Position numbers and translations under genes: made by a program
Notes under the pieces: generated by a model
What the model was told of the DNA's origin: nothing
Database searches by the model: none
The model's input: only the letters and a program-made list of their open reading frames with translations
Shown: positions 1-64,000 of the stretch, piece by piece
How the letters are laid out: every line of letters begins with the position of its first letter
How positions within the stretch are numbered: position 1 is the first letter of the stretch
Source of the DNA: Chitinophaga caeni
Lineage (GTDB): Bacteria; Bacteroidota; Bacteroidia; Chitinophagales; Chitinophagaceae
NCBI RefSeq assembly: GCF_002557795.1
Contig: NZ_CP023777.1
Span: 1,752,001 to 1,816,000, forward strand
Direction: 5' to 3'
Length of the DNA: 64,000 bases

Positions 1-1261
1 ATATATCTTTACAAATACCCTTTTCTATCGGGTACAAACTCCCATTTTGGAGATAATAAAACTCATCATCTTCCTTTACTGGCTTGAAAATATAAAGGTC
101 ATTCCTTAGAGTCGCAATCCCATGTCTTGTTCTATATTTTTCTCCAAAAGGAGTTCCTGTTGCTTCAATTTTGGAAATGATTTTATTGTCATTAAGATTC
201 CAACCTTTTCTTGCATCAAGATTTTGATAATTGATTCTACTATATTGATTTCTATTCGTAGGCAATTCCTTGTCAGCCGATTTATAATATTCGATATAAT
301 TCTGTTCTGTTCTCTCCAAAAAACAAATACAGGTATAAGTACTTTTAGATTTGAAAATCTGAAGTGTTCCAAAATCAATAATTCTTATTGTAGCTCTATT
401 TTCTTCAAAATAGTTCCTTAACGCTCGTCCATTTAGGCTTTTGAAAAAAGTATTCATAGTTATAAAACCAAGAATACCATTCTCTGAAAGATTTTCATAC
501 CCAATCTGAAAGAAAGGAATGTAAAGGTCGGGATTTCCAGAGGTGCATACAGACCAATGTCTTAAATTCTCTTTTACTGTATCTTCTAAGTTTCTCGCAC
601 ACACATAGGGGGGATTTCCAACTATAATTTGAAAACCTCCAAAATTCTCATAATAATCTTCCCATCTAAACAGCAAAGCATCTCCCTTATGTATATTAAA
701 ATGAAACTCTTCTGTATCTTCTCCTTCTGATAGCGCTAATAGGCTTAACAAGAGTTTACTGCGTGTAACCGAGTATTCTTGTATATCTAATCCGAAAATT
801 TGATTTTGAAATATATGTTGGTAGCTATTGCCCGTTCTTCTTCGTAATTCTTGGGAAGCTGTGTACAAGAAGCCTGAACAGCCACACGCAATATCAGCAA
901 TTTTAACAGTTTGAAGTGTATTCGCTTTGCTACGAAATGCCTGAGCCACAATATAACTCCTTATTTCTGCAGGGGTATATATTGCACCATTTACTATTCT
1001 GTCCGAAGGAGAAATAACAAATTCAAATAGTTCAATTAAATCCTCAATAACAAACTTATCTCTTATTCCATTTATTACTTCTATAAATCCTATTAAGTCT
1101 TCGAAATCCGAATCGCTTTCACGAATACAATAGTTTAATAATAGTTTATTATTGATTACCTCTATTTTATTTATGTATAGAAATGCTGAAATAATAAGCC
1201 TGTCCACAAACCAAGGTTTTGCAGGACACTTTTGACTTAAATATTTTGTTGCGTTTTTCAT
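1..1261 (-). CDS. Eco57I-like adenine-N6 DNA methyltransferase (C-terminus outside window)
   Basis: The frame is open from an ATG at 1261 to the window edge, about 420 codons with no stop, so the C-terminal target-recognition part is missing from view. I see the motif order of an amino-methyltransferase of the Eco57I/gamma type: motif X GAIYTP (residues 92-97), motif I DIACGCSGF (123-131, SAM binding) and motif IV NPPY (216-219, catalytic). Further on is the segment LRNYFEENRATIRIIDFG, common in Eco57I-like enzymes. There is no N-terminal nuclease domain ahead of motif X, unlike single-chain type IIG enzymes, so cleavage would have to come from another protein. The HNH gene ends one base upstream (stop at 1263), which supports co-transcription as the last visible gene of the 5232-1 operon. 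Methyltransferase activity is a family inference; the recognition sequence cannot be told. Confidence 0.88.
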   Translation of the reverse strand, partial: MKNATKYLSQKCPAKPWFVDRLIISAFLYINKIEVINNKLLLNYCIRESDSDFEDLIGFIEVINGIRDKFVIEDLIELFEFVISPSDRIVNGAIYTPAEIRSYIVAQAFRSKANTLQTVKIADIACGCSGFLYTASQELRRRTGNSYQHIFQNQIFGLDIQEYSVTRSKLLLSLLALSEGEDTEEFHFNIHKGDALLFRWEDYYENFGGFQIIVGNPPYVCARNLEDTVKENLRHWSVCTSGNPDLYIPFFQIGYENLSENGILGFITMNTFFKSLNGRALRNYFEENRATIRIIDFGTLQIFKSKSTYTCICFLERTEQNYIEYYKSADKELPTNRNQYSRINYQNLDARKGWNLNDNKIISKIEATGTPFGEKYRTRHGIATLRNDLYIFKPVKEDDEFYYLQNGSLYPIEKGICKDI

Positions 1262-1262
1262 T

Positions 1263-1841
1263 CTAAATACTTCCTAATTGTTTTGTATAATTTCTATACT
1301 CTCTATATAACCCCAATACCTTATCTTTTAGAAGATCATTATCTATTGTTTTTAAAACGTTCTCACATTCTTCGATTAGGTTGTCGAGTTCTTCTATTTG
1401 CCATATTATTTCGTGTTGTGGCTTATGAAGCTTCAACTTATAATACATCCATTTACCCAATTGTGTTTGATGGATAATTCTCCCATTAATACATCTCAAA
1501 AACTGCTTATCATATTCGTTATCACAAGGGTCAATAAAACCTTCATCATCTTTATGATGAATTAGTTCGTCTGCTGTCGGCCAATGAGCTCTTTTAGAAT
1601 TATTACAAGACCTGCAAGCATATACAAGATTGGAATAATCTGTATCTTTAATTGTCTTCAGATATTTTTGTGGCACAAAGTGGTCAATTTCAAACCAAAC
1701 AGTTCGCCATACATCAATGTCATTACAATATCCACAACGGCACTTGTAATCTTTCTTCAGTTCTTCTCTGTGGTCAGAATATTTACTAACTACAGTTTTT
1801 ATATCCCTTCTTATTGGAGTTTCTTTTCTAAATGGAATCAT
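1263..1841 (-). CDS. HNH endonuclease
   Basis: A 192-residue protein with a complete HNH/zinc-finger core: C36-x2-C39, D53-H54 in FEIDHFVPQ (catalytic His), N71 in YSNLVYAC, then C76-x2-C79 followed by NNSK (80-83). The two CxxC pairs should bind a structural zinc and D53/H54/N80 should form the beta-beta-alpha-metal nuclease site. The C-terminal half (about 110-192) is helical and has no motif I recognise. It starts one base after the receiver gene ends (1843) and ends one base before the methyltransferase starts (1261). This spacing makes it the natural restriction partner of that enzyme. Whether it cuts unmodified, modified or phage DNA cannot be read from sequence. Confidence 0.88.
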   Translation of the reverse strand: MIPFRKETPIRRDIKTVVSKYSDHREELKKDYKCRCGYCNDIDVWRTVWFEIDHFVPQKYLKTIKDTDYSNLVYACRSCNNSKRAHWPTADELIHHKDDEGFIDPCDNEYDKQFLRCINGRIIHQTQLGKWMYYKLKLHKPQHEIIWQIEELDNLIEECENVLKTIDNDLLKDKVLGLYREYRNYTKQLGSI

Positions 1842-1842
1842 A

Positions 1843-2502
1843 TTACTTCTTCTTATTTAGCCTTTTAAGTTCCTCCAAAATTTCTTTTGTTTCGTTCACA
1901 AACTCATTGAGTTTTGATATAGAATCTCTGTGGACCAAGTTTGCGGGTAAGTCTTTACCTTCAGGATTAAGTTCGTCAAACAAAATATACAATTTCGTTA
2001 GTTCCTCTTCCTCTGGAATATCCAATCCTTGGTTATTTCTCTTTTCTATAAGTTGCTCAATCCTTGCGTTCGTATCCTCAATTTTTCTATAATAATTTGA
2101 AATATTAGACTGTATTTTTGTTTTGAAAATGTCAAGTTCTTCTTGGTCTTTATCATTTTCTACAGTCAAAATATCTTTACTGTAAATGATATGCACATCA
2201 TCTGTATGTCCTATTGCCTGTGTTGGATATGAAGTAAGCATTACAATTGGAAAGTGTGGTCTTATTCTTTTTATTTCCTCGACTATTTTATTCCCATTGA
2301 ACGGCACTTCTGCATTTTCTTCCAATAAATAATCGGTAACAATTGCATCAAGGTTACTTTCCTGCAACTTAGCAAGAATAGACTCAATAGAGGATTCTGA
2401 ATTAACTTCAATTCGCGTTACATCAAAATCATTCTTAAAAGTATGGTAAAAGGTATTTATCCAACCTTTATCCTCGTCTATATATGCAATCTTGTATTTC
2501 AT
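1843..2502 (-). CDS. Response-regulator receiver protein without DNA-binding output domain
   Basis: A 219-residue protein. Residues 1 to about 115 form a receiver domain with all key residues: acidic pocket D9-E10-D11, phospho-acceptor D57 (IVTDYLL), T90 (VMLTSYPT) and K109 (YSK). The remainder (about 120-219) is highly charged and predicted helical or coiled-coil, ending in KRLNKKK, with no helix-turn-helix or enzyme domain that I recognise. Its start overlaps the end of the dual-GHKL kinase gene by four bases (2499-2502, ATGA type), so the two are translationally coupled. The natural reading is that the kinase C-terminal module phosphorylates D57 and that the helical tail carries the signal to a partner protein, perhaps the HNH nuclease or methyltransferase, rather than to a promoter. 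Confidence 0.85.
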   Translation of the reverse strand: MKYKIAYIDEDKGWINTFYHTFKNDFDVTRIEVNSESSIESILAKLQESNLDAIVTDYLLEENAEVPFNGNKIVEEIKRIRPHFPIVMLTSYPTQAIGHTDDVHIIYSKDILTVENDKDQEELDIFKTKIQSNISNYYRKIEDTNARIEQLIEKRNNQGLDIPEEEELTKLYILFDELNPEGKDLPANLVHRDSISKLNEFVNETKEILEELKRLNKKK

Positions 2503-5039
2503 TTCCTTGTTTTGAAAGTTATTTTAAATGTTAATCCGTCATCAATTTTGATAATTGAAATTGACGAATTATTATATTCTTCTATTATTGACTTTACAAT
2601 ATAAAGACCTAATCCTGTTCCAATTTGATTTCCTTTGTTATCTGTTTTCGAGGATTCATTTAGATTAAAAATTTCTTCCGGATTATCTTTATACTTTTTA
2701 TCCAATCCTTTTCCGTTATCAGAAAATACAATCTCAATATCATTCGCTTTTTTCTGCCAACTGATTTCTATTTTCTTCTGCTCCTTGTTATATCCATAGT
2801 GGGCATTAATTGAATTAGATAACAGGTTGTTGAATATGGAATCCATATTTACTTCAAAGGCTCTAACGATATGTTCATTGTCATCTATTTTATTTAATTC
2901 AAGACTGATATTTCTTTGCTCTAAGGCTTTACTCCAATTAGCTTTGAAATTTTCAAAATATTGAGAGAAGTCCAGATTTTTCCTTTCTCGTTTGTCTATT
3001 TTTAATGTACTCAGCGAATAGTCCAACCAATGTTTCAGTTTGACGTCTTCATCACGCATTAAATCAATCATATAGAAAGGATTATCATCTTTATCAAGAT
3101 TTTTTGCTAACTCCTCTTCATTTAAATGATTTTTCAGCTCATCCACTAAATATTTTGTACGTGGAATTAATCTTGCTCTCAAACTTCTGACTTCGTGTGC
3201 AAAAGAAGAAATGATAAGTCCGACACTTGCAAGGCTTCTCAACAATCTTAGTTCTTCGTCTTTCTTCTCGTTATCCTTCTCTAAAATCAATATAGCATCT
3301 GCCATGTTCTCTTCAGTTTCGGAATATTCTTTATTCTCTTCCGAAGACTTATTATCACTATGAGGTTCGGCACTGTCTTTGTTTTCTTCTCTTTCTTCTT
3401 TCTGCTTCCTAATTCTTTCTGCTTCTTCTTTACCTCTTCTCAGTTTCTCTGCTTCCTCGTTCCTCATAGAATGAAGTTGAGAAAGGTTATACATTACGAC
3501 ATTTCTATCCTTCTCAAAAAGACCGATGATTTCAAGTAAAATATTTTTAAAAAGTTCAAACTCGTCATTTTCAATAATCCCTTCACGACCTGACTTGTCC
3601 TGAAAACTTTCGTTATGTAACCTTGATATTTTAATCGTTCCCGCTATTTGATTGGGTCTAATTTTATATCCTCCAAGTCTTTGACCAGCACCACCTGGAC
3701 TTTGCGCCTGTCTTTCTCCTAATCTCAACCAATCATCTCCGTTTTCTCCATAGGGTCTGATGCGAAAATCATCTCTAAATATCTTAATCCCGCCGAACTT
3801 TTTTAACCAAGATTTTCTATTCGCGCTATCAATCTTTTTATATGGATATTTTTTTAGGTCTCCATCTTCCTTATCATCCGAAATAGTATTTTTTAAGAAA
3901 TAAAAAGTAAAACCAAATTTTCCTACTCTATTTAATAAATATTTATCTACTTTTTCAGTCGTTAATTTTTCAATCGGTATATTTAATTCAATCTTCTCCT
4001 TCTTAAAATCTTCAAGTGTATATGGCGAATTTTTCATCATATCAAACTCAAAAACTTCTGCATATCTATTTTCTAAAGCATCAATATCCAGTTCATTTCG
4101 TGAAATTTCTACTTTTATAGTTTTGTCGTCATGTTGATTGTATGTCGCCTTTAACTTATAATCGTAGTCATCATAATAAGCCCTTTTTACGGTTCCAAAT
4201 TCGTCTAAATCACTAAGTAAAAAGAAATCTATTCCAAAATCATTCTGTTCCTCAGGAGGAAGTAACATTTCAAGGTTACCGAATAACTTCCTTAATTTAT
4301 CCTCATTCCAATCATCATTGAGTTCGGTAATTTCAATTACAGTTCCCGATTTAAAATCAACACCATCTAACACTTTTTTGATTTTGGGATATGAAGAAAA
4401 CCTATCTAATAGGTCTTGCTTAAGATTTAAATTCTCTTTACCTGATAGAACTGCTTCAATATCTGAAACAGTAGCCCCTTTTTTATCAAAATCTTTCCAA
4501 TCAACAGTCCACTCGAAACCTACATTATCGCTATTTTGTATTAGCTTGATATTAAAAACTTCTTCTGTACTTTCCTCAATAGGATTGTCTGTATCTATAA
4601 CTTCTAATAGTGTAGGCAGAGAAGTCATATCTGTAAGCATACCTAATCGGTTTAACGCAAAACGTCCAATACCTTTAGCACCAGTTTTAACTCTTCCTGC
4701 TTCTGTGGTATGTTCATATAATTTGTTATCAGTACCTATTGTCATCCACTGGTTTTGAATAATTCTATCATTCATTCCAATTCCATTGTCAATGATATAA
4801 ATACTGCTATTTTCTTTTTCAAACTTTTCTATTTCAACTTCAGTACCATCTTCATTTACGATTGTTTCTTTTTTGATTTTTAAATCAAAAATTAAAATAC
4901 AGTTATTTGCGTCAGCGTCATAAGTGTTTTTAACCAACTCAATGACCGCACCCTCTTCAGTTGAAAAGTTCTCTAACCCAATTAGCTTTGCAGTTCTTGC
5001 AGAAACCTTGAATGGTACTTTTATAGTATTGTTAGTCAT
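2499..5039 (-). CDS. Dual-GHKL ATPase: Hsp90/MutL-like N-terminus plus histidine-kinase-like C-terminus
   Basis: 846 residues with two ATP-binding modules of the GHKL fold. The N-terminal one has ELVKNTYDADA (about 33-43, N box), IIDNGIGM (about 87-94) and TGAKGIGRFALNRLG (about 120-135), as in Hsp90, MutL and MORC proteins. A long middle region follows, then a charged coiled coil (about 525-600). Next is a dimerisation/phospho-acceptor-like helix with H615 in SSFAHEVRS. A C-terminal HATPase_c module has NLLSNSINAH (N box), FSDNGKGL (G1) and GTGLGLYIV (G2, about 804-812). The second half therefore reads as a histidine kinase whose partner is the overlapping receiver gene. GHKL ATPases of the MutL/MORC type are known in bacterial restriction-modification operons; the fusion to a kinase core is what stands out. 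The gene overlaps the XRE gene by eight bases. There is no transmembrane segment, so sensing would be cytoplasmic. Confidence 0.85.
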   Translation of the reverse strand: MTNNTIKVPFKVSARTAKLIGLENFSTEEGAVIELVKNTYDADANNCILIFDLKIKKETIVNEDGTEVEIEKFEKENSSIYIIDNGIGMNDRIIQNQWMTIGTDNKLYEHTTEAGRVKTGAKGIGRFALNRLGMLTDMTSLPTLLEVIDTDNPIEESTEEVFNIKLIQNSDNVGFEWTVDWKDFDKKGATVSDIEAVLSGKENLNLKQDLLDRFSSYPKIKKVLDGVDFKSGTVIEITELNDDWNEDKLRKLFGNLEMLLPPEEQNDFGIDFFLLSDLDEFGTVKRAYYDDYDYKLKATYNQHDDKTIKVEISRNELDIDALENRYAEVFEFDMMKNSPYTLEDFKKEKIELNIPIEKLTTEKVDKYLLNRVGKFGFTFYFLKNTISDDKEDGDLKKYPYKKIDSANRKSWLKKFGGIKIFRDDFRIRPYGENGDDWLRLGERQAQSPGGAGQRLGGYKIRPNQIAGTIKISRLHNESFQDKSGREGIIENDEFELFKNILLEIIGLFEKDRNVVMYNLSQLHSMRNEEAEKLRRGKEEAERIRKQKEEREENKDSAEPHSDNKSSEENKEYSETEENMADAILILEKDNEKKDEELRLLRSLASVGLIISSFAHEVRSLRARLIPRTKYLVDELKNHLNEEELAKNLDKDDNPFYMIDLMRDEDVKLKHWLDYSLSTLKIDKRERKNLDFSQYFENFKANWSKALEQRNISLELNKIDDNEHIVRAFEVNMDSIFNNLLSNSINAHYGYNKEQKKIEISWQKKANDIEIVFSDNGKGLDKKYKDNPEEIFNLNESSKTDNKGNQIGTGLGLYIVKSIIEEYNNSSISIIKIDDGLTFKITFKTRK

Positions 5040-5232
5040 TAAATAGAGATGTTAGTTTTACATTTAGCTTTTCAGCAATCTTAACAAACGTCTTAACAGG
5101 AGGTTGTACCTCATTCGTACACCATCTTGAAATTGTAGCTTCATTTTTGCCCATTTGCTCAGCTAACCATTTACTACTTACATTCTTCTCCGCAAGCACT
5201 ACTTTTAATCTGTTAATTGCTTTTTTACTCAT
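5032..5232 (-). CDS. XRE-family helix-turn-helix regulator
   Basis: A 66-residue single-domain Cro/C1-type protein. The helix-turn-helix is WLAEQMGKNEATISRWCTNE (about 23-42), followed by PPVKTFVKIAEKLNV, the usual end of the five-helix fold. Size and position as first gene of the operon match controller (C) proteins of restriction-modification systems, which time nuclease expression after entry into a new cell; that role is an inference. Its end overlaps the start of the kinase gene by eight bases. The 181-bp divergent intergenic region upstream holds a perfect inverted repeat at 5284-5308 that could be its operator. Confidence 0.9.
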   Translation of the reverse strand: MSKKAINRLKVVLAEKNVSSKWLAEQMGKNEATISRWCTNEVQPPVKTFVKIAEKLNVKLTSLFND

Positions 5233-5283
5233 ACAATTTGCATATTTTGTAAAGATATTGATTTTTTATAGACCAATCCGCTA

Positions 5284-5308
5284 GAGAGAAAAATAATTTT
5301 TTTCTCTC
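5284..5308. promoter_or_regulatory. Perfect inverted repeat in the divergent XRE / small-ORF intergenic region
   Basis: Ten-base arms (GAGAGAAAAA at 5284-5293 and its complement at 5299-5308) flank a 5-base A+T spacer. The site is about 50 bp upstream of the XRE start and about 110 bp upstream of the small plus-strand gene. It could be the operator of the XRE protein. It could instead be a weak bidirectional terminator, but no gene ends here, which favours the operator reading. Confidence 0.45.
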
Positions 5309-5419
5309 AAAAACCACCTTTTTTAGAACTTAAATTAGGATATATTCCTAAATGAAAACTATCGTAATCACGCATATTAATATGCCTAAATCATAAGTTG
5401 AAAAATAAATACATTGATT

Positions 5420-5623
5420 ATGAAGAGACGTAATTTGAACAAAAGGGAAAATTTAACTTTTAGCAACATGGAAATAGAGAAAATCCCTATTGAAGAAGCA
5501 ATGAAACTTCTAAAAGAAGTAGGAATAGATGTCCTTCAGGAAGAAGCTGAACTAATTATGGAATTTTTATATAATTACACTAAAATAGTGATTAATGAAT
5601 GTTTTCGTGATTATATGGACTAA
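5420..5623 (+). CDS. Small helical protein of unknown function
   Basis: About 67 residues from ATG 5420; an in-frame TTG two codons upstream at 5414 is a possible alternative start, and an internal ATG lies at 5468. The body (IPIEEAMKLLKEVGIDVLQEEA and on to FLYNYTKI) is predicted all-helical and acidic in the middle. Similar short proteins accompany mobile DNA in Bacteroidota, but I do not recognise a named family. It is divergent from the XRE-led operon and could be an accessory or antitoxin-like part of it. It is followed by the attC-like palindrome interrupted by the IS. No function is claimed. Confidence 0.6.
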   Translation: MKRRNLNKRENLTFSNMEIEKIPIEEAMKLLKEVGIDVLQEEAELIMEFLYNYTKIVINECFRDYMD

Positions 5624-5769
5624 AATTATAAGTTTCTTCAATCTTAAATATAAGTTCGGCATAAAACTCCTTTTTTATCAAAGTTATATATTTACGTCAT
5701 ACTGTTGAGAAGAACATGAAACATTCACTCCAAAAGAAAAAAAACAGAAAAAAAAGAAAGCCATTCTGC

Positions 5770-5821
5770 TAACGGATGTAAGATAACGAAGCACTATAAG
5801 TCCCGAAGGGTGGCGAAGCCA
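5770..5821 (+). repeat. Left half of an attC-like imperfect palindrome, split by the IS256 insertion
   Basis: Outer arm TAACGGAT (5770-5777) pairs with ATCTGTTA (7168-7175) with one mismatch. GATAACG (5782-5788) pairs with CGTTATC (7164-7170). The centre contains two small hairpins, CCCGAAGGG (5802-5810) and GGCGAAGCC (5812-5820). Removing the insertion element and one target copy rejoins these into one structured site of about 90 bp. The nested, bulged layout resembles an integron attC site, but the core sites are not a clean match to RYYYAAC/GTTRRRY. Confidence 0.5.
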
Positions 5822-5829
5822 TTATGCGT
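5822..5829. repeat. Target-site duplication, left copy (TTATGCGT)
   Basis: Eight bases TTATGCGT directly outside the left end of the IS256-family element, repeated exactly at 7146-7153. Eight bases is the usual duplication length for this family. Confidence 0.93.
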
Positions 5830-7145
5830 GAGACTGTAAAATAAACTGTGTCAAAGACTAAAAAAACAAGATCTTTAACACAGTTTTTTTTATGGAACAA
5901 AAAGGAAAATTTGACTACGAAGAACTCAAACGGAAGACCTTAGAGCAACTCCGCTCTGGTAAGTCCCTGTTTGGCAAAGATGGGGCTTTCGCACCTCTTC
6001 TGAAAGATATTCTCGAAGCTGCACTGGAGGGCGAGATGGAGGTTCATTTAGATGATGAGCAACGGGCAAATGGGAACCGGAAGAATGGCAAAAACCGAAA
6101 ACGGCTTAAAACAGCAGATGGTACTATCGATCTGGAGACACCCCGTGACCGGGCAAGCAGCTTTGAACCACAGATCATCAAAAAGCGGGAGACCATTCTG
6201 GCAGAGAGCCTGGAGAGTAAAATCATCGGTATGTATGGGCATGGCATGAGCTTACGGGACATCTCAGCTCATATCAAAGATATGTACGATACAGAGATTT
6301 CAGCTGCGACATTATCTTCCATAACCGATAAAGTTATCCCTCTGGTCAAAGAATGGCAGGCCCGTCCTTTGGAGCCACTGTATTGCATTGTCTGGCTGGA
6401 CGCCATGTTTTATAAAGTCAAAGAAGAAGGCAAAGTAGTTAACCGTTGTGTTTATAATATCCTTGGTATAAATACCGATGGACGCAAAGAGCTATTAGGC
6501 ATGTATGTCTCGGAGAGCGAGGGAGCTAACTTCTGGCTGAGTGTCCTGGCCAATCTTCAGCAACGGGGGGTATCTGATATACTTATTGCCTGTATCGATA
6601 ATTTGAAGGGATTTTCCGAGGCTATTGCCACGATATTCCCCTCTACAGCGGTACAAACCTGTGTCGTACATCAAATCCGCAATTCTATCAGGTACATAGC
6701 CAGTAAGGACCAGAAGCCATTTATGGCCGATTTAAAACCGGTTTATCAGGCGGTGAGCAAGGAAGAAGCAGAGTCGCAGCTGGATCAACTGGACGAAAAA
6801 TGGGGAAAGAAATATCCAGTTGTTATAGACTCCTGGCGCCGGAACTGGGATAAGCTCACTACGTATTTCCAATATTCTGAGGCCATCCGCAGGTTGATCT
6901 ACACCACTAATACTATCGAGGGGTTCCATCGCCAGGTGCGTAAAGTGACCAAAACCAAAGGAGCCTTTACCTCCGATATGGCCTTGCTGAAATTAATTTA
7001 CCTGGCTGCCCAGAACATCCAGAAGAAATGGACACAGCCCCTTCAAAACTGGAGTCTGACTGTGTCTCAGCTGTCAATTATATTTGGGGATCGACTGAAA
7101 TTGCGATTATAAATTAAATGTTGACACAGTTTATTTTACACTCCC
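5830..7145 (+). mobile_element. Complete IS256-family insertion sequence (1316 bp)
   Basis: The element has terminal inverted repeats: 20 identical bases at 5835-5854 and, in complement, 7121-7140. They extend five bases outward to 5830 and 7145 with two mismatches. One transposase gene fills the inside. Perfect 8-bp direct repeats flank it. Intact ends, an intact open frame and an unmutated duplication indicate a recent insertion that may still be mobile. Its base composition is more G+C-rich than the flanking A+T-rich island. Confidence 0.95.
5892..7112 (+). CDS. IS256-family (mutator-type) transposase
   Basis: A full-length 406-residue DDE transposase. The catalytic residues are visible in their family contexts: Asp in VWLDAMFYK, Asp in ACIDNLKGFSEA, and Glu in TTNTIEGFHRQVRKVTK. 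It also has the CVVHQIRNS segment typical of mutator-like transposases. The ATG at 5892 follows the 20-bp left inverted repeat by 37 bases, and the stop precedes the right repeat by 8 bases. The protein should excise and insert the element as a circular intermediate, as known for IS256. Confidence 0.96.
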   Translation: MEQKGKFDYEELKRKTLEQLRSGKSLFGKDGAFAPLLKDILEAALEGEMEVHLDDEQRANGNRKNGKNRKRLKTADGTIDLETPRDRASSFEPQIIKKRETILAESLESKIIGMYGHGMSLRDISAHIKDMYDTEISAATLSSITDKVIPLVKEWQARPLEPLYCIVWLDAMFYKVKEEGKVVNRCVYNILGINTDGRKELLGMYVSESEGANFWLSVLANLQQRGVSDILIACIDNLKGFSEAIATIFPSTAVQTCVVHQIRNSIRYIASKDQKPFMADLKPVYQAVSKEEAESQLDQLDEKWGKKYPVVIDSWRRNWDKLTTYFQYSEAIRRLIYTTNTIEGFHRQVRKVTKTKGAFTSDMALLKLIYLAAQNIQKKWTQPLQNWSLTVSQLSIIFGDRLKLRL

Positions 7146-7153
7146 TTATGCGT
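7146..7153. repeat. Target-site duplication, right copy (TTATGCGT)
   Basis: Exact copy of 5822-5829 immediately outside the right end of the IS256-family element. Confidence 0.93.
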
Positions 7154-7175
7154 GCGCAGTTATCGTTATCTGTTA
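7154..7175 (+). repeat. Right half of the attC-like palindrome
   Basis: Contains CGTTATC (7164-7170) and ATCTGTTA (7168-7175), which complement the left half at 5782-5788 and 5770-5777. GTGC followed by GCAG at the left of this half matches GCAC of the other arm in the inferred pre-insertion structure. Confidence 0.5.
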
Positions 7176-7209
7176 CCTTTGCTTCCCTTTTTGTTTGTTT
7201 TTGATACCT

Positions 7210-8055
7210 CTATAAGTCCTTGTCCATATATTCTTCCAAAGAAGATTTCAGCTGGTCTAAAAATGCGGTTCGGGAATTGGCACGATATTTCATTCGGTGG
7301 AAAGCATTATGCAAATCTCCTAAGGTAATCTGAAACAGTTTTTCAAAAACCAGACTGACTTTTCGTATGCCTACTTTACCGTAGGAAAGAGAGCCATTTG
7401 CATACAGCGCATAAATCAGTTCTATCAGAGCATTTTTGGTATCCGTCCAAAGGATACCGTTAGATGAAATATCCCTTGCAGAAAGAGAGCCTGCCATTTC
7501 ATCATCGTTGATTTTTTGGAGTATGTAGGTGTAGAGTAAATCGTTGGCTATTATCCGAGCAACTTTGTTATCATAATAAGTTGAAAATGGCGGGTCAATT
7601 TCAAAAACAAAGCTGTTCAGACCGTCGTGGGAATTAATGTTGCCTAACCTAAAGTAGGTTTCATCACGGTCGGTTCTTCCCGAGCGATAATATCTGTAAA
7701 AATCTGAATTGTAGATATGCTCCCTGTATTCCTGTTTTAATCCCTGCAATTGTTCTGAAAAATAACTCGCATACATTTTCCCTCCGTCAACTGGACAAGC
7801 TGTCTGTATGCGAAATATTTTATTGTGGTAAATGAGTTTGGAGAGGATGTACGGTTTAATATTGCGAAAGAAATTGATTTCTTCCCAATGGTTTTTAAAT
7901 CCCTGTTTTGTAATATCTTCTCTTATTGACCATAAATACTCTTTCAGGTACATTGTCGTTTGATATTCTTCATCAATTGCATTAGGTGCAGGCAGCGAAA
8001 TGGCATTTTCTTTTCGCTGTATCTCCGAAATAATATGATTTAATGAAGATGTCAT
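7210..8055 (-). CDS. rteC: RteC-like regulator of a conjugative element
   Basis: 281 residues, the usual RteC length. The C-terminal signature is present: ALIELIYALYANGSLSYGKV, then FEKLFQITLGDLHNAFHRMK, then RTAFLDQLKSSLEEYM. In CTnDOT-family integrative conjugative elements of Bacteroidota, RteC activates the excision operon. Here no excision or transfer operon is visible beside it; only a broken relaxase remains at 11.5-12.4 kb. It is therefore best read as a survivor of a decayed element. It is transcribed away from the MFS/AKR genes' 3' ends on the same strand, separated by about 40 bp. Confidence 0.88.
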   Translation of the reverse strand: MTSSLNHIISEIQRKENAISLPAPNAIDEEYQTTMYLKEYLWSIREDITKQGFKNHWEEINFFRNIKPYILSKLIYHNKIFRIQTACPVDGGKMYASYFSEQLQGLKQEYREHIYNSDFYRYYRSGRTDRDETYFRLGNINSHDGLNSFVFEIDPPFSTYYDNKVARIIANDLLYTYILQKINDDEMAGSLSARDISSNGILWTDTKNALIELIYALYANGSLSYGKVGIRKVSLVFEKLFQITLGDLHNAFHRMKYRANSRTAFLDQLKSSLEEYMDKDL

Positions 8056-8095
8056 TTCAGTTAGTTTAATATGCTTCTTTTTCTAAAATACTATT

Positions 8096-9256
8096 TCAAG
8101 GCTTTAAAAACCGAGATAGAGCACCTATAAATGTTGATGAAACCGCTAAAAGCACAAATGCAATCTTTAGATTGAATTGTTGGGATAGAAAGCCAATTAA
8201 AGGTGGTCCAATTAGGAAACCAATAAATCCAATAGTTAGAACGGATGCAATTCCCGAAGCGGGAGCCATTCTTTCCGTTTTGCTTGCCACCCCTGCTACG
8301 AGCGGAACCATTGAGGAAATGCCCAATCCAACCAAGCCAAAGCCAATCGAACCTCCTATAAGACTTGGATAAATAATCGCAACCAATGTTCCCGAAAAGA
8401 TAAGGCAGGCATTTATAATAATAAGGTTTCTAATGCCATATTTACCCAATAGAAAATTATTCGCAAACCTGCCTATGGTCATCATCGCCATAAAAACCGA
8501 ATAGCCAATTCCAATATTGTTATTTGCATTATGTACCTCTTTTTGAAAATAAACCACACTCCAAACATACATCGTGCTTTCGCAAATCATTGCAAAGAAT
8601 GCAATCACTCCAAGTATAATGAGTGATTTTTCGGGTATAGCAAAGGTTTTCCCTACTTTCTCCAATTCGGGTCTGTAAAAAAGATATTTTTTGAATAAAA
8701 GAATAGTGGATATTCCCAAAGAAGCAATAATAGTGAATTGTGTTATAAACGGTATCCCGTTTTTGATTAACAGCGTTCCGATAAAAGCTCCTATAAAACC
8801 CGCCACGCTCCAAATACCGTGAAAAAAAGGCAATAAAGTTTTGTTCACATTTTGTTCCGCAATCGTTCCCTGTGTATTCATAGACACATTTACGGCACTA
8901 TAAAATAATCCCGACAGAAAAAGACTGATAACAAGCTGTATCGTGGTACTGCACATACCTATTGCTACCAACGTGATATGGTATAAAATCACCCCCCAAA
9001 CTGCAATGGATTTACTCGAATATTTTTTGACAAACCAACCCGAAACGGCTAATGATACCCATAAGCCAACAGGCATAGCAAATAAAACACTGCCTAACTG
9101 TCCGTCCGTTAAGTTTAGTTTTTGCTGAATATCGGCTATTCTGGAAGTCCAAGTTGTAAAACTTAATCCCAACAAAAAGAATACGATACCGACCGCAATA
9201 TTTCGTTTGTTGGAAACGTACTTTTCTGGCTGTTTATTCATAGCGTTCATCGTCAT
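8096..9256 (-). CDS. MFS transporter, YbjJ-like
   Basis: 386 residues, with about twelve hydrophobic segments and a short basic N-terminus. The first helix, NIAVGIVFFLLGLSFTTWTSR, and the following IADIQQKLNLTDGQLGSVL resemble YbjJ/FucP-type major facilitator proteins. It overlaps the aldo/keto reductase gene by 23 bases, so the pair is one operon. Alternative in-frame starts (ATG at 9250 and 9247) would shorten the overlap. The substrate is unknown; the neighbouring reductase and AraC regulator suggest inducible efflux or uptake of a small carbonyl or sugar-like compound, which is inference. Confidence 0.85.
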   Translation of the reverse strand: MTMNAMNKQPEKYVSNKRNIAVGIVFFLLGLSFTTWTSRIADIQQKLNLTDGQLGSVLFAMPVGLWVSLAVSGWFVKKYSSKSIAVWGVILYHITLVAIGMCSTTIQLVISLFLSGLFYSAVNVSMNTQGTIAEQNVNKTLLPFFHGIWSVAGFIGAFIGTLLIKNGIPFITQFTIIASLGISTILLFKKYLFYRPELEKVGKTFAIPEKSLIILGVIAFFAMICESTMYVWSVVYFQKEVHNANNNIGIGYSVFMAMMTIGRFANNFLLGKYGIRNLIIINACLIFSGTLVAIIYPSLIGGSIGFGLVGLGISSMVPLVAGVASKTERMAPASGIASVLTIGFIGFLIGPPLIGFLSQQFNLKIAFVLLAVSSTFIGALSRFLKP

Positions 9257-10325
9257 TTTGCGGAAGTATTTCGGCTACGTTTGATTTTATACCGTTTATG
9301 GTCGTTCCTGCTTGCAAAAGGTCTGCTGTACCTTTCAGTAGACTATGTGGAAATGGCAGTTCGGGAACAGACAGCTTGTTTAAGGCTTTTAATTCTTCAG
9401 TGGATAATTTTAATTCCGAAGCCTTAATATTCTGCTTTAGCTGTTCTAATGTCCTTGCTCCGAGTAAAGTCGAGGTAACTCCCTTTTGGTGCATTACCCA
9501 AGCAATGGCAACAGTCGATACCGGAGCGTTTCGGTCTTTTGCAATAGCTGTCAATTGTTCAATTATCCGATAGGTATTTTCGGAAAGCTCCGGACTTATC
9601 CTGCTTTCGTTCCTGCCACTTAATTGCTGACCTTTATTTTCTCTTGTGTACTTTCCGCTTAATATGCCCTCTTTTAATGGCGACCAAGGCATAACACCTA
9701 ATCCCATATCCAAAGCCATTGGTATTAATTCGTTCTCTACCGACCTTTCCAAAAGGGAATACTCTAATTGTAAACCAATAAATGCCGACCAACCTCTGAA
9801 TTTCGCAAGCATTTGGGCTTCTGTGATTTTCCATGCAGGAGTATCGGAAACAGCGATGTACCGTATTTTTCCCGCACTTACCAAATCTTGCAAGGTCGAG
9901 AGGGTTTCTTCTATGGGTGTATGGGGGTCGTAAGCGTGCAACCAATAGAGGTCTATGTAATCGGTCTGCAATCTTTTTAAAGAATGTTCCAAAGACTGGA
10001 TAATACTTTTTCTGCCCGTACCGCCACCGTTAGCGTCATAGGGGTACAGATTGCCCCAAAACTTCGTAGAAATAACCAAAGCATCTCTACGGACGGATTT
10101 ATTAGCCAAAAAATCCCCAATGATTTTTTCCGAATGCCCTTTGGTGTAAATATTTGCCGTATCAATCACATTTCCGCCATTCCCGATATATTCATTCAAT
10201 ATTGCGTGTGCATCAGTAGGGTTTGCCCCAAAACCCCAATCTTCGCCAAAAGTCATTGTTCCCAATGTTAACGGACTGATACGCAATCCCGATTTGCCCA
10301 ATGTCCTGTAATCTGTTAAACCCAT
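9234..10325 (-). CDS. Aldo/keto reductase
   Basis: 363 residues with the AKR catalytic tetrad in order: D55 and Y60 (VIDTANIY), K88 (ISTKFW) and H130 (YWLHAYD). The NADP-binding C-terminal end includes STLLGARTLEQLKQN. It is an NAD(P)H-dependent carbonyl reductase with a TIM-barrel fold; the substrate is not predictable. It is the first gene of an AKR-MFS operon and is divergent from an AraC regulator 134 bp away, the classic layout for local activation. A -7 box TAATTTTG lies on the minus strand at 10354-10361, about 29 bp ahead of the start. Confidence 0.92.
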   Translation of the reverse strand: MGLTDYRTLGKSGLRISPLTLGTMTFGEDWGFGANPTDAHAILNEYIGNGGNVIDTANIYTKGHSEKIIGDFLANKSVRRDALVISTKFWGNLYPYDANGGGTGRKSIIQSLEHSLKRLQTDYIDLYWLHAYDPHTPIEETLSTLQDLVSAGKIRYIAVSDTPAWKITEAQMLAKFRGWSAFIGLQLEYSLLERSVENELIPMALDMGLGVMPWSPLKEGILSGKYTRENKGQQLSGRNESRISPELSENTYRIIEQLTAIAKDRNAPVSTVAIAWVMHQKGVTSTLLGARTLEQLKQNIKASELKLSTEELKALNKLSVPELPFPHSLLKGTADLLQAGTTINGIKSNVAEILPQNDDERYE

Positions 10326-10353
10326 AATATTTATTTTAAAATTTTGAATTGAA

Positions 10354-10361
10354 CAAAATTA
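10354..10361 (-). promoter_or_regulatory. -7 promoter element of the AKR-MFS operon
   Basis: On the minus strand this reads TAATTTTG, a full match to the Bacteroidota TAnnTTTG element. No good TTTG stands at -33, which fits a promoter that needs an activator such as the divergent AraC protein. Confidence 0.45.
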
Positions 10362-10447
10362 GAAAGGGCAATCTTGGGGCAATGTCCGTAATCAAACCAA
10401 CTATATCGAAAATCAATCAATAATTAGTTTCCTGTTGGTAGGTTTAG

Positions 10448-10455
10448 TAAATTTG
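10448..10455 (+). promoter_or_regulatory. -7 promoter element of the AraC-family gene
   Basis: TAAATTTG matches TAnnTTTG exactly and ends only five bases before the ATG at 10460. The transcript would start at or next to the start codon, so the mRNA may be leaderless. Confidence 0.5.
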
Positions 10456-10459
10456 TCCT

Positions 10460-11371
10460 ATGGAAAATCAGAATGATATAACGGAATTTTATAAAAAGAA
10501 AAACCTTGATATTCCTGTCTATCTCCAATGGGGAACAGCGCATTTTGATGTAATGAAAATTGATACTTTGAAGAAAAGGAACGAAGCGATTTCCTTGCTT
10601 TCCTTTACACGAAAAGGTCTCTATAAGATAAAATTGGTAAAGGGAAATTGTAAGTGTCATTATGCGGATAGGACTATCGAAATTGAAAAGTACGCTCTGG
10701 TATTTATCAACCCTATGATACCTTTTCTTCTCGAAGAAACAGAAGAACCAATAAAGGAATACTTCTGCATTTTTAATGACGAGTTTTTCAGCAATTTCGG
10801 GAATATTAGGGATTATCCCGTTTTTCAAAATCATCGGGATAATGTATATAGTTTATCGGACGATGAGTATCAGAAATTTGAAGTCCTGTTGGACAATATG
10901 AAAGAGGAACTTTCTTCTGATTATGAATACAGGTTTGATGCTATTCGCAATCTTGTATATGAGCTTATCCATAAAGCCATAAAAATGAATGGTGTCCAAC
11001 CCAAAGTAACCAAAAGAAATGGTGCTGATAGCAGGATAACGTTACTTTTCGAGGAATTGCTGGCTCTGCAATTTCCCTTGCACTCAACTTCCGATTATGT
11101 CAAACTTAGAAAACCCAAAGATTTTGCCGAACAGCTTTCCGTATCCATTAATCACTTAAATAAAGCCGTTAAGCATATCCGCAATAGAACCACTTCGGAA
11201 ATTATTACGGACAGGATATTACAGGAAGCAAAAATATTGTTGAAAATCACGGACTGGTCAGTTTCAGAAATTGGCTATTCTTTAGGTTATGAAACTCCGT
11301 CAAGGTTTATTTATACTTTTCGTAAAAATATGGGTGTGTCGCCTTTGATATATAGAAATGAAAATACCTAA
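10460..11371 (+). CDS. AraC-family transcriptional regulator
   Basis: 303 residues. The N-terminal part (about 1-170) is a cupin-like sensing region. The C-terminal part has two helix-turn-helix motifs: DFAEQLSVSINHLNKAVKHI (about 222-241), and WSVSEIGYSLGYETPSRFIY followed by FRKNMGVSPLIYR, the AraC signature end. It is divergent from the AKR-MFS operon and probably its activator. The ATG is five bases from a -7 promoter box, so the transcript may lack a leader. Confidence 0.92.
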   Translation: MENQNDITEFYKKKNLDIPVYLQWGTAHFDVMKIDTLKKRNEAISLLSFTRKGLYKIKLVKGNCKCHYADRTIEIEKYALVFINPMIPFLLEETEEPIKEYFCIFNDEFFSNFGNIRDYPVFQNHRDNVYSLSDDEYQKFEVLLDNMKEELSSDYEYRFDAIRNLVYELIHKAIKMNGVQPKVTKRNGADSRITLLFEELLALQFPLHSTSDYVKLRKPKDFAEQLSVSINHLNKAVKHIRNRTTSEIITDRILQEAKILLKITDWSVSEIGYSLGYETPSRFIYTFRKNMGVSPLIYRNENT

Positions 11372-11478
11372 ATAGGTATCTGCTATGCTGTTTTACCTCA
11401 ATTCCTCTATACGATTTAGCGACAAAAGACCGTCCAACCTTAACGATATAAACGCCTGTTCTAATCAACAAGATTTTT

Positions 11479-12395
11479 TCACAACCTCCTACCTTTCTTC
11501 TTTTTTTTCTTCATTCGTTTGGCGAACTGTTCTTCTTCGTAGTCGTTGCCTTGTGCATCGGGTAACAGGCTGAACAGCCCACCAATATTAAAATTAGTCG
11601 AATGCTCCTGTGGAATAAACTCAAAAAGGTCTTTCGTAGGCAAATCGTCCATTGTATTTGTTTTGGAAACAGGATTGTCCTGTATCTTCAATTCAGGTTT
11701 GTTTCCGTTATTCCACCAATCATTGAAAACATTTGCCGAGAGGTTTCTATCCAGTGCTGAACCGTTCCAAACACTACGGCTTTCATGGTCGATAAAGGTT
11801 ATACCGTAAATCCGTCCGTTATCGTTCCTTCGGACAACCGTATTAATGCCCTGTTCAATAAGTTGCTTTTTAAATTCTGTTTCGCTGTTCGTGGTATGTA
11901 TAGCCAATTCAACGGTATTCTTTAAAACTGACCTTGCAGGATTGGTTTTCAATTTCTCTTTGGACTGCTCAAAGTGTTTTTGTAATTGTGCTACGCCTGC
12001 ATCTTTTCCAAATAGCGATGCTTTGAACGGATTGCTTGCCTTGTTTCCTTTCTCGTCCAATGCTACATACACCAATCCGTTTACGGTCTGACCGTCCCGT
12101 TCGCCTTTGACTTCTTCCGCTGTAATGTTGAATAGCGACAGCAAAGCATTATAGCTTCCCATAGTTGGAAAGCTGTAATATTTTGGCAAGTGACGGACTA
12201 CCGAAGCTATTTGACTTTTAATATCGCCTTTCTGCTGTTCCACCTTTTTGAAAATCTTATCGGCTTGTTTCTGCTCCTGCTCAGTGGCTTTGTGCAAGTT
12301 ATATTTCTGCTCCAAATCCCGACAGATAGCCATTGAGCGTGGGTGGTCGTAATCATCGGGGATTTTCTTTCCGTCAATGCCTACGCAGGTCGAAC
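11479..12395 (-). pseudogene. Truncated relaxase/mobilisation protein (MobB-like), 5' part missing
   Basis: An open frame with a plausible ATG at 12333 reads 284 residues to a basic tail (KKKKKKGRRL). In the same frame upstream the sequence continues VGIDGKKIPDDYDHPRS. This looks like the stretch just after the catalytic relaxase core in Bacteroidota mobilisation proteins. The catalytic N-terminus is absent. Homology stops at about 12385-12405, where a serine-recombinase fragment on the other strand begins. The remaining part matches the DNA-processing C-terminal region (NGRIYGITFIDHES, NVFNDWW). The piece cannot nick DNA on its own and is a remnant of a conjugative or mobilisable element that presumably also supplied rteC. 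Confidence 0.72.
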
Positions 12396-12830
12396 CGTAA
12401 AAAGGTCATCGAAAAGAAAAGCCAATTGCAGGAAGTCGAGGAAAAACTGTTTTCTGTCGAAGAGAAATGGATAAAGAACGAAATCAACAAGGATACCTAT
12501 GGCCGTTGGTATTCGATATACAGCAACGAGATACTGAACCTAAAAGGAGCAATAGAACGGTTGAGCAATGACCAAAGCAAGGCGTTCAGCATCTTGGAAG
12601 ACAACCTAAACCTATTGACGGATATGCGCCATGTGTATACGGTGTCCGATACCCTGCAAAAGAGGGAATTTGTGAACAGGGTGTTCGACAGCAATCTGTA
12701 CTATGAAAACGGCATTTATCGAACACCTACCATGCTCGGTTTATTTTCACATAACCATCTGGAAATGAAAGAAAAGGGATTGCTGATTTACGAAAAAAAA
12801 GAGGGTCTTCTTGATGAAGACCCTCTCAGC
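12385..12830 (+). pseudogene. 3' fragment of a large serine recombinase
   Basis: From about 12385 the plus strand encodes KKVIEKKSQLQEVEEKLFSV, EEKWIKNEI and REFVNRVFDSNLYYENGIYR, the coiled-coil and C-terminal end of Bacteroidota large serine recombinases. The catalytic domain, the recombinase domain and the zinc ribbon are missing. An ORF can be drawn from 12333, but its first 18 codons are antisense to the relaxase fragment. At the other end the frame has lost its own stop and runs into the tRNA-Ser terminator and antisense tRNA to 12950. The fragment thus abuts the chromosomal boundary of the island. Confidence 0.7.
12792..12825 (-). terminator. Rho-independent terminator of tRNA-Ser
   Basis: A perfect 10-bp stem (12801-12810 with 12816-12825, GAGGGTCTTC arms) and 5-base loop. 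On the minus strand it is followed by eight T residues (12793-12800). It lies five bases beyond the tRNA 3' end. Confidence 0.93.
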
Positions 12831-12916
12831 GGAGAAGAAGGGATTCGAACCCTTGAAACCCTTTCGAGTTTACACACTTTCCAGGCGTGCCAGTTCAACC
12901 ACTCCTGCACTTCTCC
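12830..12916 (-). tRNA. tRNA-Ser(GGA)
   Basis: 87 nt with a class II long variable arm. The acceptor stem GGAGAAG (12916-12910) pairs with CTTCTCC (12837-12831), and the discriminator G is at 12830. The T-arm reads GGGTTCGAATCCC. The anticodon loop CTGGAAA carries GGA (12882-12880), reading UCC and UCU codons. The 3' CCA is not encoded. The gene has its own strong promoter and terminator. It marks the right-hand boundary of the accessory island, with the tRNA 3' end facing the island. Confidence 0.96.
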
Positions 12917-12933
12917 AGTGTTTTTGCGGGATG

Positions 12934-12964
12934 CAAAGATAACTGTTTAAATGAAATATACAAA
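12934..12964 (-). promoter_or_regulatory. tRNA-Ser promoter (TTTG-N19-TAnnTTTG)
   Basis: On the minus strand TTTG (12964-12961) is followed by exactly 19 bases and then TATCTTTG (12941-12934), a full match to the Bacteroidota primary sigma consensus. The tRNA starts 17 bases downstream. The -33 box lies inside the T-tract of the ansA terminator. Confidence 0.85.
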
Positions 12965-12999
12965 AAAGCCCGAGGAAATTTTTGCTCTCCGGGCTTTTT
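12961..12999 (-). terminator. Terminator of ansA
   Basis: A 10-bp stem AAAAAGCCCG/CGGGCTTTTT (12963-12972 with 12990-12999), with the minus-strand T-run at 12967-12962, directly after the asparaginase stop. The T-run doubles as the tRNA-Ser -33 box. Confidence 0.85.
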
Positions 13000-13006
13000 G
13001 TCAATA

Positions 13007-14041
13007 TTAATCTTCGGATTCGATAGTCAATTCTCCACGTAAAGGCACTTCTATAAAGCGTTTTACTTCTGCTAGCGACAAGTTCTGACCCAATAAATAC
13101 ATCAATTTCGTAGTAGCCGCTTCGAAAGTCATATCATGACCGCTCACGACGCCGATTTGCTTCAAGTTGGAACTGGTTTCATACTTACCCAATTCCACGG
13201 AACCACCGTCACATTGAGTAATGTCCACGATAACGATCCCTTTCTTGATCGCGTTTGACAGTGTTTCCAGGAACCATTCTTGGGTGGAAGCGTTACCGCT
13301 GCCGAAGGTTTCCATGATAACGCCTTTCAGGCCGGGAACGTTCAGGATAGATTCTACCACCTTCCTCGTAATGCCCGGGAAAATCTTCAACACGCTGATG
13401 TTGGGATCCATCTCCTTGTTAACCTTCAACGGCTCCGTAGGGGCGGGTAGTACATAATTGTGCTTATGTTTAATATCGATGCCGGCTTCCGCTAATGCCG
13501 GGTAATTCATTGAATAAAAGGCTTCGAACTTCTCGGCATTATATTTTTTGGCCCTGTTGCCGCGGAACAACATGAAATCAAAATAGATACATACTTCCGG
13601 CACCATTACCGTACCGTTGGAATGTTTCATCGAAGCTATTTCCATCGCGGTAATGATATTTTCCTTGGCATCTGTCCTGATTTTGCCGATAGGCAATTGC
13701 GAACCTGTTAAAATCACGGGCTTATTTAAGTTCTCCAGCATGAAACTCAATGCGGAAGCCGTAAATGCCATCGTATCGGAGCCGTGTAGAATCACGAATC
13801 CATCGTAACGATCGTAGCGGTCTTCGATAATACTGGCCAGCTCCGACCAGATTTCCGGCTGCATGTCGGAAGAGTCTATCGGGGGATTAAACGCGTAGAC
13901 GTAAAAGTCTATTCCCATGCGGTATAATTCCGGCAGATTATTACGGATCTCGTTAAAACCGATCGGGCGCAAGGCCTTGGTTTTTTCGTCGTAAATCATC
14001 CCCACGGTACCACCGGTATAAATGATGAGAATCTTTGTCAT
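13007..14041 (-). CDS. ansA: Type I (cytoplasmic) L-asparaginase
   Basis: 344 residues, as expected for type I asparaginases that hydrolyse asparagine to aspartate and ammonia. The nucleophile motif TGGTVG (9-14, Thr12) and the second motif HGSDTM (86-91, Thr90-Asp89) are intact. There is no signal peptide, so it is the cytoplasmic form. A TACATTTG -7 box lies 23 bp upstream of the start. The gene ends in a strong terminator just before the tRNA-Ser promoter. TatD lies upstream in the same direction with a 43-bp gap. Confidence 0.95.
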   Translation of the reverse strand: MTKILIIYTGGTVGMIYDEKTKALRPIGFNEIRNNLPELYRMGIDFYVYAFNPPIDSSDMQPEIWSELASIIEDRYDRYDGFVILHGSDTMAFTASALSFMLENLNKPVILTGSQLPIGKIRTDAKENIITAMEIASMKHSNGTVMVPEVCIYFDFMLFRGNRAKKYNAEKFEAFYSMNYPALAEAGIDIKHKHNYVLPAPTEPLKVNKEMDPNISVLKIFPGITRKVVESILNVPGLKGVIMETFGSGNASTQEWFLETLSNAIKKGIVIVDITQCDGGSVELGKYETSSNLKQIGVVSGHDMTFEAATTKLMYLLGQNLSLAEVKRFIEVPLRGELTIESED

Positions 14042-14064
14042 TCAGTGCTATTAAAAATGCACTG

Positions 14065-14072
14065 CAAATGTA
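14065..14072 (-). promoter_or_regulatory. -7 promoter element of ansA
   Basis: Reads TACATTTG on the minus strand, a full TAnnTTTG match, in the short gap between tatD and ansA. No clear -33 TTTG is present. It suggests ansA can be transcribed independently of tatD. Confidence 0.5.
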
Positions 14073-14084
14073 ACACTGGATTAA

Positions 14085-14855
14085 TTAAAGCGTTTTGAAT
14101 AATTTGGCCGCATTGATGGATGTAATAGAGGCTACTTCCTCAATTTTTAGATTTTTTATATCTGCGATCTTTTGAGCGATGATCGGGATGTAGGCGCTCT
14201 CGTTCCTTTTCCCACGGTATGGGCTCGGGGCAAGGTAAGGCGCATCGGTCTCTAAAACGATATGTTGCAGGTCGATGGCTTCGACTATTTTGTCCAACCC
14301 GGCCTTCTTAAAGGTCACCACGCCACCGATCCCCAGGTAAAAGCCCAAATCGATAATTTCTTTCGCTTCTTCCAGGCTGCCGGAGAAACAATGGAACACC
14401 CCGCCAAGGTTACCGTCATGAATTTTCTTGACTACATCGATACATTCCCTCGTAGATTCACGGCTATGTATCGCGATGGGTAGCTTGCGTTCTACTGCCC
14501 ATTGTACTTGCGTTTCAAAAGCAAGGTATTGTTGCTCCGTATGTGTTTTATCCCAATAGAAATCCAGTCCGATTTCCCCGATGGCATAAAATTTCCCTTT
14601 ATCCAGCCATTCCCGCACAATTTGCAGTTCATCTGCAACGTTTTCTTTAACATATACTGGGTGTAAGCCCATCATGGGGAAACAATGTCCCGGGAATTGA
14701 TCCACGAGGCTCATCATACCTTCAATGGAACTACTATCAATATTTGGCATGTATAGGTGGTCTACCCCGGCGTCTAGCGCACGTTGGATCATTTCAGGAC
14801 GGTCCTGTTCAAATTCTTCGGAATACAGGTGCACATGGGTATCGATAAAATTCAT
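14085..14855 (-). CDS. TatD-family metal-dependent DNase/hydrolase
   Basis: 256 residues, the usual length. The TIM-barrel metal ligands of the amidohydrolase superfamily are in order: DTHVHL (5-10), GEIGLDFYW (metal-binding Glu), HSRES, HCFSG and LETDAPYL (final Asp). Family members are 3'-5' exonucleases or deoxyribonucleases acting in DNA repair and quality control; the exact substrate is uncertain. It is transcribed towards ansA and probably shares messages with it, although ansA has its own -7 box. Confidence 0.93.
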   Translation of the reverse strand: MNFIDTHVHLYSEEFEQDRPEMIQRALDAGVDHLYMPNIDSSSIEGMMSLVDQFPGHCFPMMGLHPVYVKENVADELQIVREWLDKGKFYAIGEIGLDFYWDKTHTEQQYLAFETQVQWAVERKLPIAIHSRESTRECIDVVKKIHDGNLGGVFHCFSGSLEEAKEIIDLGFYLGIGGVVTFKKAGLDKIVEAIDLQHIVLETDAPYLAPSPYRGKRNESAYIPIIAQKIADIKNLKIEEVASITSINAAKLFKTL

Positions 14856-14933
14856 TATATATTCTTTTTTTATTATAAATTGTTTTGAGTAATTTTAGAA
14901 AAAATTACCATATATCGTTATAAGGACGATATG

Positions 14934-14941
14934 CAAAGTTA
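14934..14941 (-). promoter_or_regulatory. -7 promoter element of tatD
   Basis: Reads TAACTTTG on the minus strand (TAnnTTTG), about 78 bp ahead of the tatD start; the leader between them is very A+T-rich. Confidence 0.45.
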
Positions 14942-14964
14942 CCATACTCTATAAAAAATCTACA

Positions 14965-15849
14965 ATGCATTGTTATTTTAACACGAACAAGGTGATTACT
15001 GCGGCCGTATTAGCCGTTTTTTCTACGACCCTATTCTTTGCCTGTACAAAGGATAATAAGCAAACACAGCAGGATGTTGACGATAATGCCGTGATAAGAT
15101 TAGCCGCACAACAAGCCGTTGCCAGCGAAACTTACGATGATGTTTTCGATGTGACCTTGGCATTAAATGCTAACAACCAGGGTAGCTTGGGGCGTAGAAG
15201 CTCGGAATTCCAGGATGTCATTTCCCAAAAGATCTGGTATTGCGGTTCTGCTTCCGTGAGCATCGTTCCGCTGGACCTGGAAACCTGGCCTAAAACGGTA
15301 ACCGTTGACTTCGATGCGGGATGCACCGATAGCAGCCGTGTAAGAAGCGGTAAGATGAAAATAGTGCTCAGTGCGCCGTTATTAAGCACCAATAGCACTG
15401 CCACCGTTACCTTTGAAAACTACAAGGTCAATAATGTAGCTGTGCAAGGTGAAGTGTTGATAACTAATTTATCAGCCAATAATGTATTTAAATATTCCAC
15501 AAAGGTTACTGAAGGTAAACTGACCTATGGCGATACGTTATGGGTTAAATACAATGGCATCAAAACCGTGGAGCAAACCGCGGGATCTGCCACGCCATTG
15601 AATTTATTAGATGATGTATATGCCGTAAGCGGCAACGCTACCGTTGAAAATAGCGATGGCAATGGCGCTTCGGTGAATATTACATCGCCATTGGTTAGGA
15701 AACTAAACTGCGGCTATGTTAGCCAAGGTACTATGGATATCGTGGTATATGGTAATGCTGCCAGTATTGATTACGGTAATGGCGACTGTGATAACAAGGC
15801 CATGATGACTTACAAGAATAAGCAGATAGAAATCACTTTGCCTAATTAA
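14965..15849 (+). CDS. Lipoprotein of unknown function, beta-rich
   Basis: 294 residues. The N-terminus is a lipoprotein signal: a hydrophobic stretch, then LFFA before Cys27, followed by TKDNKQTQQDVDD. No canonical +2 sorting signal is evident, so it could sit in the inner or outer membrane. The mature part is rich in Ser, Thr, Asn and Val with alternating strands, as in secreted Bacteroidota beta-sandwich proteins. I recognise no domain. Two cysteines at the centre (YCGS, DAGCTD) and two near the end (LNCGY, GDCDN) could form disulfides. It is a single-gene unit closed by a strong terminator. Confidence 0.8.
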   Translation: MHCYFNTNKVITAAVLAVFSTTLFFACTKDNKQTQQDVDDNAVIRLAAQQAVASETYDDVFDVTLALNANNQGSLGRRSSEFQDVISQKIWYCGSASVSIVPLDLETWPKTVTVDFDAGCTDSSRVRSGKMKIVLSAPLLSTNSTATVTFENYKVNNVAVQGEVLITNLSANNVFKYSTKVTEGKLTYGDTLWVKYNGIKTVEQTAGSATPLNLLDDVYAVSGNATVENSDGNGASVNITSPLVRKLNCGYVSQGTMDIVVYGNAASIDYGNGDCDNKAMMTYKNKQIEITLPN

Positions 15850-15878
15850 TTTGTTCAATTACTTTGCTTGCAAATAGG

Positions 15879-15911
15879 TAGAGGTTACCATCCCGGTAGC
15901 CTCTATTTTTT
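15879..15911 (+). terminator. Terminator after the lipoprotein gene
   Basis: An 11-bp stem (15879-15889 with 15895-15905, one G-U pair) followed by TTTTTT at 15906-15911. It overlaps the stop of the convergent deacetylase gene. Confidence 0.88.
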
Positions 15912-16533
15912 AGCGCAATGCTTCCATGGCCCAACCCTTCTTCTTGCAAAACTCTAAAACCCTTGGCAAAGCGTATTCCAATCGATCCCAAGCTTTTTCA
16001 CTATCATGAAATACCACGATGGAGCCTGGTTGTATCTTGAATACCACGTTTTGCACGCACTGTTCCCCGCTGATATCCGTATCGAAATCCGCGCTCAAAA
16101 CATCCCACATTATGATTTTATAAGGTGGCTGCATCTCCTTCAGATGCTTGATCTGGAATGGTGATATGCGGCCATATGGTGGCCTGAACAAATGTGAATC
16201 AATATATTTTGCGGCTTCGCTTATATTTTCGAGATACTTGGCATTGCCTGTTTTCCAGCCGTTAAGGTGGTTATGGGTATGGTTGCCAACTGCATGACCT
16301 TCGTTTAAAACCTGTTGATACACTTCGGGATGTGCCAGCACGTTTTTGCCAATGCAAAAAAAGGTGGCCTTCGCGCCATATTTATTGAGTTGCTCCAGCA
16401 CGAACGGGGTAATTGTAGGATGCGGGCCATCATCAAAAGTGATATATACCTTGGGTACGGCGGGGGATAGACTCCAAACGCAGCTTTTGTAAATCGCTTT
16501 TAGAAATCCGGGTGTTTTTGTAAAATAAAACAT
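15910..16533 (-). CDS. Polysaccharide deacetylase (NodB homology domain)
   Basis: About 207 residues from the ATG at 16533. The NodB fold motifs are intact: TFDDGPHP (catalytic Asp and metal Asp), HTHNH (two metal His), RPPYGR, and a late VVFHDSEKA. It should remove acetyl groups from N-acetylglucosamine in peptidoglycan, chitin oligomers or another glycan. I chose 16533 over the upstream in-frame ATG at 16611 for two reasons: the family starts close to this point, and a near-consensus -7 box (TTACTTTG on the minus strand, 16576-16569) lies between them. The N-terminal stretch is only weakly hydrophobic, so export is unsure. Confidence 0.9.
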   Translation of the reverse strand: MFYFTKTPGFLKAIYKSCVWSLSPAVPKVYITFDDGPHPTITPFVLEQLNKYGAKATFFCIGKNVLAHPEVYQQVLNEGHAVGNHTHNHLNGWKTGNAKYLENISEAAKYIDSHLFRPPYGRISPFQIKHLKEMQPPYKIIMWDVLSADFDTDISGEQCVQNVVFKIQPGSIVVFHDSEKAWDRLEYALPRVLEFCKKKGWAMEALR

Positions 16534-16662
16534 GTAATGGGTTTTCCTGCTGTTAATTGAACTTATTGCAAAGTAAAGGAATGTTACGAAAACAAGCATA
16601 TCATCAACCAAAATTCAAATTTTCTTACCCGGTGCTTTTCCTGTTTTTCAGCCGTTAAATAT

Positions 16663-16670
16663 TACCTTTG
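16663..16670 (+). promoter_or_regulatory. -7 promoter element of gltX
   Basis: TACCTTTG is a full TAnnTTTG match ending six bases before the ATG at 16677, so the message would be leaderless or nearly so. Confidence 0.5.
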
Positions 16671-16676
16671 CGAAAT

Positions 16677-18209
16677 ATGGCACATGATAAAGTTAGGGTG
16701 CGCTTCGCACCAAGTCCAACCGGTGGCCTGCACCTAGGAGGTGTACGTACGGTTCTGTTTAATTATTTGTTTGCTAAAAAGCATGGCGGCGAGTTTGTAT
16801 TACGCATCGAGGATACGGATCAAACAAGGTATGTTCCCGGTGCCGAGGAATATATCGTTGAATGCTTGAAATGGTGTGGCCTTAACCCGGACGAAAGCCC
16901 GGAACTGGGTGGCCCCTATGGCCCATACCGCCAGAGCGAAAGGAAGGCATTGTACCGCCAGTACGCGGAACAACTCGTTAAAGATGGCTTCGCCTACTAC
17001 GCTTTCGATACCCCGGACGAACTGGAAGTGATGCGTGACCAAGAAAGGATTAACGGGAACCACTCCCCGCAATATAACCACAATATCCGCATGCACATGC
17101 GCAATTCTTTGACTTTACTCCCTGCCGAAGTAGAGGAATTATTGAGCAAAAATACGCCGCATGTGATCAGGATCAAGATGCCCGCAAATGATGAGTTGAC
17201 ATTCACGGACATGATCCGAGGGGATGTTACCTTCAACACCGGCACGGTGGATGACAAGGTATTATTGAAAGCAGACGGTATGCCGACTTACCACTTGGCA
17301 GTGGTAGTCGATGACTACCTGATGAAGATCTCCCATGCTTTCCGCGGTGAGGAATGGTTGCCGTCTGCACCGGTACATATATTATTATGGAAATACCTGG
17401 GCTGGGAAAAAAGCATGCCGCAATGGGCGCATTTACCTTTGATCCTGAAACCGGATGGAAATGGTAAGCTGAGTAAACGTGATGGCGACCGCTTGGGTTT
17501 CCCCGTTTATGCAATGAACTGGACAGATCCTAATACCGGCGAGTTAACAGGTGGTTTCCGCGAGCTGGGATTCCTGCCGGAAGCCTTTGTGAATATGCTG
17601 GCATTATTAGGTTGGAATGATGGAACGGGACAGGAAATATTCTCCCTGGAGGAATTGGAAGAGAAATTTAGCATTGAAAGGGTGCATAAATCCGGCGCTA
17701 AATTCGATTTTGAAAAAGCCAAATGGTTTAACCATCAACATATTCAAAAGAAAAGCGGCGCGGAGTTGGCCGCATTATTCATGCCATACTTACTTGGCAA
17801 AGGTATTCAAGCCAGCGAGGATAAAGTAGCTGCCATTGCAGACCTGGTAAAAGAACGTTTGCATTTTGTAAATGAAATCTGGGATCAAGGATTCTTCTTT
17901 TTCCAAGCCCCGGCTTCTTATGATGCAGATGCCATCAAACCGAAATGGACCCCTGCAAAACAAGCTTTCTTCGAAGAATGGATGCAACAGTTGCCCGGCT
18001 TACAGCCATATAATTTCGAGAGCTTGGAAACAAGCTTCAAGGCACTGGCTGCAACAAGGGAGATCAAAATGGGCGAACTGCAATTGCCGTTCAGGATCAT
18101 GTTGACAGGCGGTAAGTTTGGCCCAACGGTATTTGCCATTGCAGAACAACTCGGCGCAGGCGAAACCGCTGACCGGATCAAGAAGGGATTACCTGCTTTT
18201 AACGCGTAA
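16677..18209 (+). CDS. gltX: Glutamyl-tRNA synthetase
   Basis: About 510 residues, class I synthetase that charges tRNA-Glu. It has FAPSPTGGLHLGG (HIGH-type signature, residues 8-20 from this start) and KLSKRDG (KMSKS-type loop), followed by the anticodon-binding helical domain. The ATG at 16677 (MAHDKV) is preferred over an in-frame TTG three codons upstream, because the -7 promoter box ends at 16670. A separate glnS follows on the other strand, so the cell need not make Gln-tRNA by the transamidation route. It ends in a strong terminator. Confidence 0.97.
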   Translation: MAHDKVRVRFAPSPTGGLHLGGVRTVLFNYLFAKKHGGEFVLRIEDTDQTRYVPGAEEYIVECLKWCGLNPDESPELGGPYGPYRQSERKALYRQYAEQLVKDGFAYYAFDTPDELEVMRDQERINGNHSPQYNHNIRMHMRNSLTLLPAEVEELLSKNTPHVIRIKMPANDELTFTDMIRGDVTFNTGTVDDKVLLKADGMPTYHLAVVVDDYLMKISHAFRGEEWLPSAPVHILLWKYLGWEKSMPQWAHLPLILKPDGNGKLSKRDGDRLGFPVYAMNWTDPNTGELTGGFRELGFLPEAFVNMLALLGWNDGTGQEIFSLEELEEKFSIERVHKSGAKFDFEKAKWFNHQHIQKKSGAELAALFMPYLLGKGIQASEDKVAAIADLVKERLHFVNEIWDQGFFFFQAPASYDADAIKPKWTPAKQAFFEEWMQQLPGLQPYNFESLETSFKALAATREIKMGELQLPFRIMLTGGKFGPTVFAIAEQLGAGETADRIKKGLPAFNA

Positions 18210-18226
18210 TTTTTTTAGATAATTTT

Positions 18227-18268
18227 AAAATCCCGCTATGCTTGAAAAAGTATAGCGGGATTTTATTT
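18227..18268 (+). terminator. Terminator of gltX
   Basis: A 13-bp perfect stem (18227-18239 with 18252-18264) followed by a T-rich end. Confidence 0.9.
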
Positions 18269-18357
18269 ACCCGCTGCGGTGAGAAAAATATATTCGTGGA
18301 TGTAGTAGGTGTGTTTGGTCGGAATGATTTTTAAATTCTTCTGCGACCCGTCACAAT

Positions 18358-18389
18358 AAAAAAACGGGGACGATCATTAATCATCCCCG
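18358..18389 (-). terminator. Terminator of glnS
   Basis: A 10-bp stem (18365-18374 with 18380-18389, one G-U pair) followed on the minus strand by seven T residues (18364-18358). Confidence 0.9.
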
Positions 18390-18413
18390 CATATAGTTTG
18401 TATATCAAGTATA

Positions 18414-20081
18414 TTATTTCTTCTTCGATTCCTTCGCCCAGGTATCTTTTAATGTAACCGTACGATTAAAAATCAACGCCCCTTCCTTGCTGTCCGGGTC
18501 TACGCTAAAATATCCTTTCCGCAAGAATTGGAAACGATCACCTACTTTGGCAGAAGCTAAATTCGGTTCGATGTATGCGTTTTCTACTACATGCAATGAA
18601 TCAGGGTTGATGAAATCTTTGAAATCGCCTTCTTCCATAGCCGGGTTCTCTACTTTGAATAAGCGGTCATACAAATTCACCTTGGCGGTTTTTGCATGGG
18701 CTGCACTTACCCAGTGAATCGTACCTTTTACATGGATGCCGCTGGTATCTTCACCACTTTTACTGTTCTCGATATACTCGGCATATACAGTGGTAATATT
18801 ACCGGATTCATCTTTGTCGAAGCCGGTACACTTCACTATATAAGCATGTTTCAAGCGTACCATCAGGTCCGGGCCGAGGCGGAAGAATTTCTTCGGCGGT
18901 TCTTCCATAAAATCTTCGCGCTCGATGTAAATCGTATTGGAGAAAGGTATCTCGCGGCTGCCGCTACCGGGATCCTCCGGGTTATTTTCACCTTTGAGTA
19001 TTTCTACCTTGTCCTTGCCGTAATTAGTAATCACCAGTTTAATGGGATCCAACACCACCATCACGCGGTTAGCCGTTTTATTTAACTCTTCGCGGATGAA
19101 AAACTCCAAGGTGCTTAAGTCGATCAGGTTATCCCTTTTGGCTACGCCGATCCTGTCGCAGAAATTGCGGATGCTGGACGGGGTGTATCCTTTCCTTCTG
19201 AACCCGCTGATAGTAGGCATCCTCGGATCATCCCAACCCGAAACGTATCCTTCGTTCACCAATTGCAACAACTTACGTTTACTCATCACGGTGTAGGACA
19301 GGTTCAGCCTGGCAAATTCGTATTGGTGCGATGGGAAAATCTCCAAGGATTTGATAAACCAGTCGTACAGCGGGCGGTGCGGAATAAACTCCAACGTACA
19401 GATCGAATGGGTGATTTCTTCGATACTATCGCTTTGCCCATGCGCAAAATCATACATCGGGTAAATGCACCATTTATCCCCGGTACGGTGGTGGTGGGCA
19501 TGCTTGATGCGGTACATGATCGGGTCGCGCATGTGCATATTCGGTGCGGCCATATCTACCTTGGCACGGAGTACCTTTTCGCCATCTTTATATTTACCGG
19601 CTTTCATATCCCGGAAAAGCTGCAAGTTTTCTTCCACGCTGCGGTTGCGGTAAGGACTGTCCGTTCCGGGAGTGGTGGGCGTGCCTTTTAATTGAGCAAT
19701 TTGTTCCGCGCTGGAATCGTCCACGTAAGCCAATCCTTTCCCGATCAGTTTTTCTGCAAAGGCATACAACTGGTCAAAATAATCGGAAGCATAAAACACG
19801 TCGGCCCATTCAAAACCCAGCCATCGAATATCGTTCATGATAGAATCCACGTACTCGGTATCTTCCGTGATCGGGTTCGTATCATCGAAACGCAAGTTTG
19901 TCTTGCCATTGTATTTTTTTGCCAAACCAAAATTCAAACAGATGGATTTCGCGTGGCCGATATGCAGGTAACCATTTGGTTCCGGGGGAAACCGGGTTAA
20001 AATCCTGCCACCGTTTACGCCGTTGGCGATATCATCTTCAACGATTTGTTCTATAAAATTCAGAGATCTTTCTTCGCTCAT
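18414..20081 (-). CDS. glnS: Glutaminyl-tRNA synthetase
   Basis: 555 residues, the usual size for the GlnS/eukaryotic-type enzyme. PPEPNGYLHIGHAKS (about 31-45) holds the HIGH motif and VMSKRKL the KMSKS-type loop. The C-terminal two-barrel anticodon-binding domain is present (from about 340 onward). It charges tRNA-Gln directly. GlnS occurs in only some bacterial groups, including many Bacteroidota. A -7 box TACATTTG lies 21 bp upstream. It is convergent with gltX, each with its own terminator. Confidence 0.97.
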   Translation of the reverse strand: MSEERSLNFIEQIVEDDIANGVNGGRILTRFPPEPNGYLHIGHAKSICLNFGLAKKYNGKTNLRFDDTNPITEDTEYVDSIMNDIRWLGFEWADVFYASDYFDQLYAFAEKLIGKGLAYVDDSSAEQIAQLKGTPTTPGTDSPYRNRSVEENLQLFRDMKAGKYKDGEKVLRAKVDMAAPNMHMRDPIMYRIKHAHHHRTGDKWCIYPMYDFAHGQSDSIEEITHSICTLEFIPHRPLYDWFIKSLEIFPSHQYEFARLNLSYTVMSKRKLLQLVNEGYVSGWDDPRMPTISGFRRKGYTPSSIRNFCDRIGVAKRDNLIDLSTLEFFIREELNKTANRVMVVLDPIKLVITNYGKDKVEILKGENNPEDPGSGSREIPFSNTIYIEREDFMEEPPKKFFRLGPDLMVRLKHAYIVKCTGFDKDESGNITTVYAEYIENSKSGEDTSGIHVKGTIHWVSAAHAKTAKVNLYDRLFKVENPAMEEGDFKDFINPDSLHVVENAYIEPNLASAKVGDRFQFLRKGYFSVDPDSKEGALIFNRTVTLKDTWAKESKKK

Positions 20082-20471
20082 AAAGTATATTTACCGGATT
20101 GCAAATGTAATATAAAGTAACTTTTCAAGATGTAACAAAGGGGGAGATATTCCCAGTTTCAGCTTTACTGCTGCTGGAAAAATTGCTGTAGATCGGGTTG
20201 TAGAAGGAGTACTTTGTTCTTCATCGTTATTAAGTGTAGCTGTAAAGATACTGAATTGTCACCTAATTTTTATACTATGCACAGTTGTTAATAGGCTATT
20301 CACAAGTTTTGCTAGGTTATATTACCATGTTTCTAAGGTTATGAACCGTGTTTTTGTGATTTTAAACATGAAATTCACATGAAATTACCGGTTATGCACA
20401 TTTGATGTTGCCTGCAAGTCCACCGGGAATATTAAAAAAGGTTACATTTACAGTTGAATAATTCAATCAGA
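20082..20471. other. 390-bp intergenic region with DnaA-box-like repeats
   Basis: There is no gene here. The region separates the divergent glnS and mutase-subunit genes. It holds TTATGCACA (20392-20400), which fits TTATnCACA, and one-mismatch relatives CTATGCACA (20275-20283) and CTATTCACA (20296-20304). A weaker AAATTCACA sits at 20371-20379. All four are in the same orientation, and both pairs are spaced 21 bp start to start. The surrounding 130 bp is A+T-rich. This could be a DnaA-binding locus; a replication origin is possible but not shown. Confidence 0.35.
20102..20109 (-). promoter_or_regulatory. -7 promoter element of glnS
   Basis: Reads TACATTTG on the minus strand, 21 bp ahead of the start codon. 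A TTG near 20128-20126 could serve as a closely spaced upstream element. Confidence 0.5.
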
Positions 20472-20891
20472 ATGGTCAACTCAATCAACAGGCCCATCAG
20501 GGTTTTAGTGGCAAAAGTAGGATTAGACGGGCATGACCGCGGGGCAAAGGTCATCGCCGCAGCATTGAGAGATGCAGGTATGGAAGTGATTTATACAGGT
20601 TTAAGGCAGACGCCTGAAATGGTCGTAAATGCTGCCTTGCAGGAAGATGTGGACGCTATCGGGATCAGTATTCTTTCCGGGGCGCATATGACGGTATTCC
20701 CCAAGATCATCCAGCTCATGAAAGACAAGGGGATGGATGATGTATTATTGACAGGGGGCGGCATTATACCGGACACTGATATGACGGAATTGTATGATAT
20801 GGGCGTAGGAAAGCTATTCCCTCCCGGCACCAATACCCATGAAATAGCTGATTATATCAGTGCATGGACTGCCGGGCACAGAAATTTTTAA
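20472..20891 (+). CDS. Methylmalonyl-CoA mutase B12-binding subunit (stand-alone)
   Basis: About 139 residues forming a complete cobalamin-binding Rossmann-like domain. It contains DGHDRG (DxHxxG, the His that ligates cobalt), SILSGAH and the GGGIIP loop. It corresponds to the C-terminal domain of methylmalonyl-CoA mutase or the separate small subunit of related mutases. The catalytic large subunit is not in this window, but methylmalonyl-CoA epimerase is (34309-34710). The ATG at 20472 (MVNSIN) is chosen over an in-frame TTG at 20454. The pathway is probably succinyl-CoA to/from propionyl-CoA. Confidence 0.88.
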
Positions 20892-20961
20892 ATTTTTGAA
20901 ACTTTTTTAAAACCTGGTCGTCTTTATTTAAAGTCAAGGAAATTTTAAAAAAGCAAGCTAT

Positions 20962-21729
20962 ATGAAAATCACCCGTTTTATAGGATGCCTATGCTTACTC
21001 GGCTGCTTGTCGACCGCTAGTTTTGCACAAGAAGTATCAACCGAAACCAACGCTAAGAATGAGCGTAAATGGACTTTTAAGTTCGCGCACCATCCCAATA
21101 AAGAGATTGTAAAGCCCCGATCGACTTATTTTACTTTCATGGGACATGTGGGTATGTTTGCCGGCTCGCAGGTAAAAATAGGCGGGGATGCCGTGCATTC
21201 AAATGTACGTTTCACGCAATTTTTCCAGATGGGCCCGCATTTTAATATCAATTTCAGCCGGAAGATCGGTATGTTCACGGGCTTAGAAGTGAAAAACCTA
21301 GGATTTATCGCGAAGGAAGAACCGGGCGTGAAGATTAAGCGCCGCGTATATACGCTGGGAGTGCCGGTAGCCTTCAAGATCGGTGATGTAAACGGGACAA
21401 ATTATTTCTACTTCGGGGGGCAATATGACCTCGCGATGAATTATAAAGAAAAGACTTTTGTTGATGGTAAAAAGGTGGATAAGTTCAATGAATGGTTCAG
21501 CGACAGGACGCCCCTTTGGATGCCTTCGCTATTCGTCGGCGTGCGTTTCAATCAATTCTTCGGAATCAGGGCGCAATATTATCCCCAAAATTTCATGAAT
21601 ACGGATTTTACACTGCATAAACCGCCAACGGGAGTGGATCCCAAGCCTTACCAGGATTACAGGGTAAGGGTAGCAGCCTTATCCTTTACCTACGAGTTTG
21701 GTAAAGCTTCGCGTTGCGATTGCTGGTAG
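20962..21729 (+). CDS. Outer-membrane beta-barrel protein, unknown function
   Basis: 255 residues with a signal peptide (MKITRFIGCLCLLGCLSTAS, cleavage near AQ at 22-23). The rest is a series of amphipathic strands with many Gly, Phe and Tyr, as in small Bacteroidota barrels. The final strand is VRVAALSFTYEFG, but the chain continues to KASRCDCW, an unusual cysteine-containing tail for a barrel that normally ends in an aromatic strand. It is a single-gene unit with a strong UUCG-loop terminator. I know no specific function. Confidence 0.75.
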   Translation: MKITRFIGCLCLLGCLSTASFAQEVSTETNAKNERKWTFKFAHHPNKEIVKPRSTYFTFMGHVGMFAGSQVKIGGDAVHSNVRFTQFFQMGPHFNINFSRKIGMFTGLEVKNLGFIAKEEPGVKIKRRVYTLGVPVAFKIGDVNGTNYFYFGGQYDLAMNYKEKTFVDGKKVDKFNEWFSDRTPLWMPSLFVGVRFNQFFGIRAQYYPQNFMNTDFTLHKPPTGVDPKPYQDYRVRVAALSFTYEFGKASRCDCW

Positions 21730-21764
21730 TCATTTTTTCTATCTATATAATAATTTTTGCAAGG

Positions 21765-21791
21765 ACGGGTTGCTTCGGCAGCCCGTTTTTT
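21765..21791 (+). terminator. Terminator after the barrel gene
   Basis: A 9-bp stem (21765-21773 with 21778-21786, one G-U pair) closed by a TTCG tetraloop and followed by a run of T residues. Confidence 0.92.
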
Positions 21792-21872
21792 ATTTGCGGT
21801 AATGGAATGGATGCTACCATAAGGCATTCCCCCGAATTTGACGTAACTTAGTTAGCCTAAAAAACATACACC

Positions 21873-22649
21873 ATGTACACGAACCTGACGACCGAATTAG
21901 CAGACGGTATTTTAACGATTACGATCAACAGGCCCAGCAAGATGAACGCCTTAAATCAAGAGGTAATGCGCGAGCTGGCCCTGGCGGTAGATGAAGTATA
22001 TAATAATATTGATGTAAGAAGTGCGATCATCACGGGAGCAGGCGAAAAAGCCTTCGTTGCCGGGGCCGATATCAGCGAATTTCTACAGTTAAATACAGAA
22101 GAAGGCGCGGATCTAGCTAACCGCGGCCAGCTAATTTTTCAACGGATCGAAGAAAGTCCCAAGCCGATAGTAGCAGCAGTAAACGGCTTTGCTTTGGGGG
22201 GTGGTTGCGAGTTAACGATGGCTTGCCACTTCAGGGTAGCCGCCGAGAATGCAAAGTTTGGTCAGCCGGAAGTGAACTTAGGATTGATCCCGGGATACGG
22301 CGGCACGCAGCGTTTGGTACAATTGATCGGGAAGGGAAAAGCTATGGAGCTGATGATGACGGGGGATATGATCGATGCAGCCGAGGCTTTGCAGCTAGGT
22401 TTGGTAAACCATGTTGTTCCGGCTGGCCAGTTAGTAGAAAAAACAAGGGAAATACTCCTGAAGATCCATGCAAAAGCGCCTTTAGCCATTGCCAAAGTAA
22501 TCAAGTGCGTAAATGCATATTACAAGGAAGGGGAAGACGGTTTTAAAACCGAAGCGCAACAGTTCGGGGAATGCTTCGCTACTAGGGATTTACAAGAAGG
22601 GGCAAGTGCTTTCATGGAGAAAAGGAAGCCGGATTTTAAGGGGGAATAA
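21873..22649 (+). CDS. Enoyl-CoA hydratase/isomerase (crotonase family)
   Basis: 258 residues, full length for a crotonase. The oxyanion-hole strands FVAGADISEF and NGFALGGGCELTMAC are present. Two acidic residues typical of hydratases lie in GGGCEL and GQPEVNLGLIPGYGGTQRL. It should hydrate trans-2-enoyl-CoA in beta-oxidation or a related pathway; isomerase or dehydratase activity cannot be excluded. It lies 82 bp ahead of fumC on the same strand, but fumC has its own -7 box. Confidence 0.93.
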   Translation: MYTNLTTELADGILTITINRPSKMNALNQEVMRELALAVDEVYNNIDVRSAIITGAGEKAFVAGADISEFLQLNTEEGADLANRGQLIFQRIEESPKPIVAAVNGFALGGGCELTMACHFRVAAENAKFGQPEVNLGLIPGYGGTQRLVQLIGKGKAMELMMTGDMIDAAEALQLGLVNHVVPAGQLVEKTREILLKIHAKAPLAIAKVIKCVNAYYKEGEDGFKTEAQQFGECFATRDLQEGASAFMEKRKPDFKGE

Positions 22650-22704
22650 TTAATTATATATAAGCTGGATACGGAAAAATATAGCCTTTTTGCCTGAATT
22701 CATG

Positions 22705-22712
22705 TAGGTTTG
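22705..22712 (+). promoter_or_regulatory. -7 promoter element of fumC
   Basis: TAGGTTTG matches TAnnTTTG and lies 19 bp before the start codon. Confidence 0.45.
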
Positions 22713-22731
22713 TATCCCAAAAATTACGTTT

Positions 22732-24138
22732 ATGGACTTCAGAATAGAGAAAGATACGATGGGTGAGGTAAAAGTGCCTGCCAACGCGTATTATGGCGCA
22801 CAGACCCAACGTTCCGTTGAAAATTTCAAAATTGCTCAAAGCACCAACCGGATGCCGATCGAAATTATCAGGGCATTTGCATACCTGAAAAAAGCCGCGG
22901 CATTGACGAACCAAGCGGCCGGTGTTTTACCGGAAGAGAAAGCGAAACTGATCGCCGGGGTGTGTGATGAAATCTTGGAAGGTAAATTGGATGATCAATT
23001 CCCCTTGGTAGTTTGGCAAACCGGTTCAGGCACCCAATCCAATATGAACGTGAACGAGGTAGTTGCCTACCGCGGTCACGTATTGAACGGCGGCGCCTTG
23101 ACAGATAAGGAGAAATTCCTTGCACCGAACGACGATGTAAATAAATCTCAATCTTCGAACGATACTTTCCCGACAGCCATGCACATCGCGGCATATAAAA
23201 TGTTGGTGGAAGTGACGATCCCGGGTATTACCAAGTTGAGGAATACCTTGGCCGACAAAGCCGAAGCATATATGCACGTTGTGAAAATCGGCCGTACCCA
23301 TTTCATGGATGCAACGCCGTTAACGCTCGGGCAGGAACTGAGCGGCTACGTTTCACAACTAGATCACGGATTGCGTGCAATCGATAATACCTTGGCGCAT
23401 TTGAGCGAATTGGCCTTGGGTGGAACCGCGGTAGGAACCGGCATTAATACACCGAAAGGTTATGCTACAAACGTAGCTAAGAAGATCGCTGAACTGACAG
23501 GGTTGCCTTTTGTTTCAGCAGAAAATAAATTTGAGTCACTCGCTGCGCATGATGCTATCGTTGAAGCGCACGGCGCCTTGAAAACCGTTGCTGTTAGCCT
23601 GATGAAAATCGCCAACGATATCCGGATGTTGAGCTCCGGCCCGCGTGCAGGTATCGGTGAAATACATATCCCCGATAACGAACCGGGTTCTTCCATCATG
23701 CCGGGTAAAGTGAACCCGACGCAATGTGAAGCATTGACGATGATCGCGGCGCAAGTTTTAGGAAACGATGTGGCCATCAACATCGGTGGTGCAACGGGTC
23801 ATTTCGAACTGAACGTGTTTAAACCGATGATGATATACAACTTCCTGCATTCAGCGCGATTGATCGGGGAAGGTTGCGTTAGCTTTAATGATAAATGCGC
23901 GGTTGGTATCGAACCGATCGAAGCGAACATTAAGAAACATGTTGATAATTCGCTGATGTTGGTAACGGCTTTAAATACGCATATCGGTTATTATAAAGCT
24001 GCGGAAATTGCCCAAAAAGCACATAAAGAAGGAACTACCTTGAAAGAAATGGCTTTGAAATTGGGGTATGTTACCGCCGAGGAATTTGACCAATGGGTTG
24101 ATCCATCCAAGATGGTAGGAGAATTGAAAGGCAGATAA
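22732..24138 (+). CDS. fumC: Fumarate hydratase class II
   Basis: 468 residues, the standard length. The fumarase/aspartase signature [16 protein letters not shown] is present, with the upstream [14 protein letters not shown] and [12 protein letters not shown] substrate loops. It is the oxygen-stable, cofactor-free enzyme of the citric acid cycle, converting fumarate to malate. It is followed by a strong terminator and stands alone. Confidence 0.97.
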
Positions 24139-24160
24139 AATTTAATTGCTGAAAATATGT

Positions 24161-24195
24161 AAATAGCCGGCTCATAAAAGGGCCGGCTATTTTTA
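24161..24195 (+). terminator. Terminator of fumC
   Basis: An 11-bp perfect stem (24161-24171 with 24182-24192) followed by TTTTT. Confidence 0.92.
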
Positions 24196-24227
24196 TGCAA
24201 TAAGTTTTGAGATTGAATTGTTTCTGT

Positions 24228-24260
24228 AAAGCCACCACACGAGGTATGGTGGCTTTTAGA
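24228..24260. terminator. Hairpin between convergent fumC and the TauE/SafE gene
   Basis: A 10-bp perfect stem (24228-24237 with 24247-24256). Short T runs exist on both sides, so it may serve as a backup terminator for fumC or as the terminator of the minus-strand permease gene. Confidence 0.5.
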
Positions 24261-24389
24261 CTTTGGTTAATAAATGGTGTAACAAACGATGCGTTAATTT
24301 TCGTTAAACTTTCCTAAGATAAGCATAATTCGGCAAAAAAATAATGAAAGATTCATTATAATCCGTTTATATACAATATTTTATAAAAT

Positions 24390-25361
24390 TTATTGGAACA
24401 TGACAAGGTATATCGTGCGGAGACTTAAAAGGATAACCATTACTCCCACCATGATCATCAGGGGTTTCCTTTTTATTTTTCTTACCAGGATGGCAGCGAA
24501 AGGGGAGGCCATGACTCCGCCGATGACTAAACCTACGATGACTTGCCAACTATCGATACCGTTGAATAACAGGAAAGTTCCGGCGCTGGAAAGGGAAATG
24601 AAAAACTCGGCGGCATTCACCGAACCGATAGTATAATGAACGGTGCGGCCCTTGCTTAATAAAGTCGATGTAACAATCGGTCCCCAACCACCGCCGCCGA
24701 TGGCATCCATGAAACCGCCGAAAAAGGCCAATGGCCCGAGGCGTTTCGTTTTGCTGCGTGTTTGCTTTTTCTTCAATGCCTTCCTTAATATCATGATACC
24801 GAGGATCAATAAGTAAGCGCTCATGAAGGGTTTAATCACATCGCCGTCTATTTTGTCGGATAGCAAATAGGCGCCGATAATAGCGCCGATCATACCGGGT
24901 ATCAATAAATTCAGGAACAATTTCTTATTAACATTTCCCAGTTTAAAATGCGCGATCCCGCTTGCCCCGGTCGTAAATACTTCGGCTACGTGCACGCTGG
25001 TACTCGTAATTGCCGGGGGAACGCCCATACCTAGTAACATGGATGAAGATGAAGCGCCGTAGGCCATACCCAACGCGCCGTCGATGATTTGTGCAACCAA
25101 TCCCACGCCGATAAAAAACATTAGTTTATCCGTAAAAACCGTACTGACTACATCATGGATCTTTGCTTGCGTAGCGGCCGTTATCCCGAAAAGATAAGTA
25201 AACCATAGCGTGGCCACCAAAATGGCAATCCCCGCTGCGATCATGATCCACAGCCAATATTTCTTTTTATTATCGTCGTTGACAAGGTCGATCAACACTT
25301 CCTGCGACTCAAAAGTCGCCGGGGCTTGCTCTAATTTATCTATCGCTTCGTTATTAGACAT
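24390..25361 (-). CDS. TauE/SafE-family sulfite exporter/anion permease
   Basis: 323 residues. A soluble N-terminus of about 38 residues is followed by eight or nine membrane segments. The repeated family motifs are seen: AQIIDGALGMAYGASSSSML (first half) and GGFMDAIGGGGWGPIVTSTL (second half). Family members move sulfite, sulfoacetate or similar anions; the substrate here is not known. Two palindromes upstream (25379-25401 and 25417-25432) may be operators. Confidence 0.88.
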   Translation of the reverse strand: MSNNEAIDKLEQAPATFESQEVLIDLVNDDNKKKYWLWIMIAAGIAILVATLWFTYLFGITAATQAKIHDVVSTVFTDKLMFFIGVGLVAQIIDGALGMAYGASSSSMLLGMGVPPAITSTSVHVAEVFTTGASGIAHFKLGNVNKKLFLNLLIPGMIGAIIGAYLLSDKIDGDVIKPFMSAYLLILGIMILRKALKKKQTRSKTKRLGPLAFFGGFMDAIGGGGWGPIVTSTLLSKGRTVHYTIGSVNAAEFFISLSSAGTFLLFNGIDSWQVIVGLVIGGVMASPFAAILVRKIKRKPLMIMVGVMVILLSLRTIYLVMFQ

Positions 25362-25378
25362 GAATTATAAAAGTAGTA

Positions 25379-25432
25379 TAGTCTATAGAAATTGTAGACT
25401 AAAGGTAGGGGGAAATATTTGTATCTACAAAT
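25379..25432 (-). promoter_or_regulatory. Two palindromes upstream of the TauE/SafE gene
   Basis: TAGTCTA/TAGACTA arms (25379-25385 and 25395-25401) lie 17 bp before the start. ATTTGTA/TACAAAT arms (25417-25423 and 25426-25432, two-base centre) lie further upstream. Both are A+T-rich and placed where a repressor or activator would act on the minus-strand gene. Confidence 0.35.
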
Positions 25433-25552
25433 TTTTATAAATAGAAATTTTCTAAAAGAAGGCGTAATACTGTTGGTAAGCGGTTATAAACCGCAGTTTA
25501 GGATGGGATATCAATTACGAACCAGGAATATTTACCTATAAGAAAAAGTACG

Positions 25553-25580
25553 GCCGGGGAAATATGAATTTCCCCGGCCA
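25553..25580 (-). terminator. Terminator of lspA
   Basis: A 12-bp perfect stem (25553-25564 with 25569-25580) followed on the minus strand by GTAC and five T residues, placed 20 bp after the lspA stop. Confidence 0.85.
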
Positions 25581-25599
25581 TGTTTTTTATAAATGATTT

Positions 25600-26313
25600 T
25601 TATAATGTTTCTTGCTGGCTGTCATGCTCTCCCGATGCATGATCTTGATCTCCGGACGATACTATCGCCTCATCTTGGTTAGCTTTCAAGGTTTGCTTTT
25701 TTTGCTCCATATGGGCATGTAAAAACCTTCTTTGGAATACCAAGATACTGATAACGCCGATGGAAATAGCCGCATCTGCAATGTTAAACACGGGTCTGAA
25801 GAAGATAAAATATTCACCTCCCCAAATAGGAACCCACTTGGGCAAGTAACCTTCATATAACGGGAAATAAAGCATATCCACCACCTTCCCATGCAGGAAA
25901 GTACCGTAGCCGCCACCTGCCGGTAAGAACTGTGCAACCTCGTAAGGCGTACTTTCAGAGAAGATCAAACCGTAAAACATACTGTCGATCAAGTTCCCGG
26001 CAGCGCCGGCAAGGATTAATGAACCGCAGATCAATAAGCCCTTGTGATAATTTTCGCGCACCAGCTTACGCATGAACACGAATCCAACAACTACCGCGAT
26101 CAACCTGAATAATGTCAGGAATATCTTTCCAAATTCACCACCGAATTGTAAGCCGTAAGCCATTCCTTCATTCTCGATAAAATGAATATGAAACCAATCC
26201 GGGAAAATGGTGAATTGCTCGGTTATGGCCATATTTGTTTTCACCCAAAACTTCAATGCCTGATCTACGATCAACACCAGGACTACAATCAGTACAACGT
26301 TACGATATTTCAA
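25600..26313 (-). CDS. lspA: Lipoprotein signal peptidase (signal peptidase II)
   Basis: 237 residues with four membrane segments. The two catalytic aspartates are in the family contexts AAGNLIDSMFYGLIF and FNIADAAISIG; IENEGMAYGL is also typical. It cleaves the signal peptide of prolipoproteins at the lipobox cysteine. It is longer than many homologues because of an insertion between the catalytic motifs and an acidic, Gln/Glu-rich C-terminal tail of about 35 residues. It lies 82 bp downstream of murF-alr in the same direction, ending the gldF-to-lspA run. Confidence 0.95.
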   Translation of the reverse strand: MKYRNVVLIVVLVLIVDQALKFWVKTNMAITEQFTIFPDWFHIHFIENEGMAYGLQFGGEFGKIFLTLFRLIAVVVGFVFMRKLVRENYHKGLLICGSLILAGAAGNLIDSMFYGLIFSESTPYEVAQFLPAGGGYGTFLHGKVVDMLYFPLYEGYLPKWVPIWGGEYFIFFRPVFNIADAAISIGVISILVFQRRFLHAHMEQKKQTLKANQDEAIVSSGDQDHASGEHDSQQETL

Positions 26314-26395
26314 AATGAATCAAATTTTCTCAAAAATAAGCGAATAATCCAAACTCGGAAATCCTTCGCTAGTAATATTACGTTAAAATATGATG

Positions 26396-28906
26396 TTATT
26401 CTTGAAAATATACTCTTTTCACCCTTTGCGAGATGCCTGTCATAATCTCGTACGGTATCGTATCTCCCCAGGTGGCAAGTTGCTGCAATGGCAACGCGGC
26501 TCCAAACACGAGCACCTCATCACCTTCCTGCACATTGGGTACTGCGCTCACATCCAGCATCAACATATCCATGGCTATTACCCCGGCTACAGGCACTAAT
26601 TGACCATGTAACATCATCTTCCCTTTGCCATTGCCAAGGTTGCGCGGGTATCCATCAGCATAACCAATTCTCACCGTGGCGATGGTAGCCGGTTTTTTAG
26701 ATTTCCACTTAGCTCCATATCCAACAGGTTCGCCGGCAGGAATTTTTTTGACTTGTGCTATGGTGGTCTTCAGTGTACTCACGTTCTGCAACTTTTCTTG
26801 CATCTCCGGGTTGCCATCGATGCCGTACATACCGATTCCCAACCGGACCATATCAAATTGCAAGTCGGGATGGCGGCTGATCGCGGCGCTATTGGCAATA
26901 TGCCGCAATACCGGGTAGCACAATGCTTTCCTGATCTCCCCGCTCATCTCTGTAAATAATTCACCTTGCTTTTTAGTAAAAGCATCCATGAAAGGATCTT
27001 CGCTGGCTGCAAGGTGACTGAATATGGACTTCACATGGAAATAATCTTGCTCCATCAATAACTTAATCAACCGCGGAATATCTTTCTTTTCGAAACCTAA
27101 ACGGTGCATACCGGTATCGAGCTTCAAATGGATAGGATATTGCGTTTTCCCCGCTATGCGTACTTCTTCTTCGAATAACTGGAATACATGTAATGAATAG
27201 ATCTCCGGTTCCAAGTTCCATTGCAAGATGGCATCGAATGAACTGGGTTCGGGATTCATGACCATGATAGGTAAGGTAATTCCCGCGCGGCGGAGTTCTA
27301 CGCCTTCATCGGCATAAGCCACGGTGAGGTAGTCTACGCCCATGAACTGCAATTGGCTCGCGATTTCGTAACTACCGCTGCCATAGGAGAAGGCCTTCAC
27401 CATACCCATCAGCTTGGTGCCGGGTTTCAGGATGGCCTGGTATTGCTGAACATTGTGAGAAATGGCTCCCAGGTTGATTTCCAAGATGGTTTGATGCGCT
27501 TTCTGTTCGAGTAACTTGATGATTCTTTCAAATTCAAATACCCGGGCGCCCTTTACCAGTATGGTTTCATTATTATATTCTTGCGGATTAAATTCCTGTA
27601 GAAATTCTTCCGTACTATTATAAAATGCGCTTTTGAGGTTGGGCAATTGCTGGAATACCCTTTTTTCCCTGCCGATACCTTTACCTATGCCGACTAATTT
27701 CTGAATACCCTTTTTATCGAGCAGGTCGGCCACTTCTTCATACAAACTGGCTTCACTCTTACCGCTTTGCAAGATATCGCTCAAGATCACTGTTTTCAGC
27801 AGGTGCTGCCTTTGCTGTTGTAAAAAGTCGAGGGCAATGGTTAATGAGCCGAGGTCGGAATTATAGCTATCGTTGATAACGGAGCAGTTATTGATACCTT
27901 GTTTCAGCTCCAGTCGCATCGCGATATTTCCCAGGCCGAGCATGCGTTCCTGTATCACTTCTTGCGATTTACCCAGGTACAACATCACTACCCAACAATG
28001 GATAGCGTTCTCGATAGAACCTTCATCCACGAACGGGATCGTGATATGCATCGGTTCTTCTTTGAACATGGCATCGATGCGGGTACTATTCTCTTCTTTG
28101 TCAATATTAATAATGCGGATATCGGCCTCGGTTTTTCTTGACCAGCTCAATATCTGCATACTGTTGTCACCTTCTTTTTTACCAACTTGGTTGTGGAAAG
28201 TGTTGACACATTCATTCAATACCAGGTAATCCTTGCAATATATCAGCACATCGCTTTTCATGAACAGCACCAGTTTCTCATTGATTTTCTGGCGGATGTT
28301 CAGGAAGCCTTCGTTATGTGCTTCCCCGATATTGGTAAATACCCCGATAGTTGGCCGGATGATCTTTTCCAGGTTCACCATCTCGCCCGGTTGGGAGATG
28401 CCGGCTTCGAAGATCGCGAGATCATTTTCCGGTTTCATCTGCCAAACAGATAAGGGAACGCCTATTTGCGAGTTATAGCTCTTCGGGCTACGAACGATAT
28501 TATAATCTTTTTCCAACAATTGGTAGAGCCATTCTTTTACGATGGTTTTACCGTTGCTTCCGGTGATGCCGATTACAGGTATTTGGAATTGTTGGCGGTG
28601 ATGCGCCACGAGTGCATGCAATGCCTGCATTGTATCTTTTACTAATATGAAATTAGCCTCGGGATACTTTGACAAGTCCGGAGTTTCGCTGACGATGAAA
28701 TTGCTGACTCCTTTTTGATACACTTCGTCGATAAATTGATGTGCGTTTCTCCTGTTGCTCACCAATGGAATAAATACGGAAGTTTCCGCGAAATTGAGTT
28801 TACGGCTGTCCAATAAAATATGCTCGAATTCCGGGTTCCCGGTTTGTTGTAGTAATTCTCCCTTAAGGAATTTACTGGTACTGTCTGCGTTATACACGTT
28901 CATCAA
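26396..28906 (-). CDS. Bifunctional MurF / alanine racemase fusion
   Basis: 836 residues. Part one (about 1-455) is a Mur ligase with P-loop GITGSNGKT (about 112-120), which would add D-Ala-D-Ala to UDP-MurNAc-tripeptide. Part two (about 463-836) is a fold-type III alanine racemase with PLP lysine K504 (MVKAFSYGSG) and RIGYADGYPRNLGNG near the end. Such fusions are known in Bacteroidota and couple making D-Ala with its use in the wall. A second, stand-alone MurF is at 35122-36402. Whether the fused Mur domain is an active ligase or a scaffold cannot be told, though its P-loop is intact. Confidence 0.95.
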   Translation of the reverse strand: MMNVYNADSTSKFLKGELLQQTGNPEFEHILLDSRKLNFAETSVFIPLVSNRRNAHQFIDEVYQKGVSNFIVSETPDLSKYPEANFILVKDTMQALHALVAHHRQQFQIPVIGITGSNGKTIVKEWLYQLLEKDYNIVRSPKSYNSQIGVPLSVWQMKPENDLAIFEAGISQPGEMVNLEKIIRPTIGVFTNIGEAHNEGFLNIRQKINEKLVLFMKSDVLIYCKDYLVLNECVNTFHNQVGKKEGDNSMQILSWSRKTEADIRIINIDKEENSTRIDAMFKEEPMHITIPFVDEGSIENAIHCWVVMLYLGKSQEVIQERMLGLGNIAMRLELKQGINNCSVINDSYNSDLGSLTIALDFLQQQRQHLLKTVILSDILQSGKSEASLYEEVADLLDKKGIQKLVGIGKGIGREKRVFQQLPNLKSAFYNSTEEFLQEFNPQEYNNETILVKGARVFEFERIIKLLEQKAHQTILEINLGAISHNVQQYQAILKPGTKLMGMVKAFSYGSGSYEIASQLQFMGVDYLTVAYADEGVELRRAGITLPIMVMNPEPSSFDAILQWNLEPEIYSLHVFQLFEEEVRIAGKTQYPIHLKLDTGMHRLGFEKKDIPRLIKLLMEQDYFHVKSIFSHLAASEDPFMDAFTKKQGELFTEMSGEIRKALCYPVLRHIANSAAISRHPDLQFDMVRLGIGMYGIDGNPEMQEKLQNVSTLKTTIAQVKKIPAGEPVGYGAKWKSKKPATIATVRIGYADGYPRNLGNGKGKMMLHGQLVPVAGVIAMDMLMLDVSAVPNVQEGDEVLVFGAALPLQQLATWGDTIPYEIMTGISQRVKRVYFQE

Positions 28907-29029
28907 ATTAAAATCAAAGAGTTGGCTATTGCCGGTTCCAGGTATAAGGATAAATGAGCGTGGTGCTGGTTCCGATAATGCTTACTGTCTTTTCCCTTCT
29001 CAAACGCCGGTTGGAAGATGTGCCTTAAA

Positions 29030-29974
29030 CTATTCTGATGGTTCCTGCGCTGGTTCTTTTTCTTTTTGGCGGTAAATGGAATACACGATTGATCCTGCTA
29101 AACAAAGTACGATCATGATCAAAGATACATAGACCGGCAACTTGATTTTGAAGATTTCGAGTAACATTTTCAAGCCGATAAATATTAATACAATGGCAAT
29201 ACCTTGCTGCAAGTAATCGAACTTGTTAACCGCGCCTCTCAATAAGAAGAACAATGAACGTAATCCGAGTACGGCAAAAATATTCGAGGTATATACTACT
29301 AACGGATCCTGTGATATAGCAAATACGGCAGGGATGGAGTCTAAGGCAAAGATAACATCCGTTACTGCCAACATGACCACCACCACGGATAAATTGGTAA
29401 GGTAAGTTTTACCATCCCGCTTCATGGTGAATTTCCCCAGGGGATCTTCATGCGTAATGCGCAAGTACCGGTTCATGAATTTATACGCGATATTTTCTTC
29501 CGGTTTAAATTCTTCATGTTGATCCGCTTTAAACATCTTGAAACCCGTATACACCAAGATGGCGCCGAAGATATACAACAACCAATGGAATTTCGCGATC
29601 AGGGTTACCCCGATCGTAATGAATACGGCGCGGAACAAGATGGCCATCAGGATACCGATGAGGAGTACCCTGGCATATTGTTCTTCCTTGACTTTGAAAA
29701 AAGCGAATATCAATATAAATACAAATATATTGTCAATCGAAAGCGACCATTCCATCAGGTAAGCGCTGAGGTAGGATACCGCCATGTGGCTGCCTTCTTC
29801 ATACCACATGAAGGCAAAGAAAGCCAAGGACAAAGAAACCCAGAAGCAGGTTTGCAGCAATGCTTTCTTAATGGAGATGGTAGTGGATTTTTTACTGAGT
29901 AATCCAAGATCGAATATCAGGGCCAGCACGATTACTATACCGAAGACGGTGTACGTTATTTGGTCCGGTGTCAT
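29030..29974 (-). CDS. TerC-family integral membrane protein
   Basis: 314 residues with about nine membrane segments. Family signatures include SLSIDNIFVFILIF (acidic residue in a membrane helix) and AVTDVIFALDSIPAVFAIS. TerC proteins are linked to tellurium resistance and to metal handling at the membrane, for instance manganese loading of exported proteins. It lies 56 bp after gldG and 123 bp before murF-alr on the same strand. The C-terminus is short and charged (KEKEPAQEPSE). Confidence 0.92.
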   Translation of the reverse strand: MTPDQITYTVFGIVIVLALIFDLGLLSKKSTTISIKKALLQTCFWVSLSLAFFAFMWYEEGSHMAVSYLSAYLMEWSLSIDNIFVFILIFAFFKVKEEQYARVLLIGILMAILFRAVFITIGVTLIAKFHWLLYIFGAILVYTGFKMFKADQHEEFKPEENIAYKFMNRYLRITHEDPLGKFTMKRDGKTYLTNLSVVVVMLAVTDVIFALDSIPAVFAISQDPLVVYTSNIFAVLGLRSLFFLLRGAVNKFDYLQQGIAIVLIFIGLKMLLEIFKIKLPVYVSLIMIVLCLAGSIVYSIYRQKEKEPAQEPSE

Positions 29975-30030
29975 ATATCTCGTCGTGATTTATTGAGATG
30001 CAAAGATAATATATTAGCGGCTACGTGGTA

Positions 30031-31764
30031 TTATTTACCCGGTGAAGACGCGTATTTACGTTGCCTGGTAAAATTGAAAATCATACCGAAAAGCAATACC
30101 AGGGCTATTGGAACGGCGAATGAAATAATTTGCCATTTTGTTTTTTCTGCCTTTACTTTCTGTGCATCGAGCAATCGTAATGTTAATTCCTTGTTACGGG
30201 TTTCTAATATATTTATTTTATTTGTCAAGTAATCGAGGCAATTCTCGAAGAATTCCTTGTTGGCAAAAACATATTGCTGGTTAAACTCATTTACTCCCAT
30301 CTGCAATGGCCCGTGCTTGGGTGAAAAGGCATTGCTGATAATATCTGCATCTCCCACAACTATCATGCTGTTAGCCGTATCCGTGCGCCCTTTGAAAGCC
30401 TTGCCTGATGCTTGCTCTACGGATTGTTTGGCTGCCGAACTCGCCCTGTGTTGGAATACGGAAGTGAAATTTCCTTCTACCAAGACGGCCACCGGTAAAT
30501 TTTTCATCGTGAACTCCCTGGGATTGGGCCTTGTCCTGGCTTCATCCAAATCTATCAAAGTAGGAATAGGAACGGTTTTGCTGTGTTGCGATGTGGCCAG
30601 TAATACCGTTTTCCTTAAATTTCCACCTTCAACCGTATCGATACTGCTGGCAAAACGGGTCAAAACGGCATCCATATTTTTCACGATGGGATGCTGACCC
30701 GTCGCTATGAGCAATGGGAAATACAAGAACGGTACCGGTTGGATTTGCGGCTTGTCACCAATACTACCAACGATCATCGGGATCATGTCGCTTTGTAAAT
30801 CTTGAACCAAGTTTTGGTTAATCCTCACTCCATATTTAAATAATATATCATCTAAACCCAGGTTCCTGGCAGTGGCAACAAAGCCTCCTTGGGTTTGCAG
30901 GGAGTCCATCTCCGCGGTAGTGGCATCAATGAACCATAATATCTTACCGCCGTTCATGACATACTGATCAATCTTTAATTTATCATCATCGGTGAATGTC
31001 CCGGTCGGCTTGGCAATTAATAACAGGTCAAAGTCCTTCGGGATATAAGGGTTACTACGTATGTTGACCGTATCTACCAGGTAATTCGTTTGCAGGGTAT
31101 TGAGTGCATCGTACATCTTATAGCCTACCGATTCCCCGTGACCGATGGCATAACCGATGATCGGCTTATGTTCTTCCTGTATCTTGTAAATCGCGTTGGC
31201 AAATTGATATTCCAACAGGGCTTCCGAGTTGTTCAAGGTTTGCTGCGGATCGATGCCGCCCTGGCTTTTCAGCAGGTTGATCCCTATGGTACGATCTTTA
31301 TAATGCAACAAGGCACCGGGGAATACTAATTTTTCGGAGATATCCTGCTGGTTATCGCCCTGCACCTGCAAATTAAACGGCATGATACCTTTTGCAACCA
31401 AGGAATCTTGATAGGCCAGCCGCATGGAATCCGGCAGGCCCGAACCGGGGTTGATAAAACTGAACTGTATGTTTTCATGTCCATACTCACGGAATTCTTC
31501 TAACAACTCGCGTGAAGCATCTGCCAATTGCCTGAACCCTACCGGGAATTCCCCCTTTAAAAATACTTCTATCCGGACTGGCTCTTTCAGGTTACTTAAT
31601 AATTGCTTTGTGCTGGACGCCAATGTAAAGCGTTTTTCCGCCGTTAAATCCATACGGAAATGAAAGTGCGCGGCTAAAACATTGATAGCTATCAGCACGA
31701 TAACAACACCGATGGCTCTTTGTATATATTTTTTTCGTTTAGTCGTTTGTGTGATTTCCATCAA
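30031..31764 (-). CDS. gldG: Gliding motility ABC transporter component GldG
   Basis: 577 residues: an N-terminal membrane anchor (about 14-31), a large extracytoplasmic domain with FTLASSTKQLLSNLKEPVRI near the start, and a C-terminal membrane helix (about 545-563) followed by a basic tail. This is the GldG/ABC-2-associated layout. With GldF and the ATPase GldA it forms an ABC complex required for gliding in Flavobacterium. No gldA is in the window. The gene follows gldF by 41 bp. Confidence 0.92.
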   Translation of the reverse strand: MMEITQTTKRKKYIQRAIGVVIVLIAINVLAAHFHFRMDLTAEKRFTLASSTKQLLSNLKEPVRIEVFLKGEFPVGFRQLADASRELLEEFREYGHENIQFSFINPGSGLPDSMRLAYQDSLVAKGIMPFNLQVQGDNQQDISEKLVFPGALLHYKDRTIGINLLKSQGGIDPQQTLNNSEALLEYQFANAIYKIQEEHKPIIGYAIGHGESVGYKMYDALNTLQTNYLVDTVNIRSNPYIPKDFDLLLIAKPTGTFTDDDKLKIDQYVMNGGKILWFIDATTAEMDSLQTQGGFVATARNLGLDDILFKYGVRINQNLVQDLQSDMIPMIVGSIGDKPQIQPVPFLYFPLLIATGQHPIVKNMDAVLTRFASSIDTVEGGNLRKTVLLATSQHSKTVPIPTLIDLDEARTRPNPREFTMKNLPVAVLVEGNFTSVFQHRASSAAKQSVEQASGKAFKGRTDTANSMIVVGDADIISNAFSPKHGPLQMGVNEFNQQYVFANKEFFENCLDYLTNKINILETRNKELTLRLLDAQKVKAEKTKWQIISFAVPIALVLLFGMIFNFTRQRKYASSPGK

Positions 31765-31805
31765 GGTATCTTAGAATAAATTTTTTGATAATGAGGCCCC
31801 GTTCA

Positions 31806-32543
31806 TTAGGATTGCCAGATCTTTCTTTGTAAAGAAATTTTAGACAGGTAAAGCATGAGCGCCATAACACTTAAGAAATATACGATATCACGGCTATCAA
31901 TCACTCCCCGGCTAATGGAAGCATAGTGGAAACGGATGCCTGCCATCTGCAAAAAGTAGTCTGCCTTCCCTTCAAACACGGGTACCTTGCTAAGCGCATC
32001 AAAACCGTAATAGAATATAAAACAGGTAAATATCGCTACCAGGAATGCAACAACGGCGTTGGAAGTAATCGAAGACGACCAAATACCGATCGCCGTAAAA
32101 GAAAATCCTAATAACAATAACCCGATGTACGCTCCGGAAATGCTTCCGTTATCCAAATTTCCGGGGATGGCGGATAGTTGCGAAATAGCGATATAATATA
32201 CCAGGGTCGGCAGCAGCGCAATGATTACTATGCTACCGCTTGCCAGGAACTTTCCCCATACAATTTGCCACCAGCTTACCGGGTGCGTGCTCAATAGCTC
32301 CATGGTGCCGCTCTTAAATTCATCTGCAAAGCTGCGCATCGTGATGGCAGGGATCAATAATAAAAATATATATGGCGCTAAATTAAAGAGGTTGTCGAGG
32401 TTGGCATATCCCGCATCGAGTAAACTGGTATCGGGGAAAACGAATAAAAACAAGGCATTGGCCACCAAGAAAAGTAATATGGCCACATACCCGGTGATAC
32501 TACTAAAGAATTGGCGAAATTCCTTTTTATAAATTGCTAGCAT
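31806..32543 (-). CDS. gldF: Gliding motility ABC transporter permease GldF
   Basis: 245 residues with six membrane helices of the ABC-2 permease type. The N-terminus MLAIYKKEFRQFFSSITGY and the segment MRSFADEFKSGTMELLSTHP are typical of GldF and relatives. It is the first gene of a long minus-strand run. The 435 bp upstream contain a MITE (32600-32908), which leaves only about 56 bp of native sequence next to the start, so the promoter may be altered by or supplied from the element. Confidence 0.92.
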   Translation of the reverse strand: MLAIYKKEFRQFFSSITGYVAILLFLVANALFLFVFPDTSLLDAGYANLDNLFNLAPYIFLLLIPAITMRSFADEFKSGTMELLSTHPVSWWQIVWGKFLASGSIVIIALLPTLVYYIAISQLSAIPGNLDNGSISGAYIGLLLLGFSFTAIGIWSSSITSNAVVAFLVAIFTCFIFYYGFDALSKVPVFEGKADYFLQMAGIRFHYASISRGVIDSRDIVYFLSVMALMLYLSKISLQRKIWQS

Positions 32544-32599
32544 TGCTGTAAGATACGTGATAATTAAGGCAAATATATATGCCTGTTTATAAAAATAAT

Positions 32600-32908
32600 C
32601 ATTGTTGTCCGGCTAAAATTGCTTAAAATTTACTTGAATTCCTTACCTGGTCAAGAATATAAGCGAATGATGATCTATTCAGACCTGCCAAGAGAACCGT
32701 GGAACTTCGCACTGTTAATAGCGAACGGTAGTTGGGCGATACAGTAGTGCAAAAGCTGGATCGCGCGATCAAATTGGTGGCCGTGATGGCCAATTTGTAC
32801 CCTTTTTTGGGCAAGCAAAAATGTACAAGAAACGAGCAGGTGGACATTGAATCAAACTATTGAGGGATCGAAAGCGCTCCCCGGTTAAAATTTAGTCGGA
32901 CAATAATG
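32600..32908. mobile_element. MITE copy A, 309 bp, with 9-bp target duplication
   Basis: Terminal inverted repeats of 16 bases with two mismatches (32600-32615 and 32893-32908, starting CATTGTTGTCCGGCTA). Outside them the sequence AAAAATAAT occurs at 32591-32599 and 32909-32917, a perfect 9-bp duplication. The right part (from about 32800) is clearly homologous to copy B at 48477-48635. The middle of about 150 bp is unique to this copy and holds GATCGCGCGATC and a GGCC-containing palindrome. No transposase is encoded, so movement would depend on an element elsewhere. Together with flanks it fills the gap 32544-32978. Confidence 0.88.
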
Positions 32909-32978
32909 AAAAATAATGTTAAACAAAATAGGAATATGTATGATTTAATAGCAACGCTTTTTTTGCTTTGATATTTTA

Positions 32979-34196
32979 TTACACCATAGCCGGATGTTGC
33001 CAATCGCCGGGATTGATCGTTTCGCCGGATTGATATAACTCCCATTCCATGCTCTCCGAGCGGACTTTTGCTACCGTTTTTGTAAGGATTTCTATAGCCT
33101 TGTCTATATCTTCTGTGCTGGTAAATCTTCCCAAACCGAAACGCAGCGAAGCGTGGGCCAAGGCTTCCCCTAAGCCGAGCGCAGTTAAAACATGGCTGGG
33201 CTCCGGGCTGGCCGCCGTACAAGCCGAACCGGTGGAAATAGCTATCGATTTGCTGGCTTCCCGGATTAAGGCCGCTCCCGGTGTATATTGGAAGGCTATA
33301 TTGGTGACATGGGGTAGCCTGTTTTGCGCCGAACCGTTTAAAATGCTTCCTTCGATCGAAAGCAAGGCCGACTCCAGCCTGTCTCTCAAGCCTGCCAGGC
33401 GATTTGCTTCCCCGTTCATGTTTTCTAAGCAAAGGGAGCAGGCAGCGCCCATGCCTACGATGCCGGGTACATTTAATGTTCCCGGGCGGAGCGATTTTTC
33501 TTGCCCACCACCATCGAGAAGCGGTAATAAGTGTACCCTGGGGCTTTTCCGCCGGATATAAACGGCGCCGATGCCTTTCGGGCCGTAGATTTTATGCGCG
33601 CTCATCGCTAAAATGTCAATACCATCTTTTTCAACATCGACAGGGATTTTACCCGTCGCTTGCGTAGCATCGCACATAAAAATTACCGCGTGTTTTTTAG
33701 CTATAGCCGCTATTTTTTGTACCGGGTAAATAGTGCCCAGTTCATTATTGGCATACATAATACAGATTAGGATCGTTTCCGGACTGATAGCCGCTTCGAG
33801 TGATTTCAAGTCGATTTGCCCGGTACTATCGATCGGTAAATAGGTTACCCTGGCGCCTAATTTTTCCAAGTGTTGACAAGTGTCCAGCACCGCTTTGTGT
33901 TCAGCCTTCGTGGTGATGATATGATTTCCTTTTACAGCGTAGCTTTCAAATACACCTTTCAAAGCCATATTCACAGATTCGGTAGCGCCGGAAGTAAAAA
34001 TAATCTCCTGCTGTTGCGCGCCGATTAATTGCGCTACTTGCAGCCGGGCGTTTTCTACTGCGGCATCTGCCAGGAAGCCGTAACGGTGATGTTTGCTGGC
34101 GGCATTCCCATAATACTCGGTAAAATAAGGCAACATTTTATCTACCACCGCGGGATCACAGGCTGTCGTGGCATTATTATCGAGGTAAATGGGCAT
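32979..34196 (-). CDS. Cysteine desulfurase (NifS/IscS-like)
   Basis: About 405 residues from the ATG at 34196 (MPIYLDNNATT), where family members begin; upstream in-frame ATGs at 34229, 34226 and 34205 would add a short unrelated head. The PLP lysine is in MSAHKIYGPKG, the active-site cysteine in STGSACTAASPEPSHVL, and the PLP-binding His in TKAEHKAVLD. It takes sulfur from cysteine for iron-sulfur clusters or thiolated tRNA. No IscU or SufBCD genes are adjacent, so the precise role is open. Confidence 0.94.
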   Translation of the reverse strand: MPIYLDNNATTACDPAVVDKMLPYFTEYYGNAASKHHRYGFLADAAVENARLQVAQLIGAQQQEIIFTSGATESVNMALKGVFESYAVKGNHIITTKAEHKAVLDTCQHLEKLGARVTYLPIDSTGQIDLKSLEAAISPETILICIMYANNELGTIYPVQKIAAIAKKHAVIFMCDATQATGKIPVDVEKDGIDILAMSAHKIYGPKGIGAVYIRRKSPRVHLLPLLDGGGQEKSLRPGTLNVPGIVGMGAACSLCLENMNGEANRLAGLRDRLESALLSIEGSILNGSAQNRLPHVTNIAFQYTPGAALIREASKSIAISTGSACTAASPEPSHVLTALGLGEALAHASLRFGLGRFTSTEDIDKAIEILTKTVAKVRSESMEWELYQSGETINPGDWQHPAMV

Positions 34197-34308
34197 GGGA
34201 ATCATCCTTAACTGGTTGTTGAACATCAAAATTACGATATATGTGCTACTTTTATCTGCACCCTTTAGTGTACTTGATCATTATCCAAAACAATTAGACA
34301 TTAAGAAG

Positions 34309-34710
34309 ATGAATAAAGTTGAACATATCGGTATCGCGGTCAGCTCGATGGAAAACTCCATTGCCTTATTTGAGAAATTATTGAATACACCTTGTTATAA
34401 ACAGGAGAAAGTGGAGAGCGAGGCTGTAAATACGGCATTTTTCCAAACTGGGCAAACCAAGATAGAGTTGTTGGAAGCCTTGAATGAGCAAAGTCCGGTT
34501 GCTAAATTTCTTGCCAAGAAAGGCGAGGGTATTCATCATATAGCTTTTGAAGTAGCCGATATCAAGGCAGAAATGAAGCGTTTGCAAGCAGAAGGCTTCG
34601 TGTTATTGAATGAAGCACCCAAGCGTGGCGCGGATAATAAATGGGTTTGTTTCTTACACCCTAAAAATACAAATGGCGTCTTGGTTGAATTATGCCAGGA
34701 TGCAGGTTGA
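34309..34710 (+). CDS. Methylmalonyl-CoA epimerase
   Basis: About 133 residues, a glyoxalase/VOC-fold metalloenzyme. KVEHIGIAV (metal His), EGIHHIAFEV (metal His) and GVLVELCQ (metal Glu) mark the expected ligands. It converts (S)- to (R)-methylmalonyl-CoA, feeding the B12 mutase whose small subunit is encoded at 20472-20891. The ATG at 34309 is chosen because the domain begins there; the 40 codons upstream overlap the promoter region of the divergent desulfurase gene. Confidence 0.92.
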   Translation: MNKVEHIGIAVSSMENSIALFEKLLNTPCYKQEKVESEAVNTAFFQTGQTKIELLEALNEQSPVAKFLAKKGEGIHHIAFEVADIKAEMKRLQAEGFVLLNEAPKRGADNKWVCFLHPKNTNGVLVELCQDAG

Positions 34711-34924
34711 TGTGAAAGCTTCGATAAAACCGTTTATATATGGTTAAATATGACTATTTATGTCAGGCTTAAATATTTCTCTTAAAATTATTAAGCCGGT
34801 ATTTCAAGTTAAATGCTTTATTATGAATGCTTTCGGACCGCAAGAAATATTCCCCGGGAAAACGTATTAAAATTTTTTGGAAATTTTTTCAAAAAACTAA
34901 AACCTTCCCTAAACCTTTTGCGTA

Positions 34925-35078
34925 GATACATGTTATATAAGTAAAGTAACCGGAAGCAAAGGTTGCTTTATCGATAAAATCATATGAATGTTCAGAGCCT
35001 TTGGCTCATCAAAATAACTCTAAAGTTGGCATAGGTTATGAAAACCTGTGAGTTTTTTAACTCGCAGGTTTATTTTTT
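34925..35078 (+). ncRNA. Candidate small RNA
   Basis: The plus strand can form AAAG-AACC / GGTT-CTTT near 34943-34973, GAGCC-TTT-GGCTC (34996-35008) and a final terminator stem. No coding frame is present. The 5' end and promoter are not clear. It could equally be the 3' untranslated region of the epimerase message. It is not tmRNA, 6S RNA or RNase P as far as I can tell. Confidence 0.35.
35042..35078 (+). terminator. Rho-independent terminator with no obvious upstream gene
   Basis: A 13-bp stem (35042-35054 with 35059-35071, one G-U pair) and T-run to 35078 on the plus strand. It lies 330 bp after the epimerase stop and 44 bp beyond the murF stop on the other strand. It may end the candidate small RNA, and its stem could also stop murF transcripts. 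Confidence 0.85.
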
Positions 35079-35121
35079 ATATCAATGTATAACGTTGATG
35101 AATATACGAAATTGAAGTTTA

Positions 35122-36402
35122 CTATATATCTTCGATCACTTTCTCCATACCGATGCTACGGGAGCCTTTCACGAGAATATAACAATTTTCGAAATGTTTT
35201 TGATGATACCATTGTTGCGCTGCTGCATTATTTTCTACGTAGAAATACGGATGTTTTGTTAGCGCGAAGTCTCCCCCTACCAAGAGAACTGAATCCCATG
35301 AATGCTGTTGTAACAAATTAATTAATGCCTGGTGTTCTTTGACGCTATTTTCTCCCAATTCTTTCATGGCGCCTAATAATAAAACTTTCTTCCCCGCATC
35401 GAGTTGAACGAAATTTTCGATGGCTGCTTTCATGCTGCTAGGATTCGCATTATAAGCATCCATTATGATCGTGTTATTACCTTTCCGTATTACTTGTGAG
35501 CGGTTGTTGTTAGGACTATATGCTTCTAGTGCAGCTTTTATATTCGCACCCGTAACTTTAAAATACAATCCAACCGCTATAGCGGCTAAGGCATTTGTAT
35601 AATTATAAGCGCCAACGAGCTGTGTTTGGATCAACGACAGGTCTGGATAGGCGGTTTCCAGTGCTAGGAATGCTTGTCCTCCTACCGGTTTCGCCACGTA
35701 ATCTGCTGCCTCTAGGCCATAAGTTACTTGCCGGATACTTTGGCTCATCTCTACCAGGTAAGGCAAGTCTTTACAAACAAATACAGTCCCGTTATTTGCT
35801 CGCAGGTAATCATATAATTCTCCTTTCGCGATCTTGACACCTTCTTCGCCACCGAAACCTTCCAAGTGCGCTTTGCCGATATTGGTAATGATGCCGTGTG
35901 TAGGCAAGGCTACTTCGCAATAACCGGCAATCTCCCGTTGGTGATTGGCGCCCATTTCAATAATGGCCATTTCCGTATCAGCCGGGATGGACAAAATTGT
36001 TAGCGGAACGCCGATGTGGTTATTCAAATTACCCTTGGTGGCCACCGTTTTATATTGGCTGGATAAGACGGCATTGATCAATTCCTTGGTGGTTGTTTTT
36101 CCATTGGTCCCGGTAATGGCAATAAAAGGAATATTTAATTGCTGGCGGTGATGCTTTGCCAGGGCTTGCAAGCATTCCAATACATTATTTACAACGATGG
36201 TTTTGCGCTCATCGATAAAATACCTCGGATCATCAATCACGGATACTACGGCGCCTTTTCCTAATGCCTGTGCGGCAAAAGCATTCCCGTCGAAGTTGGG
36301 GCCTTTCAATGCAAAATATAGATCACCCGGCACCAGTTGGCGGGTATCGGTTTTAACTGATGGATGTTTTTTATATAATTCGTATAATGCCGGAATATTC
36401 AT
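35122..36402 (-). CDS. murF: UDP-MurNAc-tripeptide--D-Ala-D-Ala ligase (stand-alone MurF)
   Basis: 426 residues, typical MurF length. P-loop AITGTNGKTTTKE (about 106-118), the central ATPase segment EMGANHQREIAGYCEVA, and the C-terminal MDAYNANPSSMKAAIENF and GAMKELGENS are all present. It adds D-Ala-D-Ala in the last cytoplasmic step of UDP-MurNAc-pentapeptide synthesis. It is better conserved at MurF positions than the Mur half of the fused gene at 26396-28906, so this is probably the main ligase. Confidence 0.96.
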   Translation of the reverse strand: MNIPALYELYKKHPSVKTDTRQLVPGDLYFALKGPNFDGNAFAAQALGKGAVVSVIDDPRYFIDERKTIVVNNVLECLQALAKHHRQQLNIPFIAITGTNGKTTTKELINAVLSSQYKTVATKGNLNNHIGVPLTILSIPADTEMAIIEMGANHQREIAGYCEVALPTHGIITNIGKAHLEGFGGEEGVKIAKGELYDYLRANNGTVFVCKDLPYLVEMSQSIRQVTYGLEAADYVAKPVGGQAFLALETAYPDLSLIQTQLVGAYNYTNALAAIAVGLYFKVTGANIKAALEAYSPNNNRSQVIRKGNNTIIMDAYNANPSSMKAAIENFVQLDAGKKVLLLGAMKELGENSVKEHQALINLLQQHSWDSVLLVGGDFALTKHPYFYVENNAAAQQWYHQKHFENCYILVKGSRSIGMEKVIEDI

Positions 36403-36534
36403 AAAGCGTGTAATGGTTTATGCACAAAAATAACAAAGCGGATAATTTTACGGCCACTAAATTGGCGCAACAATGTAAAATAACTATTATTCGGCACCAA
36501 CAACATTTTTAATCGATAACTGTTTTACAATTAG

Positions 36535-36864
36535 ATGGCATCACGAATCCATGTACGTTTGAAAGAACAATCTTGGTTAGCCAAGTTGGCTGCCTGGAAA
36601 TTAAAAAGTCCCTCGGTGGCTATGGTATTGGGAGATGTGATCCATTTACACGGGGTAAGCCGGGAAGAATTTTTGAATCAGCCGGGATGGTTGAGACATG
36701 AAGCCTGCCACGTGAGGCAGTTCCGGCGGTACGGTTTCTGGAGGTTTTTATATTTATATGCGTGGGAATCTGCCCGCAACGGTTATTACCGTAACAAGTT
36801 CGAAGTAGAAGCCCGCAGATCTGAAAATGATGCATCCGTATTGCAGGATATCTTGATTCTTTAA
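36535..36864 (+). CDS. Small HExxH-motif protein (putative zinc peptidase domain)
   Basis: 109 residues. H55-E56-A57-C58-H59 is a zinc-protease-type HExxH motif, and E90 or E92 in KFEVEARRSE could be the third ligand, as in gluzincin-like minimal domains. A hydrophobic patch (FWRFLYLYAW) lies between them. There is no signal peptide. Minimal proteins with this arrangement occur in Bacteroidota without a known substrate. It is so short that catalysis is uncertain. It stands alone between murF and apaG, with an 86-bp gap to apaG. Confidence 0.72.
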   Translation: MASRIHVRLKEQSWLAKLAAWKLKSPSVAMVLGDVIHLHGVSREEFLNQPGWLRHEACHVRQFRRYGFWRFLYLYAWESARNGYYRNKFEVEARRSENDASVLQDILIL

Positions 36865-36950
36865 AGATTCGTTAATAAGCCGCCAATCCTGGATTTTTTG
36901 CCTTATCTCGCCTTATTTTCCTTATTTTTACGTAAAACGTTGTTTTTTAT

Positions 36951-37337
36951 ATGGTAAAAAAGGTAACAGAAGGTATCACAATTAGCGTGGAAACGTTTTA
37001 CCAACCAGACTATTCAAATCCCTTGGGAAGTGAATTTATGTTTGCATACCGCATTACCATCGAAAACAATAATACCTTTCCTATCAAGTTGCTGCGCCGC
37101 CATTGGTATATCATCGATTCCAACGGCAATCACCGCGAAGTAGAAGGGGAAGGGGTGGTAGGTGTGCAACCTTTGCTGGCACCGGGTGAAAGTTACCAGT
37201 ACGTCTCCGGCTCTAATTTGAGAACCGAAATCGGGAAAATGTACGGGACTTATTTAATGGAGAACCAGTTGGATAAAAAATTGTTCGAGGTGAAAATCCC
37301 TGAGTTCCAAATGATCGTACCATTTAAGATGAATTAA
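36951..37337 (+). CDS. apaG: ApaG-domain protein
   Basis: 128 residues, full length for ApaG, a fibronectin-III-like beta-sandwich. YRITIENNNTFPIKLLRRHW, GEGVVGVQPLLAPGESYQY and GTYLMENQ are the family hallmarks. ApaG is linked to cobalt/magnesium sensitivity and Ap4A-related phenotypes in enterobacteria; its biochemical role is unclear. Confidence 0.95.
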   Translation: MVKKVTEGITISVETFYQPDYSNPLGSEFMFAYRITIENNNTFPIKLLRRHWYIIDSNGNHREVEGEGVVGVQPLLAPGESYQYVSGSNLRTEIGKMYGTYLMENQLDKKLFEVKIPEFQMIVPFKMN

Positions 37338-37377
37338 TTCTTTCCGGCTAAGATCTAAATCCATTATGCCTTAGAGT

Positions 37378-38418
37378 TTATCGTCTAGGTCGATATTTGG
37401 CTTCATTGAAAATTTCCTTCGTTGTTTTTTCTTCCATTAACTGCCGCAAGCTCACTTGTGGATGCTTATCCATATACGCCTTTACAATCTGCCATCCCAC
37501 GAATAGTCCAATCTTACCCGGAGATCCGGCTGGCATTCCCTGTGTGGACGGCCCTTCGTTTGTATATCTCATAATATCTTGGAAGTCAGTAGTATATAAA
37601 AGGTTGTTCATAACAAAAAATTGGTAAACCATCTCTTCATTTTCATAGCACCATTTCAACTGCTCTCCCGAATATCCCGTTTTTGTACTATCTGCCGCAA
37701 AGGGAAGTACTTCATCCAGGAAATATTGATACCTGCCCAGGTTTACAAATTCTTCGATCAAATTGCTTGCATCCGTATAAGGATAGCGTTTTTGGGCCAA
37801 GGCTAGCATCGCGTTGGGTACAATATATGGTTCGGCAAATTTGCGAACCATATAGCCGGGCAGATCGGGTATATAAGTATACACGGAAAAGTCTTCCCCC
37901 AGGTACATATCTAAACCTATGCCTAGTACCGAATCTACCGTAATGGCCCCAAAATTGCTGATGGCAGACATGAAGCTCACTACTTCGGGCGCTTTGAAGT
38001 CGGGAAAATAATATTTCGTGTACCTGAAAGCTTCCGATAGTGACTGCTCCAGCGGCTTGAGGTCTTTAAACCTGGTGTTAATGGTATCTTGCAAATGCCT
38101 GATGTCGGCGGTGGTCAACAGTTGACGCATCTGCTGTGCAACTAGTTGATTCGTATCACTATAAACACCCATGTTCATAATGTTTTGAACATAGGTTGGA
38201 AAAAAAGTTGGATATTGGGCCTGCAATAATTTTAACCCTGCCGGTACGTTATTAGTATCGACTTGCATCAAATCCTGGTCGAACCTATGCACTTTTACAT
38301 CGATATGGATGTTGCTGATATCCGGTACATCCTTACGATTTTGACATGCGAACAGGAATAATGCCAAGCCTGTAAAAGCCAAAAGTCGGAGTGAATATTT
38401 ATTAATGTAGTTTTGCAT
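37378..38418 (-). CDS. gldB: Gliding motility lipoprotein GldB
   Basis: 346 residues. A lipoprotein signal ends at Cys25 (LFLFA before CQNRKD). The conserved start of the mature domain, VKVHRFDQDLM, and internal YFPDFKAPEVVSFMS and FVGWQIVKAYM match GldB proteins. It is needed for gliding and is linked to type IX secretion in Flavobacterium. It is divergent from the PorT-like barrel gene with only 20 bp between the annotated starts. Confidence 0.88.
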   Translation of the reverse strand: MQNYINKYSLRLLAFTGLALFLFACQNRKDVPDISNIHIDVKVHRFDQDLMQVDTNNVPAGLKLLQAQYPTFFPTYVQNIMNMGVYSDTNQLVAQQMRQLLTTADIRHLQDTINTRFKDLKPLEQSLSEAFRYTKYYFPDFKAPEVVSFMSAISNFGAITVDSVLGIGLDMYLGEDFSVYTYIPDLPGYMVRKFAEPYIVPNAMLALAQKRYPYTDASNLIEEFVNLGRYQYFLDEVLPFAADSTKTGYSGEQLKWCYENEEMVYQFFVMNNLLYTTDFQDIMRYTNEGPSTQGMPAGSPGKIGLFVGWQIVKAYMDKHPQVSLRQLMEEKTTKEIFNEAKYRPRR

Positions 38419-38438
38419 CCCCTTTAAACAATTTTAGA

Positions 38439-39179
38439 ATGGTAAATTTAGATTTTCATGTGCTAACCAGGAAACGTATTTATTTTTTTCCTGTTGTATT
38501 GATGGTATTAATTATTTTGACTGGCCAACAAGCCAATGCCCAGGGCTTCTCCAGGAATATGTCTAAGGAGATCGGCAAAACAGTTCGTTTAGGCTTCACC
38601 TTAAGTCCGCTAGGCTACTTCATGAATCCCCAAGAATCCGGCGTCGATCGCTACAGCGGCAGGATGGGACTGAGCTTCGGGGTCATGGCCGATTTCTTCC
38701 TCGATGATAATGCTAACTATGCTATTTCTTCCGGCTTGGAAATAACTTCCGGCGGTAGTACACTCAAATACAATGATGGTATCGGCCTAGATAATTATAA
38801 GGATTATCCTTCAGAATACGATCTCCGCTTGCAGTATTTACAAATTCCATTAACGCTCAAACTCTGTACTTATACACAATCCGGACTTGGTATCTACGGT
38901 CAATTCGGCGGCTTTTTCGCCGCCCCGATCCGGGCCAGGGCCGATGTTATCAGTAACGGTGTTAAATACGAAAAGGAAAATGTTCTGAAAACCGTGAACC
39001 CGCTCAATGCCGGGATGTTATTAGGCGCCGGTGTTGAATATCCTTTGACGGAAACGATGACCGGCGTGGTGGGGATCACCTACCAGAATGGTTTGATCGA
39101 TGTAACCCGCAATAGCAAATGGAATGATGGGAGAATCAACGGTAATTTATTTGCTTTGAGGCTCGGTCTTTACTTCTAG
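38439..39179 (+). CDS. PorT-family outer-membrane beta-barrel protein
   Basis: 246 residues with a signal peptide ending at QANAQ (about 32-35). Strands such as LGFTLSPLGYFMNP, YAISSGLEITSGGS and LQYLQIPLTLKLC match the PorT-like barrel family, and the last strand ends in Phe (FALRLGLYF). PorT and relatives take part in type IX secretion; the place between gldB and nadE fits that. The start is uncertain: a GTG at 38460 keeps the whole signal peptide and would leave room for a promoter (a near-match TAAATTTA at 38443-38450). Confidence 0.85.
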   Translation: MVNLDFHVLTRKRIYFFPVVLMVLIILTGQQANAQGFSRNMSKEIGKTVRLGFTLSPLGYFMNPQESGVDRYSGRMGLSFGVMADFFLDDNANYAISSGLEITSGGSTLKYNDGIGLDNYKDYPSEYDLRLQYLQIPLTLKLCTYTQSGLGIYGQFGGFFAAPIRARADVISNGVKYEKENVLKTVNPLNAGMLLGAGVEYPLTETMTGVVGITYQNGLIDVTRNSKWNDGRINGNLFALRLGLYF

Positions 39180-39207
39180 TTCAATAAATTCATTTTACGA
39201 ATAACGG

Positions 39208-39241
39208 CCTGTTAGGTAACTTTACACCTAGCAGGTTTTTT
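39208..39241 (+). terminator. Terminator after the PorT-like gene
   Basis: A 10-bp stem (39208-39217 with 39226-39235, one G-U pair) followed by six T residues. Confidence 0.9.
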
Positions 39242-39259
39242 ATTTGAAACAAATAGTAC

Positions 39260-40927
39260 ATGAAGATTTTTCTAGCCCAACAAAATTATCACATTGGGAA
39301 TTTCGAAGACAATGTAGCAAAAATTGTAGCCGCCATACAGGAAGCTGCCGTTGATGGCGCTGACCTGGTCGTGTTTTCAGAGCTCTGTGTTTGCGGTTAC
39401 CCGCCGCGCGATTTCCTGGAGTTTGAAGATTTTATCAACAAGTGCTATAAAGCTATCGATACGATCAAATCTTACACCAAGGATGTGGCCGTTATCGTTG
39501 GCGCCCCGTGCCGGAATGATATCAAGGAAGGGAAAGACCTGTTCAACGCTGCCTGGTTTTTACATGAAGGCGAGGTGAAACAAGTGATTCACAAAACCTT
39601 GCTGCCAACATACGATGTATTCGATGAATACAGGTATTTTGAACCGGCATATTCCTGGGCCGTAATACCTTTCAAGGATAAAAGGTTGGCGGTAACGATC
39701 TGTGAAGATATCTGGAACCTGGGGGATAACCCGCTGTACAGGATCGCCCCCATGGATCGGCTCATCGACCAGGCACCCGACCTGATGATTAATATCAGCG
39801 CTTCTCCTTTCGATTATAATGCGCGTGAAACGAGGCAAGCCATCGTAAGGGAGAACGTGTTGAAATATAAAATCCCGATGTTCTATTGTAACACGGTTGG
39901 CTCCCAAACGGAAATCGTTTTTGATGGCGGCTCCGTTGTTTATGATGCCAACGGTGAGCTGGTAAAAGAATTACCTTACTTCAAAGAAGCCCTGGTAGGG
40001 TTCGACCTGGAAAAAATCCCGGCTTTAAAAGAAAGTCCCGCTGCTCATCCGGTGGTACAACCTTACCATCAATTGGAATTTGATCGTAATATCGACCGCG
40101 TTCATGGCGCGATCGTAATGGGCATACGCGATTATTTCCAAAAGATGGGTTTTAAAAAGGCCATCTTGGGTTCCAGCGGTGGAATCGATAGCGCCGTAAC
40201 CTTGGCTTTGGCTTGCGAGGCGCTCGGGAAGGAGAATGTACGTGCCATTTTGATGCCTTCTCCTTATTCTACGGACCATTCGGTCGATGATGCCGTACGG
40301 TTATCCAAGAACCTCGATAATCCTCATGACATTATCCGCATCAACAACATTTACGAAGGCTTCCTGCAAACCCTGGAACCGTATTTCAACGGTTTGCCTT
40401 TCAACGTGGCCGAAGAGAATATGCAATCCCGCATCAGGGGTAACCTATTGATGGGTTTGGCTAATAAATTTGGTTATATTTTACTGAATACATCCAATAA
40501 AAGTGAATTATCAACCGGTTACGGCACCCTTTACGGTGATATGGCCGGGGGATTATCGGTTTTGGGCGATGTGTACAAGATGCAGGTATATGCCCTGGCG
40601 GAATTTATTAACCGGGATGAAGAAATCATTCCCGGTAATATTATCACGAAAGCGCCATCGGCAGAACTACGCCCCGGCCAAAAGGACAGCGACAGCTTGC
40701 CGGACTATACCATTTTGGACCAGGTATTGTTCCAATATATAGAAAGGCGAAAAGGTCCCAGGGAGATCATCGAAATGGGCTTTGACCCTCAATTGGTAGC
40801 CCGGACGTTGAAATTGGTCAACACGAACGAATATAAAAGGAACCAGTTTTGCCCGATCATCAGGGTGTCTTCCAAGGCATTTGGCGTGGGAAGAAGGGTG
40901 CCGATCGTGGGGAAATATTTATCCTGA
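39260..40927 (+). CDS. nadE: Glutamine-dependent NAD+ synthetase
   Basis: 555 residues with two domains. The N-terminal nitrilase-type glutaminase (about 1-255) has its Glu-Lys-Cys triad in FSELCVCGYPPRDF, HKTLLPTYDVFDEYRYF and VTICEDIWNLGDNP. The C-terminal ATP-pyrophosphatase has GSSGGIDSAVTLALA (P-loop) and NTSNKSELSTGYGTLYGD. It makes NAD+ from deamido-NAD+, using ammonia from glutamine. A strong terminator just upstream isolates it from the PorT-like gene. Confidence 0.97.
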   Translation: MKIFLAQQNYHIGNFEDNVAKIVAAIQEAAVDGADLVVFSELCVCGYPPRDFLEFEDFINKCYKAIDTIKSYTKDVAVIVGAPCRNDIKEGKDLFNAAWFLHEGEVKQVIHKTLLPTYDVFDEYRYFEPAYSWAVIPFKDKRLAVTICEDIWNLGDNPLYRIAPMDRLIDQAPDLMINISASPFDYNARETRQAIVRENVLKYKIPMFYCNTVGSQTEIVFDGGSVVYDANGELVKELPYFKEALVGFDLEKIPALKESPAAHPVVQPYHQLEFDRNIDRVHGAIVMGIRDYFQKMGFKKAILGSSGGIDSAVTLALACEALGKENVRAILMPSPYSTDHSVDDAVRLSKNLDNPHDIIRINNIYEGFLQTLEPYFNGLPFNVAEENMQSRIRGNLLMGLANKFGYILLNTSNKSELSTGYGTLYGDMAGGLSVLGDVYKMQVYALAEFINRDEEIIPGNIITKAPSAELRPGQKDSDSLPDYTILDQVLFQYIERRKGPREIIEMGFDPQLVARTLKLVNTNEYKRNQFCPIIRVSSKAFGVGRRVPIVGKYLS

Positions 40928-40985
40928 CAAGACAGCATAAAACAAGTATTTAGCGTAGTGCGTGGGAGTATCACGCGCAAAATTT

Positions 40986-40993
40986 TATCTTTG
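40986..40993 (+). promoter_or_regulatory. -7 promoter element of serS
   Basis: TATCTTTG matches TAnnTTTG and lies 56 bp before the serS start. Confidence 0.5.
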
Positions 40994-41049
40994 CCCTCCC
41001 GTGACGTATTATTCGCGGTTAACAAAGAAGAACATAAATTTAATAACAC

Positions 41050-42321
41050 ATGTTACAGGTACAGTTTATTCGTCAACACAAGGAAGAAGTGTTAGAACGC
41101 CTGGCGCTCAAGCAATTCAAGGAATTGCATCTTATTGATGAGATTTTGGCGCTGGACGACTCGCGCAGGAAGTTGACAGTAGAATATGACGAAACGAAAG
41201 CACAGGCCAACACGCTCTCCAAGGAGATCGGTAAGTTGATGTCCCAAGGTCAAAAAGAAGAAGCCGAAGCCCGTAAGTCATCTGTATCCGAATTGAATGC
41301 CAGGTTGCACCCGATAGATGAACAATTAAAGGCAACGGAACTTCAACTGAACGAACTATTGGTCAAAGTACCGAACCTGCCTTCCCCTTTGGTTCCTCCC
41401 GGCAAAAACCCGGAAGATAACGTAGAAGTTCGCAGTGGCGGCAGCATTCCTACATTGCCGGAAGGCGCTGTTCCCCACTGGGACCTGGCAAAGAAATATG
41501 ACCTGATCGACTTTGAACTGGGGAATAAATTAACTGGTAGCGGTTTCCCCGTCTACAAAAATAAAGGCGCCCGATTGCAACGCGCCCTGGTAAGCTATTT
41601 CCTTGATTTCAACATCGAACGCGGCTACCATGAAATGAACGTACCGCATCTAGTCAACGAAGATTCCGCTTACGGAACAGGGCAACTACCGGATAAAGAA
41701 GGACAAATGTACCATGTCACAGAGGATAAGTTTTACCTGATCCCGACGTCAGAAGTGCCTTTAACCAACTTCTACCGCGATACCATCGTAAAAGATACCG
41801 ATTTGCCCATCAAGCTCACGGCTTATACACCATGTTTCCGCCGTGAAGCAGGATCTTATGGTAAAGATGTCCGGGGACTAAACCGTTTACACCAATTTGA
41901 AAAGGTGGAACTGGTACAACTGGTCAACCCGGCCAAAAGTTACGAAGTACTGGATGAGATGGTAGAACATGTAGAAGCCCTGGTACAATCCTTGGGCTTA
42001 CCTTACCGTATATTAAGATTATGCGGTGGCGACATGAGCTTTACCTCTGCCCTGACATACGACTTTGAAGTATATAGCGCCGCACAGGAAAGATGGTTGG
42101 AAGTAAGTTCCGTGTCGAACTTCGAAAGCTACCAAGCCAATCGCCTGAAAGCCAGGTTCAAAGAAGCAGGGGGGAAAGCCCAATTGTTGCACACCCTGAA
42201 TGGTAGTTCACTAGCGTTGCCGAGGATCGTAGCCTGCCTATTAGAAAATAATCAAACAGCGGACGGCATACATATCCCCGAAGTACTGAAACCATACATG
42301 GGCATCGACAAAATCAGCTAA
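41050..42321 (+). CDS. serS: Seryl-tRNA synthetase
   Basis: 423 residues. The N-terminal antiparallel coiled-coil arm that grips the tRNA-Ser long variable arm spans about 25-105. The class II catalytic core follows, with motif 2 TPCFRREAGSYGKDVRGLNR and motif 3 near LNGSSLALPRIVACLLE. It charges serine tRNAs, including the tRNA-Ser(GGA) at 12830-12916. Confidence 0.97.
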   Translation: MLQVQFIRQHKEEVLERLALKQFKELHLIDEILALDDSRRKLTVEYDETKAQANTLSKEIGKLMSQGQKEEAEARKSSVSELNARLHPIDEQLKATELQLNELLVKVPNLPSPLVPPGKNPEDNVEVRSGGSIPTLPEGAVPHWDLAKKYDLIDFELGNKLTGSGFPVYKNKGARLQRALVSYFLDFNIERGYHEMNVPHLVNEDSAYGTGQLPDKEGQMYHVTEDKFYLIPTSEVPLTNFYRDTIVKDTDLPIKLTAYTPCFRREAGSYGKDVRGLNRLHQFEKVELVQLVNPAKSYEVLDEMVEHVEALVQSLGLPYRILRLCGGDMSFTSALTYDFEVYSAAQERWLEVSSVSNFESYQANRLKARFKEAGGKAQLLHTLNGSSLALPRIVACLLENNQTADGIHIPEVLKPYMGIDKIS

Positions 42322-42447
42322 AAATAGAAAAGCGATTACACGGATATTTAAAACACATCCGTGTAATCCCATAATCCATAGGAATCCGTGAACATGAATC
42401 CGTGAACATTTTTTTGCCTATATTGTACTAGGTCAAATCAATACAAT

Positions 42448-42738
42448 ATGAAAACACTAGGTCTGATGGTGTGTATTTCCCTGGTATTATGGGGTTGCGC
42501 ACGTAAAACTGCCCCTACCGCTGCGGAAACGGCTGCAAAATTCAGCCATTACTCCGACAGTGAAGGCAAGACAATTTTCATGGAAAAATGTGGCCGTTGC
42601 CACAAATACCGTTTACCGGAAACCCGTACGGCAGACAAGTGGACGAAAGTAATTGATAAGATGGCGCCGAAGGCCAAGTTAAACGACGATCAGAAAGAAG
42701 CGGTTCTTGCATTTGTGCAACAGTATGCAAAATCGTAG
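42448..42738 (+). CDS. Small c-type cytochrome lipoprotein
   Basis: 96 residues. The lipoprotein signal ends at Cys17 (LVLWG before CARK). One haem-binding motif C48-G-R-C51-H52 is present, and M68 in IDKMAPKAKL is a likely distal ligand. It is a single-haem domain of minimal length anchored to a membrane, suited to shuttling electrons in the periplasm. No oxidase or dehydrogenase genes are adjacent, so its partner is unknown. It is a single-gene unit with its own terminator. Confidence 0.9.
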   Translation: MKTLGLMVCISLVLWGCARKTAPTAAETAAKFSHYSDSEGKTIFMEKCGRCHKYRLPETRTADKWTKVIDKMAPKAKLNDDQKEAVLAFVQQYAKS

Positions 42739-42758
42739 AAATTAATAGCATAGCAGTA

Positions 42759-42793
42759 AGAGCGGTCATCCTATTATGGCCGCTCTTTTTTTT
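42759..42793 (+). terminator. Terminator after the cytochrome c gene
   Basis: An 11-bp stem (42759-42769 with 42776-42786, one G-U pair) followed by eight T residues. Confidence 0.92.
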
Positions 42794-42818
42794 GATAGCC
42801 GCGAAAAAGGTTGTAAAT

Positions 42819-43382
42819 ATGCATAGTTACCCGGAACAGATGTTGCATTATTTACCAAACGGACAAGCGCTCACGGTTCGGCAACCCAGGATGCAGGATG
42901 CCGAAGCGCTCCTTTCTTGTTTTCAACAACTGGTGCTAGAAACGGATTTGCTCCTATCAAGTCCACTGGAAGTAGGCGGGCTTTCATTACTCCATGAAGA
43001 AAAGTACTTGCTAAATTACGTGGATGTACCGCAAAACCTGATGTTATTGGCGATCATCGGGCAGGAGATTATAGGGGCAGTTACTCTTACGCAACGTGTT
43101 TATCAAAAACAACAACACATTGGCGATATCGGTATCGCCATCAGGAAGAATTATCAGAATATGGGTATTGGCCGACGCTTGCTCACGGCAATGTTCCGCT
43201 GGGTGGAGCATCACCCTTTGCTAGAACAAATTTATTGCGAGGTAATGGTGCAAAACGAGAGGGCAATACATCTATATCAACATTTTGGTTTCGAGATTTG
43301 CGGTAAATTGGCTGATGCAATAAAACAAGATGATGGAACTTACGCCGATCTTTATATGATGAACAAAAAATTAAACGCGTAA
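42819..43382 (+). CDS. GNAT-family N-acetyltransferase
   Basis: About 187 residues from ATG 42819, which is preceded by AAAAAGG. The in-frame TTG at 42792 lies within the T-tract of the upstream terminator and is unlikely. The acetyl-CoA-binding motif is IGIAIRKNYQNMGIGRRLL (Q-x-x-G-x-G), followed by VMVQNERAIHLYQHFGFE. It resembles ribosomal-protein or general GNAT enzymes; the substrate is unknown. The M48 protease gene follows after 14 bp, so these are probably one operon. Confidence 0.9.
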   Translation: MHSYPEQMLHYLPNGQALTVRQPRMQDAEALLSCFQQLVLETDLLLSSPLEVGGLSLLHEEKYLLNYVDVPQNLMLLAIIGQEIIGAVTLTQRVYQKQQHIGDIGIAIRKNYQNMGIGRRLLTAMFRWVEHHPLLEQIYCEVMVQNERAIHLYQHFGFEICGKLADAIKQDDGTYADLYMMNKKLNA

Positions 43383-43396
43383 ATAAGATACAACCT

Positions 43397-44503
43397 ATGC
43401 CAAGGAAAATATTTCCCAATATTTATGATGCTCAATATATTTCGGAAAGTAGCGGAAATAGAGAAATGCCGGCAAAGGCATATTTCCTTAAAGATAAACT
43501 GGTGATTCAACTGGAAGATGAACATGGCGCGGAAGTGCAGGTTTTCTGGTTCTGGGAGAATATAATTATTGAGAAAAATCTAATAGGTAATGTTGAATTA
43601 CATTACCAAGGTTATCCCAAGCAAATATTAAAATGTACATCATTAGGTTTTAGTGAAGAGTTCGCCAAAACCTGGCAGCAGGTGAATGAAAAAAATTGGT
43701 TCAAACGTACTTTCCCGAATACGATGGCGCAATTTTATATCATCTGCCTAGCATTGATAACGTTTTTGGTATGCGCCTATTTTTGGTTGATACCCATTAT
43801 TGCCAATCAAATTGCCAAACGTATCCCCAGGGCTTGGGAAGTGAGCATCGGGGAACAATCTTACGAATCAATCTCAAGAAATTTTGTTGTCGATTCATCG
43901 AAAACCCGCTTGGTTAACGAATTTTTTGCCGCTTTGCATATCGATTCCAAATATCCCGTGAAAATAACAGTTGTGAAAGATTCAATCATGAATGCTTTTG
44001 CCGTTCCCGGCGGCCATATCGTTGTTTACACGGCATTGATCAACAGCATGCAACATCCGGAAGAATTAGCAGCATTATTGTCACATGAATATTCTCACGT
44101 AGCTTTACAACATACTACCAGGACTTTATTCCGCTCGATGGGAACTTACTTGTTAGTGAGCTCATTGTTCGGTAATTGGGATGGCGTGGCGGCCGTTTTC
44201 GTAGAAAATGCCAATAATTTAAAAACATTGGAATATTCTAGGAAACTGGAGAAAGAAGCAGATATGAACGGTTTGAAATTATTAACTGAAAGAAATATTG
44301 ACCCGGTAGGATTCTCGGAATTATTCAAGACCTTGAAAGCAGGATCCAAAAGTCAAGGTGAACTGGTTGAATGGATGAGCAGCCATCCGGATACTAATAG
44401 AAGAATCGAATATATACAGAAGGAAATATCAGATCATTCACCTAAAGTATTACCACAACCGGCGTTAGAAGTGATATGGGAACAATTGAAACAGGAACAA
44501 TAA
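43397..44503 (+). CDS. M48-family membrane-associated metallopeptidase
   Basis: 368 residues. A cytoplasmic N-terminal domain is followed by one membrane helix (about 115-137), then the peptidase domain with H230-E231-Y-S-H234 and the third zinc ligand in KEADMNGLKLL. The segment AFAVPGGHIVVYTALI is typical of M48/HtpX-Oma1-like proteases, which degrade misfolded envelope proteins. The N-terminal region before the helix is an extra domain I do not recognise. The stop overlaps the next start by one base (TAATG). Confidence 0.92.
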   Translation: MPRKIFPNIYDAQYISESSGNREMPAKAYFLKDKLVIQLEDEHGAEVQVFWFWENIIIEKNLIGNVELHYQGYPKQILKCTSLGFSEEFAKTWQQVNEKNWFKRTFPNTMAQFYIICLALITFLVCAYFWLIPIIANQIAKRIPRAWEVSIGEQSYESISRNFVVDSSKTRLVNEFFAALHIDSKYPVKITVVKDSIMNAFAVPGGHIVVYTALINSMQHPEELAALLSHEYSHVALQHTTRTLFRSMGTYLLVSSLFGNWDGVAAVFVENANNLKTLEYSRKLEKEADMNGLKLLTERNIDPVGFSELFKTLKAGSKSQGELVEWMSSHPDTNRRIEYIQKEISDHSPKVLPQPALEVIWEQLKQEQ

Positions 44504-45594
44504 TGGATACAAGATACGATCGCCAAGTTAGATTGCAAGGCTTCGGTGAAGGAAAGCAGGAGCAATTAGGCAGGAGTAGCGCCCTCGTTGTTGGCGCTGG
44601 GGGACTAGGCGTTCCGGTAATGCAATATCTCGTGGGTATGGGCATCGGTAAGTTGGGCATCGTGGATCAAGATACTATTGATATTACGAATATTCACAGG
44701 CAGGTGCTGTATACCCCGGCAGATGCCGGTAAACAAAAAGCGCGCGTTGCAGCCGCAAAATTGAGCGCCATGAACGAACTGGTGGATATTACTGTATATG
44801 AAGAATTTTTACAACCGGGCAATGCTTTGAAAATCATGGCAGATTATGACCTGGTGATCGACTGTAGCGATAATTTCGGGACACGCTACCTTGTCAACGA
44901 TGCTTGCGTAATTTTAAAGAAACCGTTTATCTACGGCGCCATTTACCAGTTTGAAGGACAGGTGAGCGTATTTAACTATAAGGGGAGCGCTACTTACCGT
45001 TGTCTTTTTCCGGAAGCCCCGAATGATGGAGAAATGTTGAATTGCAGCGAGATGGGTGTATTGGGCATATTACCGGGGATGATCGGCACTTACCAGGCCA
45101 ACGAAGCAGTGAAGGTATTGTGTGATATCGGTGAACCGTTATCAAATAAAATTCTTACCATCGATACGTTAACGAACGAGCATAGAATTTTTAAATTTAA
45201 ACCGGTTTCAGGCCACCACGATATCCGGGAATTACAAAAGGATTATCAACAAAATGTTTGCATAATGGAAACAGGTGTACAAGAAATGGATGTGTCGCAA
45301 TTGGCAGAATGGCTGTCGGCTGCGGATCCTTTGCAATTAATTGATGTGCGTGAGCCGGATGAATGGGATATTTGCCATTTGGAACAAGCAAGGCTGATCC
45401 CGATGCATACGGTGGCAGGGCAAATTGACTCGCTGCAAAAAGATATTCCTATCGCTTTGATGTGCCATCATGGAATGAGAAGTCGCGCTGTCGCCAACTT
45501 TTTGGTGGAGGCGGGATTTAAAAATATTTATAATGTGACCGGGGGGATACATGCCTGGGCAGTGAAAGTAGACCCGAATATGCGGCGGTATTGA
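44503..45594 (+). CDS. ThiF/MoeB-family adenylyltransferase with C-terminal rhodanese domain
   Basis: About 363 residues. The E1-like N-terminal domain has VVGAGGLGVP (ATP site), DCSDNFGTRY and YRCLFPEAPNDGEMLNCSEM, placing the catalytic cysteine as in MoeB/ThiF. The C-terminal rhodanese domain (about 265-363) has the active cysteine in LMCHHGMRSRAVA. It adenylates the C-terminus of a sulfur carrier such as MoaD or ThiS, and the rhodanese domain can provide sulfur. No Moa or Thi genes are near, so the carrier is unknown. The start ATG at 44503 overlaps the M48 stop; a longer in-frame start (44476) would lie inside that gene. Confidence 0.93.
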   Translation: MDTRYDRQVRLQGFGEGKQEQLGRSSALVVGAGGLGVPVMQYLVGMGIGKLGIVDQDTIDITNIHRQVLYTPADAGKQKARVAAAKLSAMNELVDITVYEEFLQPGNALKIMADYDLVIDCSDNFGTRYLVNDACVILKKPFIYGAIYQFEGQVSVFNYKGSATYRCLFPEAPNDGEMLNCSEMGVLGILPGMIGTYQANEAVKVLCDIGEPLSNKILTIDTLTNEHRIFKFKPVSGHHDIRELQKDYQQNVCIMETGVQEMDVSQLAEWLSAADPLQLIDVREPDEWDICHLEQARLIPMHTVAGQIDSLQKDIPIALMCHHGMRSRAVANFLVEAGFKNIYNVTGGIHAWAVKVDPNMRRY

Positions 45595-45701
45595 TCTGAA
45601 CGCACGTGGAGAGGAAGTATGCCTTCCCTCTACGGAAAAAATTAACATACCCTCATTAAACCTCCTATTTCCGGCTTCGTCTAACCCATAAATACTGTTC
45701 T

Positions 45702-47144
45702 ATGGCGAAGCCCATGCAAATAATAGAATGCCAGCATCTCGCTTGGAGAGCCGGTTTTGGCGCATCTTTCCGGGATTTAGAGCAATGGTCTAAAAAAGAT
45801 AGGAAAGAGGTAGTCCATCATTTATTGAATAAACCTAGCGCAATCCGTAATCTTGAAGTGATCGACAGCGCTTCCATCCCCGATTATAAGCGCTTCAAGG
45901 ACATGAGCGCCGAAGAGCGGAAACAGGTTCGTAAGCTTAATGTAAATGGCATCAAGGATCTGAATACCGGATGGATAAAAGAAATGGCTGCTACAGATCA
46001 CCCTTTCCAAGAAAAAATGGCTGTATTCTGGCATGGACATTTTGCTTGCAGAACGCAAAATGTGCTGTTTAACCAACAACTGTTGCAAGTCATCAGGAGT
46101 CATGCTACCGGGAACTTTGGCGATCTGTTGATCGCAGTTTCAAAAACGCCAGCCATGTTGGCTTTTCTTAATAATCAACAAAACAGGAAACAACACCCCA
46201 ACGAAAATTTTGCCCGTGAAGTGATGGAATTGTTCACCATGGGCAGGGGAAATTATTCTGAAACAGATGTGAAAGAAGCCGCGAGAGCTTTTACTGGATG
46301 GGGTTTCAATGCCATGGGGGAGTTTGTATTCAGAGCCCGGGCACATGATGAAGGTAAAAAAACAATTCTCGGGAAAACCGGGTTTTATAAAGGGGATGAT
46401 GTATTGGCCATTTTGCTTGACCAGCCTGCAACCGCGAAATTTATTGCCCGGAAGATTTACAAGGAATTCGTGAATGAAGAGGTCGATGAAAATCATGTCA
46501 ATGAAATTGCAGGGGTATTTTACAAGAGCAATTATGATATCAAAAGCATGATGCGCCACATCTTCACGGCAGATTGGTTTTATGATGAAAAGAATATCGG
46601 CGCACAAATCAAATCGCCGGTAGATTTATTGATCGGGCTTAGAAGAAGTATCCCGATGCAATTTGAGGATGAAGCCGTGATGCTCTTGTTTCAAAGGGTG
46701 ATGGGGCAATTATTGTTTTATCCGCCTAATGTGGCTGGCTGGCCCGGAGGAAAAAGCTGGATCGATTCTTCCAGCCTGATGTTCCGTATGAGGGTGCCGC
46801 AGATCATTTTGTATGCACAGGCAGTGAACATAGCTCCCAAAGAATTGACCCCCGAAATGGGAGAAGGGAACAATTATAAGATGACCTTACAATTGAACCG
46901 TGCCCTTCAAAGACAATATGCCAAAAAAGTGCAAGCAGATATTGATTGGGCAAGCTATATAAAACAATTTGAAGAAGTACCGAGGACAGAATTATCTACA
47001 GCAATTGCGAAAACATTAATCGGGCTGCATTACAATAAGGATTTACCGCTATTGGAAAAATATGCCGATGAAAGTACCCGTGAACAATATATAAAGACTT
47101 TCTCTCTCGGTATCATGAGTACTCCTTTATATCAATTGTGTTAA
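45702..47144 (+). CDS. DUF1800 domain protein
   Basis: 480 residues. Hallmarks of the family are seen: NENFAREVMELFTMGRG, ETDVKEAARAFTGWGF, MRHIFTADWFYDE and VAGWPGGKSWIDSS. DUF1800 proteins are encoded together with DUF1501 proteins in many bacteria and are thought to act in the envelope, but the biochemical role is unknown. Here the N-terminus lacks a clear signal peptide. Its stop lies 20 bp ahead of the start chosen for the DUF1501 gene. Confidence 0.92.
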   Translation: MAKPMQIIECQHLAWRAGFGASFRDLEQWSKKDRKEVVHHLLNKPSAIRNLEVIDSASIPDYKRFKDMSAEERKQVRKLNVNGIKDLNTGWIKEMAATDHPFQEKMAVFWHGHFACRTQNVLFNQQLLQVIRSHATGNFGDLLIAVSKTPAMLAFLNNQQNRKQHPNENFAREVMELFTMGRGNYSETDVKEAARAFTGWGFNAMGEFVFRARAHDEGKKTILGKTGFYKGDDVLAILLDQPATAKFIARKIYKEFVNEEVDENHVNEIAGVFYKSNYDIKSMMRHIFTADWFYDEKNIGAQIKSPVDLLIGLRRSIPMQFEDEAVMLLFQRVMGQLLFYPPNVAGWPGGKSWIDSSSLMFRMRVPQIILYAQAVNIAPKELTPEMGEGNNYKMTLQLNRALQRQYAKKVQADIDWASYIKQFEEVPRTELSTAIAKTLIGLHYNKDLPLLEKYADESTREQYIKTFSLGIMSTPLYQLC

Positions 47145-47164
47145 TCCTCCTTAAAATTATCGAC

Positions 47165-48370
47165 ATGATTATCCTCAATAGAAGAAAATTTTTGCAGGTT
47201 GGTTCATTGGCTTCTGCTTCGGTAATGTTGCCGAAGTTTTTAAAGGCATTCGAAAAGCCTATGTTGGTGCCACCGGGCAATAAAGTATTAGTAGTACTGC
47301 AACTTTCTGGTGGTAACGATGGACTGAATACCGTTATCCCTTTTAGAAATGATATTTATTATAAATCCCGTCCTTCATTATCCTTGAAAAAAGATAAGGT
47401 ATTGTCGATGGATAACGAGCTGGGTTTAAATGATGCCCTGCCCAATTTAAAAATGTTGTACGATGAAGGCAGTTTGGGTGTTCTAAATAACGTGGGATAC
47501 CCGAATCCCGATCGTTCGCATTTCAGATCCATGGATATTTGGCATTCGGCCAGTCAATCCGATCAATATTGGAATACCGGTTGGTTAGGCCGCTACCTGG
47601 ACGCGCAATGCCAGGGTTGCGATAAACCTACCCAGGCCCTGGAAGTAGATGATACTTTGAGTTTGGCTTTGAAAGGAGAACAGGTCAAAGGCTTGGCTTT
47701 TACCGAGCCGCAACGCTTATTCGGAACCAGTAATTCACCGTTTTATAAAAATTTATTGAAGCAGCAACATGATCACGATGCGGAACATGCAAACGTTGAT
47801 TATCTATATAAAACGATGGCAGAAACGGTATCGTCCGCAGCATATATCCAACAACAGTATAAAACCTTTCAGACTAAAACAACCTATCCTAACACTGCAT
47901 TGGGGAAACATATGAAAACGATTGCCAACCTTGTGATGACAGATATCAATACCAGTGTTTATTATGTTTCCCATGGGAGTTTTGATACGCATGTGAACCA
48001 AAATGAACAGCAACACCGCTTGTTAAAACAGATGGATGATGCATTGGCTGCTTTCGTGAAGGATTTGAAAGAGCATCATCGCTTCGAGGACGTGTTAGTA
48101 ATGACTTTCTCCGAATTTGGTCGCCGGGTGGCCCAAAATGCGAGTGGCGGTACGGATCATGGTACGGCCAACAATATGTTCCTGGTTAGCGGCGGATTGA
48201 AAGAGAAGGGTATACTGAACGCCGGGCCGGATCTTGCCAAGTTGATAGAAGGGGATTTGCAATACCAGGTCGATTTTAAAAGTGTATATGCCACTATCTT
48301 AAAGAAGTGGTTGGGAGCGGATGACCAGGCCATACTAGAAAAAGAATATGAATATTTAAATTTTATATAA
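47165..48370 (+). CDS. DUF1501 domain protein with Tat-type signal
   Basis: About 401 residues from ATG 47165. A twin-arginine-like signal begins NRRKFLQVGSLASASVML. VVLQLSGGNDGLNTVIPF and MTFSEFGRRVAQNASGGTDH are family hallmarks and resemble the alkaline-phosphatase-like/sulfatase fold. It pairs with the preceding DUF1800 gene. I chose 47165 rather than the upstream TTG at 47138, which overlaps DUF1800, because it places the RR motif at the very N-terminus. Confidence 0.92.
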   Translation: MIILNRRKFLQVGSLASASVMLPKFLKAFEKPMLVPPGNKVLVVLQLSGGNDGLNTVIPFRNDIYYKSRPSLSLKKDKVLSMDNELGLNDALPNLKMLYDEGSLGVLNNVGYPNPDRSHFRSMDIWHSASQSDQYWNTGWLGRYLDAQCQGCDKPTQALEVDDTLSLALKGEQVKGLAFTEPQRLFGTSNSPFYKNLLKQQHDHDAEHANVDYLYKTMAETVSSAAYIQQQYKTFQTKTTYPNTALGKHMKTIANLVMTDINTSVYYVSHGSFDTHVNQNEQQHRLLKQMDDALAAFVKDLKEHHRFEDVLVMTFSEFGRRVAQNASGGTDHGTANNMFLVSGGLKEKGILNAGPDLAKLIEGDLQYQVDFKSVYATILKKWLGADDQAILEKEYEYLNFI

Positions 48371-48414
48371 AGGTTGATATAAATGGGATTGTTCTAGGCG
48401 GAAGAATAAAACAA

Positions 48415-48450
48415 GGGGGAGTGCTTTTCCAAGCATTCCCCCTCCCTTTT
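48415..48450 (+). terminator. Terminator of the DUF1800-DUF1501 operon
   Basis: A 12-bp stem (48415-48426 with 48431-48442, one G-U pair) followed by TCCCTTTT; the T-run is weak. Confidence 0.7.
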
Positions 48451-48476
48451 GAATGATATATCTTATTATAAAATTA

Positions 48477-48635
48477 CATTGTTGTCCGACTAAAAATGCT
48501 TTAAAGGTACTTTGTGCGCTTTCTTGTACTTTTTTGGGCAAGCAAAAAAGTACAAGAAAAAGGGCAGATGAACATTGAATCGAACTATTGAGGGATCAAA
48601 TTGCTCCCCGGTTAAAATCTAGTCGGACAACAATG
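48477..48635. mobile_element. MITE copy B, 159 bp, with 9-bp target duplication
   Basis: Perfect 16-base terminal inverted repeats (48477-48492 and 48620-48635, CATTGTTGTCCGACTA). The 9-base sequence ATAAAATTA directly flanks it on both sides (48468-48476 and 48636-48644). Inside is a perfect 14-bp hairpin (48523-48536 with 48543-48556, arm CTTGTACTTTTTTG). No coding capacity. It is the shorter relative of copy A at 32600-32908 and lies between the convergent DUF1501 and OPT genes. Confidence 0.92.
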
Positions 48636-48641
48636 ATAAAA

Positions 48642-50717
48642 TTACTTTTCGATATCTAAAGGTTTGGACTTTTGGATACCGATCCTATACAGGATAAAAC
48701 CGAGCGTCGCAAAGAAAAGTACGCCGAGTACGGCATAACCTCCATGTCCAATTATTTTGCTTAGCCCATGCTCAACACTGATCTTTTTAAGGCCGTTAGC
48801 AATATTTTCATTGACCGTTAATAAGGCTACAATCACCCCGGCTACAGCGCCGCCTGCAACCAGTCCCGTTGCAAACAAGTTACCTTTGCCCAGCTCTTCT
48901 TCTTCGGCAGAAAGATTCTCACCCCGCTGCTTTTGTTTGTGATCCACGATACTACGGATAGCGCCGCCAATGAAGATCGGTAAGGTAGTAGATAAAGGTA
49001 AGTAAGCTCCCACGGCAAAAGAAAGGGACTTAATACCGCAGAGCTCCATCGTGATGGCAATAAAAACACCTACTAATACAAACTGCCAATCTAAGTTGAA
49101 TGTTAATATCCCTTTGTCTAAAGTGGCCATTAAAATTGCTTGCGGAGCGGAAAATGTAGTTGAACCGATCGCGTGATGAATGCCTGCCGCTCTCATTTCC
49201 GCAGTCGGGGTATCCAGCAAATGAACGGTATAACCGATTACGATGGATGATACAATCGCCCCAATGAATAAAGCTATTTGCTGGTTCCTTGGTGTTGCAC
49301 CGACGATATAGCCAGTTTTCAAATCTTGGGAAGTAGCCCCTGCGTTAGCTGCGGCGATACAAATCATCCCGCCTACCACTAAGGCCATCGGTTCGTAAAC
49401 TTTTCCTGTCCAGCCTACCGCTATAAATATTAAACAGGTACCCATGATCGTGGCAATGGTCATGCCGGAAATGGGGTTGTTACTGGATCCGATTAACCCT
49501 ACGATACGGCTGGATACGGTAACGAAAAAGGCGCCGAAAACAACTACCAGCACACCGATCAATAATTTATTGAAGAAATTTTGCCCCGGCAACTGCGGCA
49601 GTAAGGCCATTAACAATACCAAACCGATACTCCCGATAATCACAATTTTGAATGATAGGTCTTTCTCCGTACGGGGTACTTCGCTAGCATTTGATTTATC
49701 TTTAATAGAACCCAGGCTGTCTTTAAACGATGAAATAATTGTCGGGATCGTCTTAACCAGGGTAATGAACCCACCGGCAGCCACGGCGCCCGCACCAATT
49801 TGTTTAACATAAGCTTGGTATAAAGCGATGGAATAATCGTTGAAGGTATGGGTAACGGGGCTCCAATTACCAACACCGCCTGCATCCGTCAAGCTGCTAA
49901 GCATGCCGAGTTTTACCAATTGCGTGGCCACGGCATCCGGGGGAACGATTGTGGATAATAACGGGATTAGCGCTAACCAGGACAATACGCCACCCGCAAC
50001 CAGCACGCCACTGATCTTGGGACCGATGATATACCCGACACCTAGGTATTCCGGTGTAATTTCCCCGCTGAGTTTAGCAGAAGGCAGGTATTTATTTTTT
50101 TGGCTGGTCAGGTATTCAGGACTTTCCGAGATAACATGAAACACTTTTTGCAACATGGCATAAATGAATGCGGCCCCTAATCCCAGGAAAGCGGTTTTGG
50201 CAAAGTCGCCGCCTTTTTCCCCGGCTTTCAGCACTTCCCCGCAGGCAGTACCTTCAGGGTAAGGTAAAGTGTCATGTTCCTTTACGATCAATGATTTTCG
50301 TAAGGGGATCATCATCAAGGTACCGAGCAGGCCTCCGAAAATAGCCAGTACCAATATGGTCATATAACTAAAATAGGATTCCCCGTTGCTCACGCCATTT
50401 TCATTGGCAGAGAGAAATAAGAATCCAGGCAACGTGAAAACCACACCTGCGGCGATAGATTCCCCGGCAGATCCCGTGGTTTGGATAATGTTATTTTCTA
50501 AGATGGTTGTTTTGAAGAACCTGCGCCCCAATGTGATAGCAATCACGGCAATGGGAATAGAGGCAGAAACGGTGAGCCCGGCTTTCAAGGCGAGGTACAC
50601 GGTAGCCGCTCCGAAGATGATGCCGAAAAGGCAACCCAGTAGAATAGATTTGAGGGTAAATTCCTTTACATTTTCCTCCGGCGCTACATAGGGTTTGAAG
50701 GTTTTTTCTTGTGACAT
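48642..50717 (-). CDS. OPT-family oligopeptide transporter
   Basis: 691 residues with about 16 hydrophobic segments. It starts with the soluble YVAPEENVKEFTLKSILLGC, and the motif GRRFFKTTILENNIIQTTGS is typical of prokaryotic OPT proteins. It should take up oligopeptides with protons. It lies next to a POT-type di/tripeptide transporter, suggesting peptide nutrition. MITE copy B ends six bases beyond its stop codon, so its transcript 3' end probably runs into the element. Confidence 0.94.
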   Translation of the reverse strand: MSQEKTFKPYVAPEENVKEFTLKSILLGCLFGIIFGAATVYLALKAGLTVSASIPIAVIAITLGRRFFKTTILENNIIQTTGSAGESIAAGVVFTLPGFLFLSANENGVSNGESYFSYMTILVLAIFGGLLGTLMMIPLRKSLIVKEHDTLPYPEGTACGEVLKAGEKGGDFAKTAFLGLGAAFIYAMLQKVFHVISESPEYLTSQKNKYLPSAKLSGEITPEYLGVGYIIGPKISGVLVAGGVLSWLALIPLLSTIVPPDAVATQLVKLGMLSSLTDAGGVGNWSPVTHTFNDYSIALYQAYVKQIGAGAVAAGGFITLVKTIPTIISSFKDSLGSIKDKSNASEVPRTEKDLSFKIVIIGSIGLVLLMALLPQLPGQNFFNKLLIGVLVVVFGAFFVTVSSRIVGLIGSSNNPISGMTIATIMGTCLIFIAVGWTGKVYEPMALVVGGMICIAAANAGATSQDLKTGYIVGATPRNQQIALFIGAIVSSIVIGYTVHLLDTPTAEMRAAGIHHAIGSTTFSAPQAILMATLDKGILTFNLDWQFVLVGVFIAITMELCGIKSLSFAVGAYLPLSTTLPIFIGGAIRSIVDHKQKQRGENLSAEEEELGKGNLFATGLVAGGAVAGVIVALLTVNENIANGLKKISVEHGLSKIIGHGGYAVLGVLFFATLGFILYRIGIQKSKPLDIEK

Positions 50718-50810
50718 ATTTTAAATAAAGCAGTTAGGAAGTAATATTTTCTAAGATAGGCAATTATATTGAGCAGTGTTGATTATAGTTATCCCAGTTA
50801 GATGAGCATA

Positions 50811-50847
50811 AAAAATGGGTGCTTTGAAAGAAACAGAGCACCCATTT
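50811..50847 (-). terminator. Terminator of the POT transporter gene
   Basis: An 11-bp stem (50813-50823 with 50837-50847) followed on the minus strand by a T-run, 22 bp after the stop. Confidence 0.88.
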
Positions 50848-50868
50848 AATTATATATAAAATTGAAAA

Positions 50869-52551
50869 TTACCTGATTCCATGCATCATTTTCTTCAAGA
50901 ATCCTGAGATTAAGAATAATAATATAGCTGCACCACCTGGCAGGATAACGAAAATCATAAAGAACTCATACAGGTTATGAATCGTAAATCCGGCAAATGA
51001 TGGGTAATGAGTTGGTATTTTAAGAGAGGCCAATTTATCCAGTTGTTGAGATGTAGCGGTGATTGTACCATCCAAAATTCCTTGGAGATTAATTCCCAAT
51101 TTGTTTGCTTCTTCATATTTGTCACTTGTAGGAGGTAACATAGTGCCTAAGGTACCCGCCAATGCATAACCGGAAGCATTGGAAAGGAACCAAACACCCA
51201 TCAACAATGAAGAGAACCTATGTGGAGCAAGCTTAGAAACCAATGAAAGACCGATTGGAGATAGGCAAAGCTCACCCAGTGTATGGAATAAGTACATAAC
51301 AATCAGCCAAATAACTCCCAGTTTATCATTGATTCCAAGGTTTTTCACTTGCAAAGCAATGATAAAATAACCGAATGCTAATAAAGCAAGACCTAACGAC
51401 TGTTTTACCGGAGATATAGGTTCGAGGTTACGTTTCTGTAATTTAATCCACATCCAACTAAATGGTAATGCGAAAACTATAATGAAGATGGAATTCGCAT
51501 TTTGAACGAAGCTCGGCGGCATATCCCAACCGAATAAGTGACGATCTGTTTGACGATCAGCGATAAAGGTCAGGGAAGAACCCGCTTGTTCGAAACAAGC
51601 CCAGAAGAAGATTACGAAAAAAGCAACAATATATAATACAACGATACGTTGGCGCTCTATCTTTGTAAGTGACTTATCGGATAAGATCAAGCCAGCTAAA
51701 CTCAAACCACTTGAGTATATAAAGGAATATAACCAGTTAGTACCAAATGCAAAATGGAAAAGAACCGCTAGTGCAAATAATGCAATTACGGCCATAACAA
51801 TAGATTTATTGGAGAATTTAGCTTGATCGGATGATTGCTCCCCGGTTTTAACTGGTTTGGCTCCTACTGCTTTACCATCAGGGGTTACAACGTATTTATC
51901 TTTTAAGAAATAAAACAATACCGAACCTAGGAACATGGCTATGCCGGCAGCTAAAAAGCCCCATTTAAAAGCTTCAACAACACGGGTACCATCGTTTAGT
52001 TTAACGTCTCCTAAAAGTGGACATATTGTCATTCCTAATAAGGCACCTACATTGATACCCATGTAAAAAATCGTGAAAGCCGAATCTAAACGGTTATCGC
52101 CCTTTTCATATAGTTGGCCTACCATCGAGGAAATATTCGGTTTGAAGAAACCGTTTCCTAAAATTAATATGCCAAGAGCGATCCACATCAATATTTTTGC
52201 AGATTCAATGTTACTAGCATAAGTAAAACCACTTGCAAATAGGAATAATTGACCAAGCGCCATGGTAAATCCACCCAAGATGATACAGGCTCTGTTTCCT
52301 AAGAACCTATCGGCAACGAATCCACCTAGCATAGGTGTTAAATAACATAATCCCAGGAACCCTCCGTAGATAATTGATGATTCTGCTTCTGAAAAGGCCA
52401 AGGCATTTACGAGAAAGAGGGTGAGTAATGCTCTCATTCCATAAAAGTTGAACCTTTCCCACATTTCCGTAGCAAATAGTACTCCGAGACCTTTAGGATG
52501 CCCTTTTTTAGAGGAAGTTGCCGACTCTTGAGTGATGGCAGTTTGATTCAT
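50869..52551 (-). CDS. POT-family proton-dependent di/tripeptide transporter
   Basis: 560 residues with about 14 membrane helices. The family signature is clear: EMWERFNFYGMRALLTLFLV in helix 1 with the ExxERF-type motif, GGFVADRFLGNRACIILGG, and FYMGINVGALLGM. It should import di- and tripeptides driven by protons. It is preceded on the same strand by nothing within 220 bp and has its own terminator, so it is a single-gene unit. Confidence 0.96.
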   Translation of the reverse strand: MNQTAITQESATSSKKGHPKGLGVLFATEMWERFNFYGMRALLTLFLVNALAFSEAESSIIYGGFLGLCYLTPMLGGFVADRFLGNRACIILGGFTMALGQLFLFASGFTYASNIESAKILMWIALGILILGNGFFKPNISSMVGQLYEKGDNRLDSAFTIFYMGINVGALLGMTICPLLGDVKLNDGTRVVEAFKWGFLAAGIAMFLGSVLFYFLKDKYVVTPDGKAVGAKPVKTGEQSSDQAKFSNKSIVMAVIALFALAVLFHFAFGTNWLYSFIYSSGLSLAGLILSDKSLTKIERQRIVVLYIVAFFVIFFWACFEQAGSSLTFIADRQTDRHLFGWDMPPSFVQNANSIFIIVFALPFSWMWIKLQKRNLEPISPVKQSLGLALLAFGYFIIALQVKNLGINDKLGVIWLIVMYLFHTLGELCLSPIGLSLVSKLAPHRFSSLLMGVWFLSNASGYALAGTLGTMLPPTSDKYEEANKLGINLQGILDGTITATSQQLDKLASLKIPTHYPSFAGFTIHNLYEFFMIFVILPGGAAILLFLISGFLKKMMHGIR

Positions 52552-52779
52552 ACCAGGTTAGTTTTTTTAGTTACAGTGAATAAATTCTATTAAGATTATT
52601 GTAAATCTCTCGCAGGTTAAGAGCGGCAAGATAAAGAAATTCATAAAACTGGCTAAAAAAACTATGCTAATTGCGCTTTTTTGGCCTTTCTTTGCAAAAA
52701 AATTAGGTAAGGACGGTATTTTGATTATATTTAATATATTGTTACGTTCTTACCATTCTGCATATATATCTTGTTAATT

Positions 52780-54069
52780 ATGAAAGTTTTATTGTTAGGA
52801 AGTGGTGGCCGCGAACATGCACTGGCCCTGAAAATCTCGGGGGATCCCCTTTGTTCCCATTTATTTGTTGCCCCGGGCAACCCGGGAATCGCTCAATGTG
52901 GAACTTGCGTGAACATCGGTGTCAACGATTTTGAAGCTATCAAGTCATTTGCAATAGAAAATGGGATCGAGATGGTCGTAGTAGGACCGGAAGATCCCTT
53001 GGTAAACGGAATTTTTGACTTTTTTGCCAATGATCCTGCTTTACAACACATCCCGGTGATCGGCCCTTCTAAAGAAGGCGCCCAGTTGGAAGGCAGCAAG
53101 GCATTCGCGAAGCAATTCATGATGCGCCACAGGGTACCGACAGCTTCATATAAAGAATTTAGTGCTGATAATTACGAGGAGGGCATAGCATACCTTGCAC
53201 AGCATACCCTGCCGATCGTATTGAAAGCGGATGGCTTGGCCGCCGGTAAAGGTGTCGTTATTGCCGAAAGCCGCGAACATGCGCAGGAAGAATTTGCTCA
53301 AATGATTAAAGATGCTAAATTTGGCGACGCTAGTAAAAAGGTGGTGGTTGAGCAATTCTTATCCGGTATCGAATTGTCGGTTTTCGTACTAACTGATGGG
53401 CAATCCTACAAGATATTACCAACTGCAAAAGATTATAAAAGGATCGGCTTGGGTGATACCGGCCTCAATACCGGTGGAATGGGCGCCATTTCTCCCGTAC
53501 CATTTGCTGACGCCGAGTTCATGAAGAAAGTCGAAGATCGGGTTATTAGGCCTACCGTTGAGGGTTTACATAAAGAGCAGATTAACTATAAAGGATTTAT
53601 ATTCATCGGTTTGATTAAAGTGGAAGGAGAACCTTACGTGATTGAATACAACTGTAGGATGGGCGATCCCGAAACCGAGGTCGTAATGCCGAGATTGAAG
53701 AATAATTTATTAAGTTTGTTGAAAGCAGTTGCTGATGGTACATTAGCCCAAGAAGAAATACAGGAAGACGAAAGAGCTGCTGCTACCGTAGTGATCGTAT
53801 CCGGGGGATACCCCGGGGATTATGAAAAAGGAAAAGTGATTACCAACATCCCCGGCAACAATCCTGCGCAAATTATATTCCACGCCGGAACGAAATCAGA
53901 CGGGCAAAATATTTTAACCAACGGGGGAAGGGTGATTGCCGTAACATCTTTGGCAAGCGATTTGCAGGAGGCATTGCGCCTTTCAAAACAAACAGCGGCA
54001 AGTATCACCTTCGAAGGAAAATATTTTAGGGAGGACATCGGTTTCGAATTTGTGCCAACTAAATCTTAA
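52780..54069 (+). CDS. purD: Phosphoribosylamine--glycine ligase
   Basis: 429 residues from ATG 52780 (MKVLLLGSGGREHALA), the family start; an in-frame TTG three codons upstream is less likely. The ATP-grasp motifs are present: VLKADGLAAGKGVV, EFLSG-like VEQFLSGIELSVF and NCRMGDPETEV. It makes glycinamide ribonucleotide in purine synthesis. No other pur gene is adjacent. Confidence 0.97.
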   Translation: MKVLLLGSGGREHALALKISGDPLCSHLFVAPGNPGIAQCGTCVNIGVNDFEAIKSFAIENGIEMVVVGPEDPLVNGIFDFFANDPALQHIPVIGPSKEGAQLEGSKAFAKQFMMRHRVPTASYKEFSADNYEEGIAYLAQHTLPIVLKADGLAAGKGVVIAESREHAQEEFAQMIKDAKFGDASKKVVVEQFLSGIELSVFVLTDGQSYKILPTAKDYKRIGLGDTGLNTGGMGAISPVPFADAEFMKKVEDRVIRPTVEGLHKEQINYKGFIFIGLIKVEGEPYVIEYNCRMGDPETEVVMPRLKNNLLSLLKAVADGTLAQEEIQEDERAAATVVIVSGGYPGDYEKGKVITNIPGNNPAQIIFHAGTKSDGQNILTNGGRVIAVTSLASDLQEALRLSKQTAASITFEGKYFREDIGFEFVPTKS

Positions 54070-54314
54070 GCCGTTGCCACCTGTTGTTATGTTGAGAAAA
54101 TGCGACGCTGAAAAACCGGTCAACAACAAACTGGACACTGTAACTGTTACTTGACGATGCCAAACAATTTATGTAACAACAGTTCGTTAAGCAATTTTAA
54201 TACGTTTGTTTTGTACGCTAGTAAAATATTCGTTTTACATCCAGGTTTTACATCGTATATTCGTTAGAATTATTCAATTTTGCAATCAAATATTTATATT
54301 GACCGTATCAAACA

Positions 54315-55337
54315 ATGGGCTTCTTTAATTTTTTAACACAAGATATCGCGATAGACTTGGGTACTGCCAATACCCTGATCATTCATAATGACCAGGTGGT
54401 TGTTGACGAACCATCCATCGTTGCCATCGAACGTGCCAGTGGTAAAATTGTAGCTGTAGGAAAAAAGGCTATGATGATGCACGAGAAAACACACGAGTAT
54501 TTGCGTACCATCCGTCCCTTGAAAGATGGCGTTATCGCTGACTTTAACGCTGCCGAAGGGATGTTGAGAGAGCTGATCAAAATGGTTTATCCTAAAAAAC
54601 CGCTCTTCGCTCCAAGTTGGCGCATGGTTATCTGTATTCCTTCCAGCATTACCGAGGTGGAAAAACGCGCGGTAAAAGACTCTGCCGAACAGGCGGGCGC
54701 TAAAGAAGTACACCTGATCCATGAACCGATGGCGGCTGCCCTGGGTATCGGTATCGATGTGGAAGAACCCGTTGGTAACATGATTATCGATATCGGTGGC
54801 GGTACTACCGGTATCTCGGTAATCGCCCTGGCAGGTATCGTGTGTGACCAAAGTATCCGTGTAGCAGGTGATGAGTTTACCGCCGATATCATGGAGGCCC
54901 TACGCCGTTACCATAGCTTGTTGATCGGTGAAAGAACCGCGGAACAAATTAAAATTCAAATAGGTTCCGCCCTGAAGGAACTGGATAGTCCGCCGGAAGA
55001 TATCGCCGTAAATGGTCGTGACCTTGTGACGGGTATCCCTAAGCAGATCATGGTATCTTACCAGGAGATTGCGGAAGCGTTGGATAAATCCATCTTCAAG
55101 ATAGAAGAAGCCATCTTGAAAGCCTTGGAAACCACGCCGCCGGAACTAGCCTCGGATATTTACCGACGCGGTCTGTACTTGACAGGTGGTGGCGCCTTGT
55201 TGAGAGGTTTGGATAAACGCCTTTCCCAGAAGATCAAGCTGCCCGTTCATGTTGCCGATGACCCCTTACGTGCAGTAGTGCGTGGTACGGGGATTGCTTT
55301 GAAACATATCGGCAAGTATCCATTTTTGATGCAATAA
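54315..55337 (+). CDS. mreB: Rod shape-determining actin homologue MreB
   Basis: 340 residues, actin/Hsp70 fold. Phosphate-1 loop IAIDLGTANTLI (12-23), IDIGGGTTGISVIAL (phosphate-2) and LTGGGALLRGLD (adenosine site) are intact. It forms the membrane filaments that steer lateral wall synthesis. It heads the mreBCD-mrdA-rodA cluster. A -7-like TACGTTTG at 54201-54208 could start a leader of about 105 nt. A strong GC-rich hairpin without T-run separates it from mreC. Confidence 0.97.
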   Translation: MGFFNFLTQDIAIDLGTANTLIIHNDQVVVDEPSIVAIERASGKIVAVGKKAMMMHEKTHEYLRTIRPLKDGVIADFNAAEGMLRELIKMVYPKKPLFAPSWRMVICIPSSITEVEKRAVKDSAEQAGAKEVHLIHEPMAAALGIGIDVEEPVGNMIIDIGGGTTGISVIALAGIVCDQSIRVAGDEFTADIMEALRRYHSLLIGERTAEQIKIQIGSALKELDSPPEDIAVNGRDLVTGIPKQIMVSYQEIAEALDKSIFKIEEAILKALETTPPELASDIYRRGLYLTGGGALLRGLDKRLSQKIKLPVHVADDPLRAVVRGTGIALKHIGKYPFLMQ

Positions 55338-55353
55338 CAAACTCTATTATAAT

Positions 55354-55380
55354 CTTACCCCCGGTACTGCCGGGGGTAAG
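55354..55380 (+). other. GC-rich hairpin between mreB and mreC
   Basis: An 11-bp perfect stem (CTTACCCCCGG at 55354-55364, complement at 55370-55380) with no following T-run. It is unlikely to be a full terminator and more likely sets the mreB:mreC ratio by processing or partial attenuation. Confidence 0.6.
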
Positions 55381-55403
55381 CCAGTAAACCGAATCCATTC
55401 AAG

Positions 55404-56297
55404 GTGCGTAATCTCATCATTTTCTTAAGGCGGTATTTCAATTTTTTCTTATTCCTACTGCTGGAAGTGATTTGTGTTATCCTCATATTAAATAATAACA
55501 ACTTCCAACGCGCTGCTTACCTCAATTCAGCCAATGCCCTCAGCGGGAAATTATACACCCAGTACAACGATATCCAGTATTATTTTCATCTGAAAGCCAC
55601 TAACGATAGCTTGGTAGCTGAAAATGCACGCTTGCATAATATGCTGAATACCAGTTTCGATCATATCGATTCTACTGATATACTCAAGAAGGATACGCTG
55701 AGGATGTATAGCCAGGATTCTACGCGTACATTGGTTTCTACATTACCCCGGAAGTATATGTACCGCGAAGCTAAAGTGATTCGCAGCAGCGTTAACCGTG
55801 AAATCAATTATATCACGATTCATAGGGGATCTAACCAGGGTATCCGCCCGAATATGGGGGTTGTAGGCCCTGATGGTGTAGTGGGTATGGTAAGAAGCGT
55901 GAGCGATAATTATGCCGTGATCCTGTCTTTTTTGTCAAAATTGAAATCGCAAAGGGCTTTCGGTATTAGCGCAAGGTTGAAAAATGGTAATGAAACCGGT
56001 ACGGTTTATTGGGATGCGCGGGACATCGAGGAGGGCATCATGGAAGATATCCCTAAGAGCGCCAAGCTGAGGAAAGGAGATACGATCGTTACCAGCGGTT
56101 ACGGGTTGTTTCCGGAAGGCATATTGGTTGGAATGGTAGATACGTTTTACCTGGCAGACCAGTCCCGGACTTCACTGAGTGTAGAGATCAAGTATGCGAC
56201 CAATTTCTCTAACCTGCAATATGTTTATGTAATTGAAAACTTGCTGGAGGCGGAACAAAAGCAATTAGAAGATTCAACTAAGGCATTGATCAAATAA
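55404..56297 (+). CDS. mreC: Rod shape-determining protein MreC
   Basis: 297 residues starting at a GTG preceded by AAG. One N-terminal membrane helix (about 10-28), a coiled coil (about 55-85) and the periplasmic two-barrel domain with GVVGPDGVVGMVRSVSDNYAVIL and VTSGYGLFPEGILVG. It links the cytoplasmic MreB filament with PBP2 and RodA. It is separated from mreD by four bases. Confidence 0.94.
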   Translation: MRNLIIFLRRYFNFFLFLLLEVICVILILNNNNFQRAAYLNSANALSGKLYTQYNDIQYYFHLKATNDSLVAENARLHNMLNTSFDHIDSTDILKKDTLRMYSQDSTRTLVSTLPRKYMYREAKVIRSSVNREINYITIHRGSNQGIRPNMGVVGPDGVVGMVRSVSDNYAVILSFLSKLKSQRAFGISARLKNGNETGTVYWDARDIEEGIMEDIPKSAKLRKGDTIVTSGYGLFPEGILVGMVDTFYLADQSRTSLSVEIKYATNFSNLQYVYVIENLLEAEQKQLEDSTKALIK

Positions 56298-56301
56298 AAA
56301 G

Positions 56302-56811
56302 ATGAGCATCCTTTTAAAAAATATTATCCGTTTTATCCTGCTCATATTGGTGCAGGTATTCGTATTAAACATGATACGGATACACCAGTTGGTACCACCT
56401 TATATATACATGCTGTTTATCTTGTTGTTGCCCTTGAACACCCCGAGGCCAGCTCTACAATTGTTAGGATTGCTATTGGGCCTTACCCTCGATATGTTTA
56501 TGGATACCCCGGGCGTCCATGCCGCCGCTTGTGTAGTGATCGCGTATCTAAGGCCATTCATCATAAATATCCTTTCACCGCAAGGAGGTTACGATGTAAA
56601 CATGAAAACACCTTCTATCACGACAATGGGTCTTAGCCAATTCGCCATTTATGCATCCGTGCTGGTATTAATACACAATATTGTTTATTTTAGTATTTCT
56701 ATATTCGGCCTGAAAGATCCTTTATACCTATTGATGAAAATATTGTTTTCTACCGCTGTAAGTCTATTCTTGGTATTAATCTACGAATTGCTGTTTTTTG
56801 AAAGAAAGTAA
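56302..56811 (+). CDS. mreD: Rod shape-determining protein MreD
   Basis: 169 residues with five or six hydrophobic segments and little else, as usual for MreD. IHQLVPPYIYMLFILLLPL and the segment LLGLTLDMFMDTPGVHA are typical of Bacteroidota MreD. It is an inner-membrane partner of MreC in the elongasome. Identification rests largely on position directly after mreC (four-base gap) and before the PBP2 gene. Confidence 0.88.
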   Translation: MSILLKNIIRFILLILVQVFVLNMIRIHQLVPPYIYMLFILLLPLNTPRPALQLLGLLLGLTLDMFMDTPGVHAAACVVIAYLRPFIINILSPQGGYDVNMKTPSITTMGLSQFAIYASVLVLIHNIVYFSISIFGLKDPLYLLMKILFSTAVSLFLVLIYELLFFERK

Positions 56812-56893
56812 CATTCGATACAATAGGATCATTGCCCTGGATAACTAAAGCCAACTTATTTATATAAATTCGTAAATAACCTGCTTTTAGCAC

Positions 56894-58843
56894 ATGTCCG
56901 TAAACAATCAGTCCAGGAAGAGAGTGATCCAGTTTATTATCATTGCCATGATGTCGCTTATCGTGGCTAGATTGTTTTACCTACAGATCATCGATAAACG
57001 TTATTCCAAGTTAGCCGATGCTAATGCCGTGCTGAAAAAGATCGTTTACCCCAGCCGCGGGCTCATTTTCGACCGCAAGGGGAAAAGTATCTTACGCAAC
57101 GATGCTATGTACGATCTCATGGTAACACCTTCCAGTGTTAAAGGGATCGACACGAGCTACCTCTGCGAAATATTAGAAATAGATAGAGAAGAGTTTAGAA
57201 AGAGAATTGTAAACGCCATCGTGCGAAACGGCAGGGTGCGCCAAAGTGTATTTGCACCTCTTTTACCGCCGGAAATGTACGGACGCTTGCAAGAAAGTAT
57301 GTATAACTTTCAACCGGGATTTGAATTGGTCTTGAGGCCGGTGAGATCGTATCCTTACGGCACGGCCGCCAACATCCTGGGATATATCGGGGAAATTTCC
57401 CCGTCCATGTTAAAAGATTCTGCCTATTCTTCCTATCAAAGTGGTGATTACATCGGGCTTACCGGTTTGGAAAAAACGTATGAGCCAATACTGATGGGAC
57501 AGCGCGGTATTCAATACCTGGTGAAAGATAACATGAACAGACCGCAAGGCCCCTTGGAAGGCGGCGCTTTCGATACGGCGGCCATTGCCGGTAAAAACCT
57601 GAGATTATCACTCGATATAGAACTGCAAGGTTTCGGAGAGCAATTGATGAAAGGAAAGATTGGTAGTATCGTGGCGATAGACCCAACGTCGGGTGGTGTA
57701 CTTGCCATGGTAAGCGGGCCTTCGTATGATCCTAATCTCATGAGTGGCGCCAACAAGAACAGGAACTTTGCCAAGATCGTTTTAGATACTACGAACCCGA
57801 TGTATAACAGGGCCATCCAAGGATTGTACATGCCGGGATCCGCGATGAAGCCCATCACGGCAGTCATTGGTTTGGATGAAGGAGTTATTACGCCTTCATT
57901 CGGGTATCCTTGCCGTGGCGGATATTATGCCTGCGGCAGGAGAATCGGGTGTATGCACTCCGAGCCGGGACACGCCGCCAACTTGAGGTTGGCGATGGCG
58001 CATTCCTGTAACTCTTATTTCATGCACGTTTACAGGCTTTCCGTGGATGCTAAAAAATGGGGTGGAGTGAAGATGGGCCAACAGAAATGGGCGGAATACA
58101 TGCATAACATGGGCTTCGGTAGAAGGGTCGGGGTGGATATACCGCACGAAAAGCCGGGAACGGTGCCGGATACCACCTTCATGAATAAAGTTTACCATGG
58201 TTCATGGAACTCCTGCTCCGAAGTGTACGTGGGAATGGGACAGGGAGCGATCCTCTTTACGCCGCTACAAATGGCAAATGCGATGTGCATCATCGCGAAC
58301 AGGGGCTTTTATTATACACCGCATTTCGTGGAAAGCATAGATGGGGAGAAGTCATCCAAGATGCTGGATAAATTTAAAGAGAAACACGTGGTTTCCCATA
58401 CCAGCGATTCGGCTTTCCGCGCCGTAGTATTAGGGATGCAAGATGTGGTAGATCATGGTACGGGACGAATTGCGCAGATAGAAAATATTATTGTTTGCGG
58501 TAAAACGGGCACCGCGGAAAACTCAGCCAGGATAAATGGTAAGGTGGTCAAACTAAAAGACCACTCCGTATTCGTAGCTTTTGCGCCGAGGGATAATCCG
58601 AAGATCGCGATCGCGGTGATCGTGGAAAATGCCGGTTTCGGTGGTACGTACGCGGCCCCGATAGCTAGTTTGATGATGGAGAAATATTTGAATGATACCA
58701 TCTCGACAAAGCGGAAACCGCTAATGGATAGGATGTTGAATACTGTGACCATGTCACCGGAAATCGTTAAGAAATCGAAAATTGATTCTTTGAATACCAG
58801 CATCCGGCAAGCACAATTAACAGGAACTACTAGAAAATTTTAA
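56894..58843 (+). CDS. mrdA: Penicillin-binding protein 2 (elongasome transpeptidase)
   Basis: 649 residues. One N-terminal membrane helix (about 11-27), the dimerisation/pedestal domain, and the transpeptidase with S316-A-M-K319 (catalytic Ser in MPGSAMKPIT), the SCN motif in AHSCNSYF and KTG in VCGKTGTAEN. It cross-links new peptidoglycan during lateral growth with RodA as glycosyltransferase. Cysteines in GYPCRGGYYACGRRIGCMHS, close to the SCN motif, are an unusual cluster that also occurs in some Bacteroidota PBP2. rodA follows after 10 bp. Confidence 0.96.
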   Translation: MSVNNQSRKRVIQFIIIAMMSLIVARLFYLQIIDKRYSKLADANAVLKKIVYPSRGLIFDRKGKSILRNDAMYDLMVTPSSVKGIDTSYLCEILEIDREEFRKRIVNAIVRNGRVRQSVFAPLLPPEMYGRLQESMYNFQPGFELVLRPVRSYPYGTAANILGYIGEISPSMLKDSAYSSYQSGDYIGLTGLEKTYEPILMGQRGIQYLVKDNMNRPQGPLEGGAFDTAAIAGKNLRLSLDIELQGFGEQLMKGKIGSIVAIDPTSGGVLAMVSGPSYDPNLMSGANKNRNFAKIVLDTTNPMYNRAIQGLYMPGSAMKPITAVIGLDEGVITPSFGYPCRGGYYACGRRIGCMHSEPGHAANLRLAMAHSCNSYFMHVYRLSVDAKKWGGVKMGQQKWAEYMHNMGFGRRVGVDIPHEKPGTVPDTTFMNKVYHGSWNSCSEVYVGMGQGAILFTPLQMANAMCIIANRGFYYTPHFVESIDGEKSSKMLDKFKEKHVVSHTSDSAFRAVVLGMQDVVDHGTGRIAQIENIIVCGKTGTAENSARINGKVVKLKDHSVFVAFAPRDNPKIAIAVIVENAGFGGTYAAPIASLMMEKYLNDTISTKRKPLMDRMLNTVTMSPEIVKKSKIDSLNTSIRQAQLTGTTRKF

Positions 58844-58853
58844 TGTAGGTAGT

Positions 58854-60140
58854 ATGAACCGTTCTAAAGATAAGTTGACACAAGGCATCGATTGGCCCAT
58901 TTTGGGTTTATACCTGGCGCTCGTTATTATTGGGCTGCTGGCTATTTTTGCTGCCGAGTACCGTGAGGGCGATAACGTTATTCAGAATATATTGCACCTG
59001 CAAAAAAATTATTCCCGCCAATTGATGTGGTTCGGTATTTCTATCATACTGGCATCTGTCATTTGGCTAACCGATAGTAAGTTCTTTACGGCGACGGCCA
59101 ACCTGGCGTATGTATTTGGAATTATATTGCTCTTATTGGTACTCGCCATCGGTAAAGATGTAAAAGGTTCCCATTCCTGGATATCTGTCGGGGGCTTTCA
59201 ATTCCAACCGGCGGAGTTAACCAAGCTCTTTACCAACCTGGCTTTAGCGAAATATTTATCCTCCCTTGAAACGGATTTCTCGAAGCTCCGTTCTCGGGTT
59301 ATTGCTGCCGCTATTGCTATGTTGCCGGCTTGTATTATCGTTCTGCAATCTGAAACAGGCCTGGCCTTGGTATACCTTTCCTTTTTCCTGGTGATGTACC
59401 GCGAAGGCTTACCGGGGGTGTTATTAATTATCGCGTTTTCAGCCATCATACTCGTGCTATCGGCCCTGCTGGTGGATAAGAATATCTTGTTCGGAATATT
59501 CACCGTGGCGGCGGCCATCGTCATTTATTTCAGCAGGTACGAGATCAAACGGAAGCGTTCGCGCTTGGCCGTCATCATATCGGTTTGGGCTTTCTGCTCC
59601 ATCTTCGTGATGTTCGTGGTGCCTTTTATCTTTACCAAGGTATTGAAAGATTACCAGGTGCGCCGCATCGAGGTGATGTTGGGAAAGGAGAACGATCCTA
59701 AAGCAACTTATAATACCCGGCAAAGTATGATTGCCATAGGTTCCGGCGGCCTGTTCGGGAAAGGATACCTGAAAGGTACCCAAACCCGCTTCGATTTCGT
59801 TCCGGAACAAAGTACGGATTTCATTTTCTGCACCATCGGTGAGGATTTCGGATTCATCGGAAGCCTCGTATTCCTAGGACTTTATATCACCTTACTTTTT
59901 AGGATCATCTTTATTGCTGAGCGACAGCGATCGACCTTTAGCCGGGTCTACGCTTACGGGGTTGCCAGCATAATTTTCTTCCACGTCGCGATCAACATTG
60001 CCATGACTATCGGGCTGGCCCCGGTAATCGGTATTCCGCTACCCCTAATTAGTTACGGAGGGTCTTCTTTGATGACATTTACCATGTTGATTTTCATTAT
60101 GTTACGATTAGATGCGGATCGGCAAATGGTATTGCGTTAA
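58854..60140 (+). CDS. rodA: RodA peptidoglycan glycosyltransferase (SEDS family)
   Basis: 428 residues with about ten membrane segments. SEDS hallmarks: GSHSWISVGGFQFQPAELTK (near the catalytic region), FVPEQSTDFIFCTIGEDFGF and IGIPLPLISYGGSSLMT at the end. It polymerises lipid II during cell elongation together with PBP2. It is the last gene of the cluster. Confidence 0.97.
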   Translation: MNRSKDKLTQGIDWPILGLYLALVIIGLLAIFAAEYREGDNVIQNILHLQKNYSRQLMWFGISIILASVIWLTDSKFFTATANLAYVFGIILLLLVLAIGKDVKGSHSWISVGGFQFQPAELTKLFTNLALAKYLSSLETDFSKLRSRVIAAAIAMLPACIIVLQSETGLALVYLSFFLVMYREGLPGVLLIIAFSAIILVLSALLVDKNILFGIFTVAAAIVIYFSRYEIKRKRSRLAVIISVWAFCSIFVMFVVPFIFTKVLKDYQVRRIEVMLGKENDPKATYNTRQSMIAIGSGGLFGKGYLKGTQTRFDFVPEQSTDFIFCTIGEDFGFIGSLVFLGLYITLLFRIIFIAERQRSTFSRVYAYGVASIIFFHVAINIAMTIGLAPVIGIPLPLISYGGSSLMTFTMLIFIMLRLDADRQMVLR

Positions 60141-60187
60141 ATTTGCTTGCGTTTAGATGTTTTAACATTTGTTTTTTAGAGCAATTC

Positions 60188-60195
60188 AAGGAGAT
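60188..60195 (+). promoter_or_regulatory. Strong Shine-Dalgarno site of the MBL-fold gene
   Basis: AAGGAGAT, complementary to the 16S rRNA 3' end, lies five bases ahead of the ATG at 60201. Strong Shine-Dalgarno sites are rare in Bacteroidota and most genes in this window lack one. Confidence 0.7.
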
Positions 60196-60200
60196 ATTTT

Positions 60201-60950
60201 ATGCGAATTATACCATTGTCGGAAGGCAGTTTTACAGTGGATGCCAGTAAGAAATTTGTTCCGTTCGATACTACGCAGGATCAATTGGAAAGTAGGAATA
60301 CAGGTTCTTTGTTGGTAGAAATACAACCTTTCCTGGTAATCACCGATCATGATTTCATCTTATTTGATGCCGGTCTCGGGCATAAGAATAAAGACGGCGT
60401 ATTGCAATTACACCAAAACCTGGTAAATGAAGGTATTAACCCGATGGAAATAACCAAGGTGATGATGAGCCATTTGCATAAGGATCATGCCGGCGGGATG
60501 AGCCTCGTTGATGATATTTCAGGTAAAAGGGAATTGAGTTTTCCATCGGCAACTTATTATGTAAATAAGAAAGAAATGGATTACGCGATTGAACAGGATG
60601 GGAAAAGCTATCTCAAGGAAGAGGTGGATATCTTATTACAAAAGGATAATGTCGTGTTCCTAGATGATAAAGGTACAGTTGATGGATATATTCAATACGA
60701 AGTAACCGGAGGGCATTGTCCATATCACCAGGTATTTTTAGTGGATGATGGAACGGATAAGATCTTCTTCGGCGGAGATGTGGCCCCGCAAATCGGTCAA
60801 TTGAAACGCCGTTTTATCGCCAAATATGATTTTGATGGCAGGAAAAGCATGGAGCTGCGGGCTGAATATTTAGAAAAAGGGAAGGAAGAGGATTGGACTT
60901 TTCTCTTTTATCACGACATCAAAACTCCCTATACCAAGATCTGGAAATAA
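60201..60950 (+). CDS. Metallo-beta-lactamase-fold hydrolase
   Basis: 249 residues. The metal-binding motif HLHKDHAGG (HxHxDH), the later His in VTGGHCPYHQVF, Asp in FFGGDVAP and a final His in FLFYHDIKTP give a complete dinuclear site. The layout resembles lactonase-like MBL proteins, but the substrate is unknown. It has no signal peptide, so it is cytoplasmic. It follows rodA by 60 bp on the same strand and carries an unusually strong ribosome-binding site. Confidence 0.9.
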   Translation: MRIIPLSEGSFTVDASKKFVPFDTTQDQLESRNTGSLLVEIQPFLVITDHDFILFDAGLGHKNKDGVLQLHQNLVNEGINPMEITKVMMSHLHKDHAGGMSLVDDISGKRELSFPSATYYVNKKEMDYAIEQDGKSYLKEEVDILLQKDNVVFLDDKGTVDGYIQYEVTGGHCPYHQVFLVDDGTDKIFFGGDVAPQIGQLKRRFIAKYDFDGRKSMELRAEYLEKGKEEDWTFLFYHDIKTPYTKIWK

Positions 60951-60972
60951 CACTTTCAATTAATTCATAAAA

Positions 60973-61004
60973 CAATGGCTGACCTCTTTACAGGTCAGCC
61001 ATTG
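60973..61004. terminator. Bidirectional terminator between the MBL hydrolase and the protease
   Basis: A 13-bp perfect stem (60973-60985 with 60992-61004) between convergent genes. The better T-run (TTTTAT) is on the minus-strand side, serving the protease gene; the plus-strand side is T-poor. Confidence 0.82.
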
Positions 61005-61029
61005 CTATTTATATTCTACAGGTATTCGA

Positions 61030-63213
61030 CTATTGTATCATCAATTTGCTGCTTTGACTGTTTATACCATCAGAAATCTCGATAATATATACGCCTGCCG
61101 GTATTCCACTGATATCCATTTGCGTTTGTTTGAGTTGATCGCCGTTAAAACGCTGCTGTTTTATGACTTTACCATCCAGCGAAATAATCTTCACGAAGCG
61201 GATCGTTTGGACTTTCTGCGGCACTTTGTCCCTGATCAATTGCATATTTTCCGCACTTGTTTCTTGACTTTTAGCAGTAGCCGCTGCACTTTGTTTATTT
61301 TCCTCATCAAGTGTTATTTGGATGGAGCTGCGGGCTGGGTTTGGACTTACCGAGAAGGAAGAACACATGGAGTAAACGGTAATACCGCCACCATTGCGGG
61401 TAACACCGCACAGGTCCTTGTAAGTCATCTTCACTACGCCGCCCCCGGTAACGGTTACATAAGTGCTTGAAGAACTCGGAGAACTTATGTATATACTGGA
61501 ACCTGTGCCGAGATAATCAACATACCAATTCCAATTAGATCCGTTTGAAGGCGTATTCGCATATAAATACCATGTTTGGGAGCTGCCACTGCAACTACCC
61601 TGGGTTCCGTACGCTGTTACGGCGGGACCGGATAAATCAATCGTTCTTGATATTACGGACTGATCACCGCATGGATGTGTAACGGTTGCTTCCAAGGAAA
61701 CCGTACCTACGTTGGTACGTGTAACCGTAACGGAGCTTCCGCTGCCGGAAATGGTAGCGTAACCTACCGGGTACACCACCCAGGAGGAAACAGGTAAAGA
61801 AGTGCTGATCGAATAAGTTCCGGAAGAACAGATATAACTGGGACCGGAGATTGTTAGCGGCGGTACTAGGTCGCTAATATTTTCCGTATTGATGGAATAC
61901 GTTCCGGAATTTATGGGATCTAACCAGTTACTCAAACGGGTTGAATTGGTACCTCCGCCGGTCCAGGAGAGGTTGAATTTCCCGTATTCTCCCCGTCTTT
62001 GCGCGCAATAATTCCCCATGTTATTCTGATCGCCATGAAGTTGTCCCACGATCCTGTGATACATATCATATAGGGGCGAACCGGATGAGCCGGGTTGCAC
62101 GGTACCATCTTCGAAAACAGTAACCCAGTGATTGTTAGTGCCGCCCCAGCTACTTGAAGTGAGTGCATCATCGTCATGGCTGAATTTCATTAGATCCCCG
62201 GCAGGATGATGCAAAGCAAAGCTACTGCTGGGTGTGCTTGAGCTCCTGTTCCAACCGGAATAAAAGATGCCTGAGCATTGCGAGGGGGTATCATCTAATT
62301 CTAGCAAGGCAAAATCGGTAGGGGCATAATTAGCTCTCAAGGTGCACCCGTTAAATTGAATATCTTCGGTCCAACCGGAGTTGGTTGCACATGTCGCGCT
62401 CCAATATTGAAATTGGAATACCCAATCTTCTACGTTGCCCGCGGCGAGGCAATGGTTTGCCGTGAGTAAATAAGGTGTATTGGTATTAGCGGTATTCATA
62501 ATCAATGCACCGGTACAAGCCTCGCTACCATCTGCAACGATCAGCGCAACGGAATTGCGTTCTTCTTCCCAACCGGTAGCTTCCGGGCAAACAACGTTGA
62601 TATTACAGGTTGCCGAGGCGCCTTCATCACCGAAATATTCATGGCCGAATTTCTTAAAACCGAAGTTTATTTTTTCAATGACCAGGCTATTCTGTTCTTT
62701 TTCTGCGGCGGGAAATCGCAAGATGATATCGAGGTGACTGCCTTGGTACACGCGGGTTGCCCAAATTTGGGAACGGCTGTTTTCGGAAGCGGTGATGCTG
62801 TCCGTAAGCTCAAAAGAGCTGTTGATACTCAGTATTGCATGCTCCGAAAGATGGAATTTGCCGAATCGAAGGGAGGTGTTCCGGGCATCCGCTGCATTGA
62901 GCTTCAGGATATACACCAATGTATCTCCCTTGTTTTGTGACTTCGCTTGCGAAAGCATATCAATATTTACAGCAACGGGTACGGCAAATTTATTGATATA
63001 CTCAAGGGGATAACTATCATCCGGTGCCTTATTCAACAAGGAATTGAATATACTTGGCGCATTGACTTTTGTTTCCCCGATGTTCCGGCTGTCAATACTG
63101 AGCATCTTGGAAGGAATCCCATCTTTAAATATCTTGGTACGAACTTGTGCGAAACTGCCCAGGGTACAGGCGCAACAGATTAACAATAGGGTGGTAAAGT
63201 AAAGATGTTTCAT
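61030..63213 (-). CDS. Secreted trypsin-like serine endoprotease with T9SS sorting domain
   Basis: 727 residues. A signal peptide (about 1-22) is followed by a pro-region to about 200. A chymotrypsin-fold domain follows with catalytic triad H254 (LLTANHCLA), D300 (APTDFALLE) and S377 (QPGSSGSPLYD), as in lysyl-endopeptidase-like enzymes. A PKD/Ig-like region (about 450-600) comes next. Last is a type IX secretion sorting domain that begins SVSPNPARSSIQIT and ends in SKLMIQ. A Lys/Gln/Ala-rich segment of about 35 residues interrupts that sorting domain. It should be exported by Sec, then across the outer membrane by the type IX system, and released or anchored. Confidence 0.94.
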   Translation of the reverse strand: MKHLYFTTLLLICCACTLGSFAQVRTKIFKDGIPSKMLSIDSRNIGETKVNAPSIFNSLLNKAPDDSYPLEYINKFAVPVAVNIDMLSQAKSQNKGDTLVYILKLNAADARNTSLRFGKFHLSEHAILSINSSFELTDSITASENSRSQIWATRVYQGSHLDIILRFPAAEKEQNSLVIEKINFGFKKFGHEYFGDEGASATCNINVVCPEATGWEEERNSVALIVADGSEACTGALIMNTANTNTPYLLTANHCLAAGNVEDWVFQFQYWSATCATNSGWTEDIQFNGCTLRANYAPTDFALLELDDTPSQCSGIFYSGWNRSSSTPSSSFALHHPAGDLMKFSHDDDALTSSSWGGTNNHWVTVFEDGTVQPGSSGSPLYDMYHRIVGQLHGDQNNMGNYCAQRRGEYGKFNLSWTGGGTNSTRLSNWLDPINSGTYSINTENISDLVPPLTISGPSYICSSGTYSISTSLPVSSWVVYPVGYATISGSGSSVTVTRTNVGTVSLEATVTHPCGDQSVISRTIDLSGPAVTAYGTQGSCSGSSQTWYLYANTPSNGSNWNWYVDYLGTGSSIYISSPSSSSTYVTVTGGGVVKMTYKDLCGVTRNGGGITVYSMCSSFSVSPNPARSSIQITLDEENKQSAAATAKSQETSAENMQLIRDKVPQKVQTIRFVKIISLDGKVIKQQRFNGDQLKQTQMDISGIPAGVYIIEISDGINSQSSKLMIQ

Positions 63214-63506
63214 AGATAGATTTTAAATGTGTGTATATGAAATCGATAAGTTCGACACAACGGGATAACATTATTATATTCATAAACGTGGCAATAAGGG
63301 TACAACAAAACCGGGTTACACGATAGTCAAGGAAATTAATATTCGGGATAATGAATAAAACAATGTTTCTAATTATTAAATTAGGAATAATAACTTAATA
63401 ATTCAAGCTGAAATTATAAAAATTGATTTGTCAATTAGTATGGTACTAATATTCAGTAAGTTAGGATTAGAAAAGATTTATTCCATGGAAATGTAGTAAT
63501 ATGGCA

Positions 63507-64000
63507 CTATTTCGTGGATATCCTTTGTTTATTTCTTTGTTCCCTGCGTTCACGTAACTGTTTATAAATAAGGGTTCTAAATTCCCTTTCCGCCTTAAAA
63601 AATTGGGATACCTTTTGAGGGGGTAAGATTTTCATAAACTCATCGCGGTATTTCATTTTAATGTTAATCAACTCTTTTTCAAACCGAAATTCGTTGGTCA
63701 TATCTTTCTGGGCCGCGGCATCTTTATCCTGTAATTGTATATTTCTCACTTCCTTGCGTGCCTTCCTTCTTCTATTGATCAAAGCTTCTGTCTCTTCGGT
63801 GTATTGATCGAAAACAGGCCAGAATAACTTTGCCTCTTCGGCGGTAAGATCGAGCTCCCGGCCGATGTATAAAATTTCAAGGGATTTTAGTTTTTGTTGT
63901 CTTTTAGCAGCAGGTGCAGCGGTATTCTTGGTACTATCTTGACCAAAAGCATCTTGATGCAGTATTAGTTGACAGGAACAAATCAATATGATTAAGGAGA
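63507..64000 (-). CDS. Periplasmic Spy/CpxP-like helical protein (start outside window)
   Basis: The frame is open past the window edge, so the start is missing. The visible N-terminus is the end of a signal peptide (SLIILICSCQLILHQDAFGQ). The mature part (about 140 residues) is all-helical, very rich in Lys, Arg and Glu. LTAEEAKLFWPVFDQYTEE recalls the LTxxQ repeats of Spy/CpxP-type chaperones and the LTxEEAxxFWP pattern common in Bacteroidota periplasmic proteins encoded beside ECF sigma factors. Its upstream neighbour is not visible. A TTG at 63986 is not a likely start because it would remove most of the signal peptide. Confidence 0.75.
   Translation of the reverse strand, partial: SLIILICSCQLILHQDAFGQDSTKNTAAPAAKRQQKLKSLEILYIGRELDLTAEEAKLFWPVFDQYTEETEALINRRRKARKEVRNIQLQDKDAAAQKDMTNEFRFEKELINIKMKYRDEFMKILPPQKVSQFFKAEREFRTLIYKQLRERREQRNKQRISTK

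What the first reader, a model, noticed from the sequence alone, without database searches (positions are those of the whole stretch)
1..5232. Candidate new defence system: XRE, dual-GHKL kinase, receiver, HNH nuclease and adenine methyltransferase in one operon
Five genes on the minus strand are packed with overlaps of 8 and 4 bases or gaps of 1 base. Seen directly: complete HNH and NPPY methyltransferase motifs, a full receiver (D9/D11, D57, T90, K109), and a kinase-like protein with H615 and a second GHKL module. Known: GHKL ATPases of the MutL/MORC type and C-proteins occur in restriction-modification operons. Inferred: a phosphorelay (H615 to D57) tells the HNH nuclease or the methyltransferase when to act, for example on sensing phage DNA or damage. 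I do not know a described system with this exact gene set.
Basis: partly seen in the sequence, partly recalled or inferred. Interest (0 to 1): 0.9.

Follow-up and report, generated by a model that had tools for sequence, protein, structure and literature searches.

The report
Phosphorelay-controlled MORC/HNH restriction-like operon
A mobile set of bacterial genes couples a MORC-like sensor kinase and its partner switch protein to a DNA-cutting enzyme and a DNA-marking enzyme, probably as a phage-defence system; it looks like an undescribed variant of a little-studied group.

Summary
Five minus-strand genes form a tight operon: XRE, an 846-aa kinase, a receiver, HNH and an Eco57I-type methyltransferase (complete at 618 aa just beyond the window start). 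Kinase-receiver-HNH occur in this order in 26 of 26 testable loci from Bacteroidota, Proteobacteria and Deinococcota. A predicted adenine-type methyltransferase is adjacent in 25 of 25. The kinase model is a MORC/Hsp90-like ATPase module (11-518) joined to a histidine-kinase core. H615 is invariant in 140 of 140 sequences, receiver D57 in 23 of 23. HNH identity tracks the kinase (rho 0.87) far better than the methyltransferase (0.36), whose class switches at least 4 times on a quick tree. So HNH is probably not a sequence-specific enzyme matched to its methylase. Best reading: the kinase senses foreign DNA and phosphorylates the receiver, which licenses HNH; the methyltransferase marks self. 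No activity is tested. Kinase/receiver pairs beside restriction-modification genes were published in 2021 (HEF_HK/Response_reg_2); this family does not match those Pfam models or any PADLOC kinase model. Verdict: new variant of a known kind.

The parts
5032..5232 (-). XRE/Cro-type regulator, 66 aa
   Evidence: HTH_3 and HTH_26 over cut-off; homologue upstream of the kinase in a minority of loci
2499..5039 (-). MORC/Hsp90-like ATPase joined to a histidine kinase, 846 aa: ATPase module 11-518, long helices about 492-612, H615, catalytic kinase domain 685-846
   Evidence: Pfam, AlphaFold2 model and structural alignment, profile alignment to HK853, residue conservation
1843..2502 (-). Receiver protein, 219 aa: receiver fold 1-112, then helices; no DNA-binding domain found
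   Evidence: alignment A2, model mean pLDDT 85.5, PDB matches to response regulators
1263..1841 (-). HNH nuclease, 192 aa, PtuB-like
   Evidence: PF01844, PADLOC PtuB 3.5e-14, alignment A3
1..1261 (-). Eco57I-type DNA methyltransferase, predicted adenine-N6 (continues beyond the window start; 618 aa in all; class A)
   Evidence: PF07669 1.6e-30, complete ORF in L002, nearest solved sequences 8cxz/7lni and BseCI

Best explanation
It is a mobile, restriction-like defence module controlled by a His-Asp phosphorelay. The core is kinase, receiver and HNH. The N-terminal MORC-like ATPase of the kinase (inferred to be a DNA clamp) detects foreign or unmarked DNA. ATP-driven closure is passed through the long helices to the kinase half, which autophosphorylates H615 and passes the phosphate to D57 of the receiver. 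The phosphorylated receiver, which has no recognisable DNA-binding domain, acts on HNH by protein contact and switches on DNA cleavage. The neighbouring methyltransferase marks the host's own DNA and is an exchangeable cassette. Where present, the XRE protein times expression. Shown by computation: gene set, order, conservation, predicted folds, intact catalytic residues, repeated change of methyltransferase class. Inferred: defence role, DNA sensing, phosphotransfer, direction of the switch, HNH as its target.
Against: No activity has been measured here or found in print for this family. HNH as the receiver's target rests on adjacency and co-evolution; no complex was modelled. The methyltransferase is not inherited freely: its correlations with the core are weaker but still positive (HNH-MT 0.36, p about 0.004; within class A 0.49, p about 0.002), and the difference between correlations was not itself tested. 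The classes might methylate the same site, which would undo the swap argument. Class A shows no hypervariable target-recognition region. On the HNH tree only 2 of the 5 class changes are forced. MORC and Hsp90 folds are tied for the ATPase module, so DNA clamping is not specifically indicated. G776 of the kinase is Ala in 20 of 140. Defence neighbours are few: each of the 25 PADLOC families listed hit 1 of 104 neighbouring proteins.
Confidence: 0.52

Rival explanations
1. A conventional type II restriction-modification system: HNH is the sequence-specific restriction enzyme, the methyltransferase protects its site, and the kinase/receiver pair only regulates it.
For: Small HNH enzyme next to an Eco57I-family methyltransferase and an XRE gene. 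PADLOC's best match for the methyltransferase is MTase_II, 5e-65. HNH and methyltransferase identities are still positively correlated (0.36; 0.49 within class A).
Against: HNH follows the kinase much more closely (0.87) than the methyltransferase. L068 keeps HNH at 60% identity but has a class B methyltransferase; L069 has a class A methyltransferase at 58% with HNH at only 31%. The receiver shows no DNA-binding domain for transcriptional control.
Confidence: 0.2
2. An abortive-infection or DNA-damage module: the kinase senses phage attack or broken DNA and unleashes a PtuB-like HNH on host DNA or RNA, with the methyltransferase a loosely coupled protector.
For: HNH's best defence models are PtuB (3.5e-14), and NCBIfam gives a sub-cut-off match to a retron HNH family (TIGR02646, 28.8 against 52.15 bits). 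Two-component control suits a triggered response (inference).
Against: A methyltransferase is adjacent in 25 of 25 testable loci, more than expected of a loosely coupled part. No PtuA match for the kinase.
Confidence: 0.18
3. An epigenetic or stress-response regulator, not defence: methyltransferase and kinase adjust gene expression or DNA repair.
For: The nearest solved sequences of the methyltransferase (8cxz, 7lni) are, as recalled, an orphan epigenetic enzyme (CamA). The family is rare and patchy, as accessory regulators can be.
Against: Low G+C, variable tRNA-side region, plasmid copies and interrupted copies fit defence at least as well; HNH is constant in the module.
Confidence: 0.1

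Closest known systems
HEF_HK / Response_reg_2 two-component-like elements (PF19191/PF19192), PMC8011034 (abstract, Introduction, Results and Discussion read; Methods and supplements not)
   Same: N-terminal HATPase_c_3, histidine domain, C-terminal HATPase_c; adjacent receiver; linkage to restriction-modification genes, HNH genes included
   Different: No PF19191 or PF19192 match here. In six HEF_HK loci kinases are 966-1001 aa and the partner proteins 525-575 aa (PF19192 confirmed in the two scanned); in the one upstream gene scanned the methyltransferase is C5 (L057). Ours has a 219-aa receiver, a separate PtuB-like HNH and an N6-type methyltransferase
MORC and paraMORC ATPases of restriction-modification operons, PMC2292703 (parts 1-2 of 4 and search passages read)
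   Same: GHKL plus S5-type module; paraMORC1 noted beside HNH genes
   Different: 'receiver', 'response regulator' and 'two-component' do not occur in its main text; the MORC family motif is absent in 21 of 21 kinases
VcSduA, a Shedu protein with an N-terminal GHKL ATPase, PMC12137116 (passages read)
   Same: GHKL ATPase proposed to control a nuclease in phage defence
   Different: One protein with a PD-(D/E)xK nuclease; no kinase half, receiver or methyltransferase in the passages seen
Septu (PtuA-PtuB) and retron HNH effectors
   Same: HNH of the PtuB kind
   Different: No PtuA match for the kinase; a MORC-kinase and receiver instead
Detocs two-component phage defence (recalled, which required all four terms, found no paper)
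   Same: Kinase/receiver control of an effector
   Different: Recalled effector is a nucleotide-cleaving enzyme; here HNH and a methyltransferase

Membership tests
HEF_HK/Response_reg_2 elements | PF19191 in the kinase | tested here: not met
   0 of 11 kinases scanned, 7 of them of this family and 4 distant relatives. The model does find its own family elsewhere (13 of 390 genomes)
HEF_HK/Response_reg_2 elements | PF19192 in the receiver | tested here: not met
   0 of 11 receivers scanned, 10 of this family and 1 distant; found in L057 and L059 as positive control
HEF_HK/Response_reg_2 elements | HATPase_c_3 + histidine domain + HATPase_c, with adjacent receiver and restriction-modification genes | tested here: met
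Two-component systems | Phospho-acceptor histidine and N/G boxes in the kinase | tested here: met
   one box residue, G776, is Ala in 20 of 140
Two-component systems | Receiver with acidic residue(s), phospho-acceptor Asp, Thr, Lys | tested here: met
   23 of 23; fold
Two-component systems | Phosphotransfer between the two proteins | not testable with these tools
   needs biochemistry
MORC family proper | GhXhhpXXRhl motif in the S5 domain | tested here: not met
   0 of 21 by pattern
MORC/paraMORC-like ATPases | GHKL plus S5/transducer fold | tested here: met
Type II restriction-modification | Restriction enzyme whose site its methyltransferase protects | not testable with these tools
   co-evolution argues against a matched pair
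Septu | PtuA ATPase with PtuB | tested here: not met
   kinase: no PADLOC family at E up to 0.01; two PtuA models hit only the HNH protein, over 142-168 of about 730 positions
Detocs | Its own kinase/receiver proteins and effector (recalled) | not tested
   no reference sequence compared

The most novel reading that the evidence does not exclude
A separate class of restriction in which a MORC-type ATPase is itself a histidine kinase and a His-Asp phosphorelay licenses a non-specific HNH nuclease, while self/non-self specificity lies in an exchangeable methyltransferase whose mark the sensor module can read whatever the enzyme's class.
Probability: 0.3. Interest if true: 0.85.

Novelty: new variant of a known kind. 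Interest (0 to 1): 0.62.

Why it matters
As far as I know, prokaryotic MORC-like ATPases have no established mechanism and phosphorelay control of a restriction nuclease has not been demonstrated (recalled, and not found in the searches listed). This family offers a compact, well-conserved gene set with point mutations (H615, D57, HNH, NPPY) that test each step, and natural methyltransferase exchanges that ask where specificity lies.

Tried and rejected
Membership in HEF_HK/Response_reg_2: rejected at the model level. Membership in MORC proper: motif absent. A nuclease in the C-terminal part of the related Response_reg_2 proteins, which would have been a fused precedent: best solved-sequence match E 0.16, no motif that I recognised. 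Hypervariable target-recognition region in the class A methyltransferase: not seen. Direct repeats marking island ends: nothing over 13 bases between 5 kb of left and 15 kb of right flank. Phage records: 2 partial low-identity matches; viral contigs: 1 locus. Defence neighbours: of 173 neighbouring proteins of at least 180 aa around 20 loci, 104 (mostly the nearer ones) were scanned; 79 PADLOC families matched at 1e-10, each of the 25 listed in one protein, so no strong island claim is made. PADLOC copy is of 2023; DefenseFinder and REBASE were not available. Literature: ten searches; the library lacks most subscription papers and all bioRxiv.

Weak points of the counts: loci were gathered by kinase similarity, and the line between this family (370 bits or more) and distant relatives (252 or less) was drawn after seeing the table. 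L035, whose kinase is in pieces (best 200 bits), is counted in the family because receiver and HNH match. The models were built from 21 of the 26 loci they find; L011, L019, L035, L036 and L082 were not in that set. L010 and L011 are near copies. L009 ends inside the kinase and L019 at HNH, so they were dropped from the linkage and methyltransferase counts respectively. Of the seven class B methyltransferases three were scanned by Pfam (L051, L052, L068); the rest were placed by similarity. The trees cover 21 loci, are of the quick kind and hold long branches (L054, L069). L034's kinase match starts late (query residue 79) beside an IS66 copy; it is probably the one exception at E34/N38, which names no row.
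Full report
What is there. The window starts inside the last gene; the adjoining genome gives a complete 618-aa Eco57I-type methyltransferase. Pfam finds HTH_3, HATPase_c_3 plus HATPase_c, HNH and Eco57I/N6_Mtase; the receiver lies under its cut-off.

Is it a unit? With family models over the ORFs of 46 loci, receiver and HNH lie next to the kinase in the same order in 26 of 26 testable loci; a 27th, L009, ends inside the kinase. In two of the 26 (L035, L082) the kinase gene is interrupted. In 13 of 13 loci with more distant kinase relatives (up to 252 bits) none of the receiver, HNH or methyltransferase models matched, although several of those loci have receivers of other kinds (L055; L017). 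A methyltransferase is adjacent in 25 of 25 (L019 is cut): 15 of class A as in the window and 7 of class B, of which the three scanned carry an M_Eco57I_C domain. Three are of other N6-type families: upstream of the kinase in L035 and L036, and behind an XRE-like gene in L082 (22.8 bits against a cut-off of 20.4). The XRE gene is not constant: BLAST finds homologues of it at seven other loci (L004, L005, L008, L009, L010, L011, L052). Of ten further upstream candidates scanned, one is an HTH protein (L068), one is HU-like (L014) and eight have no match.

What the receiver and HNH are. D9, D57, T90 and K109 are invariant in 23 of 23 receivers. The model is a receiver (1-112) followed by helices and matches response regulators, PorX first. 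HNH keeps D31, C36, H54, N71, C76, N80 and K83 in 24 of 24 rows; its best defence match is PtuB.

Who goes with whom. Over 21 loci the rank correlations of pairwise identity are HK-RR 0.82, HK-HNH 0.87, RR-HNH 0.74, against HK-MT 0.35, RR-MT 0.23 and HNH-MT 0.36. Within class A alone HK-HNH is 0.85 and HNH-MT 0.49. All are positive beyond shuffles, so the methyltransferase is partly co-inherited; the difference between correlations was not tested. On the kinase+receiver tree the class needs 5 changes, 4 forced by starred branches, little fewer than shuffled labels (mean 6.1; 114 of 500 as low for class A, 100 for B). The HNH tree also needs 5, with 2 forced. The simplest reading is that kinase, receiver and HNH are one machine and the methyltransferase is exchangeable, so that HNH is unlikely to need a site matched to the methylase. 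The caveat is that different classes could share a site.

Setting. The operon's G+C is 0.318; flanking 2-kb bins outside -2000 to 6000 lie at 0.36-0.47. A tRNA-Ser at 12829-12916 marks the right edge of a variable region. In five congeners examined (of 60 with a match nearby) the far side holds none of the genes found here, apart from 31-38% matches to the aldo-keto reductase gene in two. In one a serine recombinase overlaps the tRNA (L079). Of 79 genomes of the genus the window's own has a close homologue and one more a distant one (24%). In samples of phylum and class, own genome included, it is 6 of 395 each; one of the former (L055) is a distant relative without HNH. A 72%-identical kinase is named from Acinetobacter, so transfer between phyla is likely.

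Relation to what is known. PMC8011034 reported HEF_HK kinases and Response_reg_2 receivers near restriction-modification genes. Neither model matched (0 of 11 kinases, 0 of 11 receivers), while both find their own families in other loci. Those kinases share the ATPase and S5-like parts with ours at about 25-37%. PMC2292703 described paraMORC ATPases, one family beside HNH genes; its main text has no receivers. PMC12137116 (passages) shows a GHKL ATPase with a nuclease in phage defence. None of the ten searches listed in Tried and rejected returned a paper that I recognised as describing this gene set with a function; most hits were seen as listings only. The finding is therefore a distinct, well-conserved variant of a known but functionally untested kind.

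Noticed in passing
window:5829-7147: Mutator/IS256-type insertion sequence upstream of the operon; six copies at 100% identity in the genome, this one included.
   Followed up: partly
window:7210-8055: RteC-like regulator (PF09357) between operon and tRNA-Ser; as recalled, typical of Bacteroides conjugative transposons.
   Followed up: no
L002:13457-13753 and L002:13972-14328: A 98-aa piece weakly resembling the start of DUF3375 (24.6 bits, cut-off 28.6) and a 118-aa piece of an AAA_21 ATPase: apparently decayed genes left of the operon.
   Followed up: no
P0090, P0099, P0100, P0107 and relatives (13 sequences): Kinases with a similar N-terminal part but only 57-61% identity in the kinase half (SFAHELNNL/SFAHELHNL), an apparent natural domain swap.
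   Followed up: partly
L056-L061 (alignment A8): The Response_reg_2-type partner proteins carry a long C-terminal region with invariant C, CD residues and no sequence match to a solved structure (best E 0.16).
   Followed up: partly
L004:13173-13763: HNH with a divergent first part (50-70%) but a 95% identical C-terminal tail to the window's, a mosaic gene.
   Followed up: no
L079:754-2424: Serine recombinase overlapping the same tRNA-Ser in a congener, suggesting an integration hot spot.
   Followed up: no
L053 and L062 (genome G249): One genome carries this system and, about 3 Mb away, a weak HEF_HK-type kinase locus (26.3 bits, cut-off 24.1).
   Followed up: no
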